64,000 bases of DNA from Desulfobulbaceae bacterium UBA2273 (lineage in GTDB: Bacteria > Desulfobacterota > Desulfobulbia > Desulfobulbales > Desulfurivibrionaceae): positions 62,001 through 126,000 of the forward strand of contig DDWZ01000015.1 of NCBI GenBank assembly GCA_002347095.1, read 5' to 3'. Shown here piece after piece: positions 1-64,000 of this stretch. Made by a program: the position numbers and the translations under genes. Under the pieces are notes generated by a model. That model ran no database searches, was not told the origin of the DNA, and saw only the letters and a program-made list of their open reading frames with translations. Each line of letters opens with the position of its first letter. Within the stretch, counting starts at the first letter, position 1.

Positions 1-2
1 CG

Positions 3-971
3 CACTGGTATGAGCGCTATAAAAACATTGCCAAGCTCAATATCCGCAGTTCCATCTATGACGTCACCGACCGCTGCAACCTGCGTTGCAAGGGGTGTTT
101 CTTCTTTTCCTCCGGCGAGCATGAGGCGGCTGCCGAGGAAAAGGACGTCAGTAAATGGCACGCTTTTGTGGAAAAGGAGATGGCGCGCGGGGTGAACCTG
201 GCCATCCTCATCGGCGGGGAGCCCACCCTCTGCCTGGACCGGATCGAGGCCTTTTATAAGCGGCTGCCAACATTTTGCGCCACCAATGGGCTGATCAAGG
301 TGCCGAGAGAGAGATTCCCCGACATGATGGTCGGCATTTCCTTGTGGGGCGAGGCAGAGGATGAAATAACCCTGCGCGGCAAGGATACCTTCAAGATCTC
401 CAGCGCCAACTACGCCGGTGATCCCCACGCCTATTATCTCTACACCATCACCCCCAAACAGCTCGGCAAGACCGAGAAGATCATCAAGAAAATCGAAGGG
501 GTCGGGCTGAAGGTGCACATGCAGCTCTTGTCCAATGACGAGGCGGTGGACGGCTTTTCCTGGACCCCGGAGGAACTGGTCGCGGTGCGGGCGGAGATGG
601 ATGCGATGCTGGAGGCCTACCCGCGCACGGTGATTTCCTCCAAGTATTACCATAAGGTCATCACCACCGGACAAATGCTGGGCAGGCCGTTCGGCTGGAT
701 GGAATGCCCCTCGGTTACGGATACCATCGACAAGCGAGTTCCCCAGCCCAAGCGGCTGACCAATTTCATCCGCTGGGCCTCGGACCTTCAGACCGTCCAC
801 CGCTGCTGCACCTCGGAAACCCGTGACTGCGCCACCTGCAAGGACGGCGCTGCCCACATGAGCTGGGTTATGGTCAACAAACGGGCGCACATGCAGAGTG
901 CCGAGGAGCTGCAGAACTGGATCGAGGTGTACGAAATGTTTGCCAAGCTCTATCAGTTTATTCCCTGGTAA
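3..971 (+). CDS. Radical SAM protein, 5' end outside the window
   Basis: The reading frame is open from the window edge, so the true start lies upstream. A CxxxCxxC iron-sulfur motif (CNLRCKGC) is encoded at bases 75-98, followed by a GGEP segment typical of radical SAM SAM-binding loops. A second cysteine group near the C-terminus (CCTSETRDCATC) could ligate an auxiliary cluster or zinc. The family makes a 5'-deoxyadenosyl radical from SAM; the substrate is not evident. The gene ends 14 bp before two beta-ketoacyl synthase genes on the same strand, so it probably belongs to the same biosynthetic operon. Fold assignment is firm; the reaction is unknown. Confidence 0.85.
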   Translation, partial: HWYERYKNIAKLNIRSSIYDVTDRCNLRCKGCFFFSSGEHEAAAEEKDVSKWHAFVEKEMARGVNLAILIGGEPTLCLDRIEAFYKRLPTFCATNGLIKVPRERFPDMMVGISLWGEAEDEITLRGKDTFKISSANYAGDPHAYYLYTITPKQLGKTEKIIKKIEGVGLKVHMQLLSNDEAVDGFSWTPEELVAVRAEMDAMLEAYPRTVISSKYYHKVITTGQMLGRPFGWMECPSVTDTIDKRVPQPKRLTNFIRWASDLQTVHRCCTSETRDCATCKDGAAHMSWVMVNKRAHMQSAEELQNWIEVYEMFAKLYQFIPW

Positions 972-985
972 TCAGAGCCGGGCTG

Positions 986-2236
986 ATGGGATTAAAAGAC
1001 GCGGTCATTATCGGCTACGATGCCATTTCTCCCCTGGGTCATGACCTTGAAAGCCAATGGCAGCAGGCCCTTGCCGGAAAAAGCGGCATCACCCCTCTGA
1101 CCCGTTTTCCCCTCAGCGATGATTTCCCGGTCAGAATCGCCGGCCAGGTTCCCGCCATCGACCAGGCGGACTACCCCTTTCTCTCCGCCAGGCATCAAGC
1201 GGCCTGGAGCTCTCCGGTCTTCAAGTATTCCCAGCTCACGGTGGCCAGGGCGTTGGAGCGTAGCGGCATCGAAATCACCCCGGATCTTGCCTCCCGGGTG
1301 GCGGTGACCTACAGCTCCGCCATCGGCGGTCTGGATGCGGTACTGACCGCCGACCGAAGGATGCAAAGCCAAGGCAAACTGCCCCACCCTTACGCCAACC
1401 CCAATGCCTGCATCAACATGATCGGCGGCAAGATCGCCATCCAGACCGGGGCCAGGGGGCCGATCACCTCCACCATCTCCGCCTGCGCCACCGGGCTCAC
1501 CTCGATGATCATCGGCGCCATGTTTCTCGCCCAGAACCGGGCCGATGTCGCCATCTGCGGGGCGGTTGATTTCGCCCTGGTCGAACCGATCGTGGCCGGT
1601 TTTTACACCATGAACGGCGTTTACATCCCCAAGGATGAGCGGGAACATGATTTTCCGGAGGCGGCCAGCCGGCCTTTTTCCGCCAACCGGCGGGGCTTTG
1701 TCCTCTCCGAGGGCGCAGGAGCGGTGATTCTCGCCACCCGGGAATTCGCCGAGGCGCACGGTCTGGTGTATCATTGCGAACTTGCCGGCTGGGGAATGAC
1801 CTCGGATGCCCACCATTTTGTCGCGCCGTATCTGGAAATGGTTACGCAGTGCATGCTCGACGCCATAACCGATGCCGACCTCGCCCCCCAAGATATCGAT
1901 GCGGTCAACGGTCATGCCGCCTCCACCAAGGTCGGCGACCAGGTGGAATACGATGCCTTGCAGGCGGTTTTTCACCATAATCCGCCGCCGGTCTGCGCCA
2001 ACAAATCGCTGATCGGCCACGCCATGGGCGCCTCCAGCGTTATCGAATCCATCTTTGCCCTCCAGGGGATGCGGGACGGGGTTGTGCCGCCCACCATCAA
2101 TTACACTGCTGATCCCCAGATCGAAATTGACTGCGTGGCAGAGGGAAAACGGCCGATAAACCAGGAGTTTGTTCTGAAAAACGCCTTTGGTTTCGGGGGC
2201 TGCAATAGTTGTGCGGTGTTCAAAAGAAGCAGTTAA
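986..2236 (+). CDS. Beta-ketoacyl-ACP synthase (FabF/KAS II-like), copy 1
   Basis: Protein of 416 aa with the thiolase-fold condensing-enzyme signature. The nucleophile is Cys167 in SACATG, with His310 in NGHAAS and Lys340/His345 in NKSLIGHAMGAS. The full Cys-His-His set is therefore present and the enzyme should be a competent Claisen condensing enzyme acting on acyl- and malonyl-ACP. Length matches the FabF family. It lies between a radical SAM gene and a second, different condensing enzyme. That pairing is typical of type II fatty-acid/polyketide clusters such as aryl polyenes rather than of housekeeping fatty acid synthesis. It could be a chain-length factor partner, but its intact active site argues against that. 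Confidence 0.9.
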   Translation: MGLKDAVIIGYDAISPLGHDLESQWQQALAGKSGITPLTRFPLSDDFPVRIAGQVPAIDQADYPFLSARHQAAWSSPVFKYSQLTVARALERSGIEITPDLASRVAVTYSSAIGGLDAVLTADRRMQSQGKLPHPYANPNACINMIGGKIAIQTGARGPITSTISACATGLTSMIIGAMFLAQNRADVAICGAVDFALVEPIVAGFYTMNGVYIPKDEREHDFPEAASRPFSANRRGFVLSEGAGAVILATREFAEAHGLVYHCELAGWGMTSDAHHFVAPYLEMVTQCMLDAITDADLAPQDIDAVNGHAASTKVGDQVEYDALQAVFHHNPPPVCANKSLIGHAMGASSVIESIFALQGMRDGVVPPTINYTADPQIEIDCVAEGKRPINQEFVLKNAFGFGGCNSCAVFKRSS

Positions 2237-2263
2237 AAAAACAGAGGCCGATCCGCCAAGATT

Positions 2264-3529
2264 ATGAAAGCACCGCTGAACAGAAAGGTATTCGTCGTTG
2301 GCTATGGTGCGGCGACCTCCCTTGGCAATACCTTTGCCTCCACCTGGGAGGCTGCCCTGGCCGGACGGGCGGGGTTTCGCCGGATCAGCCGCTGTGAGGT
2401 CACCACCCGCAGCAATGTGGTGGGGGAGATCCCGGACTGGGACCCGTCCAGGCTGGAGTATGTGAACCGGAAAGAGGCCTCGCTCTGGGAGGCCGGTTTT
2501 GTTTTTCTCACCATGGAGGTGTGCCGTGAGGCCCTGGCCAATGCCGGGCTGGTCATCGACCGGGAGACCGGCCCCAGGACCGGCTGCCTGATCGGTTCGG
2601 CCCTCAACGGCACGGATGCCTACCGGATTGCCATGGACAACTATGTCAACCGGGGCCCCCTGAAGGTGAGCCCCTATCTGCTGCCCAATCTCTGCGCCAA
2701 TCTCCCGGCGGGCAAGGCCGGAATGCTCCTCGGCTTCACCGGCCCGGTCTTCTCGCCCCAGGGCGCCTGCGCCTCCGGCAACCATGCCATTGCTATTGGC
2801 TCCAGGATGATCCGAGACGGCGACTGCGACTTTGTCCTGGCCGGAGGCGTGGAGACCTGCCTGGTGCCGGAAATCATCCAGGGCTTTGCCAACATGCTGG
2901 CCACCATCAAAGTCGACTCCAAGGATCGCGCCTTTGTTGACCCCACTCAGGCGTCACGGCCGTTCAGTATTGACCGCAAGGGCTTTGTGCTCTCCGAAGG
3001 CGGCGGGGTGGTGGTGCTGGCCGCCGAAGAGGCTGTCCGTTCCCTCGGCCTGACCGCCAGGGCAGAGGTGGCCGGGATCGGCTGGAACTCGGATGCCCAT
3101 CATTTTACCCGGCCCAACCAAGAGACCATTGTCCAAGCCATCCACGGGGCCATTGCGGATGCGGAGATCGCTCCTGCGGATATCGGGGCGATCAACGCCC
3201 ACGGCACCTCAACCCCCACCGGAGACAGCACCGAGGTGGAGTGCCTGAGGGCGGTCTTCGGCCGCGATCTCTCCGGCATACCCGTGTCGTCCAACAAGTC
3301 CCAGGTCGGCCACAGCCTGGGCGCCTCCGCGGCCATCGAGGCGGCCCTGGCCATCGAGGCCATGGGCCAAGGCATCGTCCTGCCCACGGTCAACCATATC
3401 CCGGACCCCGCGTTCAGCGACCTGGACGTGGTTCCCAATCAAGCCCGCAACCACCCGCATGAATTCGTGCTCTCCAATTCCTTCGGCTTTGGCGGCACCA
3501 ACTGCTGTATCGTCTTTCGAGGAATGTGA
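2264..3529 (+). CDS. Beta-ketoacyl-ACP synthase (FabF/KAS II-like), copy 2
   Basis: Protein of 421 aa, clearly diverged from the preceding synthase but with a complete active site: Cys169 in QGACASG, His313 in NAHGTS, Lys345 and His350 in NKSQVGHSLGAS. It starts 27 bp after the first synthase and its TGA overlaps the next gene's ATG (TGATG). Translational coupling in one operon is therefore likely. Two catalytically intact condensing enzymes in tandem suggest either successive condensation steps or a heterodimer. The substrate cannot be read from sequence. Confidence 0.9.
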   Translation: MKAPLNRKVFVVGYGAATSLGNTFASTWEAALAGRAGFRRISRCEVTTRSNVVGEIPDWDPSRLEYVNRKEASLWEAGFVFLTMEVCREALANAGLVIDRETGPRTGCLIGSALNGTDAYRIAMDNYVNRGPLKVSPYLLPNLCANLPAGKAGMLLGFTGPVFSPQGACASGNHAIAIGSRMIRDGDCDFVLAGGVETCLVPEIIQGFANMLATIKVDSKDRAFVDPTQASRPFSIDRKGFVLSEGGGVVVLAAEEAVRSLGLTARAEVAGIGWNSDAHHFTRPNQETIVQAIHGAIADAEIAPADIGAINAHGTSTPTGDSTEVECLRAVFGRDLSGIPVSSNKSQVGHSLGASAAIEAALAIEAMGQGIVLPTVNHIPDPAFSDLDVVPNQARNHPHEFVLSNSFGFGGTNCCIVFRGM

Positions 3530-4008
3530 TGCGACCCAAACCATTTATCCCGGAATTTCTGGACAAACCCTCCCTGGTCAGGGACACAAACAGCGGCAAG
3601 ATCTGGCACCGCTGCGAGCAGCGCACCCTCTATGCGGACACGGACCGTTCCCGGGTCGTCTACCATGCGAACTACCTGCGGTATTTTGAATTCGGTCGGG
3701 CCTCGCTCATGCGGGATGCCTCGTACCCCTATAAACAGGTGGAAGAAAGCGGCTACATCTACCCCATTATCAAGACAGAGCTCAACTATTACTCGCCCCT
3801 CTTTTATGATGACCTGATGTACATCCATACCCGGCCCGCCACCATCGAGCTGGTCAAGCTGCAGTTTGATTATCTGATCATCAGGGCTGAAACCGGGGAA
3901 ATCGCCTGCACCGGTTTCACCAAGCATTGCGCCGTGAACAGCAAGGGCATCCCGGTGGAGATCGATGTCAAAACCATCCGGCTTTGGGAGGGATTCCCCG
4001 GTTTATGA
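3529..4008 (+). CDS. Hot-dog acyl thioesterase (4HBT/YbgC-like)
   Basis: About 159 aa with a single hot-dog domain. The 4-hydroxybenzoyl-CoA thioesterase motif is visible near residue 40 (YADTDRSRVVYHANYLRYFE), including the catalytic Asp and the YHANY turn. Members hydrolyse acyl-CoA or acyl-ACP. I chose the ATG at 3529, which overlaps the upstream stop; a GTG one codon earlier (3526) is also possible. It ends in an ATGA overlap with the next gene. In this cluster it is a candidate chain-release or editing thioesterase. Confidence 0.88.
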   Translation: MRPKPFIPEFLDKPSLVRDTNSGKIWHRCEQRTLYADTDRSRVVYHANYLRYFEFGRASLMRDASYPYKQVEESGYIYPIIKTELNYYSPLFYDDLMYIHTRPATIELVKLQFDYLIIRAETGEIACTGFTKHCAVNSKGIPVEIDVKTIRLWEGFPGL

Positions 4009-4856
4009 CCAGCGACCGGACTGTTGTTGCCATCCCGATCGAACCCTGGTTTGCCGATCACTGCTTTAACGGCAAAATCGTGCTGCCTGCGGTGGAGACC
4101 ATGCTCCTGCTGGCCACGGAGGTTGCCGCCACCCATCCGGAGATCGACCCCCGGGTCATGGACCAGGTCCGTTTTGCCAGATTTCTGGAAATTCCGGCAA
4201 ACAGCAGCAGAGTGGAGGCGTTGCTGGAATACCGGAAGCATGAAGACGGCTCGGTCCACGCCAAGCTGCTCAGCCGGAGGCAGGGCAAGGCCATGGCCCG
4301 GCTGCAGGAGCATGGCGAGATCCTCTTTGCCCCGGCCGGAAAAAATGATGCCCCCATGGCGGAGTATGTTCCCGCCCCTCCGGCAGACCCGGAAATGACG
4401 ATTCCGGCGGAACAGGTGTACCGGGAGCTGGTGCCCTTTGGCCCAAGCTATCATACCCTGCAGGAGACCGTGCAACTCTGCGGCCAGGTCGCCTGGGGCA
4501 GGCTGAAGGCGCCGAATTTTTCCCACGCCCCGGACAGGGTCCGCGACCTCGTCGGCTCCCCCTTTCCCCTGGACGGCGCCTTCCACGCCGCCTGTGTTCT
4601 GGGCCAGCGCGCCGCCGACTTTGTCCCCTTTCCCGTGGGCTTTGACCGACGGATCATCAGCCGCCCCACCCTGCCCGGGGGCAACTATCGCACCAGGGTG
4701 CAACTGCTCTCCCAAACCAATGATGAACTGCTCTTTGACCTGCAAATTTTTGACGACCAGGGACAGATATTTGAGAGCGTCACCGGAATACGGATGCGCG
4801 ATGTGAGCGGGGGAACGATCAAACCGCCGGAGTGGCTGCGGGACGGGGGAAAATGA
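4005..4856 (+). CDS. PKS-type dehydratase, hot-dog fold
   Basis: Protein of about 283 aa from the ATG at 4005, which overlaps the thioesterase stop as ATGA. The frame stays open upstream but those codons lie inside the previous gene. The N-terminal part has a DH-like histidine motif (ADHCFNGKIVLPAVETM). The second half has an Asp-containing segment (FPLDGAFHAAC) of the kind that completes the His/Asp pair in polyketide synthase dehydratases (double hot-dog). Its likely role is removal of water from beta-hydroxyacyl-ACP to create the double bonds of the product. The last ten codons are duplicated 232 bp downstream (see repeat entries). Confidence 0.75.
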   Translation: MTSDRTVVAIPIEPWFADHCFNGKIVLPAVETMLLLATEVAATHPEIDPRVMDQVRFARFLEIPANSSRVEALLEYRKHEDGSVHAKLLSRRQGKAMARLQEHGEILFAPAGKNDAPMAEYVPAPPADPEMTIPAEQVYRELVPFGPSYHTLQETVQLCGQVAWGRLKAPNFSHAPDRVRDLVGSPFPLDGAFHAACVLGQRAADFVPFPVGFDRRIISRPTLPGGNYRTRVQLLSQTNDELLFDLQIFDDQGQIFESVTGIRMRDVSGGTIKPPEWLRDGGK

Positions 4857-5088
4857 ACACGGAACCGGAGGACTCGCAAAGGTTTAACCTTTGCGCCAGT
4901 CGTGTTTCAGTGGGTTGGTTACGAACGGAGTACATTTTTATTCCCCCCTTTGACAAAGGGGGGCTAGGGGGGATTTTAGGACGGGGGTAGGCGAGTTGGC
5001 CGTTTTTAAATCCCCCTCAATCCCCCTTTGCTAAAGGGGGAGGCAAAGAGTGCGGCCGCCGGAATGGCTGCGGGACGGGAGGAAATGA
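4824..5088 (+). repeat. Insertion flanked by 33-bp direct repeats of a gene 3' end
   Basis: Bases 4824-4856 (codons PPEWLRDGGK plus stop) recur at 5056-5088 with 30 of 33 bases identical, including the stop. The sequence in between was therefore probably inserted with, or generated, a duplication of the 3' end of the dehydratase gene. Confidence 0.8.
4940..5041. repeat. Palindromic C/G-run repeat (two inverted copies)
   Basis: A segment with C-runs, TTTGACAAAG and G-runs (about 4940-4975) is followed about 30 bp later by a related copy in inverted orientation (about 5009-5041, TTTGCTAAAG between C- and G-runs). Each unit is itself a hairpin. This kind of dispersed palindromic repeat is common between genes in Deltaproteobacteria-like and other genomes (from general knowledge). 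Nothing else is recognised between 4857 and 5208. Confidence 0.7.
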
Positions 5089-5208
5089 GCAAGTTCAAAT
5101 AACCACCGGACAAGCGGTCACAGGGTGCTGCAGGTTGCGGCGATCGGGACGGCGATGCATACACCAGGTACGTGAGCCGGGCCGATCGCCGCAAGATGTG
5201 GCGCCCTG

Positions 5209-5565
5209 TTATCTTTCCGCCCAGGCAAGCAATTTCTCCATGGAAACCCTGGTGAGCCAACGAAGAAAGATCAGGGAATACACAGCGCCGCACAGATACA
5301 TGCCGAGCAGAAACACCAGATGCGACAGGCCGTAGGTCAGGGGCCCGCCCACGATGACAACCAAGGGCTCATGCAGATGGATGGCCAGGAAGCCGAGGGC
5401 GGCAACCGCTGGCCAGCCGATGATATAGCTGACCATAATAGCCAGGAGCCCGAGAATGATCTTGAGGCTCGGCTTTTCCTTGAAGGCGGACAGATCGGCC
5501 TGCTCCGCCATGGCGGAACGGACAAAAGCAGTGGCCGCGATTTTATGGATACTCTTTCTGATCAC
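5209..5565 (-). CDS. Small hypothetical membrane protein
   Basis: 118 aa starting at a GTG. It has two or three hydrophobic stretches (about residues 33-55, 60-80 and 82-102), so a small inner-membrane protein is likely. It has no recognisable domain. It is the only minus-strand gene in the biosynthetic segment and stands alone between two repeat insertions. A weaker open frame exists on the opposite strand; the hydrophobic pattern favours this one. Function unknown. Confidence 0.5.
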   Translation of the reverse strand: MIRKSIHKIAATAFVRSAMAEQADLSAFKEKPSLKIILGLLAIMVSYIIGWPAVAALGFLAIHLHEPLVVIVGGPLTYGLSHLVFLLGMYLCGAVYSLIFLRWLTRVSMEKLLAWAER

Positions 5566-5739
5566 CTGGCTTGTCTCGCGAGGGGAAAGGGGGAAACGTG
5601 CTGCCGGGACGTATTTTTGCTAAGGTAATCAATTATTGACGGACTCGCAATAACCCCAAAACACAAAGGTCCGTAACGATAACTCAAAAAATTACCCTGC
5701 GGCAACCGTTGTAATCGCGGTTTTTTTTTGCGATTTCAA

Positions 5740-6020
5740 CAATTTTTGGCTTTCTTATCAACCAAAAATCTGCTTAGCATCTGAAACGATAATCCAATGC
5801 GTTGGAGTGGCGCAAGCCGCTCCTGTAGTTTCCTCATGGTCACGCAGCCGAGCACCGGAGAGGCTGCCGAAAAAGGGCTTTGCACTGTTTGAGGCGTTAG
5901 CCGAGTTTGCAAAGCCCCGGCAGCATCGAGGAGCACAGGGCATCCCGCCTACGGCGGGACAAGTGGCGGGGGTGCCCTTTCTTTGGTTCGTTTCTTTGGG
6001 CAAGCAAAGAAATGAACAGG
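5740..6020. repeat. Non-coding dispersed repeat element (MITE/REP-like)
   Basis: This 487-bp gap (5566-6052) has no convincing gene. It contains a GC-rich block, an internal copy pair around TTTGCACTGT / AGTTTGCAAAG, and at its right end a hairpin with arms 5986-5998 and 6005-6017 (GTTCGTTTCTTTG against CAAAGAAATGAAC, 12 of 13 paired). Short nonsense frames from this kind of sequence (for example ending FVSLGKQRNEQ) are seen in many genomes as spurious hypothetical proteins, which suggests a mobile repeat. Copy number in this genome cannot be judged from the window. Confidence 0.55.
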
Positions 6021-6052
6021 ACCACCGTCGCCGGAATACTGGCTGAAATTCG

Positions 6053-6793
6053 ATGGAATCAAAATATACAATGGCAGCCATGAACCAGCCCGACCCCTGG
6101 AATTTTTTTGAGGCAATCTACTGCATTTCCGTTGCCGATCGTATCGACCGGCAACAACAGGTGCAAAAGCAGTTCGCAGCGGTGGGGCTGGGGGAGCGGG
6201 TGGAGTTTGTCCTGGTCGCCAGGCATCCTGAAAACAGGGAACAAGGCATCTTTGAATCCCACCTGCTCTGCCTCAATAAAGGGCTTGCAGCCGGAGCGCA
6301 CCATATCCTGATCTTTGAAGACGATGTCTTCTTCCGCGACTTTGCCCCCCGTACCCTTGCCGAAGCCTGCCTGCACATGGAGAGCCTTGCGCGCTGGGAC
6401 GGCCTGTTTCTCGGCGGCATCACCAGCGGCAGCCGCAAAACCGGGGTAAAATCCCTGGTCCGCATCCAATACCGCTGCCTGTCCCACGCCTATGCCCTCA
6501 ACGCCCCCTGTGCCCGGCGGATCGTCCGGGAGCAGTGGCGCGGAATCCCCTATGACGGCCTGCTGCGGAAAACCGGTGGCGATTTTTTTGCCCCCTACCC
6601 CATGTGCGCCTTTCAGGGGCTTTCCGAAAGCGACAACCAAACCGTGGCCATCGACAGAATACGCCGGATGTTGGGAGGACTCCCGTTTATCCAGAAGATG
6701 AACGAGAGGTATCAGAACCATAAACCGCTTTTTCTCGCCCTGCCCCTGGCTGCCTTTCTCGGGCTGGGTGCGTTGGCCTGGACGCTGTGGTAA
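6053..6793 (+). CDS. GT25-like glycosyltransferase with C-terminal membrane anchor
   Basis: 246 aa. The beginning (AIYCISVADRIDRQQQVQKQ) and an acidic EDDV motif near residue 88 match glycosyltransferase family 25 (LPS-type) enzymes, where the EDD coordinates the metal and nucleotide sugar. The last about 22 residues are hydrophobic and probably anchor the enzyme to the membrane. Internal ATGs at 6071 and 6080 are alternative starts. It lies 4 bp before the exporter gene, so the two are likely co-translated. It may glycosylate the lipid product of the cluster (inference). Confidence 0.72.
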   Translation: MESKYTMAAMNQPDPWNFFEAIYCISVADRIDRQQQVQKQFAAVGLGERVEFVLVARHPENREQGIFESHLLCLNKGLAAGAHHILIFEDDVFFRDFAPRTLAEACLHMESLARWDGLFLGGITSGSRKTGVKSLVRIQYRCLSHAYALNAPCARRIVREQWRGIPYDGLLRKTGGDFFAPYPMCAFQGLSESDNQTVAIDRIRRMLGGLPFIQKMNERYQNHKPLFLALPLAAFLGLGALAWTLW

Positions 6794-6797
6794 ACAA

Positions 6798-9700
6798 ATG
6801 ATCAATTACCGCCTGCTCTTCCTTGTTGTTCTCCTGATCATCGGCTGCGCCGTGGTCGGCAAAACGCGCCTTGCGCTGGACACGGACCTGGCCCGTTCTT
6901 TGCCGGCCGGCGAGCGGGTTATCGCCGATGCCCTGGAAATCTTCAACCACCATCCCATCCACGACCAGATCGCGGTGGATCTTGCCATCAACGCTGATGA
7001 TCAGGAGACCCTGGTGGAAGGCGGGGTCCTTCTTGAACAAAAGATGCAGGAAAGCGGACTCTTTGCCCAGGTCGGCACCAATGCCATGGGTGAGCTGATC
7101 CCGCGCCTTGCCATGCATGCGGCCCGGAACCTGCCGCTGCTCTTTTCCCGCGAGGAGCTTGCAGCCATTGCCCCCCAGTTGGAACCCGAGCGGATCAAGG
7201 AACGGCTGCGCAAGCTCCATGAGGATCTGGGCAGCCTGGAAGGGGTCGGCCAGGCGGAGTTCATCGGCCTGGACCCTCTGGGCCTGAAGGATCTGATCCT
7301 GGCGAAGATGGCGCTGCTGGCCCCCTCCTTGAATGCGCAATTTTACAAGGGGCACCTGCTTTCCGGCGATGGCCGCCATCTCCTGGTCACGGCCAGGCCG
7401 CTGGCCGCAGGCAGCAACACCGCCTCCGCCCTGGCCATTGCTGATTTTTTTGAACGCACCGCGCCGGAGCTTGTCCAACACTTTGCCGCCAAAGGGGTGC
7501 AGGTCAGCCTGACCCCGGTGGGGGCCTATCGGGCGGCCCTGGATAATGAACGGATGATCCGCCACGATGTACAGTTTGCCCTGCTCCTTTCAACCGCGGG
7601 CATCGCCCTGCTGCTCTTTCTCTCTTTTTCCCGGCCCCTGCTCGGGCTCATGTCCCTGCTGCCGTCCTTTGCCGGCACCGCCGCGGCCCTTCTGGTCTAT
7701 TCCCTGTTCAATTCCTCCATCTCGATCATGGTGCTCGGCTTTGGCGGGGCGCTCATTTCCATTACCGTGGATTACGGCATCGCCTATCTGCTGTTTCTGG
7801 ACCGGCCCCATGAATCCTCGGGCAAAGAGGCCGCGCATGAAGTGGGGGTGGTGGGAATCATGGCCATGGTCACCACCATTGCCGCCTTTCTGGTTCTCTG
7901 CGGCAGCGGCTTTCCGATTTTTACCGAACTGGGACTTTTCTCCGCCATGGGCGTCCTTTTTTCCTTTCTCTTTGTCCACACCATCTTTCCGAAAATCTTC
8001 CCGGTCATGCCTGCCGGCAAAAAGCATACCCTCCCCCTGCAACGGTTTGTCAATCTTCTCTATACCACCGGCTGGAGGGGGGCCTTGGTCGCGGTGCTGC
8101 TGGCCACCGGGCTGATTTTTTTCGCCCGCCCGCAGGTGCATGTCAGCCTGAACAGCATGAACACGGTCAGCCGGGCCACGGAGGCGGCCGATGCCCTGTT
8201 CACCGAGGTCTGGGGGAAGATCGGGGACCGGATCTTTGTGATGCACAAAGAGGAGACAATTGCCGAGATCCAGCAGGGCAACGATCTTGCCCTGGCCCGG
8301 ATCGAAAAGGATGTGCAGCAGGATATCTTAAGTGCGGCTTTTGTCCCGTCGATGCTCTTCCCGGGCCAGGAACGGGGCGCCCAAAATGTGGCCGCCTGGC
8401 AGGAATTTTGGGACAGCCGCAGGGTGGAGCAGGTGAAAACCGCGCTGGCCGGTGCGGGGGAGGAACTTGGGTTCACCCCCGATGCCTTTGCCCCCTTTCT
8501 CTCGCTGCTGGCGCCTGAGCTTGCCTTGCAGCCCCAGGCCCAGGCCCAGGAGATTCCCCATGATTTCTATGGGCTGCTGGGGATTTCCGAGAACACCCGG
8601 GAGTCCGGCCTGATCCAGTTTATTACGGTCGCGCCAGGGAAAAACTACGATGGCCCCGCCTTTCTGGCCCGTTACGGCAAAGAGAGCAAGATCTTTGACT
8701 CCGCCTTTTTTACCAAGCGGTTGGCCGACCTGCTCTTCTCCACCTTTACCTCCATGCTGGTGATCATCGCCCTCAGTGTGGCCGCTCTCCTCTTTCTGGT
8801 CTCCCTCAGCCTGCCCTTGACGGCGCTGACCCTGCTGCCCTCGGGTTTTGCCTATATCTGCACCCTGGGAACCATGAACCTTCTCGGCCGGCCCCTGGAT
8901 ATCCCCGCGCTCATGCTGCTATCCATCGCCATCCTCGGCATGGGGATCGACTATGCCATTTTCTGCGTCCGGGCCCACCAGCGGTACCGGGATATCTCCC
9001 ATCCCTCCTATGCCAGGGTGCGCAGCAGTATCTTTCTCTCCGCCGCCTCCACCATGATCGGCTTCGGGGTGCTCTGTTTCGCCGAACACAGCCTGTTGCA
9101 AAGCATCGGCATCGCCTCGCTGCTGGGCATCGGCTACTCCCTGCTCGGCAGTTTTCTCCTGCTGCCCCCGTTGCTGACTCGCTACTTTGCCGAAAAAACG
9201 GGGAAAGAACCCTGCCCAGCCAAGGATCTTCCCCAATGCGTCCGCCGCCGGTTCCGCACGGTGGAGGCCTATCCCCGGATGTTCGCGCGCTGCAAGCTGC
9301 GTCTTGATCCCCTGTTTCATGACCTGCCGAGGATGCTGGCCACCAAGAAGGAGATCAAGACCATTGTCGATATCGGCTGCGGATACGGAGTTCCTGCCTG
9401 CTGGTGCCTGGAGAGCTTCCAGGATGCCAGGATTGCCGCAATCGAGCCTGATCCGGAACGGGTGCGGATCGCCGCCATTGCCCTGGGCGAGCGAGGCACG
9501 GTCACTCAAGGATGGGCGCCGGAGATGCCGCCCTTGCCGGGTGCTCCGGCGGACGTGGTCTTGCTGCTGGACATGCTCCATTATGTGGACGAGGTGACAG
9601 CCGTGGAGCTTTTCCGCCGGAGCTTTCAACTGCTGACCGATGGGGGGCTCCTGGTGGCAAGATGCACGATCCGTCCAGCCGGCAAGCCGTCATGGTCCTG

Positions 9701-9890
9701 GCGGTTGGAAGAATCGCGCATCCGGCTCTCGGGCCATGAGGCCTGGTACCGCTCCCCGGAAAAACTGGCCGGGCTTCTTGCCGAGGCCGGTTTTACGGTG
9801 CTCGTGCAGGAGATCACCGCCAATCCGGAACTGGCCTGGCTGGTCGGCCAGGCAAAAAAAGGAGCAGCCCATGCCGCGCAGCCCCTCTAA
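6798..9890 (+). CDS. MMPL/RND-type exporter fused to a SAM methyltransferase
   Basis: 1030 aa from the ATG at 6798; a longer frame runs back into the glycosyltransferase gene and is rejected. The first about 810 residues show the MMPL layout of two repeats, each with one membrane helix, a large periplasmic loop and five further helices. The last about 190 residues form a class I methyltransferase with motif I VDIGCGYG near residue 857, an acidic EPDPERV strand and a LLLDMLHY motif IV region. MMPL proteins export lipids or polyketides using the proton gradient. In aryl-polyene-like clusters the exporter and methyltransferase are usually separate, so the fusion is unusual. The methyltransferase part would face the cytoplasm. 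Confidence 0.87.
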   Translation: MINYRLLFLVVLLIIGCAVVGKTRLALDTDLARSLPAGERVIADALEIFNHHPIHDQIAVDLAINADDQETLVEGGVLLEQKMQESGLFAQVGTNAMGELIPRLAMHAARNLPLLFSREELAAIAPQLEPERIKERLRKLHEDLGSLEGVGQAEFIGLDPLGLKDLILAKMALLAPSLNAQFYKGHLLSGDGRHLLVTARPLAAGSNTASALAIADFFERTAPELVQHFAAKGVQVSLTPVGAYRAALDNERMIRHDVQFALLLSTAGIALLLFLSFSRPLLGLMSLLPSFAGTAAALLVYSLFNSSISIMVLGFGGALISITVDYGIAYLLFLDRPHESSGKEAAHEVGVVGIMAMVTTIAAFLVLCGSGFPIFTELGLFSAMGVLFSFLFVHTIFPKIFPVMPAGKKHTLPLQRFVNLLYTTGWRGALVAVLLATGLIFFARPQVHVSLNSMNTVSRATEAADALFTEVWGKIGDRIFVMHKEETIAEIQQGNDLALARIEKDVQQDILSAAFVPSMLFPGQERGAQNVAAWQEFWDSRRVEQVKTALAGAGEELGFTPDAFAPFLSLLAPELALQPQAQAQEIPHDFYGLLGISENTRESGLIQFITVAPGKNYDGPAFLARYGKESKIFDSAFFTKRLADLLFSTFTSMLVIIALSVAALLFLVSLSLPLTALTLLPSGFAYICTLGTMNLLGRPLDIPALMLLSIAILGMGIDYAIFCVRAHQRYRDISHPSYARVRSSIFLSAASTMIGFGVLCFAEHSLLQSIGIASLLGIGYSLLGSFLLLPPLLTRYFAEKTGKEPCPAKDLPQCVRRRFRTVEAYPRMFARCKLRLDPLFHDLPRMLATKKEIKTIVDIGCGYGVPACWCLESFQDARIAAIEPDPERVRIAAIALGERGTVTQGWAPEMPPLPGAPADVVLLLDMLHYVDEVTAVELFRRSFQLLTDGGLLVARCTIRPAGKPSWSWRLEESRIRLSGHEAWYRSPEKLAGLLAEAGFTVLVQEITANPELAWLVGQAKKGAAHAAQPL

Positions 9891-10698
9891 GCCGTCTGCG
9901 GCCGAAATAAGCGGAGCTGCGGCCCTGCTGCTTGCCTTTCTCATCTCCCTGTTCAGCCCTACCCTGGCTGTCCTGCCCCTGGCGCTTTTTCTTCTCGCCT
10001 GTCTTGCCACCCCCTTTCTTGCCGGGTACGGCTTTTTTCTGCCGGTAATCAGCCGGGGCAGCCCGGAAACCAAGCAGGTTGCCCTGACCTTTGATGACGG
10101 CCCCTGGCCGGCATCCACCCCCATCCTGCTCGATCTTCTTGCCCGCCATACCCTGCAAGCCACCTTTTTTGTGGTGGGCCGACAGGCAGAAAAACATCCG
10201 GAGCTGATCGCGGCGATCCTGGCCCAAGGCCACACCATCGGCAATCACTCCCTGCGGCATGATTCCCTGCTCATGTTGCGGAGACCCAAGACCCTGCAAA
10301 AAGATATTCATGCTACGCAGGAAATCCTGCAAAAATCAGGGATAACCCCTTGTGTCTTCCGTCCCCCGGCAGGGATCACCAACCCCCGGCTGAAACAGGT
10401 CTTGGCCCAAGAAAACCTCCTGGCTGTCAATTACAGTTGCCGGGCCATGGACGGCGGCAACCGCAACATCGACAATCTGGCCGAAAAAATCCTTACGCGG
10501 CTGCGGCCAGGGGACATCATCATGCTCCACGACCTCCCGCCGCAGCAGGAGGCCTTGCTGCCCATCTGGCAAAAAGAACTGGACCGCCTTTTTGCTGCCT
10601 TACACGACAACGGTCAGGTCGTTTCCCTGGAAAAAATCATCCGCCACCCCGTGATGACTGTCATCCCCTCAAACAAAAAAAGGAGTTCCGTCGATTGA
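9871..10698 (+). CDS. NodB-type polysaccharide deacetylase (CE4), membrane anchored
   Basis: 275 aa. The start at 9871 has a good ribosome-binding site (GGAG) and overlaps the exporter's end by 20 bp. Two hydrophobic segments (residues 16-28 and 31-58) precede the NodB domain. The metal site is TFDDGP (Asp75, Asp76) with NHSLRH (His126, His130), followed by RPPAG (164-168) and a C-terminal LHD. CE4 enzymes remove N- or O-acetyl groups from sugar chains. With the neighbouring glycosyltransferase it suggests a sugar-decorated product. Its stop codon lies inside the following terminator hairpin. Confidence 0.85.
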   Translation: MPRSPSKPSAAEISGAAALLLAFLISLFSPTLAVLPLALFLLACLATPFLAGYGFFLPVISRGSPETKQVALTFDDGPWPASTPILLDLLARHTLQATFFVVGRQAEKHPELIAAILAQGHTIGNHSLRHDSLLMLRRPKTLQKDIHATQEILQKSGITPCVFRPPAGITNPRLKQVLAQENLLAVNYSCRAMDGGNRNIDNLAEKILTRLRPGDIIMLHDLPPQQEALLPIWQKELDRLFAALHDNGQVVSLEKIIRHPVMTVIPSNKKRSSVD

Positions 10699-10710
10699 CG
10701 GAACTCCTTT
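10679..10710 (+). terminator. Intrinsic terminator of the biosynthetic operon
   Basis: A perfect 14-bp stem (10679-10692 with 10697-10710), four-base loop, and a T-rich tail. The deacetylase stop codon TGA is within it. A very similar hairpin closes the integrase gene at the other end of the island. Confidence 0.85.
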
Positions 10711-10721
10711 GATTTCTCACT

Positions 10722-10765
10722 TGGTGACCCCTACGGGACTCGAACCCGTGTTACCGGCGTGAGAG
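10722..10765 (-). repeat. Left attachment site: 3' fragment of tRNA-Glu
   Basis: 44 bases identical to the 3' part of the intact tRNA at 44955-45030; the sequence diverges completely after GTGAGAG. The ten bases before it (GATTTCTCAC) also match the right end, with one T inserted. It is not a functional tRNA because the 5' half is missing. Confidence 0.92.
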
Positions 10766-10942
10766 TCGGACTCAGGCAAAACACTTCCTGTATTTTCAAG
10801 TAGTTAGAAACCACGAAAAAACGTTTTCGACCACCAAAAACCACCAAACGAACCACCAAGGTTAAGTAATTGCTAAAACAGCAGCTATTAAGACTAGAAA
10901 ATTGTGAAAAACAACAGCCATTAAAATTAAACATTTAATAAA

Positions 10943-12184
10943 ATGGTGAACAACATGACGATCAAAGAGCTAATCCAGACATTGAATCCAGCACATTATT
11001 CCACAGACGATTCGGCGTGGAATAATGTGGCGGGTGGTCCTGGTAAGACATTTTTGAACGACAGTGAAAAAGTGGCTTACCAGGATGAGCGTCAGCTCAA
11101 ACACGCCTCAGTTAACTTTGACAATTCCACCCCCCACGAGAACCATGATCAAATAAAAAAAGAGGAATCCTTTAAACTGATCATCAAGTCAAGAGAGCTC
11201 GTTAAAAATTGGCAGACTCCATCACTATTCACCATGCAACAATATCAAGCGGCCATGAAAAGACTCCGGAAAAGCAAAAAATTACCTGAAGAATATGCCC
11301 AAACCAAGAATGCGTTTTATGTTTATCGTGCAGCATTGGTTGCCGACTCGCTCTCTGCCCTGCAAAGAACCTTGGTGACCATTAACCGATTACAGAAGAA
11401 AGGTGATCCGGCATGGATGACCGCGACAACATCTCTTATAAGGCCACTCAAGATTTTATCCCGCTACCCTCCTGACCAGGAACAAAACCACCTGGAGCTT
11501 GAGATCAAAAGCCTGTGGCAAAAAGCAGGCAAAAATCCCCGCTCAAATGCAAAACGCAAGGGTATCGGCACCCTTCCCCCAAATTGGCGTGCCGATTTCT
11601 GGAAAAATTTCCCGGAAAATTCTCCGCACCGGCTTGCCCTGGCACTCCTGAGCACAACAGGTTGCAGGCCAAGCGAACTGGTCAAGGGAGTTGAGGTGGA
11701 ACTCGACGAACACGGCAATCTCAAGGTAATCATCAAAGGAACCAAAACCCACGATGGCCGTTATGGACAAGAATACCGTGAACTGACAATCATGGTTGAA
11801 AGTAAGGAAGCCCTGTTTTTACAAAAAAGCGTGGGAGAAAACGTTGGTACCCTACATGTCACCATCAAAAACCCAAATGCCCTGACGGAGGCGGTACGGC
11901 GACACTCGAAAAAACTCTGGCCCAGAAGAAAATACGTGGTTTCTCCATACAGCTTCCGGCACCAATTTGCAGCTGATCTCAAAAATAATTTCGATCCTGA
12001 AGAGGTAGCCATGGCCATGGGCCATTCAGTCTGCAAAACCCAGCAGCATTATGGCACACGAAATCAAGGCCGATCAGGAATACCGCTAATCATGGTAATG
12101 GCGGAAAAGAATCTTGCTCAAGAAAGGGCGCAAAGAAGAAGCGATAAATCTGAGGACAGAGTCGGGTTGGGCCCCGGAGCATAA
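10943..12184 (+). CDS. Tyrosine recombinase-like protein near the left island end
   Basis: 413 aa. The C-terminal half shows phage-integrase features: Arg in TTGCRPSELV, a box II-like SPYSFRHQFA, MGHSV, and a candidate nucleophile Tyr in QQHYGT. The usual HxxR histidine is Tyr (YSFR), so activity may be altered. The first about 110 residues have no recognised domain. An ATG at 10955 with GGTGAA upstream is an alternative start. It lies about 180 bp inside the left attachment site and reads inward, so it could be a second recombinase of the island or a remnant of another element. Confidence 0.7.
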   Translation: MVNNMTIKELIQTLNPAHYSTDDSAWNNVAGGPGKTFLNDSEKVAYQDERQLKHASVNFDNSTPHENHDQIKKEESFKLIIKSRELVKNWQTPSLFTMQQYQAAMKRLRKSKKLPEEYAQTKNAFYVYRAALVADSLSALQRTLVTINRLQKKGDPAWMTATTSLIRPLKILSRYPPDQEQNHLELEIKSLWQKAGKNPRSNAKRKGIGTLPPNWRADFWKNFPENSPHRLALALLSTTGCRPSELVKGVEVELDEHGNLKVIIKGTKTHDGRYGQEYRELTIMVESKEALFLQKSVGENVGTLHVTIKNPNALTEAVRRHSKKLWPRRKYVVSPYSFRHQFAADLKNNFDPEEVAMAMGHSVCKTQQHYGTRNQGRSGIPLIMVMAEKNLAQERAQRRSDKSEDRVGLGPGA

Positions 12185-12305
12185 AAATTGGCTGTCGCGT
12201 ATTGCGCCAAGCCATCGATAAAGACAGGATGGAACAGTGGGTTGCCGAGTCTCTGCGGTAGGCCAATGCGTGCTCAACCCGGATATCAGCCACACGAAAA
12301 AAACC

Positions 12306-12347
12306 CTGCGCCCTTGCCCAGGGGAGAAAGTCTGGACAAGGGGGCAG
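12306..12347. other. Stem-loop downstream of DoxX-like gene 1
   Basis: A 16-bp imperfect stem (12306-12321 with 12332-12347) has loop GGGAGAAAGT. A closely related stem-loop with the same loop lies at the same distance (45-48 bp) after the second DoxX-like gene. There is no long T-run after it on the gene's strand, so it may be an mRNA-stabilising or processing structure rather than a simple terminator. Confidence 0.6.
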
Positions 12348-12394
12348 GCGCCCCGGCTGGGAAGAGAGGGAGGACTTACCATTGCCGAGGACGA

Positions 12395-12826
12395 TCACTG
12401 GGCGCGGACCTTTCCGCCAATCATAAAAGCCGCGCTCAACAAAAAGAGGTTCTTCACTATATACTGCCCTTCTAGGGACAACCCGAAAGGCGGATGGGTA
12501 AAGCAGATTTCCGGCAGCAGAATCAATGGCAGCATCGTTCCCGGCAATTGGAGAAGCAGGAATAAAAGAGCGATGCGGATCAACGGCCGATAAAGCAGGC
12601 ACAGGCCGATAGTTACCTCCCACCAGCCAAGACCCGGCAAGAAAATCTGCGGAGAAACCCAGTAGACCGTCCGCTTGATCAGCTCCGCCTCCGGGCTCAT
12701 GCCCAAAGGCTTCAACACCCCGAACCAGACGAAGATGAGGGAGATGGAATATCGCATCAGGGGCTGGCAGTACCTGTCCATCCCCTCGGAAATCCAGATA
12801 TCGGCACGGTCAAGCCAGGCGTACAT
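12395..12826 (-). CDS. DoxX-like membrane protein 1
   Basis: About 143 aa from the Met at 12826. The frame extends further upstream but inside the PilZ-type gene, so the shorter start (17-bp overlap) is preferred. Four hydrophobic helices and the pattern FVWFGVLKPLG ... LGWWEV ... LEGQYIVKN fit the DoxX/thiosulfate:quinone oxidoreductase small-subunit-like group. It forms a probable two-gene operon after the PilZ-type gene. A shorter paralogue lies at 20858-21220. Function unknown; a link to sulfur or quinone redox is only suggested by the family name. Confidence 0.68.
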   Translation of the reverse strand: MYAWLDRADIWISEGMDRYCQPLMRYSISLIFVWFGVLKPLGMSPEAELIKRTVYWVSPQIFLPGLGWWEVTIGLCLLYRPLIRIALLFLLLQLPGTMLPLILLPEICFTHPPFGLSLEGQYIVKNLFLLSAAFMIGGKVRAQ

Positions 12827-13421
12827 CCGTGTTGGCCCCCATTGCCCGCACCTTTCTGTCAATGGAAGACTGTCCAGCGGGGGCATACACGGATTTATAC
12901 TCCGTGTATCTGGTGTCGTAGGACAATTGCGGGATACGCGCATTATTCAGAATAAAACTTTCCAGTTGCCGCACCTGAAGCTCGGTAAGATCGCCAAAGC
13001 GGACCCGTCTCTCCCTGACGAAATAATTGCTTTCTAAAAATCGGGAACTTATCTCGTCGGCCATGATCTCAAAGGGGAGTCCTTGGATGTGCTGGCCGTT
13101 GTGCGTGAAGAGTATCCCCTCCTCCGGCAGCTCTTTCAACGGGGGGGTATCGGCAATGTATGAAAAGGATACGCCGCCCATGCTGATGTCGAGCACCCGA
13201 CCCACCCCCAGATGGAACACATACATCTCCTCACGTGGGGTGAACCAGGGGAATTTCCCGTGATGCTCACCCGGCGCATTGCCGGCGTGGATAGGCGTAC
13301 CGTCCACGGTATAGAGCGAGTTTCCTGGTCGGTTTGCCAACACTTCTCCGTTTCTGACCAAAGAAGCATTGCGGGGCGGGGCAATCCTACAGATGGCATC
13401 TTCAGACTTTTCCATAACCAT
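12810..13421 (-). CDS. PilZ-like domain protein
   Basis: 203 aa. The central stretch GRVLDISMGGVSFSY has the PilZ DxSxxG-type core, and a tail with RVRFGDLTELQVRQLESFI fits the end of such domains. PilZ domains often bind cyclic di-GMP. The usual N-terminal RxxxR is not obvious, so ligand binding is uncertain. It is transcribed divergently from the LysR regulator, across a 228-bp gap that must hold both promoters. Confidence 0.62.
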   Translation of the reverse strand: MVMEKSEDAICRIAPPRNASLVRNGEVLANRPGNSLYTVDGTPIHAGNAPGEHHGKFPWFTPREEMYVFHLGVGRVLDISMGGVSFSYIADTPPLKELPEEGILFTHNGQHIQGLPFEIMADEISSRFLESNYFVRERRVRFGDLTELQVRQLESFILNNARIPQLSYDTRYTEYKSVYAPAGQSSIDRKVRAMGANTDVRLA

Positions 13422-13649
13422 TTCTCCTATTTTTGCTGACGTATTTTTCGGGGCTCGCTCAGGAACTGGTGTCGAAGAAAAACGATCCTTGCCGTATTCC
13501 CGACCCGTGCTGCCCTGACCGTGAAGACACTGTAACGAACCTCATCGATAAATAAAAATGAATAATATAGATGTTTGCAGCAAGTTTCACTTATAGTAGA
13601 ATACTAATGCAGAAAGCCCGCCCAACCATTATCGTGCGAGGACCCCCGG

Positions 13650-14624
13650 ATGAGTATTACCCTGAGACAACTGGAAATCTTTGTCGCCGTTGCCGAAAGC
13701 CAGCAGGTGACCAAAGCAAGCGAGAAACTTTTTTTGAGCCAATCGGCAGTAAGCATGGCCCTAAACGAATTTCAGAACCAACTGGGCGGCCCTCTTTTCG
13801 ACCGGCGAGGCCGCACCCTGCAGATCAATGACCGGGGCCGGTACCTTTTACCGTTTGCTAAGGAGATCCTCTGCCAAATCACCAACATCGAATCCCTGAT
13901 GACCGAGAAAAAAGACAAGGTTGTCGGTACCCTCAAAATCGTGGCCAGCTCCACCCTCGGCAATTATGTCCTTCCTTACCTAATCGGCGCCTTCAAGCAG
14001 ATGCACCCCTCAGCCTCCATCGATATGCAGGTCTGCAACACCGGCTGTGCCGAGAAACTCATCGTAGATGGCAGCATGGATCTTGGTTTTGTGGAAGGAG
14101 AGGTAAACAATGATCAAATTGCCACGATTCCCTGGCTCCAGGATGAGCTGATGGTGATCGCCATCCCGGCCAGCGAAATAGGTGCCCAGAAGGCCTTCCG
14201 AGTGCCGGAGGATTTGGTGAGATGCGAGTGGGTCATGCGGGAAAAAGGCTCGGGCACGGCCCAGATCTTCAAGAAAAAATTAGGCCGCCACGTAACCGGA
14301 CTCAAGGTGGCCATGGAACTAGGTCATACTGAAGCCATCAAAAAAGCGGTTGAATCCGGGGCCGGGGTTGCCTGCCTTTCAAAACTGGCAGTCTGCCGTG
14401 AGGTGGAACAGGGATGGCTGGCAGGGCTGCCCATAGAGGGCATCGACATGCAACGGACCCTACAGATCATTCAATACAAAAAAAAGGCCACCACCAATCT
14501 GATGGGGGAGTTCATCAACTTTTGCGCCCTGCTTAACGAGTGCAGTCAGGGTTGCGCCTGCCTTTCTTCGCCCTGGAAGCTACAAGACCTGTTAGCAAAA
14601 TCCTGCCAACAGCCTGCATCATGA
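13650..14624 (+). CDS. LysR-family transcriptional regulator
   Basis: 324 aa. An N-terminal winged helix-turn-helix (residues about 3-62, TLRQLEIFVAVAESQQVTKA ... SQSAVSMAL) is followed by a periplasmic-binding-like effector domain (about 90-295). Its divergent position next to the PilZ-type/DoxX-like pair suggests it controls that pair and itself, the common LysR layout. The effector is unknown. The C-terminal about 25 residues are Cys-rich (CSQGCACLSS) and unlike the family. Confidence 0.9.
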   Translation: MSITLRQLEIFVAVAESQQVTKASEKLFLSQSAVSMALNEFQNQLGGPLFDRRGRTLQINDRGRYLLPFAKEILCQITNIESLMTEKKDKVVGTLKIVASSTLGNYVLPYLIGAFKQMHPSASIDMQVCNTGCAEKLIVDGSMDLGFVEGEVNNDQIATIPWLQDELMVIAIPASEIGAQKAFRVPEDLVRCEWVMREKGSGTAQIFKKKLGRHVTGLKVAMELGHTEAIKKAVESGAGVACLSKLAVCREVEQGWLAGLPIEGIDMQRTLQIIQYKKKATTNLMGEFINFCALLNECSQGCACLSSPWKLQDLLAKSCQQPAS

Positions 14625-14837
14625 AAAAACAGGACTGAGAGGATTGTACAAGGCAGGGAGGGGATTATTCTTACCCGAGGATCTTGCCACACAATTCAAG
14701 TTAGACAACTTTTCTCTGGGTGTGCTATTTCAAGAGATATTCACACCATTAAAGAGGTAGCGCAATCAACTCATGAGCACTACTCTCCTTTTTTCACGTG
14801 GCTGTCCTAGATAATGAAAATTATTTAGGATGGCCGG

Positions 14838-15516
14838 ATGAGAAAAAGTAGGCTGAGTAAAACTAAACAAGACCGACTGATCGAACACTTTGTTGATGGG
14901 ACAACAGCACGTACAACAGCGGTCCTGATCGGGGTTAACAAGTCTACCGCCTCGTATTATTTTCATCGACTTCGAGAACTCATTTTTAAAGCCGTCGAAG
15001 ATGAGACTCCCTTCTCAGGAGAGATCGAGGTAGAAGAAAGTTATTTCGGTGGCAGACGCAAGGGCAAGAGAGGCCGAGGCGCTGCCGGTAAAGTTCCTGT
15101 TTTGGTCTGTTGAGGCGTGGCGGCAAGGTTTACACAAAGATCATACCTAATGCCAAAGCCACGACTCTTATGCCCATAATGCAGGATCGGATAATGCCAG
15201 ATAGTGTCGTTTATACAGACTGCTTGTCCAGCTATAATGTGCTGGAGTTTCATGCTTCAAACACTATCGAATCAACCACAGCGAGCTATTCGCTGATAGA
15301 AAGAACCATATAAACGGCATTGAAATTTTTTGGAATCAAACCAAGCGCCACATGCGAAAATTCAACGGCGTTCCCACAGACCATTTTCACCTGTATTTGA
15401 AAGAATGTGAGTGGCGATTTAACAACCAAAAACCAGACAAACAGTTAAAGAGAATGTTGGCCAGTCACCTAGGACTGCCCCAAAGAAAAAGAAAAAGAAA
15501 AATGGATCGAGGATGA
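14838..15516 (+). pseudogene. IS1595/IS1016-type transposase, frameshifted
   Basis: Three frames together encode an IS1595-family transposase. The first begins MRKSRLSKTKQDRLIEHF and contains VEESYFGGRRKGKRGRG, ending at 15113. The second (15110-15313) has VVYTDCLSSYN. The third resumes near 15252 with HYRINHSELFADRKNHINGI, continues through FWNQTKRHMRKFNGVP and ends at 15516. Two frameshifts and no single start-to-stop frame show decay. The left end (GGCTGTCCTAGATAATGAAAA, from 14803) looks like a terminal repeat; the matching right end is not clear. Confidence 0.8.
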
Positions 15517-15620
15517 TCTTTTTCTGCTAGGTATTTAAGTTCCCCATTTTCACGAGTTGACGGTGTTAATCAAAAAATGAACCCCAGTCTTTCATTTTAG
15601 GCGGATGACAGGTGAATAAA

Positions 15621-15893
15621 ATGCATGATGATTTGCAGACCGATGAATACGGCATCTCTATTTCACGGGAGATCACAGTGTGTAAAAACATGATTTCAAT
15701 CCAACTGGAAGAACTCACCGAATTCGAGCAACAATATGGAATTTCCACGCACCAGCTAATAACTGGTGAAATGCCGAAAATTGAGGGGAAAGCAAGGGAT
15801 ATCAAGGAATGGCGTGATGGATATGAGGGTTTGCTTGCATGGCAGAAACGTTTACGAGAGTATGAGGAAGCCTACAACTCATTGAAACGCTAA
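15621..15893 (+). CDS. Hypothetical small protein
   Basis: About 90 aa, acidic and probably helical, with no recognised domain. The ATG at 15621 has a ribosome-binding site (AGGTGA) seven bases upstream; a GTG at 15612 is possible. It is followed four bases later by a strong terminator. Function unknown; it could be cargo or a regulator of the neighbouring transporter genes. Confidence 0.5.
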   Translation: MHDDLQTDEYGISISREITVCKNMISIQLEELTEFEQQYGISTHQLITGEMPKIEGKARDIKEWRDGYEGLLAWQKRLREYEEAYNSLKR

Positions 15894-15900
15894 AAAAAGA

Positions 15901-15942
15901 TTACAAAAAAGCCGTCCCCTTGCGAAAACGGCTTTTTTGTAA
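15901..15942. terminator. Bidirectional intrinsic terminator
   Basis: A perfect 15-bp stem (15901-15915 with 15928-15942) has T-runs on both strands. It lies between the convergent hypothetical gene and the YeiH-type operon, so it can serve both. Confidence 0.9.
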
Positions 15943-15992
15943 CGTCCGGAAATACGGGGGACTGAGGACAATACTTTTAGTCCCCCCATCTG

Positions 15993-16154
15993 TTAATGAC
16001 CGCCAGGAAAAAGATACTGGCTTAAGAAATAGAAAAACACCAAAAGGCCGATTCCGAGGGAAATACTCCATTTGATAAGCGACATTTCAGCAGGCAGAAG
16101 CGGCTCGTATTCCATGGTTTTCATTTCTTCGGCAATTTTCGATTTTTCAGTCAT
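15993..16154 (-). CDS. 53-aa single-helix membrane protein in the YeiH-type operon
   Basis: Small gene with GGAGATCACAC before its ATG at 16154. The protein begins MTEKSKIAEEMKTMEYEPLL, has one hydrophobic helix (about residues 28-46) and ends FPGGH. It starts 12 bp after the 604-aa transporter gene and is followed by the terminator at 15901-15942, so the two form an operon. It is probably a small accessory or stabilising subunit (inference); no family is recognised. Confidence 0.7.
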   Translation of the reverse strand: MTEKSKIAEEMKTMEYEPLLPAEMSLIKWSISLGIGLLVFFYFLSQYLFPGGH

Positions 16155-16166
16155 GTGTGATCTCCA

Positions 16167-17981
16167 TTAGAGAATTGGTGGTTTGACTCCGTGGAAGAAC
16201 AGCCACGAAATAGCGAGTCCGACCCAGATGATGAAGCCGAAAAGGGAGATGCAATAGACTGCTGCCAGTTTGCCGATCCCCTCTTGCGCCAGTTTCTTGA
16301 AGTTCGAAACTACCCCGATGGTGAAGAAACAAAGCAGGAAGAATATCTTTCGGAACACATCGCCCTGGTCCGTTGCCGACTTGGCTTTTGAGATGAGCTT
16401 ATTTGGTTCCTTGGTTGAATCTTTCAGCTCTTTTTCATGGGCCTTGACTCCAGCCAGAGTTGCCTGCAGTGTTGTTGTGGCCGCAGGGTCCTTGTTGTCA
16501 CTGATCTGTTTTTCCAAAGAGGCTATCTGCACTTTAACCTCGGAGAGAGAGTGTTCTGCCGGAGAAATCGCCTTTACCGCAGGCCAGCAAATGACTAGCA
16601 GAATAATAAAGGTGAGGATATAGCCGAGAACGAATTTCGGAAAACGGTTCCAGATTTCAATGAGGCGCACCTTTTGGCCCGGCTTGCATTCGATCTTGGC
16701 GCACCAGACATAAGCGAGAATTACAGCCCAAAAGCCGATGAATATATCAATAAACATCTTCACCGTGGTCGCGGTCATGGTTATCCATCCCTCGGCATAT
16801 TTTATGCCCTCCATGTCCATGGCCTGCGCTCTGATCAAGGCATCGGTCACTGCCCCGCTGGCAATAGCCCCGCCGTCTGATTTAACGGCAAGTCCCATCC
16901 AGGCCCCGGCGACCAATGGTTCCTGCCAGAGAAATATTTTTGCGGCGAACGGGAGAAGAACCATTTCCACCGCCACAAAGATTACGACAAGGGAAGACAC
17001 CATAATGGGGATGACCGGCCGGGCACGAATGGCCCCGCCTGTGGCAATGGCAGCGGAAACACCGCAGATGGAAATCCCAGAGGCCAGAGGCGCCGACCAC
17101 TCTCGGCTGAATTTGAAGTATTTTCGTGAGATATAGTAGACGCTTGCCCAGTAGATCAGATAGGCCTCGATAATGGCGCAGAAACCCCGAAACATGATAT
17201 TACTCGCCAGGCCGAAGGATTGGGCGGCCTTTACCCCGAGTCCAGCACCCATGATGACGATGGCGGTTTTGATATACAGTTCAGGCCTAGCCGCTTCTTT
17301 CATGGCCGCTGCTAGTCCGGGAAAAAAGTTGCCGACCATGAGTCCGGCAATCAAGGCAATGATAAACCCAAATTCGCCGGTCATGCTGAACGTCCACGTA
17401 AGGCCAAATTTTTCCATTTCGTTTTTGGTTGCAGCGAAATTGGCAAAGTGTCCCATGAGCCAACAAAGATAACTGATCCAAAAAACCAGAGTAAAGCCGA
17501 TGGCGAATTTTTTAAAATCCGCGCCGATCAGCATCGATCCTAACCCCATGACCACAAGCATTGCCAAGTAGGTGAGAACCAGCGAAGCCGTTGAGGAAAT
17601 CCCTTTTTGCTCGTACATTTGACCCACGGAAAGGGTTGTAGTGTCGGTTTTCACAGTGATTCCGACTTCCTTTCCATCAGCTTTTTTGAGCGTTACCTTT
17701 GCACCGTCAATTTTGGTAATTTCTCCCTTGACGGTCTGGTAGGCTATTGATACCGGCTTGGTGGATTTGGAAAGGTCATTCCAGACTCCTGTCGTTGCAC
17801 CCCACCCCAGAATATCGGCGCCTTGAAACGCACTGAGGGAAAGGATAAAGATAAATAGACCCAGCCAAAGAGAAAGCCAATCCTCACTGATCCATCCTTT
17901 TTTCTCTTCTATCGCGCAGGTTTTTTCCGAATCGCAAAGTCCCTCTGCCAACTTGTCTTCGTTGATTTTTTTCTCGTCCAT
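16167..17981 (-). CDS. YeiH-type putative sulfate exporter, extended form
   Basis: 604 aa with an excellent ribosome-binding site (AAGGAGGATCT). The core matches the YeiH/UPF0324 (Cons_hypoth698) transporter family: multiple helices with ISICGVSAAIATGGAIRARP and VGNFFPGL. Against about 340-370 aa for typical members it has three additions. One is an N-terminal helix with a soluble beta-rich segment (about residues 78-120, GEITKIDGAKVTLKKADG). Another is extra helices after it. The third is a predicted coiled coil of about 70 residues (about 480-555, VKVQIASLEKQISDNKD) before the last helices. The family is annotated as sulfate exporters with little direct evidence. Confidence 0.82.
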   Translation of the reverse strand: MDEKKINEDKLAEGLCDSEKTCAIEEKKGWISEDWLSLWLGLFIFILSLSAFQGADILGWGATTGVWNDLSKSTKPVSIAYQTVKGEITKIDGAKVTLKKADGKEVGITVKTDTTTLSVGQMYEQKGISSTASLVLTYLAMLVVMGLGSMLIGADFKKFAIGFTLVFWISYLCWLMGHFANFAATKNEMEKFGLTWTFSMTGEFGFIIALIAGLMVGNFFPGLAAAMKEAARPELYIKTAIVIMGAGLGVKAAQSFGLASNIMFRGFCAIIEAYLIYWASVYYISRKYFKFSREWSAPLASGISICGVSAAIATGGAIRARPVIPIMVSSLVVIFVAVEMVLLPFAAKIFLWQEPLVAGAWMGLAVKSDGGAIASGAVTDALIRAQAMDMEGIKYAEGWITMTATTVKMFIDIFIGFWAVILAYVWCAKIECKPGQKVRLIEIWNRFPKFVLGYILTFIILLVICWPAVKAISPAEHSLSEVKVQIASLEKQISDNKDPAATTTLQATLAGVKAHEKELKDSTKEPNKLISKAKSATDQGDVFRKIFFLLCFFTIGVVSNFKKLAQEGIGKLAAVYCISLFGFIIWVGLAISWLFFHGVKPPIL

Positions 17982-18460
17982 AGATCCTCCTTTTTTTGAC
18001 TAGGTCCGCTGTAACGAAGGAAAGTTGGAATCTTACCCTTCGCGCCCAAGTCACGGATGGCCTTATAGATATTCACATCCCAAGCCTGATATCCTGCAGA
18101 TTTTCTTTTCCTCCTCTAGGTGAATGTGTTTGTTATTATCAATGGAAGGTTGATGGCATGTTGCTGCTAAGGAGGGCGCCTCGTTGCGTGAACAACTTAG
18201 CGACAAATAACGAGGGATAAAAACAAGAAGTGAAGGCAACCCTATCAAAAAAGCCTGATTTAAGCCTGAACAAAGCATTTTCTAGTATCCCTTAAGGTTT
18301 TCAGAAAACACCAATAATTCATATGGGGTAATTTATCATATCATATTATGCCTGGTGTCAAAAAAAATGACCCGATTAGCGCTTATCTGCATATTATTGC
18401 CCAATCCGGCCACCTATTCTTGCTTCAAAACCGCCAACTATTCTGATGCAAAAGCCGCCA
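17982..18460. other. 479-bp gap upstream of the YeiH-type gene, with an IS21-like end
   Basis: No gene is supported here. The left part must contain the promoter of the YeiH-type operon; no clear sigma-54 or sigma-70 site was found. The right part (about 18350-18472) has GGTGTCAAAAAAAATGACCCG and two tandem 22-23-bp units (18408-18430, 18431-18453; shared core CTATTCT...CAAAA) plus a partial third. This resembles the repeated ends of IS21-family elements, without a transposase. Confidence 0.45.
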
Positions 18461-18676
18461 TCACTCGGTTAACTCTTCCACGCCGGCTCCACCAAACACG
18501 TCGGCCGCTCGTTCGCTAAGTTGCCGTTTCCACTCCGTAATCTGGTTTGGATGCACTTCAAACCTTTGCCCAAGTTCGGCCAGCGTTTTGTCTCCATCCA
18601 TCGCTGCCAACGCAACCTTGGCGTTGAACACCGCCAAGAGTTTCCGTCTCGTTCTTTTTGCCATATTCTGCTCCAT
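18461..18676 (-). pseudogene. IS3-family OrfA remnant
   Basis: Encodes MAKRTRRKLLAVFNAKVALA ... HPNQITEWKRQLSERAADVFGG, the typical helix-turn-helix OrfA of one IS3 subgroup, then diverges (AGVEELTE) and stops. The C-terminal leucine-zipper part and all of OrfB are missing. It abuts the IS21-like end, so this is a patchwork of decayed insertion sequences just downstream of the Cas12m-like gene. Confidence 0.8.
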
Positions 18677-18906
18677 ATTTATGCCCCGTGGGGCCTTCAA
18701 AAGGTTGCAGATTTTCCACTTAGCGGCTTGTTCAAATTTCCGGGGCCACTTCTGAGTGACTCTCCACAAAACCACAAAAAAACACTAACCATTCAGTCTC
18801 CGCCATAAAGCCGCGAAGCTGGCTTGTACAATCGTTTTTCCCGGTTCTTTTCGTATGCCCTCAGCGCGGAATGGGGCGCCGACTAGAACCTAACTGTCAC
18901 GGGCGC

Positions 18907-20676
18907 TCACTCATCGGCAAGGCCTGTAGTCTTTTCACCCATGCAACTTTGCGAAGCGATGGCTATGTGAAGGTTTCGCCGGCCGGGATTCTCATCTTGG
19001 TCGTACTCCTTGTCACAGGTCGAATAAGTATGAATAAGATTTTTCTGGACCAACTGCTCGGCGACGGATCCGAACGTATGATGCCCCATGGGAGTATTGC
19101 CTGTAATCAGAACTAGATCGGATCCAGTCTTGCCTGCTTGCAATTTCAACCAAAGCCTCAATTCCGAGAGGGCTGTCCTGGTTTTGATTCGTCGGAAATC
19201 ATCCGGCAATTTGCTGGCCGATCCGTCCTCTTCCCTAGTCTTTCGTAGGTTGCAATCCTCCAGGAAAATGGTCCCGTACTGAGTGGCAACCATCTTGGCG
19301 GCACATCGGTATATCTCCCTTCGTCTACGCTGTATCTTGTCACGCAGGTTGTCCATTTCCTCACGTTTCCGCTTGTCGTTTCTTCTCCATTTCTCGAAAA
19401 GTTCCAGGCATCCTGGTTCCCAGGTCCCGTGCTTCTCCCGCCATCTCAGGCAATAGGATGTCAGTTTGTGCACGTCGAGTTTCGAGGTTTTTTTGAGCCG
19501 ATCAAGCATCTTCGCCATAGGTTCAGGAGCATCGGTCGCGTCGATCCGACTCAACGCCACACAGATCTCATTGATGCCGCAGTCGAGCCGTTTCTTGATG
19601 GCATCGATGTGATCAAAGGCTGACATAATTTCAAGGGACAGAAGAATGGAGGAAATCTTATTCGTCACGTTGTCGACAATCGTGGCCACCTGTACCCCGC
19701 TATTCACTTCTTGGCAGCACAGTTTAACAACGCAAGCATATGGGTTTGGATGCCGTTGGCCGTTGGCGGTTGCAGCCTGACTACAGGTAAAGGTAGCCGA
19801 CCACCGGAAATGGGTGCCGACACGCCTCTTGACCACGACAATTTCCTTGATAAGCACATCCTCCGGAATCGACCGGTGCATGAGCATGGGAAAAGAAAGC
19901 GTGCGCCGCCGTTTGTTCCCACCCGCGTCCTTAGTGGTATAAACAGTAATGGTCAGCACCGTCCGCTGGAGTCGCTTGCGTGTCCCACGTGAATAATGGG
20001 TGAAGGCTTCCTCGCATAGCGGGGCTAGGGAAGCAACGCTTTTCTTGCCGGCAAAGAGGTCCGCGACGGTGGTCCCTCCTTGGATCTGGCAGGTGAAACG
20101 GCCAGTACCATCAAAACCATGGAACCGGAGGCCCGTGTTTCCCCGGAACGCCTTACCCCGAGCCACTTCATACGACGCGCAGACAGCGTTGTAATTCCCC
20201 CACCAAAGCCCTGATTCGTTCCGGGCCTTCTTGACAGAACTCTTGCGGGCCTCATTAATCCAAGCCAAGGCGCTCCGGTTTTTCACGCGGGACTCCTTGC
20301 GAAGGTCTTTGAGCTCGCTCTTAATGATATTAATTTTGTCACTGTATTGCTGGACCTGAGGGTCATGAAGGATAATGTCGTTCGTTTGGCGTCTTTCCCC
20401 CGCCAAGGTTTTTTTCAAGTTTTCAATGGCCTCACATCTGATGGTAACAAGATTTGCCAATTTCACTTCCTTGGCTGAAATATACTCACAACTGTTCGTA
20501 ATAGTACGACACCTCTCCCGATACTCACGCTCGATTTCAACCAAGCGGTTCCAAAGTGAATTCTGAAGATACAGGTGTTTCATGCAGTCCGCGTCCCAGT
20601 CGAGCGGATCGAGCAAGCCATATTGGCGAATCACAACTTTTTTGAAAGGCTTATCTTCGGGCCACAACTGTTGCAT
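18907..20676 (-). CDS. cas12m: Cas12m-like (type V-U1/V-M) RNA-guided DNA-binding protein
   Basis: 589 aa, the usual size of Cas12m (about 600 aa). As I recall family sequences, diagnostic stretches are GLWWGNYNAV (156-165), LRFHGFDGTGRF (183-194), MHRSIPEDVLI (266-276) and a C-terminal YDQDENPGRRNL (558-569) matching the family's YDQD RuvC-III region. RuvC-II is IFLEDCNL (Glu473). The RuvC-I aspartate seems absent (VVKLCCQ near 316-322), and the zinc ribbon is poor in Cys (HH at 532-533, Cys554). Known Cas12m proteins bind DNA with crRNA and silence without cutting. No CRISPR array, cas1 or cas2 is near. A TnpB-like transposon protein is the main alternative. Start has AAGG seven to eight bases upstream. 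Confidence 0.72.
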   Translation of the reverse strand: MQQLWPEDKPFKKVVIRQYGLLDPLDWDADCMKHLYLQNSLWNRLVEIEREYRERCRTITNSCEYISAKEVKLANLVTIRCEAIENLKKTLAGERRQTNDIILHDPQVQQYSDKINIIKSELKDLRKESRVKNRSALAWINEARKSSVKKARNESGLWWGNYNAVCASYEVARGKAFRGNTGLRFHGFDGTGRFTCQIQGGTTVADLFAGKKSVASLAPLCEEAFTHYSRGTRKRLQRTVLTITVYTTKDAGGNKRRRTLSFPMLMHRSIPEDVLIKEIVVVKRRVGTHFRWSATFTCSQAATANGQRHPNPYACVVKLCCQEVNSGVQVATIVDNVTNKISSILLSLEIMSAFDHIDAIKKRLDCGINEICVALSRIDATDAPEPMAKMLDRLKKTSKLDVHKLTSYCLRWREKHGTWEPGCLELFEKWRRNDKRKREEMDNLRDKIQRRRREIYRCAAKMVATQYGTIFLEDCNLRKTREEDGSASKLPDDFRRIKTRTALSELRLWLKLQAGKTGSDLVLITGNTPMGHHTFGSVAEQLVQKNLIHTYSTCDKEYDQDENPGRRNLHIAIASQSCMGEKTTGLADE

Positions 20677-20771
20677 TTTCTATACCTTATACAAGCGATG
20701 TTATATGTTTTTTCAAGCGGTCTTTGATGAAAGAATATTTTATATGCAAAAAACTTTTAACAATTCAAATT

Positions 20772-20813
20772 CTGTGGCCTTGCTCAGGGGAGAAAGTCCG
20801 AGCAAGGCCACAG
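20772..20813. other. Stem-loop downstream of DoxX-like gene 2
   Basis: A perfect 14-bp stem (20772-20785 with 20800-20813) has loop AGGGGAGAAAGTCC. It matches the structure after DoxX-like gene 1 in loop sequence and distance from the stop codon. It lies between the DoxX-like fragment and the start of the Cas12m-like gene on the same strand. Confidence 0.65.
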
Positions 20814-20857
20814 CCGCCATGGTCAATATATGATATATGAACCAGTGCAGATCGAAG

Positions 20858-21220
20858 TCAGATGGTTCTAGCTCTTGATACAAGAGTACATGCCGCACTT
20901 ATTAAGAAATAATTTTTGATAATGTATTGTCCTTCAAGCGAAAGTCCAAATGGTAGATGACTAAAGCAAATTTCTGGAAACAAAAAAAGTGGCAGCATCG
21001 TTCCTGGCATCTGAAAAAAAAGCAACAGAAGAGCGACCCGGATTAATGGCCCATACAGGAAGCACATCCCCACAACAACCTCCCACCAGCCGAGAAGTGG
21101 CAAATACCTTTCTAGAGACAACCAATGCATGGTTTTGCCAGCAAGATCAATTACTGGACTCAACCCAACCAACTTGATTACGCCAAACCAAGTGAATACT
21201 CCACCCCAAAAACAGACCAA
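20858..21220 (-). CDS. DoxX-like membrane protein 2, N-terminally short
   Basis: 120 aa, clearly paralogous to the protein at 12395-12826 (shared WFGV.K, LGWWEV, PGTMLPL, PFGLSLEGQYI.KN). The first about 20 residues of the paralogue are missing. The only start is a TTG at 21220, since an upstream in-frame stop precedes it without ATG or GTG. It starts 10 bp after the kinase gene ends. Either it is translationally coupled to that gene or it is a fragment left by recombination. Confidence 0.55.
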   Translation of the reverse strand: MVCFWGGVFTWFGVIKLVGLSPVIDLAGKTMHWLSLERYLPLLGWWEVVVGMCFLYGPLIRVALLLLFFQMPGTMLPLFLFPEICFSHLPFGLSLEGQYIIKNYFLISAACTLVSRARTI

Positions 21221-21230
21221 ATAATCGGCT

Positions 21231-23219
21231 TCAACAAACCTTCGTGCATGGCAGAAAAATGCGAAAAGAACAGCCTTGATTTTTCTGGCTCTCTACAATT
21301 ATTGCCCCGTTGATGCTTTCCACAATGCCATGTACGACCGCAAGGCCCATTCCGGTTCCTTCTCCCACTGGTTTGGTAGTAAAAAAAGGGTCGAAAATTC
21401 TGCATAAAGTCTGCTCGCCTATCCCAGGGCCTGTATCCTTGATTGAAAGCTCAACATAGCTACCCTCCTTGAGGGAAGGATGAACTTTTGAAAGGTGTGG
21501 ATCCCCATGAACATCTTTTAGGTTAACCTCTAAAATCCCTCCTGTTTCACGCATTGCGTGATTAGCATTTGCGCATAGATTCATTACGATTTGATGCAGC
21601 TCTGTGGCGTCTGCTAAAACCAGTCCACATGATGGTTGAATATTCTCTCTCAATTCAATACTGGGATGTATTGATGAGCGGACTAGATTTATGGTATCCT
21701 TAACAATAGGGGATATTTGAATCAAATGGCGATCAGGCTCTTGTTGTCGACTGAATGTTAAAATTTGTTTTACTAATTCTGTAGAACGATGCGCAGATTC
21801 TAATATTGCTTTCAAAGAAGCATTAATTTCAGGAGAATTGTCACGAATCATGTATTGCACTAAGTTTGCATGACACAATATTGGGGTGAGTAAATTGTTG
21901 AAGTCGTGGGCAATGCCGGCCGCAAAAGTTCCCATTGATTGCATTTTATGAATTTGCCTCACTTGACGCTGGAGCTCAATCTTCTCTTTTTCGCTTTGCT
22001 GATGTTTCGAGTAGGCACGTATTCTGGAAATTCCACATGAAATATCCTTGGAAAGTTCTTCTAGCATCTGAGATTCATCATGATCGAATGCATTTATTTC
22101 AGATGAATATATATTTAAAGAGCCTATTGGCGTTTCATGTGAAATAAGTGGTAACGCTATTAAGGAATTGCAGCCGTATTTTTGTAATTCGATTAACCAG
22201 TGGCTACAATCTAAATCTGAAGATTCATCGGTGCAAGTGATTGGCCTGAGCTCCCTTATTGCCTTGTTTGGTGGCCCTCGCCATATTTCTGGGGCAGCCC
22301 AAAAACACTCGAGTGTATCAAACTCGTAATTGGGAAGCCCACTATCAGCAATGGGAAAAACGGTTTTCCCCTCGTTCTCAGTAAGTAAGCCAATCCACGC
22401 GAGGTGATAGCCGCATAGATCGACAATAATGCGACACGAATCTTGCGAGAATTTTTTTTCATTCTTTGCCTGCAATAACAGCTCGTTACACATTCGTACA
22501 GCCTTTAGTCCGCGATTTACCTTCAGGTACGCATCTTCCGCCTTCTTTCGCCCTACCCCTAGAGCAATTTGGGCAGAAACAGACTTAAGTGCATAAAGAG
22601 TTATATCGGACAAAGAATGACGGGCAAATAAGGCAATTACTCCAATTGCTTTTTCATCTATAATTAAAGGGTACCCTGCAAAGGCTACTACTCCATTAAT
22701 TTCCATCCATTCTTTGTCCGCTATTCGCGGTTCACCAAGAACTGAATTAGACGAATAAGGTTGTTTTGTGAGTGCAATATTACCAATTATATTTTGGTCA
22801 GAAACTAACTGACGACTGTATTTGCCATTTAAACGCGTATGCTCTCCTTCACTTGCAAAAAGCTCCAAAATATTTTTATCTTGATTTAATATCCAAATGC
22901 TAGCAAAAATTCCATTCAAGTGAGCAACTATTGATTTGCAGCATTCTTGTAGCATGATTATTGTTGTGGATTCTGAAGTAATAGCTAAGCAAACTTCAGA
23001 TACCATCGACAAAAGAATTATTTGTTGATTTAAAAACGATTCTTTGTATTGCTTGTCGGCTTTTTTGCATAGTGACTTAGAATTTGCATGTTTGTGCGCA
23101 TTTTTTTGATTTTGCAATAACTCATCAGTTGTTTTTTCATGTAATGTCAATTCCATTTGTCGCTCCATGTATTTCTTCACTTCATGGCTGTTTGCTTTTC
23201 TGTACCTATCCAACAGCAC
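21231..23219 (-). CDS. Orphan GAF-GAF sensor histidine kinase, soluble
   Basis: 662 aa without membrane helices. An N-terminal coiled coil precedes two GAF domains (about residues 55-225 and 235-410), then a HisKA domain with AHDFNNLL (phospho-accepting His near 436) and a HATPase domain ending in GEGTGMGLAVVHGIV. There is no receiver domain and no response regulator next to it. The gene is conspicuously AT-rich and its codon use differs from its neighbours, which suggests a separate origin. The ligand of the GAF domains is unknown. Confidence 0.87.
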   Translation of the reverse strand: MLLDRYRKANSHEVKKYMERQMELTLHEKTTDELLQNQKNAHKHANSKSLCKKADKQYKESFLNQQIILLSMVSEVCLAITSESTTIIMLQECCKSIVAHLNGIFASIWILNQDKNILELFASEGEHTRLNGKYSRQLVSDQNIIGNIALTKQPYSSNSVLGEPRIADKEWMEINGVVAFAGYPLIIDEKAIGVIALFARHSLSDITLYALKSVSAQIALGVGRKKAEDAYLKVNRGLKAVRMCNELLLQAKNEKKFSQDSCRIIVDLCGYHLAWIGLLTENEGKTVFPIADSGLPNYEFDTLECFWAAPEIWRGPPNKAIRELRPITCTDESSDLDCSHWLIELQKYGCNSLIALPLISHETPIGSLNIYSSEINAFDHDESQMLEELSKDISCGISRIRAYSKHQQSEKEKIELQRQVRQIHKMQSMGTFAAGIAHDFNNLLTPILCHANLVQYMIRDNSPEINASLKAILESAHRSTELVKQILTFSRQQEPDRHLIQISPIVKDTINLVRSSIHPSIELRENIQPSCGLVLADATELHQIVMNLCANANHAMRETGGILEVNLKDVHGDPHLSKVHPSLKEGSYVELSIKDTGPGIGEQTLCRIFDPFFTTKPVGEGTGMGLAVVHGIVESINGAIIVESQKNQGCSFRIFLPCTKVC

Positions 23220-23374
23220 CCCACCTGCGTCGCAGTTTCGCTGTGCTCGCTTAGCTGTCAGGCCTACTCATGTGCAGGCAGCACACTTCGCATGCCTCTT
23301 CCTACTGGGGCACTGCTGAATAGTTACACTTTTTACCCCTTTTTTTTAGGGCATTTAGCGCCTGTGGTTGCCAG

Positions 23375-24889
23375 CTATGAATGGGATAACAGGCGGGAAT
23401 CGAAGCATTTGCCCGTAAAGTTGACGGCGGCATGAGCGTCATTTTTTTTAATTCTAAACATCGCCATGGAATTTGCTATCTCCTCAGCTGTGGCCGCATT
23501 GATCTGGGTAACTTTGTCCATTTCCACCACGGCCTGTCTGATCTGGTTAATGCCAACGGACTGTTCATTTGAGGATGCGGCGATTCTGTTGATCAAGCCA
23601 TGCACCTTGCTGACACTCTCCGCCACGGCAACAAAGGCATCATCGGTAATCCCCACCATTTCCAATCCATTGCTGATATTTTTGATGTTATCTTCAATCA
23701 ACGTCGCGGTGTTTTGGGTAGCACTAGCTGCCCGCATCGCCAGGTTGCGCACCTCGTCGGCCACCACGGCAAAACCGGCGCCAGCATCTCCGGCCCGGGC
23801 TGCCTCAACCGCTGCATTGAGGGCCAGGAGGTTCGTCTGGAAAGCAATTTCATTTATGATCTTAATAATTTTTGCCATCTCGCCACTTGCCGAATTGATC
23901 TTTTCAATGCCTTGGCGCAACTCCTTCATAGAGTTGTTGGCTGTATCAACCAACCTGTTTGCATCATCTGTGTGGCGGGTGGCTAGCTGGGCATTGTCCG
24001 AGTTCTGTTTGGCCATAGCGTTGAGCTCCTCCAATGCGGCCGAAGTCTCCTCCAGCGATGCTGCATGCTGGAGGGTTCCCTCGGCCTGGGCATGGGTGGC
24101 AGCCACGTTCCGGCCGATCATTTCTGAGAGTTTTTCTACCATGGTTCCCATAGAGGAAAGGAGCTGACCCGTTTCGTCATTTGTCTTGCTCTCTACATGA
24201 ACGGTGAGATCTCCATCTGCCATGGTTTTGGCCACATGCACGGCCTGTCGTATGGAGATCAGGAGGCCGCGGGTAATGAAGACAACGAGCACCAGGGTTG
24301 CCAGTAGCGTGATAGGGACCATGCTTTTTATCAACGTCAGCATTCGCGCAATACTGCTCCTCATCCGCTCGTAGCCCGCTGTAAAGTGCTTGTCCTTCAG
24401 GTCGATCAATTCGTCAAAATATTTACGCGACTCTTCGGCTAGAGGAGTCGCTGATTGGCAATAGGAAGAATAAAAAGTGTACCGTTCTCCCTTGTCCTGC
24501 GACCTCATGCCCTCGGAAAACCGTAATCCGTCAGTAACAAAGGCCAGACTTGCCTGTTTGGCCTTCTCTGTGACGGCTCTCTCTGCCGGATCTCCGGCAA
24601 TGGACTCCAGGATATCGAAGTTGGAGCGGATGCTTTCAATCCTAGTGCTCAGCTGTTTCATGTCCTTTTCGATGTCGCTCCCCAACATAATGTTGCGCGT
24701 CAGCCTGCTGACGTAGTTGAGGTCGCGGTTAATCTCCAAAGTAACGATCTTGCCCTTTATGTCCCGGTTGCTCAACAGGTCGAAGGAGGTTTTGATCTTC
24801 GATGCGCCTTCTATGCTGATCGCTGCTATTCCACCAACGGCAGCCATCACTAAGAAGCTTAACGCTATCATTTTTAGTTTAACACTCAT
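23375..24889 (-). CDS. Methyl-accepting chemotaxis protein
   Basis: 504 aa from the ATG at 24889, which has GGAGG upstream; longer frames are rejected. Layout: helix 1 (about 5-25), a four-helix-bundle-type periplasmic domain (about 30-180), helix 2 (about 185-207), HAMP, and a cytoplasmic signalling domain. The conserved hairpin tip reads AFQTNLLALNAAVEAARAGD. It should signal to CheA/CheW, which are not encoded here. The C-terminus lacks a CheR-docking pentapeptide. The ligand cannot be predicted. Confidence 0.93.
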   Translation of the reverse strand: MSVKLKMIALSFLVMAAVGGIAAISIEGASKIKTSFDLLSNRDIKGKIVTLEINRDLNYVSRLTRNIMLGSDIEKDMKQLSTRIESIRSNFDILESIAGDPAERAVTEKAKQASLAFVTDGLRFSEGMRSQDKGERYTFYSSYCQSATPLAEESRKYFDELIDLKDKHFTAGYERMRSSIARMLTLIKSMVPITLLATLVLVVFITRGLLISIRQAVHVAKTMADGDLTVHVESKTNDETGQLLSSMGTMVEKLSEMIGRNVAATHAQAEGTLQHAASLEETSAALEELNAMAKQNSDNAQLATRHTDDANRLVDTANNSMKELRQGIEKINSASGEMAKIIKIINEIAFQTNLLALNAAVEAARAGDAGAGFAVVADEVRNLAMRAASATQNTATLIEDNIKNISNGLEMVGITDDAFVAVAESVSKVHGLINRIAASSNEQSVGINQIRQAVVEMDKVTQINAATAEEIANSMAMFRIKKNDAHAAVNFTGKCFDSRLLSHS

Positions 24890-25078
24890 GTCCACCCCTC
24901 CTTGCTGAAGTTGGAAAGAGCCCCTTGCTCGTGCAACCCATGCGCAGCTTATTGCAAGGGGTGTGCCAGTTGAGTTAATGGAAACCAATTCGCAATCAAT
25001 GTCTGTTGAAACAGTATGTTATCTGTTGGTAAATCGGCTGTGCCGTTCCGCAGGACCGTAAAGTTGTCAGCAGGCGGC

Positions 25079-25115
25079 GCATCCTTTGGTATGCAGTGCT
25101 ATGTCGAGTTGACAC
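25079..25115 (+). repeat. 37-bp repeat, copy A
   Basis: About 30 of 37 bases match 32394-32430 with no gap (GCATCCTTTGGTAT.CAGTG ... AGTTGACAC). It lies about 30 bp before an IS3 OrfA remnant's coding frame, so it may be a terminal repeat of that element. The core GTAGTTGACACT of copy B also occurs at 27346-27357. Confidence 0.5.
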
Positions 25116-25143
25116 GGTCGCGACTCGTATGTTTGATCCTGCC

Positions 25144-25434
25144 ATGAATTCAGAACGCAGGAAATACGATCCAGATTTTAAACGTAATGCTGTTCACTTG
25201 CCAGAGGAGCCGGGCCGGACAGCCACCGAAGTAGCCGAGCATCTCGGTGTCACAAAAGATCTTCTCTATAGGTGGCGCAAAGAGTATCGGGGCAGAGAGG
25301 GTCACGCCTTCCATGGATATGGCCGTGAACTAATGAGTCCTCAAGAGCAGCGGATCAGAGAACTTGAGAAGAAGCTCAAAGATGCGGAAATGGAGCGAGA
25401 TATTCTAAAAAAAGCCAGGGGTAAGGTCACATAA
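25144..25434 (+). pseudogene. IS3-family OrfA, truncated
   Basis: Begins MNSERRKYDPDFKRNAVHLP and continues with the IS3 OrfA helix-turn-helix (EVAEHLGVTKDLLYRWRKEY) and leucine-zipper (RIRELEKKLKDAEMERDILK). It then ends abruptly (KKARGKVT) where the family continues KKAL plus about ten residues into the OrfB frameshift. No OrfB follows. This is a different IS3 subgroup from those at 18461 and 40006. Confidence 0.82.
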
Positions 25435-25448
25435 GGTGATATTACTGC

Positions 25449-27260
25449 TTATCCGAGGACATCAGGTGGTTTCGGCTTGAGGGACTTGAGGTGGATTATT
25501 TCTTCAAGTTTTTTAATACTGTCGATTTTTTCCTTAATCAGATGGATGACGCTTACGGTTGTGCTGACAGTCATTGTTTCAAGAAATTCAGTTGATCTGA
25601 AACTATCAGATGAAAGAACGAGAAAATCATGACTGAGGACAACAAACGTGTATCCGAAAATTCGGTATATATGATAGTGAGGATATCCGTTCTTAAGTGC
25701 AGTGCCAAACCTATTGAGCAGAACATTCCCTTTGTCCCATCCGTTTTGACGATTGAAGGCTTCAAGATTTTCAAGAATGATGACCGTCGCAAAGTGGTAT
25801 TCATGGCTATGCTGATTAATTTGCAGAATTGATTCCAGCGCCCAGTGATTGCTTAGACCGGTTAGCTGATCCTTGAGATAGTAGGCGAATCGCTCCTCCT
25901 CGATCTCTGTTTTTGGGAGTTGATTAAAGGATTTAATAGTGACATCACGAAGTACAGTGCTTGCTGCATCAACTACTTCAGGGTCAAACTGAAAGCCTTT
26001 TTGTGATTCGATTTCTTTAAGGGCATCTGCGACCTTTTTTCGAGGCTTATAAATGCGGTCGGTAGTCATTGCGTCAAACGCATCCGCAACAATCATAATG
26101 CGTGCAAGAGGATGTATTTGTTCTCCGGAAAGTCCATCTGGATATCCCTTGCCGTCGTAACGTTCGTGGTGTTGATGGATAATGTCACTCAGTTCATGAT
26201 ACGCATCAACTTTGGAAAGTAATTCGTAGCCAGCCGTAAGATGGGAGTGAATCAACTCTTTTTCGACGGGGTTAAGATTCCCCGGTTTGAGCAAGATAGA
26301 ATCAGGGATCGCGATCTTGCCGACATCGTGCAATACTGCAGCCTCATGGATTTTGTTGACGTTCGATTCGTCATAAGAGAGGGCACTGGCGATCATCTCG
26401 CAGTATTGTGAGACCCGCTGAGAATGACCCGCAGTATATGAATCGCGTTTATCAATCAGGTCAACAATGAGTGAAATCATACTCCGGTAGTTTTTGATTT
26501 TTTCAATTTCTTTGGCGTGTAATTCAAGCACCTTTTTTCGAATAATCCTGAATGCAACGATGATCGCTCCTGTTCCTAAAAACCAAATCAAGCTTAACCA
26601 ACCATAGGTATGAAATAGTATCTCTCGCGTCATTTCGGTAAATGGTTTCAAGGGGACAGCAATATCGATACCGCCGGCTATTTCACCAATCTTGTTTTCG
26701 GGAGCTTTATGGCATTTCAGGCAGTATTCTTCCGTGACTCTTGGAATCAACATGCGTAGAGATATGCCGCTTTCTTTCTTTTCTAATTCATAAAAATTTG
26801 TTTTTGTCCGATTAGCGCTGAGATAATTGAGAGCTTTTGTTTCCCATGCATCGGCCAAATTATCTGCATTAAGTGGTTTGAGGGAGGTGATTCCTGTCTT
26901 TTCTCCGAACATTGGACCGTAATTTTCGATCATTTGCCTTAAAACATACGAAGAGTTCATTAAAGTCAGATGTTGACCGGAGGAAGTTTGTATGTCTCGT
27001 TCTGGAATATGGGAGAGGTAAGGATTGGGCGGAGTTTTGTCTGTGACAGGGACATAGACGCCGCCGTGCGAAATGACCCAACTCCTGACAGCAAGATCTT
27101 TGTTGAGAGCCGTTACCGCAGTATTTTTTGCCAGTGCTATAATTTGCTTGTTTTGATCATTCCAGTAAAAGAGGGCGGCTATCGCCACTAAAAAAGTCCA
27201 GGCAACTAGTGCAATAAACAATAAACGGCGATAGGTTGAAATGATTGCTGGCTCTTCCAT
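25449..27260 (-). CDS. Haem-binding (DUF3365) HD-GYP phosphodiesterase with degenerate GGDEF
   Basis: 603 aa. Helix 1 (about 12-32), a periplasmic Tll0287-like/DUF3365 domain with a c-type haem motif CLKCH (180-184), helix 2 (about 220-240), then an HD-GYP domain: HDVGK (311-315) and HHERYDGKGYP (364-374). HD-GYP enzymes hydrolyse cyclic di-GMP. The C-terminal about 150 residues begin like a GGDEF domain (DQLTGLSNHWALES) but have IFGYTFV in place of GGDEF, so this part is non-catalytic. The protein should couple a haem-sensed signal (redox, NO or oxygen) to c-di-GMP breakdown. Confidence 0.88.
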   Translation of the reverse strand: MEEPAIISTYRRLLFIALVAWTFLVAIAALFYWNDQNKQIIALAKNTAVTALNKDLAVRSWVISHGGVYVPVTDKTPPNPYLSHIPERDIQTSSGQHLTLMNSSYVLRQMIENYGPMFGEKTGITSLKPLNADNLADAWETKALNYLSANRTKTNFYELEKKESGISLRMLIPRVTEEYCLKCHKAPENKIGEIAGGIDIAVPLKPFTEMTREILFHTYGWLSLIWFLGTGAIIVAFRIIRKKVLELHAKEIEKIKNYRSMISLIVDLIDKRDSYTAGHSQRVSQYCEMIASALSYDESNVNKIHEAAVLHDVGKIAIPDSILLKPGNLNPVEKELIHSHLTAGYELLSKVDAYHELSDIIHQHHERYDGKGYPDGLSGEQIHPLARIMIVADAFDAMTTDRIYKPRKKVADALKEIESQKGFQFDPEVVDAASTVLRDVTIKSFNQLPKTEIEEERFAYYLKDQLTGLSNHWALESILQINQHSHEYHFATVIILENLEAFNRQNGWDKGNVLLNRFGTALKNGYPHYHIYRIFGYTFVVLSHDFLVLSSDSFRSTEFLETMTVSTTVSVIHLIKEKIDSIKKLEEIIHLKSLKPKPPDVLG

Positions 27261-27491
27261 CTCAAATCCTAGATTGCAAGGTGCAAATACAACTCTCGGT
27301 TATGTGCTGAAAAACAATTCATTAGCAGGTTGATGTCGGTCGGAAGTAGTTGACACTCTCATCATGCAATCTTTTAAAATATAAAAGCGAATGTAAACAT
27401 CCCCAAATCAGTGCCATCCAGAAATAGAGGTTTCCGAGTGATTTTTGCAGATTCTTTTTGCCATGACTTGCTCCTCACTGTTTCGTTAAAA

Positions 27492-28622
27492 TTAACAGAT
27501 TGGAGCGGAGATCTTTCGCTTGAACCCCTGTCCAGTTTTTCCGGACCAGCTCTGGTTATAGCCGTCTTGCTGGTGGGCCTTCTTGAAGGTCTTGTTTTTG
27601 TACATGGCCAGATCTGCCCGGCGCAGCAAATCGTCAATGGAACAGGGAGCCAGATGCTCGTAGCGGCCCACCCCGACACTGAGAGACAACTGGTATTGTC
27701 GGTTTGTTATCCTGTTGGTTTTTTTGACGGTTTTGCTCAGACGGCCGAGAATGATTTCCTCGTTGCCTAGCGCCGAGTTGTCCGTGCAGAGGATGACAAA
27801 TTCGTCCCCACCAATTCTGCCGACAACATCGGCCAGACGAAAGGTGTCGCGGAGCAGGATCGCGGTTTCGACCAAGGCCTGATCTCCCACGGAGTGCCCC
27901 AGAGTGTCGTTGATCCATTTCATTTTGTCAAGATCGACATAGATCAGCAGGAGGTCGGTTTTGTCGCGTGCGCTGCGCTTAATCAGTTGGTCGGCCAGGG
28001 TCATGAAGCCCCGGCGGTTGTAAAGGCCAGTGAGCTCGTCGGTCAGGGCGGATTCCCGCAGCTTTTCTTCCATTTTCCGGTCTTCGGAGATATCGGCGAA
28101 GGCGACCACGGCACCCAGGTTTTCATAGTCTTCATGAATCGGGGTGGCGGTGTAGCGGACCGGAAAACTAGCCCCGTTTTTTCGCCAGAAGGTTTCGGTG
28201 CCCTTGAGGAGGGGGCCTCCCTTGCAGCATGCGCAGATCGGACATTCTTCACAGGGGTACAGCTCTCCATCCTGCCTGTGAAGGTGGATTGTTTCATGCA
28301 GGGTGCTGCCCAATAATTCATGCTGTTCATAGCCAAGCATGGTAAGAGCTGCCGGGTTGACAAAGGTGACGCGGTTTTGACTGTCAAGGCCAAAGATTCC
28401 CTCGCCAATGGCGTTGAGGATGCGCTTCTGCTGGCGGTGCAACAGTTCAAGCTCCAAGGTCCGCTCCTTAATCTTCTTTCCCAAATTGCAATAGAGATCA
28501 AGATATCTGGCGGTGGCATACTCGTTCTCTTCTTTGGTCAGCAGAAGCTCGTTGCCGAGTTGGCGGACCTGTGTTTCAAGTTCCTGAATGCGCTGGTCAA
28601 TATCCGAGCCGCTGTTGCTCAT
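27492..28622 (-). CDS. PAS-GGDEF diguanylate cyclase
   Basis: 376 aa, soluble. A coiled coil (about 5-60), a PAS domain (about 62-185) with an unusual cysteine group (CEECPICACC), and a GGDEF domain with intact GGDEF near 271-275 and an RxxD inhibitory site (RLAD) five residues before it. It should make cyclic di-GMP with product inhibition. The Cys-rich insert in PAS could bind metal or an iron-sulfur cluster and act as a redox sensor (inference). Its start overlaps the stop of the HDOD gene (ATGA), so the two are co-translated. Confidence 0.9.
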   Translation of the reverse strand: MSNSGSDIDQRIQELETQVRQLGNELLLTKEENEYATARYLDLYCNLGKKIKERTLELELLHRQQKRILNAIGEGIFGLDSQNRVTFVNPAALTMLGYEQHELLGSTLHETIHLHRQDGELYPCEECPICACCKGGPLLKGTETFWRKNGASFPVRYTATPIHEDYENLGAVVAFADISEDRKMEEKLRESALTDELTGLYNRRGFMTLADQLIKRSARDKTDLLLIYVDLDKMKWINDTLGHSVGDQALVETAILLRDTFRLADVVGRIGGDEFVILCTDNSALGNEEIILGRLSKTVKKTNRITNRQYQLSLSVGVGRYEHLAPCSIDDLLRRADLAMYKNKTFKKAHQQDGYNQSWSGKTGQGFKRKISAPIC

Positions 28623-29512
28623 GCAGTTAGATATCCTTTCCGCTCATCTTTTTTCAGTTCTTCCAAGACCAGCTCAACAATGGCGTGCAATGCGTGCCAC
28701 TGCAGACCAAGATCCATGACATACTGCTGCAATATCTCTCGATCGGGAAGCGGCATGGCAACATAGCCATATCCCTGCTCAAGCATGAGATAATCGGAGA
28801 TGAAGATGGTTTTGACAAACAGGCGGTACTCTTCCCGGGCTCCACCAGGGTTATGATGAAAGCCTATGCCATCGATGAGTTCCGCAGGAAAATTCCAGTT
28901 CTCGGCCAGACTCTTGCCAACCAAACCATGGTCATAGCCAAAGAGAGAAACCTCACCATCGGACAGGGACTGGGGTGTGTCCTTCAAACTCTGTAGCATC
29001 TGGATAAAATCCTTATGCAAAAGTTGGTCTTCGACAATAACCCCGATGTCATGCATCAGCCCGGCGGCATAGGCCTTATTTCCCTTCTCGCCGAATTCAT
29101 GGCGGTAAATAGTCTTGGCAAGAAGGGCTACAGCCAGATTATGCCGCCATAACTGCAAACGGGAATATCCAAAGACGGGTGTGCCGTTATGGTAGATTTC
29201 ACTCATTTTCTGGGTGAGAACGATTTCCTTGAGCGTGTCAAAACCTATCCAGATCAAGGCCTGCTGGATGTCGTCGATGGTTTGGGCTGTGGCGTAGTTA
29301 GATGAATTGGCAACCCGAAGAATCTTGGCCGTCAGCGGCGGGTCAAGCTCAATGAGCCGGATGAGATCAGAGGAGATGGCGGCAGGATTGCTGATAAGAG
29401 ACAATATCCCGCCCACCGTCTCTTTAATGGATGCAATACTCGATATTTCAACGAGATTCAGTAACATTGACAGGGAAACATCAAGTTTTGTCGTGACAGC
29501 CACAAGAGCCAA
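28619..29512 (-). CDS. HDOD-domain signalling protein
   Basis: 297 aa. The HDOD domain covers about residues 18-215 (LLNLVEISSIASIKETVGG ... LDPPLTAKILRVANSSNY ... AAGLMHDIGV). HDOD proteins are non-catalytic HD relatives often paired with GGDEF or kinase proteins. Translational coupling to the diguanylate cyclase supports a joint role in cyclic di-GMP signalling. Confidence 0.88.
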   Translation of the reverse strand: MALVAVTTKLDVSLSMLLNLVEISSIASIKETVGGILSLISNPAAISSDLIRLIELDPPLTAKILRVANSSNYATAQTIDDIQQALIWIGFDTLKEIVLTQKMSEIYHNGTPVFGYSRLQLWRHNLAVALLAKTIYRHEFGEKGNKAYAAGLMHDIGVIVEDQLLHKDFIQMLQSLKDTPQSLSDGEVSLFGYDHGLVGKSLAENWNFPAELIDGIGFHHNPGGAREEYRLFVKTIFISDYLMLEQGYGYVAMPLPDREILQQYVMDLGLQWHALHAIVELVLEELKKDERKGYLTA

Positions 29513-29712
29513 CCTTATCTGTGAAAATTGTATGACCTTCCCATGCCAATTAAACCAGTTGAGGTTTGGTGATTTCGGTTTGTTGACGCCGGGAACCTGC
29601 TGGTAAAAATTCTTCCGGTGTCAAATTGGTGGAACCTCAGTTTACCTCCGCAGTTTTACAAGGGCGTATCATCACCTGCTCTGCCAGAAACATATCTTGC
29701 TAACAAAGGAGG

Positions 29713-29760
29713 AAATGCTCTTTTGCCCCTCCTTTTGATGGGGAGCGACAAAAGAGCATT
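29713..29760. terminator. Hairpin after the stress-protein operon
   Basis: A 12-bp stem joins AATGCTCTTTTG at its left to CAAAAGAGCATT at its right (within 29713-29760), with a second inner hairpin. It lies just downstream of the minus-strand universal stress protein gene. T-runs are short, so termination is plausible rather than certain. Confidence 0.6.
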
Positions 29761-29789
29761 TTGCTGTAAAATATCCTTCCGGGCACCCG

Positions 29790-30275
29790 TTAGGGCGCCG
29801 GATTATTCAGGGGCAGCACCATATCTGGGCGCACGGGACTGCGAAATTCATCTTCCCGTACCAGATACATGGAGCAGTTCGCCTCTTTTGCTATCACTCT
29901 TGCGGCATCGCGGACAACCTCCAGCCCTCGCCGGAAGGGATGGCTCATGATGAGCAGATCATAGTCTCCCTTGGCAAGTTCCCTCACTATTTCATCGGTC
30001 ACTCGCCCGGTGGCGGACTTGACTTCGCAGTCCAGGGAACAACGGGTGCGAAAGGTGGCTATGCTGTCCATTTCGCTGACCAGTTCATCATCCCGGACAT
30101 ACTCCAGAAAATCCGCGCGCGAGTCGCTGCCTGACAGCCAGTCGTGCCCTGTATAGTCATTCCAGGTGGTATCCAGAACGAACAGGGCCGTAAGCTGGGC
30201 CTGTTTTTCGGCGGCGAAGGTGATCGCCTTGTCCATGGTTCGCTTCGATGGGTCTAAGGCCAGTAGTATTTTCAT
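29790..30275 (-). CDS. Universal stress protein-like (UspA fold), non-canonical
   Basis: 161 aa. Starts MKILLALDPSKRTMDKAI and has the alternating fold of UspA proteins, but the ATP-binding GxxG-x9-G(S/T) motif is missing, so it may not bind nucleotide. Its ATG follows the TAA of the upstream gene directly. It is the last gene of the four-gene operon that starts at 32195. Confidence 0.75.
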   Translation of the reverse strand: MKILLALDPSKRTMDKAITFAAEKQAQLTALFVLDTTWNDYTGHDWLSGSDSRADFLEYVRDDELVSEMDSIATFRTRCSLDCEVKSATGRVTDEIVRELAKGDYDLLIMSHPFRRGLEVVRDAARVIAKEANCSMYLVREDEFRSPVRPDMVLPLNNPAP

Positions 30276-30647
30276 TTAGGGGAGGGTTCCTTTTTCGTGT
30301 TGGAGCACCATAATCTCATCCTTGCCTTTTTTTACCTTGTCTTCGGGCTTGGCGCTTACGGACAAGATCTTTCCATTGGTGACAGCCTTGTATTTTTTAG
30401 GTTCTGGCTTGCCCTTCAGTTCAAGGGAATACAACAAATCTCCCTTGGCCACCTCGTCCCCGGCCTGGACCGCGACGGCGACGACCTTCCCGGCAGCAGG
30501 CGCTTTAATGCTGACACTGGGAATGATATAGGCCATGTAGAAGAGAATCGAAGCCACGAGCAGACCCACAAAAAACATGCCGGCCATATCTTCATGACGA
30601 TCGGTTTTAAAGACGGTCATCTTGGTATTTTTCTTTGGTTCAGACAT
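30276..30647 (-). CDS. Membrane-anchored biotin/lipoyl-like domain protein
   Basis: 123 aa. One helix (about residues 23-43) is followed by a soluble domain reading APAAGKVVAVAVQAGDEVAK then GDLLYSLELKGK and NGKILSVSAKPEDKVKKGK, the fold pattern of lipoyl/biotinyl domains. A modified Lys in an (A/V)MKM context is not present; ELKGK is the nearest equivalent. It is probably a structural module (as in HlyD/RnfC-like proteins), partner to the YeiH-type transporter whose gene ends 11 bp upstream. Specific function unknown. Confidence 0.68.
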   Translation of the reverse strand: MSEPKKNTKMTVFKTDRHEDMAGMFFVGLLVASILFYMAYIIPSVSIKAPAAGKVVAVAVQAGDEVAKGDLLYSLELKGKPEPKKYKAVTNGKILSVSAKPEDKVKKGKDEIMVLQHEKGTLP

Positions 30648-30658
30648 GAAATCTCTCC

Positions 30659-31768
30659 TTAAAAGTTAGCTTCTTTTGCGACAAAGAGCAAAACCACCAC
30701 CAGGGCCAGGACATACTTGAAGGCTCCGGCCATCAAACCAACCTTGAGCGGCGCACCGCCAGCGGCCCTGAGCTCACGGATATCGATGTAGGCGCCCTGA
30801 CCGACCAGGCCTAATCCGAAGATCCAGCTCATTACCTGACGCATGAGATGAATGGTCTCGGACCCTTCCGCGCCCAGCATTCCCAGAGAGGAAAGAGCGG
30901 TCATGCCAAAGAAGCCGAAGATGAAGATAGGGAATTTATCTCTTATGATTCTCACCAGGGAAGTTTGTTCGGTTTGGGCCTCGGCGCGCCAGTACCACAT
31001 GGTGATGAAGAAGACCACAAAAGGAATGGAAATTACGCGAACCACGTTCCAGATTTCGCCATAGGCCACGGCGGTGCCCGGAGCAATATTGGGATTGTAG
31101 GCCAGGCAGGTGGCCAATACCTGGCCGGAATTGAGAATGCCCGTGCCGACCCAGGCGCCGAACTGGTAGTCGGTGAGGTTCAGCATATGGCCGATGGCCG
31201 GGGAAATGAACATGGTAAAGATGCCGAAGCCGAGAATCGTGGCAATGGCCAAGGCCACATCCGCCGGCTTGGCGCGTACGGCAGGGGTTGTGGCCACGGC
31301 CGCGGAAACGCCGCACACCCCGCAGGATGCGGCCATGACGCCGATCAGGGAGCGATCCATTTTCTGGCGTCCTCCGTACCAGAGAACAAAAAGGATGGTG
31401 CCGAAGACAAAGGAAAAGATCAGGGTTATGGCTATGCCGCCAACCTTGAACAACCCCTGGATGGTGTACAGCGAACCCAGCATCATGACGCCTGATTTAA
31501 TGAACAGACGCGTGGTGCGGAAGCCTTCCGCCGCCCAGTCGGGAATCTTTCCGGACCACAGGACATTTCGATACAGCATGCCGGTGAGGATGGCCAAAAG
31601 GATGTAGTTCAGGCTCAGCACCTTAACCAGCCAGCCTTTCTGGCCCATGACCACCGCTTCTGCCATCCATGGTTCCACATAGATGCGCAGGATGTAGAGG
31701 GTAAACACCATAAACGCGAGACCGGGAATGATGGCCATTACCTTGGCCATGCCATGTTTCTCTTCCAT
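30659..31768 (-). CDS. YeiH-type putative sulfate exporter, standard form
   Basis: 369 aa, about ten predicted helices, with the family's central MAASCGVCGVSAAVATTPAV segment and the FVFGTILFVLWYGG region. It is shorter than the transporter at 16167 and not closely similar outside the core. It sits second in an operon: universal stress protein, transporter, lipoyl-like protein, stress-like protein. A sigma-54 promoter lies upstream of the first gene. Sulfate or sulfite export is a family annotation, not shown by the sequence. Confidence 0.85.
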   Translation of the reverse strand: MEEKHGMAKVMAIIPGLAFMVFTLYILRIYVEPWMAEAVVMGQKGWLVKVLSLNYILLAILTGMLYRNVLWSGKIPDWAAEGFRTTRLFIKSGVMMLGSLYTIQGLFKVGGIAITLIFSFVFGTILFVLWYGGRQKMDRSLIGVMAASCGVCGVSAAVATTPAVRAKPADVALAIATILGFGIFTMFISPAIGHMLNLTDYQFGAWVGTGILNSGQVLATCLAYNPNIAPGTAVAYGEIWNVVRVISIPFVVFFITMWYWRAEAQTEQTSLVRIIRDKFPIFIFGFFGMTALSSLGMLGAEGSETIHLMRQVMSWIFGLGLVGQGAYIDIRELRAAGGAPLKVGLMAGAFKYVLALVVVLLFVAKEANF

Positions 31769-31778
31769 AATTCCTCCT

Positions 31779-32195
31779 TTACTTTATGACGAGAACATGA
31801 CAGGTCGCATGCTCCACAATTTTTGATGAGACGCTGCCGAGAAAAAACCTTGTGGCGCCGTGCCTGCCGTGCGAACCGACAACGATCATGTCGGCTCCGA
31901 TTACCTTTGCCGCATCCAGGATTTCTTCCGCCGGATGACCATGCTTGATCACGATCCCGGCCTTGAGCCCCTTTTCTGCCAGTTGGTTGGTCACTTTTTT
32001 CATCGCGCCTTCCGCCTCGGAAAAAAGAGAATCCGTTATCAGCGTGCATTCGCTGTCGGACACCTCAGTAAGGCACAGGTCTGGAGCGACAGTCATAATG
32101 GTGAGTTCCGCTCCCAGCTTCTCCGCCATTCGACTAGCCTCATGCAATGCCTTGTCCGCTTGAGCGGACCCATCATGGGCAACCAGAATCCTCAT
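31779..32195 (-). CDS. Universal stress protein (UspA family), ATP-binding type
   Basis: 138 aa from the ATG at 32195; the longer frame has no supporting ribosome-binding site, whereas AGGAGATC precedes this ATG. The canonical ATP motif is complete (GSHGRHGATRFFLGSVSSK). It is the first gene of the YeiH-type operon, 75 bp downstream of a sigma-54 promoter. It probably modulates stress response or transporter activity. Confidence 0.9.
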   Translation of the reverse strand: MRILVAHDGSAQADKALHEASRMAEKLGAELTIMTVAPDLCLTEVSDSECTLITDSLFSEAEGAMKKVTNQLAEKGLKAGIVIKHGHPAEEILDAAKVIGADMIVVGSHGRHGATRFFLGSVSSKIVEHATCHVLVIK

Positions 32196-32269
32196 TATAG
32201 ATCTCCTTTTTGTTATGAATTCATCTCTCGCTCTTTCCTGACGAGCGTGGCTGAGTACACACGACCTAT

Positions 32270-32286
32270 AAGCAAGAACAGTGCCG
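32270..32286 (-). promoter_or_regulatory. Sigma-54 promoter of the stress-protein/YeiH operon
   Basis: On the minus strand the sequence reads CGGCACTGTTCTTGCTT: the GG and GC doublets are separated by exactly ten bases, close to the TGGCAC-N5-TTGC consensus. It lies about 75 bp before the stress protein start. An NtrC-type activator is encoded 2.8 kb away on the other strand. Confidence 0.8.
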
Positions 32287-32393
32287 GGCTCCAATAATCA
32301 GGGGTGAAAGTTTAAAATGCAGTAAAAACAATTAGTTGCAAGCGTGCGGCCCTGTCGGTCTTGCCGCGAAAACGGGCAGTACACCCATAAAGT

Positions 32394-32430
32394 GCATCCT
32401 TTGGTATTCAGTGAATCCTGTAGTTGACAC
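32394..32430 (+). repeat. 37-bp repeat, copy B
   Basis: Matches 25079-25115 at about 30 of 37 positions. It lies between the divergent stress-protein operon and the haem kinase gene. It contains TTGACA, so it may double as a -35 element for the kinase, or be an insertion-sequence end left behind. Confidence 0.5.
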
Positions 32431-32475
32431 TTGGCGTGAGCGGAGATATTATATGGACCATGGCGACGACACGTC

Positions 32476-35061
32476 ATGGAAAAACCTTCTGATCATCACA
32501 GGGGATGGCAAATGGAACTTGGCAGGAAATCCAAGGAAATACTGGCAAACATCAAGCCGCCAGGGGCGCAGAGTAAGTTTCTGATAGGCCTGGCAGGCAT
32601 CCTTTTTCTCTTCTGTTTTCTCTGGTCCGCCATTATTTATACGCACCAGAAAAAAAGGTTGCAGGAGGAGGCTCTGCACCAGGCGGAGCTGGTCATGGAG
32701 GCGGTGGAGGCCTACCGCAGTTATGTTCAGCAGACTTTGCGGCCAAGGATGTATGAATTGCTTGGCCAGGACCAATTTGTCCTCGAGGCCATGTCCACCT
32801 CTTACATAAGCCGTGTAGTCATGGAGCAATTCAAGAAGGGCATGCCTGATATTTCCTATCGTCGGGTCGCCATTGGTGCCAAGAACCCTGAGTTCGAGGC
32901 GGACCAGTGGGAACGGGAGTTGATCCGCTTCTTCAACAAACACCCCCAGACCGAATCCTGGCAGGGAATACGCCAAGTTGGCGGAGAGCAATATTTTATG
33001 AAATTCAGCCCGGTTCGCTACCAAGAATCGTGTCTGCACTGCCACGGCAGGCCGGAGAACGCGCCGGGAAGCATTATTGAAATCTACGGCAGGACAGCGG
33101 GGTTTTTCAAGAGGACGGATCAGGTAAGCGGCGTGGTCAGTGTCGGCATTCCCGTGGGAGAAGAGTTGCGCCGCATCGGTGAATTCGCCCTTTCCGTATT
33201 CAGCACCGTGTTCCTGTCTTTTTTCGTCCTGTACGCCATCATCGCCTTTTTCTTCAACCGGCTTATCATCCAGAACATCCGTGGTTTGCTGGGTATCTTC
33301 CGGATGAATCTCACCGACCAAAAAGGCGAACAGCTCTACCAGCAGGCCTGGAACCTGGATGAGATCGGGGAGCTGAATGCCACTGCCGCCCGCATTTCCA
33401 GGCACTTGGAGGAAAACCGCCTGCAACTCATCGATTACGCCGAAAACCTTGAGGGCAGGGTTGAGGAAAGAACCAAGGCGTTGCAAGAGTCCGAGGACCA
33501 GCTTCAACGGCAGATGCAGGAGCGGAACCAGGAACTCAAGACCTTGAACGTCATTGCAGAACACATCACTCAGTCTGTGGATCTCAGCACTATTCTTCCC
33601 AAGGTTTTACGACAAACCCTGGAGGTGATCCCGGCACAAGGCGCGGGGATTTATCTGCTCCGGCTTGACCGTCAGGGGCTTTCCCTGCAGTGTCAGGATA
33701 ACGCCCCGGAACTTGCCGAGTTCCTTTCCTGTGATATGATTCCCCATCAGATTTTTCCGGATACGGACGCCAAGCCCGTTCCCTCGTCGATCTGTGAAAC
33801 AGCCTGCGGAGAACTGAATTTATTCGCCTCCGATTTCGCCTGGGGAAAATGTCTCAATATCCCGCTCTGCTGCCGGAACAGGATTCTCGGGATCATGACC
33901 ATCACCGGCTATGATGTGGGCGAGATTGACCCCAGGCACCGGGAGCTTCTCTTCTCTATCGGCCGTCAGGTCGGCGTGACCATTGAGAGCTTGCAGAACA
34001 TGACCCGCCTCCTGCAGAGCAAAGAACTTCTTCAGTCGGTGTTCGATGCCATCGCCGACCTGGTCGTGCTTGTTTCTCCGGATGGATTTCTCCGCATGGT
34101 GAACAAGGCTTTTCTGGTCAAATATGGTTTCTGCCCGGAAACGGTCCTTAACCATCACCTCGGCGAACTGGCCGCGACGCAGCCGGTCCCCTTCGCGCTT
34201 TTTAGCCATATCGCCCAGGTTAAGCTGCTGGAACCTGTTTCCGATTTTATCCAACTCCCCAACGGTCAGCTTTTTGATATCCATTTTTATCCGGCTTTTG
34301 ATGATCTCGGCGAGCTGAAAAATATTGTTTGTTATGCCAAGGATGTCACCCAGAAAAAACAGATGGAACACCGGATGCAGCAGTCGGAAAAGCTTGTTGC
34401 TCTCGGGCAGCTGGCAGCCGGAGTCGCACATGAAATCAACAATCCCCTGGGGATTATCCTCTGTTACACAGATTTACTGAAAGAGGATTTGGGCAATTTG
34501 CCGGAAAAGGTCGAAGACTTGAGCATCATCGAAAAGCATGTAAAAAACTGCCAGCGCATCGTCCATGACCTGCTCAGCTTCGCCCGCAACCAAGAGACAA
34601 CCCGGGCACCCGGTGCTCTCAACACCGCTATCGAACAGGTGCTCTCTATGGTTTCCAGTCAACTGGCCAAGCAGAGCATAACCGTGGTGCAGAAGCTGGA
34701 TCCCGACATCCCGCTTATTGAAATAGATACGGAAAAGCTGAAACAGGTTTTCATGAACCTCTTTATGAACGCTGCCCAGGCTATAGGCGAAAACGGGGAG
34801 ATCGGGATTGAATCCCGCTGTCTGCGGGACAAGGGACAGGTGGAGATCGTCGTCCGCGATACCGGTCCGGGCATTGCCCGGGAGATCCAGGACAAGATAT
34901 TCGAGCCGTTCTTTACCACCAAGGGACCGAGGGACGGCACCGGCCTTGGGTTGTCGCTCAGTTATGGGATCATCCGTGACCATGGCGGGGAGATCTATGT
35001 CCAGAGCACGCCGGGCAAGGGCGCGGCCTTTACCATTATTCTGCCGTTCCAGAGGATATAA
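32476..35061 (+). CDS. Haem-binding (DUF3365) sensor histidine kinase
   Basis: 861 aa. Helix 1 (about 33-55), periplasmic DUF3365/Tll0287-like domain with CLHCH haem motif (186-190), helix 2 (about 238-260), HAMP, coiled coil, GAF (about 360-515), PAS (about 525-635), HisKA with GVAHEINNPLG and HATPase ending GTGLGLSLSYGII. Known relatives bind haem and sense redox or small gases. It precedes the NtrC-type regulator by 26 bp, so the two form a two-component system. A Met at 32512 is an alternative start. A paralogous kinase, interrupted by an IS, lies at 36613-39780. Confidence 0.92.
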   Translation: MEKPSDHHRGWQMELGRKSKEILANIKPPGAQSKFLIGLAGILFLFCFLWSAIIYTHQKKRLQEEALHQAELVMEAVEAYRSYVQQTLRPRMYELLGQDQFVLEAMSTSYISRVVMEQFKKGMPDISYRRVAIGAKNPEFEADQWERELIRFFNKHPQTESWQGIRQVGGEQYFMKFSPVRYQESCLHCHGRPENAPGSIIEIYGRTAGFFKRTDQVSGVVSVGIPVGEELRRIGEFALSVFSTVFLSFFVLYAIIAFFFNRLIIQNIRGLLGIFRMNLTDQKGEQLYQQAWNLDEIGELNATAARISRHLEENRLQLIDYAENLEGRVEERTKALQESEDQLQRQMQERNQELKTLNVIAEHITQSVDLSTILPKVLRQTLEVIPAQGAGIYLLRLDRQGLSLQCQDNAPELAEFLSCDMIPHQIFPDTDAKPVPSSICETACGELNLFASDFAWGKCLNIPLCCRNRILGIMTITGYDVGEIDPRHRELLFSIGRQVGVTIESLQNMTRLLQSKELLQSVFDAIADLVVLVSPDGFLRMVNKAFLVKYGFCPETVLNHHLGELAATQPVPFALFSHIAQVKLLEPVSDFIQLPNGQLFDIHFYPAFDDLGELKNIVCYAKDVTQKKQMEHRMQQSEKLVALGQLAAGVAHEINNPLGIILCYTDLLKEDLGNLPEKVEDLSIIEKHVKNCQRIVHDLLSFARNQETTRAPGALNTAIEQVLSMVSSQLAKQSITVVQKLDPDIPLIEIDTEKLKQVFMNLFMNAAQAIGENGEIGIESRCLRDKGQVEIVVRDTGPGIAREIQDKIFEPFFTTKGPRDGTGLGLSLSYGIIRDHGGEIYVQSTPGKGAAFTIILPFQRI

Positions 35062-35087
35062 AAAAAATATGACGGGAGACAGTGTCC

Positions 35088-36521
35088 ATGACGGTTGATC
35101 GGCTGTTGATTGTTGATGACGAAGAGGACATGCTCACTGGCCTGCAAAGAACCATTGAGCGCAATATTCCTGGACTGGAGGTGGTCACCTCCACCAGGGG
35201 GAGTGAGGCTCTGCGGCGGATGGCCGAGCAATCCTTCGACCTTGTCCTGCTCGATGTAATGATGCCGGAAATGAACGGCATTATCCTGCTTGAGCAGCTG
35301 CGGGCCAGGGACCCGGAACTCTCGGTGGTCATGATGACCGCCTTTGCCAGCATTGATCTGGCGGTGGAGGCCATCAAGAAGGGGGCCTACGACTTTATCA
35401 CCAAGCCCTTTGACAAGGACACCATCCTGCGCGTAATCCACAAGGGGCTGGAGAGAAACCGGCTGGTTCGGGAGAATGCCACCTTAAAGGAACAGGTCTG
35501 TCAAAAACAGGCTTTTGCCTCTTTTATCGGGCAGAGCACGGCCATGATCGAATTTTGCGAACGCCTCAAGACCGTGGCCTTGTCCGATTACACCGTACTT
35601 GTGCGCGGCGAATCCGGCACCGGCAAGGAGCTGGCGGCCCGGGCGGTGCATAACTTGAGCAAACGGCGCAACCGGCCGCTGATCATGGTCAACTGCCCGG
35701 CCATTCCGGAGCAACTTTTAGAAAGCGAGCTGTTCGGTTACAAGCGTGGGGCTTTCACCGGTGCGGACCGTGATGCTCCGGGGTTATTTGTGGCGGCGGA
35801 CGGCGGCACCATCTGCCTGGATGAGATCGCCGATATCCCGGTATCGGTGCAGACGAAGTTGTTGCGCGTGCTGCAGGAACATGAGATCCGCCCCCTGGGG
35901 GAGACCAAAACGAGGCGGGTCAATGTCCGGATCATCGCCGTTACCAATCAGAATCTGGAAAAAAAGATCCAGGAGCATACCTTCCGGGAGGATCTCTTCT
36001 ATCGGCTCAATGCGGTAACCCTGTTTCTGCCGCGACTCATGGAGATTCGGGACGACATCCCCCTGTTGGTTGATCATTTCTGCAAACGGGTCTGTTGCGA
36101 ATTGGGGATTGAGGAAAAACGGTTTACGTTGGGGGCGGTGGCCGCACTCAAGAACAGGGCCTGGCCGGGCAATGTCCGGCAATTGCAGAATGTGGTCAGG
36201 CAAGCCCTGCTGTTCAGCGTTAAAAAGGAGGTCGATGTTGATGACCTGCAGGCCATGCTGAACCAGGACAGTGCCTTCCCTGCAGAATCCGTGCCTCTGC
36301 TGCACGACAGCGACAAGCGGTTTCCCCTTTACAAGGAAGCCAAGGATGAGCTGCTGCAGAAATTCATGAACGAGTATGTCATGCAACTATTGCAGATCAC
36401 CTGCGGCAATGTAAGCCGGGCAGCGGAACTCTCCGGGCTGACCCGCGCGGCCCTGCAAAAGATCTTGCAGCGCATCGGCCTCAATGCGGAGAACTTTCGG
36501 CGGCCTCATTCAAGCGGATGA
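35088..36521 (+). CDS. NtrC-family sigma-54-dependent response regulator
   Basis: 477 aa from the ATG at 35088 (GGGAGA upstream; a GTG at 35082 is possible). Receiver domain with DDEED near the start and phospho-Asp in LLDVMMP, AAA+ domain with Walker A GESGTGKE, the sigma-54 contact loop GAFTGA and Walker B CLDEIAD, then a Fis-type helix-turn-helix (NVSRAAELSGLTRAALQKIL). All elements for sigma-54 activation are present. Its best visible target is the GG-N10-GC promoter at 32270-32286. Confidence 0.94.
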   Translation: MTVDRLLIVDDEEDMLTGLQRTIERNIPGLEVVTSTRGSEALRRMAEQSFDLVLLDVMMPEMNGIILLEQLRARDPELSVVMMTAFASIDLAVEAIKKGAYDFITKPFDKDTILRVIHKGLERNRLVRENATLKEQVCQKQAFASFIGQSTAMIEFCERLKTVALSDYTVLVRGESGTGKELAARAVHNLSKRRNRPLIMVNCPAIPEQLLESELFGYKRGAFTGADRDAPGLFVAADGGTICLDEIADIPVSVQTKLLRVLQEHEIRPLGETKTRRVNVRIIAVTNQNLEKKIQEHTFREDLFYRLNAVTLFLPRLMEIRDDIPLLVDHFCKRVCCELGIEEKRFTLGAVAALKNRAWPGNVRQLQNVVRQALLFSVKKEVDVDDLQAMLNQDSAFPAESVPLLHDSDKRFPLYKEAKDELLQKFMNEYVMQLLQITCGNVSRAAELSGLTRAALQKILQRIGLNAENFRRPHSSG

Positions 36522-36612
36522 TTTTCTTGTTCTCTGGTGCTGGACAGATTCTCTTCTACGGCACTGCGAAATATGGCAATCTTCCACACAGATTTCTTAT
36601 ATTGCAGTTCTT

Positions 36613-36932
36613 TCAGATCTCACCGAGTAAAATTGGAATCCGGACTGTGACGCGGGTGCCCTGCCCCTCCTGACTTTCAATGTCAATGCTACCATGGTGT
36701 TCTTTGATAATCTCTTTGATATAGGGGAGTCCAAGTCCTGTCTTTATTTCCCCGTTACTGATGAAAGGTTCAAAAATATGCTGGAGTTTCTCGGGCGGAA
36801 TCCCTTGCCCATTGTCCTCGAGGACCAACTCAAACCAATTGTGGTGGGTAGAGGTAATGATTTTAACCGCCCCCCCTGATTCATGCGCATTAATTGCATT
36901 ACGCAAAAGATGAACTATCACGACCTTAATTA
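36613..36932 (-). pseudogene. 3' part of an IS-split haem sensor kinase (HATPase domain)
   Basis: Codes for the ATPase end of a histidine kinase: LRNAINAHESGG (N box), EDNGQGIPPEKLQHIFEPF and KTGLGLPYIKEII. It joins the fragment at 38427-39780: deleting 36933-38426 and one copy of TAATTA restores the frame as HDARLIKVVIVHLLRNAI. No start codon of its own is needed in the intact gene. Confidence 0.93.
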
Positions 36933-38426
36933 GTCGTCGCTGAAAAATCCATTTTCAGCCCCTGACAGGCAGGATATCGCCCTCTGCATGCCAAGCCCAT
37001 GGCCGCCGTAACCTCTCAAGCCAGCCGAAAAGAAGAACGAAAAATAAAAACTCCCTCAATTTCTTGAGGATGAGCCGGATATTGTGACCGGCTCCACAGA
37101 GCAGCGCGTTGATCTTGTCGCCAAGCTCACCCAGCAGGTGGTTGCGGCCCAGTTTTCCATCAGCCTTCATGTGGCCGATCACTGGCTCGATGGCGCTCCG
37201 CCTCTTCAGCTCTTTCCTTATTTGAGGCGTAATCCCACGGCGGCGGCCTGAAATGTAGACTTCCGTTCCCGCCACACCATGCCCCCGGTAGCCGCGATCA
37301 ACAAAACAGCGCTCTACCCCCGCACCGGCGGCAATCCGTTTCACCTGCTCAAGCGCTCGGGAAAGGGTATGTCCGTCATACGGATTCCCGTGCTCAGCGA
37401 ACATGCCCACCACGAAATTGTCTCGGTTGGTGGCGGCAACGCTCACCTTCACCCCAAACTCGTATTTCTTGTGGGCTTTGCCCTTGGCAATGCATTCCAC
37501 TTCCGGAGCGTGCAGGCTGTACAGCTTGTTTTTGTCTTTCTTTCCCTGCGACAACAACCGCCCAGCCATGGCAAGCTCCGGAGAAAAAACCTCCTTGAGG
37601 TCCTGCCTGTCGGCAATCTTCCGAAGAATATCCCGATACACCCGTCCAAGAAAGGTCTTCAGTTTCCTAATCTCACGTCTGGCCCGCTTCCCCTGCCGCG
37701 CATGCAGGTAGCGGCCAGCCTTCAGCAGGGCCTGAGTGCCAAGGCGGCGGTAACTCTGCCGAAGCGCAATGCCGTTTTCCGCCGCCAGCTTGACCAGTCT
37801 TACACGGCTCCGGTTGTACAGTCGTGAGTCTGCCGGAAAGGCTACCGCCTTGGGCTGAACCGTTGTGTCAACCGTGATCCGCTCAAGGCTGCTCTCTCGA
37901 ACAGCCCCGCTTTGCAATCCGGCCAGCAGGGTGATTTTCAAAATCAACTCCGAGCCGTCCTCGCCAATCCGCTTCCGCCATCGACTCAAGGAGGATGGGT
38001 CTATCGGCAGGTCATGCCGGAAGTACTCCTCGCCGCAGAAAAACTGCCAGTAAGGATTTTCCACCCATCTCCGCACGACCTCCTCGTCGGAAAGGCTAAA
38101 GGCGTGGCCAAGATACGTGAGTCCAACCATCAGCCGGATGGAAATGCCGGGGCGACCGTTTTCGGAATACAGCGTTCCGAAACCATTCTCAAACGCCTGC
38201 CAGTCGATCAGATCGGCCAAACGGTACAGTTCATGTTGATGGTTCAGTATGTTCGCAAGGCGCTTGCGGAACATGTCCAGTTGCGGGCTGCTTTTTTGCT
38301 CTTTCGGCTGCATCGAAAATCACCAGAAATCGAAGGGGAATATTACAATATCCTGCAATTCATAGTGATATAATTTCAATATTTTATCAATAAAAATCAA
38401 AGCTTTATGTGTTTTTCAGGGTCGAC
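36933..38426 (-). mobile_element. IS5-family insertion sequence, 1494 bp, intact
   Basis: Imperfect inverted ends (GTCGTCGCTGAAAAA at the left, its counterpart GTCGACCCTGAAAAA at the right read inward) flank one full transposase gene. TAATTA is present directly outside both ends as a target duplication. The insertion splits the haem kinase gene. Confidence 0.9.
36955..38313 (-). CDS. IS5-family transposase
   Basis: 452 aa, full length, beginning MQPKEQKSSPQLDMFRKRLA. It has the family's N-terminal region (WVENPYWQFFCGEEYFRHDL), a first Asp in ERITVDTTVQ, a second in CFVDRGYRGH, and the late Glu in RRSAIEPVIGHMKADGKLGR. The DDE triad is therefore complete and the element may still be mobile. 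Confidence 0.92.
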   Translation of the reverse strand: MQPKEQKSSPQLDMFRKRLANILNHQHELYRLADLIDWQAFENGFGTLYSENGRPGISIRLMVGLTYLGHAFSLSDEEVVRRWVENPYWQFFCGEEYFRHDLPIDPSSLSRWRKRIGEDGSELILKITLLAGLQSGAVRESSLERITVDTTVQPKAVAFPADSRLYNRSRVRLVKLAAENGIALRQSYRRLGTQALLKAGRYLHARQGKRARREIRKLKTFLGRVYRDILRKIADRQDLKEVFSPELAMAGRLLSQGKKDKNKLYSLHAPEVECIAKGKAHKKYEFGVKVSVAATNRDNFVVGMFAEHGNPYDGHTLSRALEQVKRIAAGAGVERCFVDRGYRGHGVAGTEVYISGRRRGITPQIRKELKRRSAIEPVIGHMKADGKLGRNHLLGELGDKINALLCGAGHNIRLILKKLREFLFFVLLFGWLERLRRPWAWHAEGDILPVRG

Positions 38427-39780
38427 TAATTAACCTGGCATCGTGCAGAATAGCGAGCTCCTTGATCCTGGGTGCAGAGAGTATTTCCACATTCCTCTCT
38501 TCTGCCTCTGCTTTGACAAGTTCTGTTGCTTCGTTGACCAGTTTCACAACATCATCACATAGAAAATGTTCGGCCTTCGCATTCACGAGTTCTTCAAAAC
38601 GGGAGAGAAGCAATTCAAGCTTCTGGGCCTGCGCAAGCACACTATCAATTTTCCCCTGCTCCTTTGTATCACCAGGGGCTTTTTTCTGTAATCGACGGAC
38701 AAGGCCGCCAATAATCGTTATGGGGTTACGGATTTCATGGGCCATGCGAAGGGCTATTTCCGCCCGTGTTCGTTCACTGACTATATTTCCTATCTCCCGG
38801 TTAAGGTCGAGGAGTTCCTTTGTTCTGTCAGCTACCTTCTTTTCCAGGTTCTCTGCATAATCCTTTAACTTATTGCGAGAGAGCTGCAGGCTTTCAGCCA
38901 TTAGTTGTGCTGTAACCTTTAATTCTCCAATCTCATCACTTGTTTCGATCCGCCTAGTCAATTTCTCATCAACATCTTCCTTTGAAATATCGCGAAATAA
39001 CTCCAGGAGTTCGCGGATGTTACGGATGATCAGTCGGTTGAAAAAAAAGGAAATGATGCCGTAAAGGAAAAAGACGGCTAGAAAAACAGCTCCAAAGACA
39101 GACAAGGCCAACCCCTTGATCTTTATTAAGCCGACTTCCACTGGGATACCGATACTGACCACACCGCTCACCATATCTGTGGAGCGGTGGAACCCCCGTT
39201 CAACTCCATATTTTTCTATTATCTTCTGCGGGACATTGTCAGGGGTGCCATGGCAATGCAGACAGGATGGGTTAGGCCGCTCCGGCTGAAATCGCATATA
39301 ATATCTCCCCTTCTCCTTAGCGACGACTCCACGCCATTCTTGCGTCTGGGGATTGCTCTTGAAAAAGTTGATCATTTTTATTTCTAATTCCGTTGCCTCA
39401 AAGTCAGGATTGCGGGCATTAACGGCTGCTCGCCTGTATTCAAATTCCGGGAGTTTCTCCTTAAACAGATCCATTACTTGGCGACTGATAAACGAGGAGG
39501 ACATGGCCTCAAGGACAAAGGCGTCATTTCCCAGTATCGAATACATGGTTGGTCGTAATACTTTTCTGACATATTCTCTTGTTGAGTCGATACCGGCCAT
39601 CACCAATTCAGTTTGTCTGTAAGCTGCTTCCTCAAGATTGTTTTTTCCATAGCTGTAGATAAGGCTCGCCAAAAAGGCACTGAAGCACAGAAGTATTGCT
39701 GCCAGGACAAGAAGAAATTTTGTTTGCATCCCCAGGTGTCGATTGACATGCCGGAGATATGAGCCTGTGGAAACTTTCAT
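38427..39780 (-). pseudogene. 5' part of an IS-split haem (DUF3365) sensor kinase
   Basis: Codes for about 450 residues: helix 1 (about 21-43), DUF3365 domain with CLHCH (173-177), helix 2, HAMP, coiled coil, and a HisKA-like domain with RMAHEIRNPITIIGG. It is strongly similar to the kinase at 32476 over the sensor domain, but lacks GAF and PAS. The frame then runs four codons into the IS and stops. With the 3' part the intact kinase would be about 555 aa. No response regulator lies next to it; the NtrC-type regulator 1.8 kb away is the nearest. Confidence 0.92.
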
Positions 39781-39887
39781 TATTTCGTTGTCCTTGAAAA
39801 AATTGCTCTTGATTAGTTACTTGCCTCCGATTCCTGCATCCTGATTCGGGTTTCGGGTGATCCTGCCACAATTTTGAGGAGTAGTGG

Positions 39888-40005
39888 TTAAGCCACTTTT
39901 CTATTGCTCCACCATGCCAGCTCAAAATGAGCCGGAGATTTATAGCCGTTCGTCGAATGCTTCCGTTGCCGATTGTAGTAGACTTCGATGTAGTTGAAAA
40001 GCGCC
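39888..40005 (-). pseudogene. IS3-type OrfB C-terminal remnant
   Basis: Encodes ALFNYIEVYYNRQRKHSTNG then YKSPAHFELAW, the standard end of an IS3-family integrase, and stops at 39888. It is cut at 40005 by the terminal repeat of the next element, so another IS3 inserted into or replaced the rest. Confidence 0.82.
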
Positions 40006-40021
40006 GGTAATCCCCCCATTT

Positions 40022-40869
40022 TTAGCTGACGCCAGAGGTAGAGCTTAGGGCGCTAAGGGCTAACTTCCGTTTCGGGGTTATGCCTCCCAACCCCATGTTT
40101 GGTCGTTCGTTGTTATACACCCAGAGCCAGCGGGTGGCAAATTCCTGCACCTCGGCAATGGATTCAGACAGATGCTGCCTCAGCCAATCATAGCGAACTG
40201 TCCGGTTGAAGCGCTAAACATAGGCGTTCTGTTGCGGCTTCCCTGGCTGGATATATTCCAACCCCCCAGGCGTTCGGCCCAAGATCGAAGCACCTCGCTA
40301 GTATATTCAGGGCCGTTGTCACAGCGCAAAGCCTGCGGCTTTCCTCTCCACTCGATGATCTGGTCCAACGTGCGAGTCACTCTTTCCGCCGGTAGCGAGA
40401 AGTCCACCTCAATGCCAAGCCCTTCACGGTTAAAATCATCAATCACGTTAAACAGCCGAATGCTACGACCATTCTCCAAGTTGTCATACATAAAATCCAT
40501 CGACCAGGTTTCGTTGGCTGCGGTCGGCACGGACAGGGCCTCCAGCTTTTCGCGAATAATTCGCTTCTTCGGTTTGATGCGCAGGTTCAACTCCAACTCC
40601 CGGTAGATGCGATATACCCGCTTATGATTCCAGCCGAACCCCTTGACGTTACGCAGATACAAAAAACACAATCCAAAGCCCCAGTTGCGCTGATTATGCA
40701 CCAGGCGAACCAACCAGTCGGCGATCCAGGTGTTCTCCTCCGGCAATCTCGGCTCGTAACGGTAGCAAGTTGTACTGATGGTAAACGCCTCGCAAGCCAG
40801 CCTGACGCTGATCCCTTTGGCAGCCACGACAGTTTTGGCCATCTCCCGACGGGAAGATGGCCTTACCAC
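40022..40869 (-). pseudogene. IS3 OrfB transposase, frameshift and nonsense mutation
   Basis: Encodes the rve integrase domain with first Asp (WSMDFMYDN) and second Asp (LRCDNGPEY). A frameshift occurs near 40244-40262, after which the normal sequence resumes ([13 protein letters not shown]). The next codon, which should be the catalytic Glu of VERFN, is TAG (40214-40216). The remainder ([11 protein letters not shown] ... NNERPNMGLGG) is readable to the stop at 40022. The element cannot make an active transposase. Confidence 0.9.
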
Positions 40870-41129
40870 TTTTTTGCCATCGCCTCCTGGATGATCTCGG
40901 CCTTCAACCGTTCCTCGGCGTACATTTTTTTGAGACGCCGGTTCTCTGCCTCAAGTTCCTTCAAACGAACCATCAGTGAGGCGTCCATCCCTCCATATTT
41001 GGCCCGCCACTTGTAAAACGTGGCGTCGCTCATGCCGTGCTCCCGGCATAGCTCTGGAACAGGAGCACCATTCGCGGCTTGTTTCAAAATCCCCAGAATC
41101 TGACTGTCGGTGTAACGAGACGTTTTCAT
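40863..41129 (-). CDS. IS3-family OrfA
   Basis: 88 aa from the ATG at 41129 with GGAGG upstream. Helix-turn-helix ([40 protein letters not shown]) and leucine-zipper tail. Its end carries an A-run (CAAAAAAGTGG), the usual slippage site for making the OrfAB fusion. Confidence 0.88.
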
Positions 41130-41340
41130 GTAGAACCTCCTCAAACAAAATTACGAGAAAATTCTACTTCTGAACACCTCTATTTTCTGGGGGGATTACC
41201 AATTCAGACACAGGCTCGATGCAATTACTCGTAAAATAGGCTAGAAGATTGTTGAATGAGGAGTTCAAGGTGAAAAAACTTCCACTGCTTAATCAGGCCG
41301 TCCAGTTTCACCTCTCGTTTCAGCCGCTGAACTGAAAAGA

Positions 41341-41802
41341 TTACATGCGGCTTCTATGGGAGGCAGCTTCATATTCAGCGCTTGCCCGTCTCGCTGCATC
41401 CGCAACCTCTTTGGAAACTATGGTCTTACCAATAGGGGCAAGTGCGATACCCGCCAACTTGAGATGCTGAATACCAAACGGAATCCCAAGGATAGTAATG
41501 AAACACAGAACAGCTGAAATCACATGACCGATTGCCAGCCAGCCCCCCGCAACAATGAACCAGATAACATTTCCAATGGTCCCAAACCCACCAGTTCCAA
41601 TATCTTCTTTCTGAGTGAGTTCTTTCCGGCTGATCGCCTCCTTGCCAAATGGGAAAAAGGTGAATTGCCCTATGACGAAACACGCCTTTCCCCATGGAAT
41701 ACCAACCACAGTTATGAATGCCAGCACACCAACAAGCCACCAGCCAAGACCCATAAACACGCCGCCAAGGATGAACCACAAAAAGTTACCGATTGAACGC
41801 AC
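41341..41802 (-). CDS. YccF-like inner membrane protein
   Basis: 153 aa. A GTG at 41802 with GGAG seven bases upstream is preferred over a longer frame without a ribosome-binding site. Two YccF/DUF307 repeats are visible (NFLWFILGGVFMGLGWWLVG and NVIWFIVAGGWLAIGHVISA), each followed by a GIPWG/GIPFG turn. Membrane location is clear; function in the family is unknown. Confidence 0.85.
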   Translation of the reverse strand: MRSIGNFLWFILGGVFMGLGWWLVGVLAFITVVGIPWGKACFVIGQFTFFPFGKEAISRKELTQKEDIGTGGFGTIGNVIWFIVAGGWLAIGHVISAVLCFITILGIPFGIQHLKLAGIALAPIGKTIVSKEVADAARRASAEYEAASHRSRM

Positions 41803-41993
41803 AGTTCTTCTCCTTTCCCAATTCCGATAAAAAAGGCCTAGAGGAAACCCCCTAAGCCTATTTCTTCGCATGCCTGGAGATTGAGGCCGACGTAATTGCC
41901 AAGTCCCCTGTCTCGCCCTCTTCACCTACTCTGCGCCAACCAGGCTTTAATCATGAGCGGACAAAAATCCCGACATTTGTTCAGCAACTGATC

Positions 41994-42266
41994 TTATGGG
42001 CAAGGGACCGCTTTACGCAAACTGTCCTTGGACCAAATTGTCTGACCATCCGGCGTCTTTCCATCGATTTTCCATTTCTCAGTAATCTGTAGGCAATAGG
42101 ACCCCATATTGGCAATCTCCGGTTCCTTGTCGCTTGGCTTGTCTCCACCGATACGCATAACATCTGGATTGGTCGAGGTGTAGTTGGGCTTGATCGTGGC
42201 CGTGCTGCAACCGGCTATAGTGAAAGCAATAGCTGTGCAAACGGAAAATATATAAAGCTTGTTCAT
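41994..42266 (-). CDS. Small lipoprotein, unknown function
   Basis: 90 aa with a lipoprotein signal peptide and lipobox IAGC (Cys20), ribosome-binding site GGAG nine bases before the ATG. The mature part has two further cysteines (MGSYCLQ and the C-terminal VPCP) that could form a disulfide. It lies 45 bp downstream of the HU-like gene on the same strand. No family recognised. Confidence 0.7.
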   Translation of the reverse strand: MNKLYIFSVCTAIAFTIAGCSTATIKPNYTSTNPDVMRIGGDKPSDKEPEIANMGSYCLQITEKWKIDGKTPDGQTIWSKDSLRKAVPCP

Positions 42267-42311
42267 GGTATGTGCTCCTGATATTGCAAAAAAACCTAAA
42301 CGGAAGATTAT

Positions 42312-42653
42312 TCATTTCTTCTTCGGCATAGGCTTGGTCGTTTTGCACCCACAGCCACAATCACCCTTCGCCTTTACCTTGACGCAGACAGAATCCTTCA
42401 GCTTCTGACCCGGCTTGAATTTCACGACCTTCTTCTCGGCAATCTTTATTTCTTTACCGGTCTGAGGGTTACGTCCGGTACGAGCTGCCCGCTGGGCTAC
42501 AGAAAAAGAGCCAAACCCGATCAAGGAGATATTCTCGTCATTGGCTAGGGCCTTTGCAATAACATCCAACGTACAATTCAGTGTTTTCTCTGCGGCGGCC
42601 TTGGTGAGGTCCGATGCTTCGGCAATCTTGCTGACAAGTTCTGCTTTGTTCAT
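42312..42653 (-). CDS. HU-family DNA-binding protein with Cys-rich tail
   Basis: 113 aa. The first about 90 residues are a standard HU/IHF fold (MNKAELVSKIAEASDLTKAA ... SLIGFGSFSVAQRAARTGRN ... KKVVKFKPGQKLKDSV). The about 20-residue extension contains CGCGC and ends in a KPMPKKK basic stretch. HU proteins bend and compact DNA; the tail could bind metal or a redox ligand. Ribosome-binding site GGAG seven bases upstream. Being island-encoded, it may assist recombination or silencing of the island. Confidence 0.9.
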   Translation of the reverse strand: MNKAELVSKIAEASDLTKAAAEKTLNCTLDVIAKALANDENISLIGFGSFSVAQRAARTGRNPQTGKEIKIAEKKVVKFKPGQKLKDSVCVKVKAKGDCGCGCKTTKPMPKKK

Positions 42654-42995
42654 GCTTATTCTCCGAGAAGTTTATAGGAGGGGGGACGATTAGGCCCCAT
42701 AATGGCAAAAATGCGGCCTCCATGCAAGCAAGAAGATCGCCGCACACAGGGCCTCTTCGGATACAAGTCATTTTGAATACTCGCATACACTATATAAAGC
42801 TCTCGGAACTGCCTCGGAGTCAGATTGCCCAGCGATGACAAGTTGCGAACTCTGCCCTCCGGCCTGACAAATCTTTTCCGAAATTTCTATACAACCCCAC
42901 CATACAGAAATAACTCATTGTTTTATCGTATTTTATTGACATTGCCCCCAGAAAGTTATTTATTACGTTATAGATAACGATCCAAGGAATCAAAT
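42654..42995. promoter_or_regulatory. 342-bp divergent promoter region with a palindrome
   Basis: This gap lies between the HU-like gene (minus) and the gene at 42996 (plus). On the + strand TTGACA (42936-42941) with an AT-rich segment 16-17 bases later (about 42958-42964) could be a promoter. A palindrome CGTTAT-AG-ATAACG (42966-42979) follows, 16 bp before the start codon, placed like a repressor operator. Confidence 0.45.
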
Positions 42996-43409
42996 ATGAC
43001 AAAACTCCAAGAAATCACAGCTGCCACCGAACAAGATGTCAGCGATGTACAACTCAAGGCCTTGGGCCTTGAACCAATCACGGCTTGGAAAAGAAGTGGA
43101 ACTCCGACAGGAAAACAAAAAAACGCAGTACGCCAAAAGCGATTCCGGCAAGAGGCCGCCAAAAAAGGGTTGGTACCTTGCAGTCTTGGCTTGGTACCGC
43201 AAGCCGAAGTTGAACAGCTTAAGGCCATCGCCAAACAGTTACGTGAACAGAATATCCCGTTAAAGGAAGCTGTGGCCGCAATAGTCCCGCCTAAGATCGT
43301 CAGCGTGGCAAAAAAGCTTTCAGCCGACCAGATACGCGTACTCATAACATTGGCAACAGGAGCATGGAGAGCCAAACTGATCCGTTTTCTAGCTGGTTGT
43401 TCATTATAG
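42996..43409 (+). CDS. Hypothetical basic protein, possible regulator
   Basis: 137 aa with ribosome-binding site AAGGAATCAAAT before the ATG. It is rich in Lys, Arg and Gln, and contains RQKRFRQEAAKKGLVP and a helical C-terminal half. The RQKRFR pattern resembles small DNA-binding proteins found in some phages and islands, but I cannot name a family. It precedes the excisionase-like and integrase genes, so a role in island control is possible. Confidence 0.5.
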   Translation: MTKLQEITAATEQDVSDVQLKALGLEPITAWKRSGTPTGKQKNAVRQKRFRQEAAKKGLVPCSLGLVPQAEVEQLKAIAKQLREQNIPLKEAVAAIVPPKIVSVAKKLSADQIRVLITLATGAWRAKLIRFLAGCSL

Positions 43410-43716
43410 AAGGTAATCTTTCCCCATCCGATGATTTGGGGTGCCGTATGATGTGAATAGGCTTTCTTGCTTTCGCAAGTCCCCTCATAAAAAAGATCAT
43501 CGACACGCCCCATCTTCTTCCTCACCCTGCTAAAAATCACTTTTTTCAAAAAAAAATACAGCTTCATATCACATTGTTAGCTCATAAATTTCTGTAGCAT
43601 ATATCAACTATAGAAACGCAACTATTTATTTTTATTGATAAAAATTAGAATTGGATGCACGATACAGGTGGAGATGGAAACTCGCGAGGTATCCCATAAA
43701 AGAAAAAGGATACACC
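43410..43716. other. 307-bp AT-rich gap upstream of the excisionase-like gene
   Basis: No gene is supported. A short hairpin CCCCA...TGGGG (about 43425-43443) follows the upstream gene. The right part is strongly AT-rich (about 43520-43650) and probably holds the excisionase/integrase promoter and arm-type binding sites. Confidence 0.4.
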
Positions 43717-44043
43717 ATGAATCATCTTGAGGAACTGCTTGGCAAAACTATCAGCGTAAAAGACTTAGCGGACTTTTTGGAGATTGACATCAAGACCGTC
43801 CGAAAGTATTACCTCCAATTAGGAGGTGTGCGCCTGGGCCGATCTTATCGCTTCTTTGAAAAGGAGGTGCACAATGCCATACAAGCGTGGCACAAAATGG
43901 CTCGGACAGGTGTTAGTGAAGAACGGGAAGTTCAGAAGAAGGACCTTCCCGACAAAAAAGGCAGCAATCGAATGGGAAGTGGAAGAACGGAAAAGGGTGG
44001 AAGACCCGATTCAAACCGAGACCCCTTCGGTCTGCTTGATTGA
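43717..44043 (+). CDS. Excisionase-like helix-turn-helix protein
   Basis: 108 aa. The first about 60 residues (TISVKDLADFLEIDIKTVRK and LGRSYRFFEKEV) form a MerR/excisionase-type helix-turn-helix. A GAAAAAGGATACACC leader gives a good ribosome-binding site. The last about 57 residues are read in a second frame over the start of the integrase gene (170-bp overlap) and look non-specific. The protein probably controls excision of the island. Confidence 0.7.
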   Translation: MNHLEELLGKTISVKDLADFLEIDIKTVRKYYLQLGGVRLGRSYRFFEKEVHNAIQAWHKMARTGVSEEREVQKKDLPDKKGSNRMGSGRTEKGGRPDSNRDPFGLLD

Positions 44044-44938
44044 TTGGGCGACCCAATATCTTGCTTTTGCCCAATCAAAGTTCGTTCGCAAGACATGTGA
44101 CGAAAAACATTACGTCCTGAAACGCTTCCTAAAGCATCAGGACGGCATGCTCAGCGTGGACGAGCTGACCCCTGGCAAGGTGCTTAACTACCTTCAGGGA
44201 CAGGCAATGGCAAGATCAGGGCACGCAGCGAACAATGAGAGGAAGAATCTCGTTGCAGCGTGGAATTGGGGAATCAAGTATATGGAACTCCCCTCTCCCA
44301 ATCCCTGCCTGGTTGACCGTTTCCCGGAACAGCGTCATGATCGCTACGTCCCCCCGGAAGAAGACTTCTGGAAGGTATACAACGTGGCTGACAATGAACG
44401 GGACCGGATAATGCTTTTGGCCTACCTCCACCTTGGAGCCCGACGTTCGGAATTGTTTGGACTACGGTGGCAGGATGTGGATTTTGAGGAGGCCAGGGCC
44501 AGGCTATACACCAGGAAACGGCGGGATGGTACGCTGGAATACGACTGGTTGCCCATGACGAAAGAACTCCACGAGGCTCTACTGCGATTGTCTCAACAGC
44601 AGCAAGGCGAGTGGGTTTTTCCGGAACCGGAAACAGGATTGCCGTATCTGTACCGACAGCATTTTATGCGGCGACTCTGCCAACGGGCCGGAGTCAAACC
44701 TTTCGGATTTCATGCGATCAGGCATCTGACGGCAAGCATACTGGCAAAATCGAATGTACCGATGATCGATATCAAGGAAATCCTGCGTCACCGCAACCTT
44801 GCTACCACCGAACGGTACATCAAGAGGCTGTCCTCTTTGCGACCCGCGATGCAGGTGCTTTCCAGTGGATACAACTACCACCTGGAACCACCAAACCAAC
44901 CACCAACGAAAAAAAAGGAGTTACGCCAAATGACGTAA
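43874..44938 (+). CDS. Tyrosine integrase of the island
   Basis: 354 aa. The ATG at 43874 has a near-perfect AAGGAGGTGCACA ribosome-binding site; longer frames are rejected. An N-terminal Arm/SAM-like part (YKRGTKWLGQVLVKNGKFRR) is followed by the catalytic domain with Arg in LGARRSELFGLRW, FHAIRHLTAS (HxxR complete), LRHRNLATTERY with the nucleophile Tyr. The gene ends 17 bp before the tRNA repeat, its stop inside a hairpin, the classic place of a tRNA-targeting integrase. Confidence 0.94.
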   Translation: MPYKRGTKWLGQVLVKNGKFRRRTFPTKKAAIEWEVEERKRVEDPIQTETPSVCLIDWATQYLAFAQSKFVRKTCDEKHYVLKRFLKHQDGMLSVDELTPGKVLNYLQGQAMARSGHAANNERKNLVAAWNWGIKYMELPSPNPCLVDRFPEQRHDRYVPPEEDFWKVYNVADNERDRIMLLAYLHLGARRSELFGLRWQDVDFEEARARLYTRKRRDGTLEYDWLPMTKELHEALLRLSQQQQGEWVFPEPETGLPYLYRQHFMRRLCQRAGVKPFGFHAIRHLTASILAKSNVPMIDIKEILRHRNLATTERYIKRLSSLRPAMQVLSSGYNYHLEPPNQPPTKKKELRQMT

Positions 44939-44944
44939 CTCCTT
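44915..44944 (+). terminator. Terminator overlapping the integrase stop codon
   Basis: An 11-bp stem (44915-44925 with 44934-44944) encloses the TGA of the integrase. It resembles the deacetylase terminator at the left end (shared AAAGGAGTT and AACTCCTT), so the similarity between the two island ends extends beyond the tRNA. Confidence 0.8.
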
Positions 44945-44954
44945 GATTTCTCAC

Positions 44955-45030
44955 TGGTGACCCCTACGGGACTCGAACCCGTGTTACCGGCGTGAGAGGC
45001 CAGCGTCCTAGACCGCTAGACGAAGGGGCC
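44955..45030 (-). tRNA. tRNA-Glu (anticodon CUC)
   Basis: 76 nt on the minus strand starting GGCCCCTTCGTCTAGCGG. Anticodon loop CTCTCAC gives CUC (Glu, codon GAG), the T arm contains GGTTCGAGTCC, and the 3' CCA is encoded. The 3' 44 bases are duplicated at the left island end, so integration restored a complete tRNA. Confidence 0.93.
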
Positions 45031-45131
45031 ATGCTGTGCGCCATTATCTAAATGATGGGAGGGGATTTGTCAATCTTTTATTCCTCTCCCCCGCTCTTCC
45101 GAAAGGGGGAAAAACTCGCAACCATCCTGTT

Positions 45132-45704
45132 TCAATCCATAAATTTTCTGCCCGCCTCTTCCGCCCGGGTCAGGGTGGCCGCATCCTGTGCCATGTCCCC
45201 ACGGCCATCCATGCCCTTGACCAGAAACTCCCCGCCATAACCCATGCCCATGGCGTCGAATCCATATTTGGCCGTAAGAATCGCGCCCTCGAAAACCCTT
45301 TCCCCGTGGGTGGCGGACACCGCCACCAGAAAACCCTTGCGGGTTGGGTCCTTGCGCCACTCTCCCTTTTCGCTTAGCAGACGCTTTCTGCTCCACAGGG
45401 CCTGGCAGCGATCGACAAATCCCTTGGCCTGGGCGGTGATTCCGTAAAAATAGATGGGGGAGGCAAGGATCAGCCGTTGGGAGGCGAGAATCTTTGGATA
45501 CAGCTCCTGCATGTCGTCTTCCAGCACGCATTGTCCGGTCTTGTCGCAGCCGCCGCAACCGATACACGGTTGAATACGCAGCGCACACAGGCGGACCACT
45601 TCGATCTCGCCCCCTGCCGCCTCAACCCCTTTAAGAACAGCGCCAAGCAGGGTTTCGGTATTGCCATTTTTCCGCGGACTCCCGATCACAGCCAAAACCT
45701 TCAT
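45132..45704 (-). CDS. NADPH-dependent FMN reductase/iron-sulfur flavoprotein-like
   Basis: 190 aa from the Met at 45704 (GGGAG upstream; the frame extends into malQ). Flavodoxin-like FMN-binding start MKVLAVIGSPRKNGNTETLL, then CIGCGGCDKTGQC, the compact cysteine motif of iron-sulfur flavoproteins, and SPIYFYGITAQAKGF. It should bind FMN and perhaps a 4Fe-4S cluster and transfer electrons. It follows malQ almost directly, but a functional link is not evident. Confidence 0.85.
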   Translation of the reverse strand: MKVLAVIGSPRKNGNTETLLGAVLKGVEAAGGEIEVVRLCALRIQPCIGCGGCDKTGQCVLEDDMQELYPKILASQRLILASPIYFYGITAQAKGFVDRCQALWSRKRLLSEKGEWRKDPTRKGFLVAVSATHGERVFEGAILTAKYGFDAMGMGYGGEFLVKGMDGRGDMAQDAATLTRAEEAGRKFMD

Positions 45705-45705
45705 C

Positions 45706-47253
45706 TCATTGCTCCCTCTGGCAAGATTCAACAGGATGGGCAGGCAGCCGGTTATAAAATACAACCTCATCCCGCAGCGCTCTTGCCGTTTCATCATTCA
45801 AAAATCTGGCGGCACACCGCCAGCGCCAGTTGCCCTCGGAGGTGCCGGGCATGTTCATCCGGCAATCGCTGCCAAAACCGAGAACATCCTGAAGAGGCAC
45901 GATGACCAGCTCGGCAACCGAACCATAGGCCAGGCGGATAAAATCCCAGTGGATGGGGCTGCCCGCCTGGCTGTGGGTATAGCGCAAGGCCTTGGCCTTG
46001 CTGGCTTGCATTACCGTATCGCTGAAGTACCAGCCCAGGGTTGTATCGTTGTCGTGGGTGCCGGTATAGACCACGCAGTTTACCGTGGTGTAGTTATGGG
46101 GCAGATAGGCGTTGTGCTCGTCGGAATCAAAGGCAAACTGCAACACCTTCATCCCTGGAAAACCCAAGGTGTCGCGGAGCAGCTCCACCTCCGGGGTGAT
46201 AACCCCGAGATCCTCGGCGATGATCGGCAACGCGCCGAGATGGCGTTTCATCTCGGAAAAAAATGCCAGGCCAGGCCCGGTGACCCATTCCCCATTAACC
46301 GCGGTCTCCTCCGAAGCCGGGATCTGCCAGTATGCCTCAAAGCCGCGGAAATGATCGATGCGGACCACATCCACCGTCCGGCAGATGTGTCGAAACCGCT
46401 GTCCCCACCAGGCAAGCAAGGCCTGGTTCATCTTCCCCTTGTCATCCCACCACTTGAAAAGAGGGTTTCCCCAGCGCTGCCCGGTCTCGCTGAAATAATC
46501 CGGAGGCACGCCCGCCACGTGGGTCGGGCGCCCGGTTTCGCGATCCAGGAGAAAGCAATCCTGATGCGCCCAGACATCGGCGCTGTCCAAAGCCACATAG
46601 ATGGGGATATCGCCGATGATCCGGATGCCGTGGCAGTGGGCGTAATCCCACAAGATCTGCCATTGGGAAAAAAAGCAGAACTGCACAAACTGATGAAAAA
46701 AGATCCGCTCGGCCAGGGTTTCCCGCCACCGGGCAATGGCTTCCGGCTTGCGAAAAGCAATATCCGGCGACCAGAGGAACCAGGGACGCAACTGAAACTC
46801 TTCCCGCAGGGCCATAAACAGGGCATAGTCCTCAAGCCAGGCGGTTGTGCGGCGAAACTCCGCGAAAGCGGCCGAATCCCCGGTCAGACGAAATTCCAGA
46901 AAAGCGTGCTCCAGGATTTTCTCGTTAAAGGCGCGAACAGCATCAAAATCGACCAGATATTCGGAAAATTCGCTGGGGATTTCCACCTGCTCACGCCGGA
47001 GAAGACCTGCCCCCACAAGCTGTGCGGGATCGATGAGCAGCGGATTGCCGGCAAAGGCCGAGAGGCTCATGTAGGGCGAATTGCCGGAACTGGAACTCAC
47101 CGGGCCGGAGGGCAATATCTGCCAATGGACCTGCCCGGCGGCCTTCAGGTAATCGATGAATTCGTAGGCGGATTTGCCAAGGGTGCCGATCCCGAAAGGC
47201 CCCGGCAGGGAGGTAAGATGCAAAAGGACGCCGCTGCTTCGCTGGTTGTGCAT
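45706..47253 (-). CDS. malQ: 4-alpha-glucanotransferase (GH77)
   Basis: 515 aa, normal length for short-form MalQ. It has SSGVLLHLTSLPGPFGIGTL at the start, the nucleophile Asp in VVRIDHFRGF, the acid/base Glu in AEDLGVI, and GTHDNDT. The enzyme moves maltodextrin chains during glycogen or starch use. Its stop is two bases before the start of the flavoprotein gene. Confidence 0.95.
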   Translation of the reverse strand: MHNQRSSGVLLHLTSLPGPFGIGTLGKSAYEFIDYLKAAGQVHWQILPSGPVSSSSGNSPYMSLSAFAGNPLLIDPAQLVGAGLLRREQVEIPSEFSEYLVDFDAVRAFNEKILEHAFLEFRLTGDSAAFAEFRRTTAWLEDYALFMALREEFQLRPWFLWSPDIAFRKPEAIARWRETLAERIFFHQFVQFCFFSQWQILWDYAHCHGIRIIGDIPIYVALDSADVWAHQDCFLLDRETGRPTHVAGVPPDYFSETGQRWGNPLFKWWDDKGKMNQALLAWWGQRFRHICRTVDVVRIDHFRGFEAYWQIPASEETAVNGEWVTGPGLAFFSEMKRHLGALPIIAEDLGVITPEVELLRDTLGFPGMKVLQFAFDSDEHNAYLPHNYTTVNCVVYTGTHDNDTTLGWYFSDTVMQASKAKALRYTHSQAGSPIHWDFIRLAYGSVAELVIVPLQDVLGFGSDCRMNMPGTSEGNWRWRCAARFLNDETARALRDEVVFYNRLPAHPVESCQREQ

Positions 47254-47569
47254 GGTTTTGTCGCCCTCTCTTTTTTCATGTCTGTCATGGCCGCGCGGCG
47301 CAACGACAAACGGGGATGCCTGTCTGTATCATACAGAATGGTCGGCCCGCCTCCAATTAAAAAACTTTCGAACGCTCACCCCATCTCATATACTGTAGAT
47401 ATTTTCAATATCCTCAAGCAGTTGCCGACCCACCAGGCACCGGGTATTATAAGGACAAGCTCTCAGGCAGCCTGTTCCGGGCCTTGGAACAACCTGTTTC
47501 AAGGCGTCTGCCGGAGAAGGCAGAAAACGGCTGGTTGCATTAAGAGCCAACGAAAAAGGAGCCCATGGC
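47254..47569. promoter_or_regulatory. 316-bp divergent intergenic region
   Basis: This gap holds the promoters of malQ (minus) and the Na/Pi transporter gene (plus). A small palindrome CTGTATCATACAG (about 47325-47337) is the only structure I notice. No gene is supported. Confidence 0.35.
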
Positions 47570-49219
47570 ATGACCCTCTCCATCCTTGGCAATTGTATCG
47601 GGGGCATCGGCCTCTTCCTGCTCGGCATGCAGCTCATGACCGACGGCCTCAAGATTGCCGCGGGCAAGACCCTGCGCACCATTCTGGAGCGTTCCACCGC
47701 CACTCCGTTCAGGGGGATCCTTTCCGGCGTCTTCATCACCTCCCTGGTGCAATCCTCCAGCGCGGTGACCGTGGCCACCATCGGTTTTGTCAACGCCGGC
47801 CTCATGGACCTCCTGCAAGCCGTCACCGTTATATATGGAAGCAATATCGGCACCACCATGACCGGCTGGCTGGTGAGCCTAGTCGGCTTCAAATTCGACA
47901 TCAAAATCTTTGCCCTGCCCCTCATCGGGCTAGGCATGTTCCTGCGCCTCACCAAGGGCAACGGCCGCTCCGGCGCCCTCGGCGAGACGTTTGCCGGTTT
48001 CGGCGTTTTTTTTCTAGGGATCGATCTGCTCCGGGCGACCTTTGCCGAAACAGGGATCAACCTGCCGCTCACTCTCTTGGACGGCGGGGTGGGAAGTTAT
48101 TTCACCTTCCTGGTCATCGGCGTTCTGCTGACCGTGGCGATGCAATCATCCAGTGCGGCCATTGCCATAACCCTCACCGCCACCGCCGGAGGCGTTATCC
48201 CTTTTGACAGCGGAGCCTCCCTGGTCATCGGGGCTAATATCGGTTCCACCTCGACCGCCGCCCTGGCCGCGCTGGGCGCCACCCCCAACGCCAAACGGGT
48301 TGCCACGGCCCACGTCATTTTCAATCTGGTAACCGGCGCGGTGGCCCTCCTGCTGCTCCCTTTTCTCCTTCACGCCCTGACCGTTTTCCCGCAGATCCTG
48401 CATGCGCAAACCAACGCAACGATGCTGCTCGCCCTGTTCCATACCGTCTTCAACATCCTGGGAGTCGGCCTGATGTTGCCATTCACGCAATTCATGGTAA
48501 CCCGCCTCACGGGCTGGTTCCGTTCCCATGAAGAGGACGAGGCTCAGCCCCTGTTTCTGGATACAAATATCGCCGCCACTCCGTTGCTGGCCTTCCATGC
48601 CCTTGCCAAGGAAATTGAACGGATCGGCAACATTGCCCGCCGCATGGCCAAGGGCGCCATAAGCAGCGAGGCAGGGCCAAGCCTCCAGCTCGATACCGAC
48701 CGCCGCACTTTGCTCAAGCTGGAGATCGAGGTGGGCAACTTCATCAATCTGATCCGGAGGGGCAACCTGCCGGAAGAGCTTGACCATGTGCTGCCCAATG
48801 CCCTGCGCGTCACCAGCTACTACCGCGAGGTTGCGGATGTGTCCCTGCGGATCGCCCAGATGCAGCAGCAGAGCCGCCTGCTGGCGAATACCGCCCTGGC
48901 CCAGGAAATAGGCTTGTACAAACAGCATGTGGTGAAACTGCTGGATTTGACCGATGTGGCAAGGGAAGAGTATGCGCCGGAGGAATGCGCCGCCCTGTTC
49001 AAGGAAACCGAGGAGATGTACCGGCATCTCAAATCAAGCCTGCTCAAGGCTGGAACCAAGAACCTGCTGCCGGTGGGGCTGATGGTCTCGCTCATCGACC
49101 TGATGAGCGATGTCCGGCGCATTGCCGACCAGATTGAAAAGGGCGCCCGCTACCTGACCACCCTGACCACGGCCATGCCGACGGAGGACAAGGCAATTCC
49201 CGCGCAGGCTGCGGCATGA
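47570..49219 (+). CDS. Na+/phosphate cotransporter (NptA type) with PhoU-like domain
   Basis: 549 aa. The ATG at 47570 follows AAGGAG. Two inverted Na/Pi cotransporter repeats each contain QSSSA (VQSSSAVTVAT and MQSSSAAIAIT), with GSNIGTT and GANIGST turns. The C-terminal about 190 residues are a helical PhoU-like regulatory domain. It imports phosphate with sodium at the inner membrane. It ends 10 bp from the convergent nadD. Confidence 0.93.
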   Translation: MTLSILGNCIGGIGLFLLGMQLMTDGLKIAAGKTLRTILERSTATPFRGILSGVFITSLVQSSSAVTVATIGFVNAGLMDLLQAVTVIYGSNIGTTMTGWLVSLVGFKFDIKIFALPLIGLGMFLRLTKGNGRSGALGETFAGFGVFFLGIDLLRATFAETGINLPLTLLDGGVGSYFTFLVIGVLLTVAMQSSSAAIAITLTATAGGVIPFDSGASLVIGANIGSTSTAALAALGATPNAKRVATAHVIFNLVTGAVALLLLPFLLHALTVFPQILHAQTNATMLLALFHTVFNILGVGLMLPFTQFMVTRLTGWFRSHEEDEAQPLFLDTNIAATPLLAFHALAKEIERIGNIARRMAKGAISSEAGPSLQLDTDRRTLLKLEIEVGNFINLIRRGNLPEELDHVLPNALRVTSYYREVADVSLRIAQMQQQSRLLANTALAQEIGLYKQHVVKLLDLTDVAREEYAPEECAALFKETEEMYRHLKSSLLKAGTKNLLPVGLMVSLIDLMSDVRRIADQIEKGARYLTTLTTAMPTEDKAIPAQAAA

Positions 49220-49229
49220 AGAAACTGCC

Positions 49230-49898
49230 TCACCGATAGAGACCCTGGGAGCCAATGTAGTCCGCCACTGATGCGGGAACAAGAGCCCGGACAGATCTGC
49301 CCTGCCGGATTGCCTCCCGGATCTCGGTGGAAGAAACCTTCACCGGCGCCATGGCCACCGGATAAATGGCGCCCCTTCCGGGCTCTCCCTGCCAGCACCC
49401 TTGATTTTCCGCAAAAGTATAGCCGGGGAAATGTGTTGCCACGGTCTGTCCGCACGACTGTTGGCAATGATCAGGCCTGCCAATCACCACGAAGGAGGCG
49501 TAATCCAGCAGCTCCCGGTGGGCCTTCCAGGTATGGATCTCGACAAAGGCATCCATGCCGGTGATGAAAAACAACTCGATCCCAGACCCCAGCCAAAGAC
49601 GCAAGGCCTTCAGGGTATCGATGCTGAAAGAAGGCCCCACACGTTGAGCCTCCAGCCTGGAGACAAAAAAACCGGCTTCCCCGGCAAGGGCCAGCTCCAA
49701 CATCGCAGCCCGGTGCGCAAAGGCGGAGATGGTGTAAGTCGGTTTGTGCGGCGGCAAAAAGGCGGGAACAAAAAGGATGCTCGAAAGATCCAGCGCCTTG
49801 CGGACAGCCTCGGCAACGGCGAGATGGCCATTGTGCACCGGGTCAAAGGTGCCGCCCAGGATGCCGACCCGCCGGCCGAGGTTATGGGGAAGTTCCAC
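49230..49898 (-). CDS. nadD: Nicotinate-nucleotide adenylyltransferase
   Basis: 222 aa. Nucleotidyltransferase signature GGTFDPVHNGHL near the start, LPPHKP loop, and VSSTEIR near the C-terminus. It makes deamido-NAD from nicotinate mononucleotide. It is the last gene of the obg-proB-proA-nadD run (22 bp after proA). The GCWQGEPGRG stretch before the C-terminal motif is longer than usual. Confidence 0.95.
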   Translation of the reverse strand: MELPHNLGRRVGILGGTFDPVHNGHLAVAEAVRKALDLSSILFVPAFLPPHKPTYTISAFAHRAAMLELALAGEAGFFVSRLEAQRVGPSFSIDTLKALRLWLGSGIELFFITGMDAFVEIHTWKAHRELLDYASFVVIGRPDHCQQSCGQTVATHFPGYTFAENQGCWQGEPGRGAIYPVAMAPVKVSSTEIREAIRQGRSVRALVPASVADYIGSQGLYR

Positions 49899-49920
49899 CC
49901 TGCTCTCTCCGGAGTCCTGC

Positions 49921-51177
49921 TTAAGCGCGGACCTGCCCTTCGCCGTAAACGATGAACTTTCTGGTGGTCAGCTCTTTCAGACCCATGGGGCCGTAAGCGT
50001 GCAGCTTGGTAGTGCTGATGCCGATCTCTGCGCCCAGGCCGAACTGGCCGCCGTCGGTGAACCGGGTGGAGGCGTTGATCATCACCGCCGAGGCATCCAC
50101 CTCGCGGAGGAAGCGCTGGCCGTTGGCGTAGCTGTTGGTGACGATCACCTCGGTATGCTGGGAGCCGTACTGAACAATATGGTCCATGGCCGCGTCCAGA
50201 TCATCAACCACCCGCACCGCCAGGATCAGGTCGAGAAACTCCATGCCGTAATCCGTGGGCAGGGCCGCGGTGATCTCGGGCAGAATCGCCTTGGCCCGCG
50301 GGCAGCCCCGCAATTCGACCCCAGCCTTCTGCAATGCGCCCCAGACCTTGGGCAAAAAGGCGACGGCGATATCCTTATGGACCAACAAGGCCTCCAGGGC
50401 GTTGCACACCCCGGGCCGCTGCACCTTGCCGTTCATGACAATGTTCACCGCCATGTCCAGATCCGCGCTGGCATCGACAAAAACATGGCAGACGCCCTTG
50501 TAATGCTTGAGCACCGGAATGCGGGAGTTCTCCGCCACAAAACGGATCAAGCTCTCGCCGCCGCGCGGGATGATCAGGTCGATCTGTTCATCAAGAGTGA
50601 GCATGGCCGTAACCGCCTCGCGGTCGGTGACCGGAATCACCTGCACGGCCGCAGCCTCGATCTTCTCCGCGGCCAGAGCCTCCTGCAGCACCTTGGCCAG
50701 GGCCAGATTGGAATGGATGGCCTCGGAGCCGCCCCGCAAGAGGATGGCGTTGCCCGCCTTGAGGCAAAGCGCTGCCGCATCCACGGTCACATTGGGCCGC
50801 GACTCGTAGATCATGCCGATAACCCCCAACGGGATGCGCATCCGGCCCACAGTAATGCCGGAGGGCTGTTTGGCCATCTCGCTCACCTCGCCCACCGGAT
50901 CGGGCAGGGACGCAACCTCGCGCAAGCCTCCGACCATGCTGTCGATCACCTTGTCGGTGAGCGCCAGCCGGTCGAGCATGGCCGCGGACAGCCCCTTGGC
51001 GCGGCCCGCGACCAGATCCTTTTCATTCTCCTGCTGGATATAGGTTTTCTGGGCAAGAAGCGCCTCGGCCATCTTCAGCAGGGCGTTGTTCTTGGCGGTG
51101 GTGGAAAGGTTGGCCATGTTGCGGGACGCCTTTTTGGCCGCCACTGCCATCTGCCTGATAGTTTCCTGGATGGACAT
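49921..51177 (-). CDS. proA: Gamma-glutamyl phosphate reductase
   Basis: 418 aa, normal length. Aldehyde-dehydrogenase fold with catalytic Cys in RPGVCNALE, and the family motifs YESRPNVTVDAAALCLKAGN and TRFTDGGQFGLGAEIGISTT. It carries out the second step of proline synthesis. It lies downstream of proB, separated by a repeat element. Confidence 0.96.
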   Translation of the reverse strand: MSIQETIRQMAVAAKKASRNMANLSTTAKNNALLKMAEALLAQKTYIQQENEKDLVAGRAKGLSAAMLDRLALTDKVIDSMVGGLREVASLPDPVGEVSEMAKQPSGITVGRMRIPLGVIGMIYESRPNVTVDAAALCLKAGNAILLRGGSEAIHSNLALAKVLQEALAAEKIEAAAVQVIPVTDREAVTAMLTLDEQIDLIIPRGGESLIRFVAENSRIPVLKHYKGVCHVFVDASADLDMAVNIVMNGKVQRPGVCNALEALLVHKDIAVAFLPKVWGALQKAGVELRGCPRAKAILPEITAALPTDYGMEFLDLILAVRVVDDLDAAMDHIVQYGSQHTEVIVTNSYANGQRFLREVDASAVMINASTRFTDGGQFGLGAEIGISTTKLHAYGPMGLKELTTRKFIVYGEGQVRA

Positions 51178-51209
51178 ATCTTTTGCTCCTTTAGAAGCTA
51201 ATAACTATA

Positions 51210-51350
51210 ATGAGACTCTTGCAAAATGCTTTGTTGTGCTTCGACAGGCTCAGCATGAACGGAAAGAAACTATAATGATTTCAAGATGGCTACCGTTCGC
51301 CCTGAGCCTGTCGAAGGGGGTTTTTCTCTTTTTGCAAAAGGCTCATAATA
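51210..51350. repeat. Palindromic repeat between proB and proA
   Basis: An inverted pair, CTTCGACAGGCTCAGCATGA (from about 51239) and its counterpart CCCTGAGCCTGTCGAAG (about 51301-51317), is flanked by a second inverted pair (TGAGACTCTTGCAAAA and TTTTGCAAAAGGCTCA). It looks like a small mobile repeat (MITE/REP-like). Its right end reaches the last codons of proB. Confidence 0.75.
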
Positions 51351-52503
51351 TCACCAAATTATCCCTATGGATAACCTCGTCGCTGTCCTTGGCCCGCTCC
51401 AACACCTGCTCGATCTGGTTGGTCTTCACGCCCTTGATCCGGTCGATATCAGTGGAAGCGTAGTTGACCAGCCCGGCGGCCAGAGGCTCGCCCTGTTCGT
51501 TGACGCAATGCACCGGCGCGCCGATGCCGAACTTGCCACGGACCTCGATAATCCCCGAAGGAAGCAGGCTTTTCCCCCCTTGCAGCACGGCCTTGCACGC
51601 CCCACCATCAAGAACCAGAGACCCTTGCGGCCGCAGGGTATAGGCAATCCAGTGCTTGCGGCTCGCCAGTTTTTCCGCCTGGGGCAGAAAAAAAGTGCCG
51701 ACCAGCTCTCCGGCAAAAAGCCGAGAGATGGTGTCCGGCTCCCGGCCCGGGCCGATGAAGCAGCAACCGCCCCGCGCCGCCACCATCTTAGCGGCCTTGA
51801 CCTTGCTGCCCATGCCGCCGGTGCCCACGCCGCTGTGCACCGCGCCCACCATCCCCTGCACCGCGGCGTCGATCTTGGCCACGGTATATACCGGCCGGGC
51901 TTCAGGGTTGGTAAGGGGGTTGGCGGAAAACAGACCGGAAACATCGGTCAGGCAGACAAAGATATCCGCCTCGGTGAGGTTGGTGACCATGGCGCCCAGG
52001 GCGTCGTTGTCGCCAAAGCGCAGCTCTTCCACGGAGACGGTGTCGTTTTCGTTGATGATGGGGACCAAGCCCCAATCCAGCAGGGTAAAGAGGGTGTTGC
52101 GGACATTGAGATACCGGTCCCGATGGGACAGGGCGTCGTGGGTAAGCAGAACCTGGGCCACCTTCTGGCCCAATTGCTCGAAGATCTTTTCGTAGGAGCG
52201 CATCAGGCTGCTCTGGCCGATGGCGGCGGCAGCCTGTTTTTCCCGCAGGGTCAAGGCACGGTCGCCAAGGCCCATCTTGCGGCGGCCGGCCGCGACCGCG
52301 CCGGAGCTGACCAGAATCACCTGCCGCCCGCTCTGCCGCAGGGCGCAGATCTCCTTGGCCAGAGCGTCCAGCACGGGCAGGTTCAATCCTTCCCCAGTGG
52401 TAAGGACGGCGCTGCCCACCTTGATCACTACTCTTTTGGCCCGATCCAGAAAACTCCGTCGCAGCGCCAGGTCTTCGTCATGCTCCATCGCTGTGGTCAT
52501 CAC
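51343..52503 (-). CDS. proB: Glutamate 5-kinase
   Basis: 386 aa. An amino-acid-kinase domain (VVIKVGSAVLTTGEG, LVSSGAVAAGR, FGDNDALGAMV, GTGGMGSKVKAA) is followed by a PUA domain (about 290-375). It makes gamma-glutamyl phosphate, first step of proline synthesis. The start region overlaps the obg stop (either ATG of ATGATG). The final codons lie in a repeat element. Confidence 0.96.
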   Translation of the reverse strand: MMTTAMEHDEDLALRRSFLDRAKRVVIKVGSAVLTTGEGLNLPVLDALAKEICALRQSGRQVILVSSGAVAAGRRKMGLGDRALTLREKQAAAAIGQSSLMRSYEKIFEQLGQKVAQVLLTHDALSHRDRYLNVRNTLFTLLDWGLVPIINENDTVSVEELRFGDNDALGAMVTNLTEADIFVCLTDVSGLFSANPLTNPEARPVYTVAKIDAAVQGMVGAVHSGVGTGGMGSKVKAAKMVAARGGCCFIGPGREPDTISRLFAGELVGTFFLPQAEKLASRKHWIAYTLRPQGSLVLDGGACKAVLQGGKSLLPSGIIEVRGKFGIGAPVHCVNEQGEPLAAGLVNYASTDIDRIKGVKTNQIEQVLERAKDSDEVIHRDNLVIL

Positions 52504-53507
52504 GCCTCTCTTTCTGTCAGCATCTCTCCCAACGCTTCCTGCAACTGCGCGAGCCCTTGCCCGGTAAGCGCCGAAATGGCAAGCGGCCTGACTCCCTCCG
52601 CTTTGAAAAACAGCTCCTGCAAAGCAGCAAGCCGTTGCTCGTCTTCCAGCAGATCAATCTTGTTGAGCACCACCAGCCGCTGCCGATCCATCAACTCATC
52701 ATTGTAGACGCGCAACTCGTTTTCCAGGGTGCGGTACTCCTGCAAAGGCTGTTCCTCCGGGGATGAAGCGTCAATGACATGGAGGAGTATCTGGGTGCGT
52801 TCGATGTGCCGGAGAAACTTGTGGCCGAGCCCGGCCCCGGTATGCGCCCCCTCGATCAAGCCGGGGATGTCCGCAATGATGTAAGCGCCGGAATCGGGAA
52901 GATTCATGACGCCAAGCTGCGGCTCAAGGGTGGTGAAGGGATAGGGCGCGACCTTGGGGTTGGCGGCGGAGAGCTTGGAAAGCAGCGTGGATTTGCCGGC
53001 GTTGGGCAGGCCGATCAGACCGATATCCGCCAGCAGCTTCAGCTCGATGCGCAACCAGCGCTCCTCGCCTTCTTGGCCCTTGGTGGCAATGCGGGGCGCC
53101 CGGTTCTGGGCCGTGGCAAAATGGACATTGCCCTTGCCGCCCTCGCCGCCTTTCGCGGCAAGAAAGCGGTCGCCCTCTTGCAGCAGTTCGGCGAGAACCT
53201 CACCGGTTTCCACATCCTTGAGGATGGAACCGAGGGGCACATAGAGGGTAAAGCTCTCCCCCTTGCGGCCGTACATCCTCTTGCCGCGACCGGGAGTGCC
53301 ATTCTGCGCAAGAAAGTGGGATTTAAAACGGAAATCAAGAAGAGAGGCAAGCTTGCGTGAGGCCTCGATTATGACCGAGCCCCCATCGCCGCCATCACCC
53401 CCGTCGGGGCCGCCTTTGGGAACAAACTTTTCCCGTCGGAAACTCAAACATCCATTGCCGCCGTCTCCGGCCTTGACAAAGAACTTTGCTTCATCGATAA
53501 AAGCCAT
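52500..53507 (-). CDS. obg: Obg-family GTPase (ribosome assembly)
   Basis: 335 aa from the Met of MAFIDEAKFFVKAGDGGNGC at 53507; earlier in-frame codons are not part of the family. It has the glycine-rich Obg domain (1-158) and a G domain with GLPNAGKST, DIPGLIEG and NKIDL. It lacks a C-terminal OCT extension. It lies directly after rpmA, as in most bacteria. Confidence 0.96.
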   Translation of the reverse strand: MAFIDEAKFFVKAGDGGNGCLSFRREKFVPKGGPDGGDGGDGGSVIIEASRKLASLLDFRFKSHFLAQNGTPGRGKRMYGRKGESFTLYVPLGSILKDVETGEVLAELLQEGDRFLAAKGGEGGKGNVHFATAQNRAPRIATKGQEGEERWLRIELKLLADIGLIGLPNAGKSTLLSKLSAANPKVAPYPFTTLEPQLGVMNLPDSGAYIIADIPGLIEGAHTGAGLGHKFLRHIERTQILLHVIDASSPEEQPLQEYRTLENELRVYNDELMDRQRLVVLNKIDLLEDEQRLAALQELFFKAEGVRPLAISALTGQGLAQLQEALGEMLTEREA

Positions 53508-53671
53508 CGTCGCCGCCAGTATAAGATTTCTGCCGGAGGCTGCTGCGGCACACGTTACAGTGCCAACGCAGCAGCAGGCACACACTATGAAAGAGCTGTT
53601 GCGAAACAGGCACTGCTTTTCCGGCTGTCGCCATGCGCCGCCTCGTCAACAACGCGGCTGCGGACAACTCC

Positions 53672-53950
53672 TTACGCCGCTATCTCTGCCTTGGCTTCAA
53701 CCGGGTAGATGCTGACCCTTTTTCTGTTGCGGCCAAATTCTTCGTATTTCACAACGCCGTCGATCATGGCAAACAGGGTGTAATCACGCCCACAGCCAAC
53801 GTTTTTCCCGGGGTGGATCACGGTGCCGACCTGGCGCACCAGGATGTTGCCGGCCCGGACAACCTGCCCGCCGAACCTCTTGATACCCCGCCGTTGAGAA
53901 TTACTGTCACGACCGTTTTTTGAGCTACCGCCCGCTTTCTTATGTGCCAC
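53672..53950 (-). CDS. rpmA: Ribosomal protein bL27
   Basis: 92 aa, begins [20 protein letters not shown] with the canonical [16 protein letters not shown] region. Normal length. Second gene of the rplU-rpmA-obg operon. Confidence 0.98.
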
Positions 53951-54036
53951 AATAACACCTCGTGTGTTTCAGTCCTGATGGCGTGGTACACGCACATCAG
54001 TTGTTTTTTCGACGACCCTAACCGTTTCCAGCCCTG

Positions 54037-54348
54037 TTAGGCGGAAATTTCCTTGATCTCAAGGGAGGTGAAAGGCTGGCGATGACCAGTTTTCACGCGA
54101 TAGGCCTTACGGCGTCTCTTTTTGAAGATCAGAACCTTCTTGGCCTTGTCCTGCTCGACGATACAAGCCATGACCTTGGCCCCGACAAGAACGGGCTGGC
54201 CGATCTTGACCTCTTCCCCGTCGGCAATGAGGAGAACATCGGACAACTCAATGGTATCACCAATATTGCCGGCAAGTTTCTCAACCCGGACGCGCTCGCC
54301 AGGTGCAACCTGATACTGTTTACCGCCGGTACGAATGATTGCGTACAT
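54037..54348 (-). CDS. rplU: Ribosomal protein bL21
   Basis: 103 aa from MYAIIRTGGKQYQVAPGERV at 54348 (GGAGGAATT upstream). C-terminal KRRRKAYRVKTGHRQPFTSL is typical. First gene of the operon; a promoter lies about 170-200 bp upstream, leaving a long leader. Confidence 0.98.
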   Translation of the reverse strand: MYAIIRTGGKQYQVAPGERVRVEKLAGNIGDTIELSDVLLIADGEEVKIGQPVLVGAKVMACIVEQDKAKKVLIFKKRRRKAYRVKTGHRQPFTSLEIKEISA

Positions 54349-54516
54349 AATTCCTCCAACAACTGAACTCTTCAAGAGATAAACGGCTGATGCCAGCCGA
54401 CTCGGTGAACAATACTTCTTTTTTTGACCCGCGCCTCGATGGTTTCCCGTGCTGGCGAAAACCGCCGGACAAGAGGGGCTGAACAAGCCAATCTCGCCTG
54501 GTGCGTGAAACCGATC

Positions 54517-54544
54517 TTAATACCATACAGGGCTACATTGTCAA
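54517..54544 (-). promoter_or_regulatory. Sigma-70 promoter of rplU-rpmA-obg
   Basis: On the minus strand TTGACA (54539-54544) and TATTAA (54517-54522) are separated by 16 bases. The about 170-nt leader before rplU has no gene; it could hold a ribosomal-protein leader structure, which I could not match to a known one. Confidence 0.65.
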
Positions 54545-54613
54545 GCAAGAATATCCCCTCTTCCAGCAAAACCCGTCCCTGCGTCGCTCTTTCAGCATCC
54601 CTGATCCGGGCGG

Positions 54614-56155
54614 TTATTCCCGGCCCCAGAGAATTTCGTATTTTTCCAGATGCACATCACGCACCGGTTCAATGATGATCTGTTTGCCCGTGGAGCCCTG
54701 GAGGTAGTCGATGGTCGCCGCCTCCTCCTTGAGCATCATGGCCGCCACCCTCGGGTGCACCTTGAGGACGACATTGTCGGCCAAGGCTTTTATGGCCTCG
54801 CGCTCCACCTTGCGGAAGATCTCATAACAGATGGTTCGGCCCGACTTCAGCATGCCATCGCCGTGGCAATAGAGGCAGGGCTCGCACATCATATGCCGCA
54901 AATCCTCCCGGTTGCGCTTGCGGGTCATCTGCACCAGGCCGAACTCGGAAACCCGGAGGATGTTGATCCGGCTCTTGTCCTTTTTGGCCGCCTCCTTGAA
55001 GGCGGAAAAGACCTCTTCCCGGTGGGCCTCCTCTTCCATGTCGATGAAATCGACAATGATAATCCCGCCGATATTGCGCAGCCGGAGCTGATAGGCGATC
55101 TCCTTGACCGCCTCCATGTTGGTCTTGAAAATGGTTTCCTCAAGCCCGCTTTTGCCCACATACCGGCCGGTGTTCACGTCGATAACCGTGAGGGCCTCGG
55201 TGGTTTCGATGATGATGTAGCCGCCGCAGCGCAGCCAGATCTTTTTATCGAGCGCCCGGTTGATATCCATCTCGACCCCATGGCTGTCAAACAGGGGGAT
55301 CGGGCTTTCCGAGAGCTGCACCCTGCCCTGCAAGCGCGGGGCAAAGGTTTCGACAAAATGCTGCACCCGGTTGAAGGTCTTCAGATCATCGACCACAACC
55401 CGCTCCACCTCCGGGGAAAAGATATCGCGCACCACCCGCAGGGTGATGTCGAGATCCTCATACACCAGGCTGGGAACCGCGGCCTTGGCCGCGATATCCT
55501 GAATCTCCCCCCAGGTATGGAGGAGAAACTCCATATCCGCCTCAAGATCCTCGTTGGTGGCGTTCTCCGCCACGGTCCGCACGATAAAGCCGGTGCCGGC
55601 CGGACGCAGGGTTTCGATATCCTGCCGGAGCTGCTTGCGGACGGTTTCGTCTTCGATCTTGCGCGAAATCCCGATGTGATCGGTCATGGGCATGAAGACC
55701 AGATTCCGGCACGGCAGGGTGATATTGCAGGTCAGCCTGGCGCCCTTGGTGCCGAGGGGCTCCTTGCAGATCTGCACCAGGATATCCTGCCCTTCGGTGA
55801 GTAGATCGCCGATGTTCAGGCCGGGGGTACGCCGGCAGAGGGACTCCGGGGTCTCGTTGCCGCAGCAGCCGCCACCGCAGTCTTCGGCCCGGTCACTTTT
55901 GGCCAGCCGCTTTTCAAAGTCATCGGTGCTGATATGGACATCGTCCACGTAAAGAAAACCGGTGCGCTCCAAGCCGATATCCACAAAGGCCGCCTGCATG
56001 CCGGAGAGCACCCGGACAACCCTCCCCCGGTAGATGTTACCGACCAGCCCCTTCTCCCGGGGCTGCTCCAGGTAAAATTCCACCAGATTGCCGTGTTCCA
56101 CCAAGGCAATCCGGATCTCGTAGGGTGTGGCGTTGATCAGCAGTTCGGTAGACAT
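54614..56155 (-). CDS. rng: Ribonuclease G/E
   Basis: 513 aa from the ATG at 56155 (GGTGAG upstream; an in-frame GTG at 56164 is possible). S1-like RNA-binding part near the start, the catalytic Asp regions VIDVNTGRYVG and VDFIDMEEE, and the zinc-link CEPCLYCHGDG. It processes rRNA and decays mRNA. Unusual: a Cys-rich insert in the S1 region (DCGGGCCGN near residues 90-100). It follows a radical SAM/DUF2344 gene, a known genomic association. Confidence 0.94.
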   Translation of the reverse strand: MSTELLINATPYEIRIALVEHGNLVEFYLEQPREKGLVGNIYRGRVVRVLSGMQAAFVDIGLERTGFLYVDDVHISTDDFEKRLAKSDRAEDCGGGCCGNETPESLCRRTPGLNIGDLLTEGQDILVQICKEPLGTKGARLTCNITLPCRNLVFMPMTDHIGISRKIEDETVRKQLRQDIETLRPAGTGFIVRTVAENATNEDLEADMEFLLHTWGEIQDIAAKAAVPSLVYEDLDITLRVVRDIFSPEVERVVVDDLKTFNRVQHFVETFAPRLQGRVQLSESPIPLFDSHGVEMDINRALDKKIWLRCGGYIIIETTEALTVIDVNTGRYVGKSGLEETIFKTNMEAVKEIAYQLRLRNIGGIIIVDFIDMEEEAHREEVFSAFKEAAKKDKSRINILRVSEFGLVQMTRKRNREDLRHMMCEPCLYCHGDGMLKSGRTICYEIFRKVEREAIKALADNVVLKVHPRVAAMMLKEEAATIDYLQGSTGKQIIIEPVRDVHLEKYEILWGRE

Positions 56156-56329
56156 GATTCTCACCAGACAGGTAAATTAAAAATTTTAACGCTCTGCGCA
56201 ATGACGCGAGGGTTTAGCGGTGTGCTAACGGCGGACCGTTTATTTGCGACACTGCATCCCTGCGTCTCCGCGCCTTGGCGTTACGTTTTTTCGTCACTAC
56301 GAAGCCAGCACCTTTTTATTGTGCTCTCG

Positions 56330-58870
56330 TCATTTTTCACTAACCGGATATGGCTCACTCGCCACCTTCAAGACCCTGGCCCTCCGGATCTCTTCTTCGG
56401 GCAACCCGAAAAGCTTGGCCGCAATCTCAAGCGGCTTGCCGCCCGGCTGGCCGGGTGCGCTGAACACAGACAGCGCCAGTTCGCCCTCGGGGGTCAGCCG
56501 GAGACTATGCAGCAGGGGCCGCAGATCGAGCTGTTTTTCCATCCCCTTGCGGACAACTACCACCGGCAGACTCTCCTGGGCCATAACCCGATCCAGTTCC
56601 GCCTGGACAGGCAATTTGGGCAGACGGAGATGATAGGTGGTGACCATGGTCCCCGCATGTTCCTTGCCGGCCAGCACCGCCTGCGTGATGACGAGTCCCT
56701 CGGGAAGCTGCCTGTTCATTGCGGGCACAAAACCGCCGAGGTCCGCAAGCGGCTCCCAAAGATCGATCAGGACAAATTCCGCCAAACTTTCCGTGCCCAG
56801 GGGCAGGGCCGGACTAAAAGAAACCTTGGGGGTCGGATTGAACCCCTGGGAAAAGTTCAGCGGCAGCTTGGCCCGGCTGAAGGCCCGGAAAAAAACCTGG
56901 AGCAGTTCCAGGTGGCTGAGCAGCCTGGCATTGCCCAAACGGGAATAGGTGAGCTTATACACGAAGTGCGGGCGAAGGGATTGCGGCGCGGAGGTCTCCT
57001 CCGGCCGCGGCGTTTCTTGTGGTGCCGGCTCGATCCCGGCCTTCTCCTGCTTGCGATGATGCACGATGGGCTTGAGGGTTTTCAGGTCGCAGACCCCGCA
57101 TTGCTGGCAACCGTGCACCCGGCAGTCCGGGGTATACTCTTCCCGCAATCCCTTAGCGTATTCCTCGGCAAAAAAATCGCTCCGGACCCCGATGCCGAGA
57201 TGCTGCCAGGGCAGCACCTCATCCGCTTCCCTCCGGCGCAGATACCCGTCCAGCTCCAGTCCGCAGGCCACGGCAGCCTCCTGCCAGCGATGCAGGTCAA
57301 AATGCTCGGACCAGGCATCCATGCGCGCGCCCCGCTGCCAGGCCTCCTCCAGCAACCGGCTCAGACACCGGTCGCCCCGGGAAAAAACCCCTTCCAGATA
57401 ACTCATCCGCGGATCATGCCGCTTCAGGGTGCAGTTCTTGCCATAGAGCCGTTTCTTGATGGCATCCATCCGCGCATAGCCTTCTTCCATGGAGAGCTGC
57501 GGCTCCCGCTCAAACGCGGTATGGGGCTTGGGCACAAAGGTGGCGGCGCTCACGTTCACCCGACAATTGCCGCCTTTTCCGGCCTTGAGCACCTTCTGGG
57601 CCAGGGCCGGGATCGCGGCCACGTCCTCCTCGGTTTCCGTGGGCAACCCGAACATGAAGTAGAGCTTGATCAGTTTCCAGCCCAGGCCGTAGGCGGCATC
57701 CGCCGTGGCCAGCAGGTCTTCCTCGGTGATCCCCTTGTTGATCACCCTGCGCAACCGGTCGGTACCCGCCTCCGGGGCCAGGGTAAAGCCGGTCTTGCGC
57801 ACCCGCTTGATCTGCTCCATGATCGCCGGGGTGAGGGTGCCGACCCGCAAGGACGGCAGGGACACGGAGACATGCTCCTTGGCAAAGCGGTTCATCAACC
57901 GGACCAACAGCTCGCTCAGGCAGGAATAATCGCCGGTGGAAAGCGAAAGCAGGGCCAGCTCCTCGAAGCCGCCCTCGGCAATGCCTTTTTCGGCCATGGC
58001 AAAGATCTTCTCCGGGGTGCGCTCCCGCACCGGCCGGTAGATCATGCCCGCCTGGCAAAAACGGCAGCCCCGGGTGCAACCCCGGGCGATCTCCAAGCCC
58101 AGCCGGTCGTGGACGATCCGGGTAAGCGGCACCAGGGGGGGCTGTTCGATGCTGGCGCCTTCCAGGTCGGCAAGAATCCTTCGCCGCACCAACCCGTTGC
58201 CGGAAAGCACTTGCATGCCGAGAAACTTGCCGCCATCGTCGTAACGCGGCTCAAAAAAGGAGGGGACATACACCCCCTCGATGCGACTGAGCCGCTCCAG
58301 CACCGCCTGCCGCTCTTCCCCGCTTTCCTTGGCCGCGCGAACCGCCTCGCATATTTCCAGCACCGCTTCCTCGCCGTCTCCGAGAAGAATGGCGTCAAAG
58401 AAATCCGCCACCGGCTCGGGATGGAAGGCGCAGGGCCCGCCGCCGATGACCAGGGGATGCGCTGCGGTGCGGTCCGCGCTGCGGAAGGGCAGCCCGGCCA
58501 GTTCGAGGATGGTGAGGATATTGGTATAGCAGAGTTCGTAGGGCAGAGTGATGCCGAGGATATCGAAATCAGCCACCGGGTGCTGCGACTCCAGGGAAAA
58601 CAGGGGGAGATGGTGGGCGCGGAGCAGCTCCTCCAGATCGCGGTCCGGGGTATAGACCCGTTCGGCCACCAGATCCTTCCGGGCGTTGACGATATGGTAG
58701 AGGATCTGCAACCCCTGGTGGGACATGCCCAGCTCGTAGAGGTCCGGGAAGGCCAGCACCATGCGAAGGGCAACGGAATCCCACTCCTTTTTCACCACAT
58801 GCAGCTCGTTGCCGCCATATCTGCTGGGCTGTCTCACCTGCGGCAGCAGGGTATCTATCTCGCTATTCAT
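56330..58870 (-). CDS. Radical SAM protein with C-terminal DUF2344 (TIGR03960-like)
   Basis: 846 aa from the Met of MNSEIDTLLPQVRQPSRYGG at 58870 (AGGAAA upstream). An N-terminal B12-binding-like region, the radical SAM domain with CTRGCRFC, then a CQQCGVCD motif and a DUF2344 domain (about 620-800, LTYSRLGNARLLSHLELLQV). The family resembles B12-dependent radical SAM enzymes; its reaction is not established. It is next to rng as in many Firmicutes and Deltaproteobacteria, which suggests an RNA-linked role. Confidence 0.9.
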   Translation of the reverse strand: MNSEIDTLLPQVRQPSRYGGNELHVVKKEWDSVALRMVLAFPDLYELGMSHQGLQILYHIVNARKDLVAERVYTPDRDLEELLRAHHLPLFSLESQHPVADFDILGITLPYELCYTNILTILELAGLPFRSADRTAAHPLVIGGGPCAFHPEPVADFFDAILLGDGEEAVLEICEAVRAAKESGEERQAVLERLSRIEGVYVPSFFEPRYDDGGKFLGMQVLSGNGLVRRRILADLEGASIEQPPLVPLTRIVHDRLGLEIARGCTRGCRFCQAGMIYRPVRERTPEKIFAMAEKGIAEGGFEELALLSLSTGDYSCLSELLVRLMNRFAKEHVSVSLPSLRVGTLTPAIMEQIKRVRKTGFTLAPEAGTDRLRRVINKGITEEDLLATADAAYGLGWKLIKLYFMFGLPTETEEDVAAIPALAQKVLKAGKGGNCRVNVSAATFVPKPHTAFEREPQLSMEEGYARMDAIKKRLYGKNCTLKRHDPRMSYLEGVFSRGDRCLSRLLEEAWQRGARMDAWSEHFDLHRWQEAAVACGLELDGYLRRREADEVLPWQHLGIGVRSDFFAEEYAKGLREEYTPDCRVHGCQQCGVCDLKTLKPIVHHRKQEKAGIEPAPQETPRPEETSAPQSLRPHFVYKLTYSRLGNARLLSHLELLQVFFRAFSRAKLPLNFSQGFNPTPKVSFSPALPLGTESLAEFVLIDLWEPLADLGGFVPAMNRQLPEGLVITQAVLAGKEHAGTMVTTYHLRLPKLPVQAELDRVMAQESLPVVVVRKGMEKQLDLRPLLHSLRLTPEGELALSVFSAPGQPGGKPLEIAAKLFGLPEEEIRRARVLKVASEPYPVSEK

Positions 58871-58967
58871 CGAAATTTCCTGAATAAAACCGGCCGATCG
58901 GAGCCGATTGATCGTTACAGTGTTGGCCTGGGCCAAAGCGGATACGGTGGCGCGGGACGGTTACGAG

Positions 58968-59807
58968 CTACTCAACAGGCACCAGGGCAAAACCGGCAGG
59001 CAGATCCACCTGAAAATCGTTCGCGCTGAAGACCGCATCAGGCAGCCAATCTCCAAGAACAAGCTCCATGACCGCGCCGTTATGGTTGGCGTGAATCCTG
59101 ATCAGCCCCGGCATTCGACAATTATCCGATCCGCCTTCGGAGGCCGGCGCATAGTTGTCATACCAGACATCAACCATGATCCGGCCGTCGGCCCCTGCAA
59201 CCAAATGCCGCAGGATCACCTGTTGCGTCGGATCAAAAAGCACATGCCGCCGGAGCGACTCTCCCCCGGAAGCCTCGCTGGCGTAGGCGAGTTCCAGCCA
59301 CAGACCGCGCCCTTCCGGATCTTGGGCCACGGAAAAAATCCGCAGCGTTTCAGGAGCCAGTCTGCCTGCAAGCCAAAAAAAACCGTGAGCCGGATCAAAA
59401 CCCCGGGGAGCATATTTCTTAAAGGCGGCGGCGGTGACCAGCCCCTCATACCCCTTTCCTTCCGGCACCACGACATACCGGAAAAAAGTGCCGTCCGTGG
59501 CCAGGAACATCATGGGTTGCCCCAGGGGATTGAGGCCGGTGAATTTCAAATACGAGGGCGCCTTGGCTTGGACAAAACCGGAGATCGTGCCATTCTGCAC
59601 CAGGGATTTCAACGAAAGCCGCACCTGGGCGTCAAGGCAGCAGGAGCACTCCTGCTGGTGCGCCATGGCTTCGCGGAACCGGGCCACGGCTTCCTGTTGC
59701 TGCAACTCACCCAGCGGCCGGGTGGCCGGCAGGGTGGCGCAGCCGCCGGCAAAGAGCAGAAGAACAACAAGCCCCCCCCACAAGGCGCGAAGAAGGGCGC
59801 GATTCAT
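58968..59807 (-). CDS. Outer-membrane-type lipoprotein (LolB/DUF4292-like)
   Basis: 279 aa. Signal peptide with lipobox FAGGC (Cys near residue 23), then a beta-rich domain with SGFVQAKAPSYLKFTGLNPL and LRRHVLFDPTQQVILR, similar to LolB/LolA-type lipoprotein-sorting folds. A CSCCLD motif near residue 55 is unusual. Its start overlaps the stop of the TPR lipoprotein gene (ATGA). It may serve envelope assembly together with that gene. Confidence 0.72.
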   Translation of the reverse strand: MNRALLRALWGGLVVLLLFAGGCATLPATRPLGELQQQEAVARFREAMAHQQECSCCLDAQVRLSLKSLVQNGTISGFVQAKAPSYLKFTGLNPLGQPMMFLATDGTFFRYVVVPEGKGYEGLVTAAAFKKYAPRGFDPAHGFFWLAGRLAPETLRIFSVAQDPEGRGLWLELAYASEASGGESLRRHVLFDPTQQVILRHLVAGADGRIMVDVWYDNYAPASEGGSDNCRMPGLIRIHANHNGAVMELVLGDWLPDAVFSANDFQVDLPAGFALVPVE

Positions 59808-61549
59808 TTCGAGCCGCCGGAATGATTATCCCCGGAAGACAAGGACTCCAGCTTGCGGCGAACAACCTCCTTCTTGTTTTCCTCCTCGTGGAGTTCCAGG
59901 GCTTTCACATAGGCCTGGCGAGCCTTTGGCCTGTCGTTGTTTTTCAGATAGGCATCGCCAAGATGCTCGTGGATGGTCGGATCCTCGGGGGAGAGCGCCA
60001 CAGCCAACTCAAGCTCCCGGACCGCGGCCGGAAAATCCCCAAGTTGATAATAGACCCACCCCAGACTGTCGCGGACAAAGCCATCCCTGGGCAACTGGAG
60101 AATGGCCTGTTCGATATACGCCTTGGCCTCTTGCAGATTCCTCCCCTCTTCAGCCCAGGTATATCCCACGTAGTTCAGGGCCCGGGCATGCTTCGGCTCG
60201 CGCTTCAGCACCTCTTCCATCTCGCGCATGGCTCCGGCCGTGTCATCCAGCTTATGGAGAAACAGGGCGTACTCGTAATGCGCTTCCACATTGTCGGGAA
60301 AATCTGCAAAGGCCTTGGTGAACACCCCATGGGCCTTGTCAATCTTCTCTTCGCCCGCGTACAGCATTGCCAGGGCCACATAAAAATTAAGCCGCCGGTG
60401 CTGCTTGTCGTCCATGGCCTGCCGCAGCGCCTTTTCCGCCCCGGGGAAATCCTTTTCCTCCTGCAGAATCCTGGCCAGCATGAGAACCGATTCTTCATAG
60501 GCCGGGCTGGGCGGGCGTACCTGGCGAAGAAGCTTCTTGGCTCCGGCAAGATCGCCCTGCTGGTAATAGGCCAGAATCAACAGGGCCCTGGCTGCGTCTG
60601 ACTGGGGATCTTCCTTGAGAAGCGCCTTCAGCCGGGTGACGGCCTCGGGGCGCCTGTCCGCATCAAGAAGAATCCGGGCGATGGCAAGCTCGATCTTGGC
60701 CGGATTGGCCGAGATTTCCCGCATTTTTTCCATTTCCGCCAACGCCTTCCCCACCTCGCCCTGCCGGAAATACACATTGGCCAAAAAACTCCTGGCCCGC
60801 TCGTCGGCCGGGTCTTCTGCCAGAATCCGGCCGTAGAGGGCAATGGCCTCGGAATACCGCTTTTCCTGCACATACAATTCCGCCGCCTCATGGGCCAGCA
60901 TCGGCGACCAGTTGAGAGCCAGGGCTTTCTCAAAAGCCGCGGACGCTGCGTCGAAAAGGCGCATCTCCTGATAGAGCTTGGCAAGATAATAAAAACCGGC
61001 GTAGGAATCCGGATTGAGCTCCGTCAGTTTTTCCAAAACCTCCCGCGCCTTGCCGTAATTACCAACCCTGGCATACAGCCCGCCCAGCAAGAGACGGACA
61101 TTGAAGTTTTGCGGATCATCAACCAGGATGGCCTGATATATTTCAATGGCCTCCCCATGCCGCTCCATGATGCTGTAAAGATTGGCAAGAAGCGCCCGGG
61201 TTTCCGAATCCTTGGGGTTCAGGGCGATGAGCTTGTTCACCCATTCAACCGCTTGCTCCCGTTGTCCGGTTTTAACAAGCAGCGAAGCGAGGGAGCGCAT
61301 GACATGGCCAGCCATGCGGTCGCACACCAGGGCCTGTTTGTAAGCGTAGATCGCCTCCTCATAATTCCCCTCAATCTCCGCCGACTTGCCCCACAGAAAA
61401 TTAAAATACGCGCACCCCTTGTCCACCGCTTCTTCATAGGGTTCGAGTTCCGCGGCAAAGGGCGGCTGCCCAGGCACCCCTTGAATGACCGGGGCGCACG
61501 ACAGGCAGCAAAGGGCCAAGCCACCGGCAATCAACAGACGCTTCAGCAT
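59804..61549 (-). CDS. TPR-repeat lipoprotein
   Basis: 581 aa from the ATG at 61549 (GGGAG upstream). Signal peptide with lipobox LSCA (Cys18). About 14 tetratricopeptide-type repeats follow, for example NYEEAIYAYKQALVCDRMAG and GEVGKALAEMEKMREISANP. TPR lipoproteins scaffold envelope or secretion complexes. Co-translated with the LolB-like gene. Confidence 0.9.
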   Translation of the reverse strand: MLKRLLIAGGLALCCLSCAPVIQGVPGQPPFAAELEPYEEAVDKGCAYFNFLWGKSAEIEGNYEEAIYAYKQALVCDRMAGHVMRSLASLLVKTGQREQAVEWVNKLIALNPKDSETRALLANLYSIMERHGEAIEIYQAILVDDPQNFNVRLLLGGLYARVGNYGKAREVLEKLTELNPDSYAGFYYLAKLYQEMRLFDAASAAFEKALALNWSPMLAHEAAELYVQEKRYSEAIALYGRILAEDPADERARSFLANVYFRQGEVGKALAEMEKMREISANPAKIELAIARILLDADRRPEAVTRLKALLKEDPQSDAARALLILAYYQQGDLAGAKKLLRQVRPPSPAYEESVLMLARILQEEKDFPGAEKALRQAMDDKQHRRLNFYVALAMLYAGEEKIDKAHGVFTKAFADFPDNVEAHYEYALFLHKLDDTAGAMREMEEVLKREPKHARALNYVGYTWAEEGRNLQEAKAYIEQAILQLPRDGFVRDSLGWVYYQLGDFPAAVRELELAVALSPEDPTIHEHLGDAYLKNNDRPKARQAYVKALELHEEENKKEVVRRKLESLSSGDNHSGGSK

Positions 61550-61641
61550 AACGGTTTCTCCCTGTAGACCCAGAACCCTGAGCCAAGCCATGATTTTCTT
61601 TCCCGATGTTTCTTCCGCCGGGGAAACAATCCCCTTCCCGT

Positions 61642-62241
61642 TCAAAAAAGCTCGACAACGACTGCCATGACCAGGGCATGAACGGCTTGGGCGTCCGCTG
61701 TTCCATCAATGCGCCGGATATTGGCCCCGGTGAGGCGGGCAAAGATATCAGCCACCCGGGCCAAGGCCCCTTCCTGCTCAAAATCGTTCAGGGTCTCGCC
61801 GCGGAGCTTCTGCACCCGATGCACCCCAAGAGACACAGGCGCCTCAAGCATAATAACCATATCCGGCACCGGCGCAAACAATTCATTTGCCGCGATGATT
61901 TTTTGCGGATCATGCCCGGCCGCGCCCTGATAGGCGGCGGTGGAATAATAGTACCGGTCGGTGAGCACCACCTGGCCTTTGGCCAAAGCCGGAGCGATGA
62001 CCTGCGCCACATGCTCGCGCCGGTCATCGAGGAACAGGGCCAGTTCCTCTTCCGGGGTGACGCTCTTGCGATTTTTATACAACTCTCTGATTTTGCGGCC
62101 ATACTGCCCATCGGTGGGCTCACGGGTAACAACCACGCTCAAACCGCGTTGGCGCAAGGCCTCGGCCAGCAGCGCGATCTGGGTGGTCTTGCCGGTCCCG
62201 TCGATTCCTTCAAAAGCGATGAGTACGCCTTTTCGTTTCAT
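61642..62241 (-). CDS. tmk: Thymidylate kinase
   Basis: 199 aa, with P-loop FEGIDGTGKTT, DR(Y) motif VLTDRYYYSTAAYQGA and VTREP. It phosphorylates dTMP to dTDP. Normal length. Confidence 0.96.
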   Translation of the reverse strand: MKRKGVLIAFEGIDGTGKTTQIALLAEALRQRGLSVVVTREPTDGQYGRKIRELYKNRKSVTPEEELALFLDDRREHVAQVIAPALAKGQVVLTDRYYYSTAAYQGAAGHDPQKIIAANELFAPVPDMVIMLEAPVSLGVHRVQKLRGETLNDFEQEGALARVADIFARLTGANIRRIDGTADAQAVHALVMAVVVELF

Positions 62242-62296
62242 TCCTGAATACCCTTAACAGCTATCAGTTGTCAGCTTGTAGATTGCAGCGTATGGC
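62242..62296. repeat. Short tandem repeat between pdxA and tmk
   Basis: The unit ATGGCTT or TATGGCT is repeated about three times (62290-62311 region), just at the 3' end of pdxA. No other feature. Confidence 0.5.
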
Positions 62297-63331
62297 TTAT
62301 GGCTTATGGCTTACATCTGCAAGCTTTTTTCTGTTGGCAACAATGACCTCGGCCATGGCAACCGCGGCGGCCAAGCTCGTGGGCTCGGCCACCCCCTGGC
62401 CCGCGATATCATAGGCCGTGCCGTGATCCACCGAGGTCCGGACAATGGGCAACCCCAGGGTTACATTCACCCCGTCGCTGAAATGCAGGAGCTTGAAGGG
62501 GATCAAACCCTGATCATGGTACATGCAGACCACCGCGTCAAACTGCCCGGCCGCGGCCTTATGAAATACCGTGTCCGGCGGAAAAGGCCCCTCGACCAGC
62601 CAACCATCCCGCCGGCCATCCGCCACAGCCGGGACGATAACCCGTTGTTCCTCATCGCCGAACATGCCGCCTTCGCCTGCGTGGGGATTCAATCCCGCCA
62701 CAGCCAGCCGGGGGTGCTCCACGCCGAAATCATCCCGCAGCGCCCGGCCGGTGATGGTGATCATCCGCAGCACCGACTCCCGGGTAATGGCCCCGGGCAC
62801 CTCCGCCAGGGGTTGATGGATGGAGACCAGGGTGACCTTGAGCGTGGCGCCCGCCATCATCATGGCATAGTCCCGCGCCTGGCACAGCTCGGCCAACATC
62901 TCGGTATGGCCGGGAAACCGGTAGCCACCGGCCTTGAGCGCCCCTTTGCTGATGGGGCAGGTCACCAGCCCGGCCAGGTGGTCGCCCTGGACAAGCCGCA
63001 CCGCTTCTTCGATATAACGCCCCATGGCCCGGCCGGTTTCAGGGGTGGGGTTTCCCCAGCACAGTCCTTCGCCGAGATCGGACAGGGAAAGCACATTGAT
63101 CGCCTTGGGCAGGCGGGGCGCACCAGGCTGCCATTCCACCACCGGGATCCCGATGCCAAGAGCGGCGCCGCAGCGGCGCAATACCCCTCCATCGCCGATG
63201 ACCACCGGCCACCCGGCAGAACCACCCCGGGCAAAAAAGCGCAGGATAATCTCCGGCCCGATGCCCACCGGACAGCCCATGGTAATGGCCAGGGGAAGGG
63301 ATTTTGCCTCAGCTCCAGGTTGCACCGTCAT
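62297..63331 (-). CDS. pdxA: 4-hydroxythreonine-4-phosphate dehydrogenase
   Basis: 344 aa. Starts with TMGCPVGIGPEII. The metal-binding histidines are in FPGHTEML, NPHAGEGGMFG and CMYHDQGLIPFK. It works in pyridoxal phosphate synthesis. Its start overlaps the yraN-like stop (ATGA). A PdxA2-type paralogue role cannot be excluded. Confidence 0.92.
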   Translation of the reverse strand: MTVQPGAEAKSLPLAITMGCPVGIGPEIILRFFARGGSAGWPVVIGDGGVLRRCGAALGIGIPVVEWQPGAPRLPKAINVLSLSDLGEGLCWGNPTPETGRAMGRYIEEAVRLVQGDHLAGLVTCPISKGALKAGGYRFPGHTEMLAELCQARDYAMMMAGATLKVTLVSIHQPLAEVPGAITRESVLRMITITGRALRDDFGVEHPRLAVAGLNPHAGEGGMFGDEEQRVIVPAVADGRRDGWLVEGPFPPDTVFHKAAAGQFDAVVCMYHDQGLIPFKLLHFSDGVNVTLGLPIVRTSVDHGTAYDIAGQGVAEPTSLAAAVAMAEVIVANRKKLADVSHKP

Positions 63332-63720
63332 TCTCCATAGCTCAGATCAAAGGCGTTTTTCACCAGCTCAAACACCGGCTCAGCCTCGCCGGCAATGGTA
63401 ATGGCCACCACGTCAAAACGGGCCGGATGCGCCTCCCTGCCTGTTTCGGCCAGATACTGCAAGGCGGCCTTGGAAATCTGCCGACACTTGGCCGGGGTCA
63501 CCGCCTCAAAGGGATGGCCGCACTGATGGCCGCGCCGGGTCTTCACCTCGACAAACACCAGAATACCCTGATCCTCGGCTACAATGTCGATCTCCCCCAG
63601 CTTGGTCCGATAATTCTTCACAAGAATCCGATAGCCCTGCCGGGCAAGATATTGGCAGGCAAGCGATTCCCCTTGCTGCCCGACGGAGGCCGTGCCCGCG
63701 GCCTTCAGCTTGCCGAACAA
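63328..63720 (-). CDS. YraN/UPF0102 endonuclease-like protein
   Basis: 130 aa with the restriction-enzyme-like fold motif GEIDIVAEDQGILVFVEVKT (Asp and ExK). Family is UPF0102, function unproved. Overlaps both rnhB and pdxA in an operon of four minus-strand genes. Confidence 0.93.
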   Translation of the reverse strand: MFGKLKAAGTASVGQQGESLACQYLARQGYRILVKNYRTKLGEIDIVAEDQGILVFVEVKTRRGHQCGHPFEAVTPAKCRQISKAALQYLAETGREAHPARFDVVAITIAGEAEPVFELVKNAFDLSYGE

Positions 63721-64000
63721 TCGCGCACCGGCTTGAAGCTCAAGCGATGGATGGGACAGGGTCCGATTTCCCGGATAATCCGGCGATGCTCGGCAGTGGG
63801 ATACCCCTTGTGCCTGGCGAAGTTATACTGGGGGTATTCAAGATGGAACTGCTCCATGATCGCATCCCGGGTCACCTTGGCGACAATGGAAGCGGCGGAG
63901 ATGGAGGCGCTGCGCGAGTCGCCTTTGACCAAGGCCTGTTGCGCCACGGCCATGGGCACGGTGAATTTGCCGTCAACCAGCAGGAAGTCAGGCAGGGAAG
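63705..64000 (-). CDS. rnhB: Ribonuclease HII, 5' end outside the window
   Basis: The frame is open to the window edge. Visible part: PDFLLVDGKF, VKGDSRSASISAASIVAKVT and KGYPTAEHRRIIREIGPCPI, the conserved C-terminal half of RNase HII, which removes ribonucleotides from DNA. It overlaps the YraN-like gene by 16 bp. Confidence 0.94.
   Translation of the reverse strand, partial: SLPDFLLVDGKFTVPMAVAQQALVKGDSRSASISAASIVAKVTRDAIMEQFHLEYPQYNFARHKGYPTAEHRRIIREIGPCPIHRLSFKPVRDCSAS

What the first reader, a model, noticed from the sequence alone, without database searches (positions are those of the whole stretch)
18907..20676. Solitary Cas12m-like protein on a mobile island, without a CRISPR array
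The 589-aa protein carries several stretches I associate with Cas12m (GLWWGNYNAV, LRFHGFDGTGRF, YDQD). Its RuvC-I aspartate and zinc ribbon look degenerate. Known Cas12m systems have an adjacent array and silence without cutting DNA. Here there is no array, cas1 or cas2; the downstream side is a patchwork of decayed IS ends. It could be array-less and use host or other crRNAs, have been repurposed, or mark a branch between TnpB and Cas12m.
Basis: partly seen in the sequence, partly recalled or inferred. Interest (0 to 1): 0.9.

Follow-up and report, generated by a model that had tools for sequence, protein, structure and literature searches.

The report
Single-guide Cas12m, likely RNA-guided repressor
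This gene makes a CRISPR protein of the DNA-binding, non-cutting Cas12m family that sits beside one lone CRISPR repeat and guide instead of an array, and in some relatives the lone guide matches genes for outer-membrane proteins, which suggests a CRISPR protein turned into a fixed gene switch.

Summary
The gene is real: an intact 589-aa ORF on the MINUS strand (18907-20676). It is a Cas12m (type V-M), matching the five Cas12m sequences in the PDB nearly end to end.

It is not array-less. One V-M repeat lies about 75 nt downstream on the same strand (18796-18832). A covariance model built without it finds it at E 2.7e-7, with no second copy on the contig. A lone guide follows, and IS3-like DNA begins about 40 nt later.

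A single repeat is common among relatives (9 of 25 distinct loci). In two groups the lone guide matches outer-membrane protein genes on the sense strand beside a TTN PAM. In Methylobacteriaceae it spells the porin motif FYI(P): 6 of 7 non-cargo porins in three genomes pair over 11 nt, while most linked cargo porins carry synonymous seed mismatches. In two Manganitrophus plasmids it spells QNPEL of the adjacent TolC gene.

I read this as Cas12m exapted into a fixed-guide repressor, analogous to TldR but of CRISPR origin. The window's own target is unresolved, and a truncated array remains a serious rival.

The parts
18907..20676 (-). cas12m gene, 589 aa, intact ORF
   Evidence: ORF list; PADLOC Cas12f/Cas12u1 models E 2e-74 and 3.4e-74; PDB Cas12m 23vw E 4.8e-54; profile search
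19723..19725 (-). codon of K318 at the RuvC-I aspartate position
   Evidence: alignment columns
18994..19083 (-). degenerate zinc ribbon (H532, F535, Y551, C554) through RuvC-III D561
   Evidence: alignment columns
18796..18832 (-). single type V-M CRISPR repeat, 37 nt, ending GGAGAC
   Evidence: motif; covariance model built without it: 36.6 bits, E 2.7e-7, next hit 11.1 bits; pseudoknot pairs kept
18776..18795 (-). lone guide, first 20 nt (TGAATGGTTAGTGTTTTTTT); the length used in the cell is unknown
   Evidence: position directly 3' of the repeat
18461..18775 (-). IS3-like transposase fragment just beyond the guide; DNA similarity to plasmid IS copies starts near 18755
   Evidence: HTH_Tnp_1, E 0.001 but below Pfam's cut-off; blastn to plasmids, some annotated IS3 family

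Best explanation
The locus is a single-guide Cas12m unit. The protein cannot cleave DNA by the usual RuvC mechanism (inferred from K318 and from published Cas12m biochemistry). It is predicted to process a short transcript of the one downstream repeat into one crRNA and to use this fixed guide to bind a TTN-flanked DNA site, blocking transcription there. The best-supported role is a fixed-target gene repressor carried by a mobile or formerly mobile segment, as in relatives whose lone guide matches genes for outer-membrane proteins (porins, TolC) while a version of that gene is linked to cas12m. Shown here: protein family, repeat, its conserved fold, the single-repeat state in relatives, and the guide-porin and guide-TolC matches. 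Inferred: transcription, processing, binding, repression, and that the window copy works the same way. Its target is not identified.
For: Near full-length Cas12m match. Repeat found at E 2.7e-7 by a model that excluded it. Pseudoknot helix 15-18/32-35: 98.6% of cells paired, 4 of 4 pairs changed on both sides; the window keeps both helices. Single repeat in 9 of 25 distinct loci. Guides of L007, L008, L009 and L029 start with codons F-Y-I of the porin motif FYIPGTDTCL, and a porin with that motif is linked to cas12m in L008, L009, L029 and on the plasmid L054. In three genomes 6 of 7 non-cargo full-length porins pair at all 11 guide positions, counting U-G wobble, with PAM TTC; shuffled guides reach this in 0-3 of 1000 (five of those porins tested). 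Cargo porins: two mismatches in the first 11 positions for L009, one for L054/L064, three for L029. The guide of L023 pairs at 14 of 14 positions (2-15) in the adjacent TolC gene beside TTC; 0 of 2000 shuffles in that gene, 0 of 300 in the locus. Published Cas12m proteins bind without cutting (PMC11013384, PMC10442227, passages seen).
Against: The window's guide shows no target: no match within the window above shuffles, and own-genome searches give only chance-level sites. L004, L005, L011 and L042 guides also show no local target. IS3-like DNA starts about 40 nt after the repeat and could have removed further repeats. Zinc-ligand loss may mean decay. In L008 the cargo porin pairs with the guide as well as the other porins do, differing only in PAM (TTT, not TTC). 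The L029 guide departs from the porin motif at position 10 and that strain's other porins were not available; the linked porin of L029 is a 338-aa ORF covering only part of the Porin_2 model, and the host porin L067 has one in-frame stop. The GAC4 plasmid copy (L025), with a broken cas12m, has the same guide but no TolC site above shuffles. The 11-nt porin test length was chosen after seeing the match; a 14-nt scan of the porin loci themselves did not stand out (P 0.28-0.93). No close relative allowed a selection test.
Confidence: 0.5

Rival explanations
1. A normal plasmid-type V-M defence locus whose array was cut back to its first repeat-spacer by the IS3-like insertion. The remaining spacer would be an anti-plasmid or anti-phage memory.
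For: IS similarity starts about 40 nt beyond the repeat. V-M is enriched on plasmids and appears to serve inter-plasmid competition (PMC11656645, passages). Relatives L002, L026, L027, L041 and L061 have real arrays.
Against: No second repeat on the contig or in the two fetched stretches of contig C4. Single-repeat relatives exist with no transposase ORF listed beside the repeat, such as L011 (ORFs of 110 aa or more), where the repeat starts within 10 nt of the stop codon. The guide has no convincing plasmid, phage or viral-contig match (the one exact 19-nt viral hit has no TTN PAM).
Confidence: 0.3
2. A decaying leftover: the protein has lost zinc ligands and the unit no longer works.
For: K318, F535 and Y551 at otherwise conserved positions; no other genome among 27 of its family or 395 of its phylum sample (E up to 1e-20) has the gene.
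Against: No stop or frameshift in 589 codons. The repeat keeps both helices. The H-R pair linked to crRNA processing is kept (H267, R268 invariant in the 21 sequences; that it is MmCas12m2 His269/Arg270 of the passage is inferred).
Confidence: 0.15
3. An array-less Cas12m that borrows crRNAs from the host's I-E-like array.
For: The genome has an array of about 104 repeats.
Against: The R1 model reports no match in L016/L017, which hold that array, even at E 10, and a family-type repeat sits beside the gene.
Confidence: 0.02
4. A TnpB or a TnpB-to-Cas12m intermediate.
For: Weak NCBIfam IS607 TnpB match, E 6.9e-5, 22 bits against a cut-off of 350.
Against: Near end-to-end match to Cas12m structures, only C-terminal match to TnpB structures; V-M repeat; nested among Cas12m relatives in the tree (no TnpB outgroup included).
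Confidence: 0.01

Closest known systems
Cas12m / type V-M CRISPR (MmCas12m2, GoCas12m, MsCas12m)
   Same: Near full-length protein homology, repeat with the same paired helices as array-bearing relatives, atypical RuvC triad, often on plasmids
   Different: One repeat and one guide instead of an array; K-E-D triad, not in the list I saw (HEK, HQK, HDD, DED, NED, DND); zinc ligands H-F-Y-C
TldR, TnpB-like nuclease-dead repressors (flagellin-remodelling prophages)
   Same: Nuclease-impaired RuvC protein with one fixed guide; in the porin relatives also a cargo isoform linked to the regulator and homologues elsewhere in the genome as likely targets; short seeds suffice for TldR (6 nt, PMC13418256 passage)
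   Different: Derived from CRISPR Cas12m with a crRNA-type repeat, not from TnpB; matches lie inside coding regions of outer-membrane protein genes, whereas TldR sites lie at promoters (recalled)
Single repeat units / Racr RNA anti-CRISPRs in phages
   Same: A solitary repeat (PMC10651486, search listing; PMC11656645, passages)
   Different: Here the repeat is of the adjacent effector's own type and is followed by a guide, not a decoy for a host system

Membership tests
Cas12m (type V-M) | Full-length homology to characterised Cas12m | tested here: met
   23vw, 23vu, 8pm4 (deposited as 'Transposase'), 8hio, 8hhl matched over nearly the whole profile
Cas12m (type V-M) | V-M repeat near the gene | tested here: met
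   One repeat, E 2.7e-7; the array beside the M. silvanus Cas12m, not in the model, is found by it at E 0.0015
Cas12m (type V-M) | CRISPR array with several spacers | tested here: not met
   Next model hit 11.1 bits, E 3.6, in 176 kb. So I file the protein as Cas12m, not the locus as a standard V-M CRISPR system
Cas12m (type V-M) | DNA binding without cleavage | not testable with these tools
   Inferred from triad and literature only
Cas12m (type V-M) | Predicted structure | not tested
TldR | TnpB origin | tested here: not met
   Cas12m homology and V-M repeat. Works-like comparison only
TldR | Single fixed guide matching a host gene, cargo isoform nearby | tested here: inconclusive
   Seen in Methylobacteriaceae relatives; not found for the window
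IS605/IS607 TnpB | TnpB model score over cut-off | tested here: not met
   22 bits against 350
IS605/IS607 TnpB | Transposon ends around the gene | not tested
   No search for IS605/IS607 ends was made

The most novel reading that the evidence does not exclude
A CRISPR effector family, Cas12m, has repeatedly given up its array and become a single-guide repressor carried by mobile DNA. It silences the host's outer-membrane protein genes through short seeds on conserved protein motifs while the element's own copy escapes by synonymous codon changes. The window protein, with K-E-D triad and lost zinc ligands, is a divergent member with an unknown target.
Probability: 0.45. Interest if true: 0.9.

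Novelty: new variant of a known kind. Interest (0 to 1): 0.72.

Why it matters
TnpB-derived regulators (TldR) are known to swap a host flagellin for a phage one. If Cas12m with one guide swaps host porins or efflux channels for mobile-element ones, the same strategy arose separately from a CRISPR immune effector, and on surface proteins that affect permeability and phage entry. It gives a testable route from adaptive immunity to fixed gene regulation, with array-bearing and single-guide relatives in one family. In the held library no paper has both Cas12m and porin (0 papers), and the listings showed none on single-guide Cas12m, judged by titles and starts of abstracts; several lists were capped, and most subscription papers are not held.

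Tried and rejected
Autorepression (guide against its own promoter): the window guide matches 15 of 20 bases at -91, but another site in the window does as well and the adjacent 3 bases are ATT, not TTN; not supported, also not in the other loci scanned there. U-G-tolerant 13-nt search of the own genome: 4 sites against 9 for the reversed control pattern; one lies in a secretin-like gene and one in a phosphatase-like gene; chance level. The 3-mismatch site at C4:81243 lies deep in a coding region, antisense. L004 guide: a 3-mismatch site with PAM TTC just upstream of a haemagglutinin-like gene (gene call is my reading of the sequence); about 0.3 such sites are expected by chance in that genome (my estimate), so only a lead. 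L005 guide: nothing but itself. Manganitrophus plasmids: the GAC4 copy has a broken gene but the same guide; differences are too few to test selection. Pfam found nothing above cut-off for the protein. Promoter/terminator scan and RNA fold of the unit are uninformative (the pseudoknot is not modelled there). Viral-contig scan with the truncated clade found no relative. Porin hits left out of the host count: the four partial Porin_2 matches L070, L072, L073, L075 of 14, none with a usable site, and the three cargo copies.

Full report
1. The protein. The ORF 18907-20676 lies on the minus strand and is uninterrupted for 589 aa. PADLOC's Cas12f and Cas12u1 models match residues 14-563 at E 2e-74 and 3.4e-74; Cas12u1 is, from memory, an older name of this group. 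phmmer against the PDB gives Cas12m 23vw (E 4.8e-54), UnCas12m4a 23vu, 8pm4 (deposited as 'Transposase'; from memory GoCas12m) and Cas12m2. A profile of 21 relatives matches those five sequences nearly end to end (E 4e-133 to 1e-51), while the TnpB and Cas12f entries listed match only a C-terminal part. It is a Cas12m. The best listed relative besides itself is P0002, 43% identical over 568 aligned positions; that search scored only the 7995 candidates sharing most words.

2. Active site. Aligned to relatives, the RuvC triad is K318-E473-D561 and the zinc ligands are H532-F535-Y551-C554. In the 137 sequences (a few are duplicates) the commonest triads are DED (37) and NDD (25), and 119 have cysteine at all four zinc positions; the sister pair P0002/P0020 is DED/HCCC, joined to the window with support 0.87. 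Loss of the catalytic triad is ordinary for Cas12m: variants with D-E-D, H-D-D and N-D-D all bind without cutting (PMC11013384, passages), and MmCas12m2 silences by binding (PMC10442227, passages). K-E-D is not in the clade list of that passage. Loss of two zinc ligands is unusual and unexplained.

3. The missed repeat. Loci of relatives were read for repeats. L002 (Nitrospirae, 39% identical) has a real array of eight repeats just after the gene. L011 and L023 have one copy, and so does the window: ATTGTACAAGCCAGCTTCGCGGCTTTATGGCGGAGAC at 18832-18796. A covariance model from 17 repeats of other loci finds it at 36.6 bits, E 2.7e-7, in 176 kb (the window, the rest of its contig and two stretches of contig C4, one of which holds the genome's large array); the next hit is 11.1 bits, E 3.6. 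The array beside the M. silvanus Cas12m, not in the model, is found at E 0.0015. The repeats share a helix (columns 9-12/21-24, 87.5% of cells paired) and a pseudoknot helix (15-18/32-35, 98.6%, 4 of 4 pairs with changes on both sides); 0 of 500 shuffles reach the covariation score. The window has its own letters in the second helix (C-G, U-A, U-G, C-G) and keeps it paired.

4. How common one repeat is. Grouping copies of one contig or near-identical plasmids, 25 distinct loci were scanned with the model or by motif. One repeat: window, L004, L005, L011, L023/L024/L010, L007/L054, L008, L009, L029/L053 (9). It is downstream on the same strand in most; in L007 it lies about 1.5 kb upstream, and in L008 and L029 downstream on the other strand. 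Several: L002 (9, one of them upstream of the gene), L026 (4), L027 (5), L041 (12), L042 (3, one upstream), L061 (5). No model hit at E up to 1: L003, L006, L013, L040, L043, L045, L047, L049, L059, L060 (10). Of these, L013/L048 and L047 have direct-repeat arrays of another sequence, L040 and L049 have short direct repeats that I did not resolve, and L043 and L045 end at a contig edge. Many of the repeats were used to build the model, so their hits are by construction; window, L010, L053, L054 and L061 were not given to it, but L053 and L054 carry the same repeat as members L029 and L007. On the tree the single-repeat loci do not form one group.

5. What lone guides match. The guides of L007, L008, L009 and L029 begin TTCTATATTCCC, TTTTATATTCCA, TTCTACATCCTA and TTCTACATCACC. 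Over their first nine bases they differ only at codon third positions and read F-Y-I; the fourth codon reads P, P, L and T. Porin_2 genes beside cas12m in L008, L009 and L029, divergently oriented, and about 5 kb from it on the plasmid L054, hold FYIPGTDTCL at exactly this register, 141 nt into the gene, preceded by TTC (TTT in L008). The L029 porin ORF is only 338 aa. A Porin_2 search of the three genomes of L007, L008 and L009 gave 14 matches, 10 of them near full length. Three of the 10 are the cargo porins (99.9-100% identical to the linked copies; the one in the L007 genome lies on another contig and equals that of L054). Of the other 7, 6 pair with their own genome's guide at positions 1-11, counting U-G wobble, with PAM TTC, and the seventh has one mismatch; one of the six, L067, has an in-frame stop. 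Whether these porins are chromosomal was not determined. In the L009 genome two porins match 10 of 10 letters exactly, while the linked cargo porin, 83% identical to one of them, has TTTTAT for TTCTAC: two synonymous changes that put mismatches into the seed. The cargo copy of L054/L064 carries one mismatch in the first 11 (position 3). That of L029 carries three (positions 3, 6 and 10), the last because the guide itself departs from the motif. The L008 cargo has none, but its adjacent codon is TTT where the other porins have TTC. Shuffled guides reach 11 of 11 in 0, 2, 3, 0 and 1 of 1000 for the five porins tested. The 11-nt length was chosen after the match was seen, the guides may be related by descent, and a 14-nt scan of these loci alone was not significant.

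6. A second group. The guide of the Manganitrophus plasmids, TCAGAATCCTGAACTAACG, contains codons Q-N-P-E-L-T. In L023 the adjacent TolC-family gene (annotated, OEP domain) has TTC-G-CAGAACCCCGAACT in frame as QNPEL, 728 nt into the gene; positions 2-15 all pair (two wobbles), and 0 of 2000 shuffles do so in that gene, 0 of 300 in the locus. L024 has the same site among its best matches; L025, where cas12m is broken, has the guide but no such site above shuffles. Whether other TolC genes of the host are the real target could not be tested.

7. The window's guide. TGAATGGTTAGTGTTTTTTT has no better PAM-adjacent match in the window than shuffled guides. In its 3.2-Mb genome there is no other site with up to 3 mismatches over 20 nt, one over PAM plus 17 nt inside an unrelated gene, and only chance-level wobble sites. 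It has no convincing plasmid, phage or viral-contig match. IS similarity starts near 18755, about 40 nt past the repeat, so a 20-nt guide is intact but later repeats could have been lost.

8. Reading. The protein and repeat make a complete minimal unit: effector, processing-type repeat, one guide. In relatives the lone guide points at surface-protein genes with a cargo copy at hand, the layout reported for TldR and flagellin (PMC13418256, passages, where 6-nt seeds sufficed). I therefore prefer a fixed-guide repressor for the window too, at about even odds, with a truncated defence array as main rival. The class-level claim rests on sequence matches only; no expression or binding data exist here. 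The gene looks like a rare or recent arrival: among 27 genomes of its family and 395 of a phylum sample only its own genome has it.

Noticed in passing
L002:7845-7881 and L042:4309-4345: An extra V-M repeat lies upstream of cas12m besides the downstream repeats; it may make a guide for autoregulation.
   Followed up: partly
   Followed up: partly
window 12301-12352 and 20767-20818: Two 52-nt copies, 77% alike, of an inverted-repeat element, each beside one of two similar small membrane-protein genes (12395-12943 and 20858-21220, minus strand) (similarity of the proteins read by eye).
   Followed up: no
G000 contig C4, about 48.8-56.3 kb (L016, L014, L015): An I-E-like CRISPR array of about 104 repeats with cas1 beside it.
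   Followed up: no
L033 around 1501-1520: The lone guide of L004 has a 3-mismatch site with PAM TTC just upstream of a haemagglutinin-like gene; could be its target or chance.
   Followed up: partly
L028/L054 (pMPPM05): The cas12m copy on this plasmid is broken, while its repeat and guide start as in the intact relative L007.
   Followed up: no
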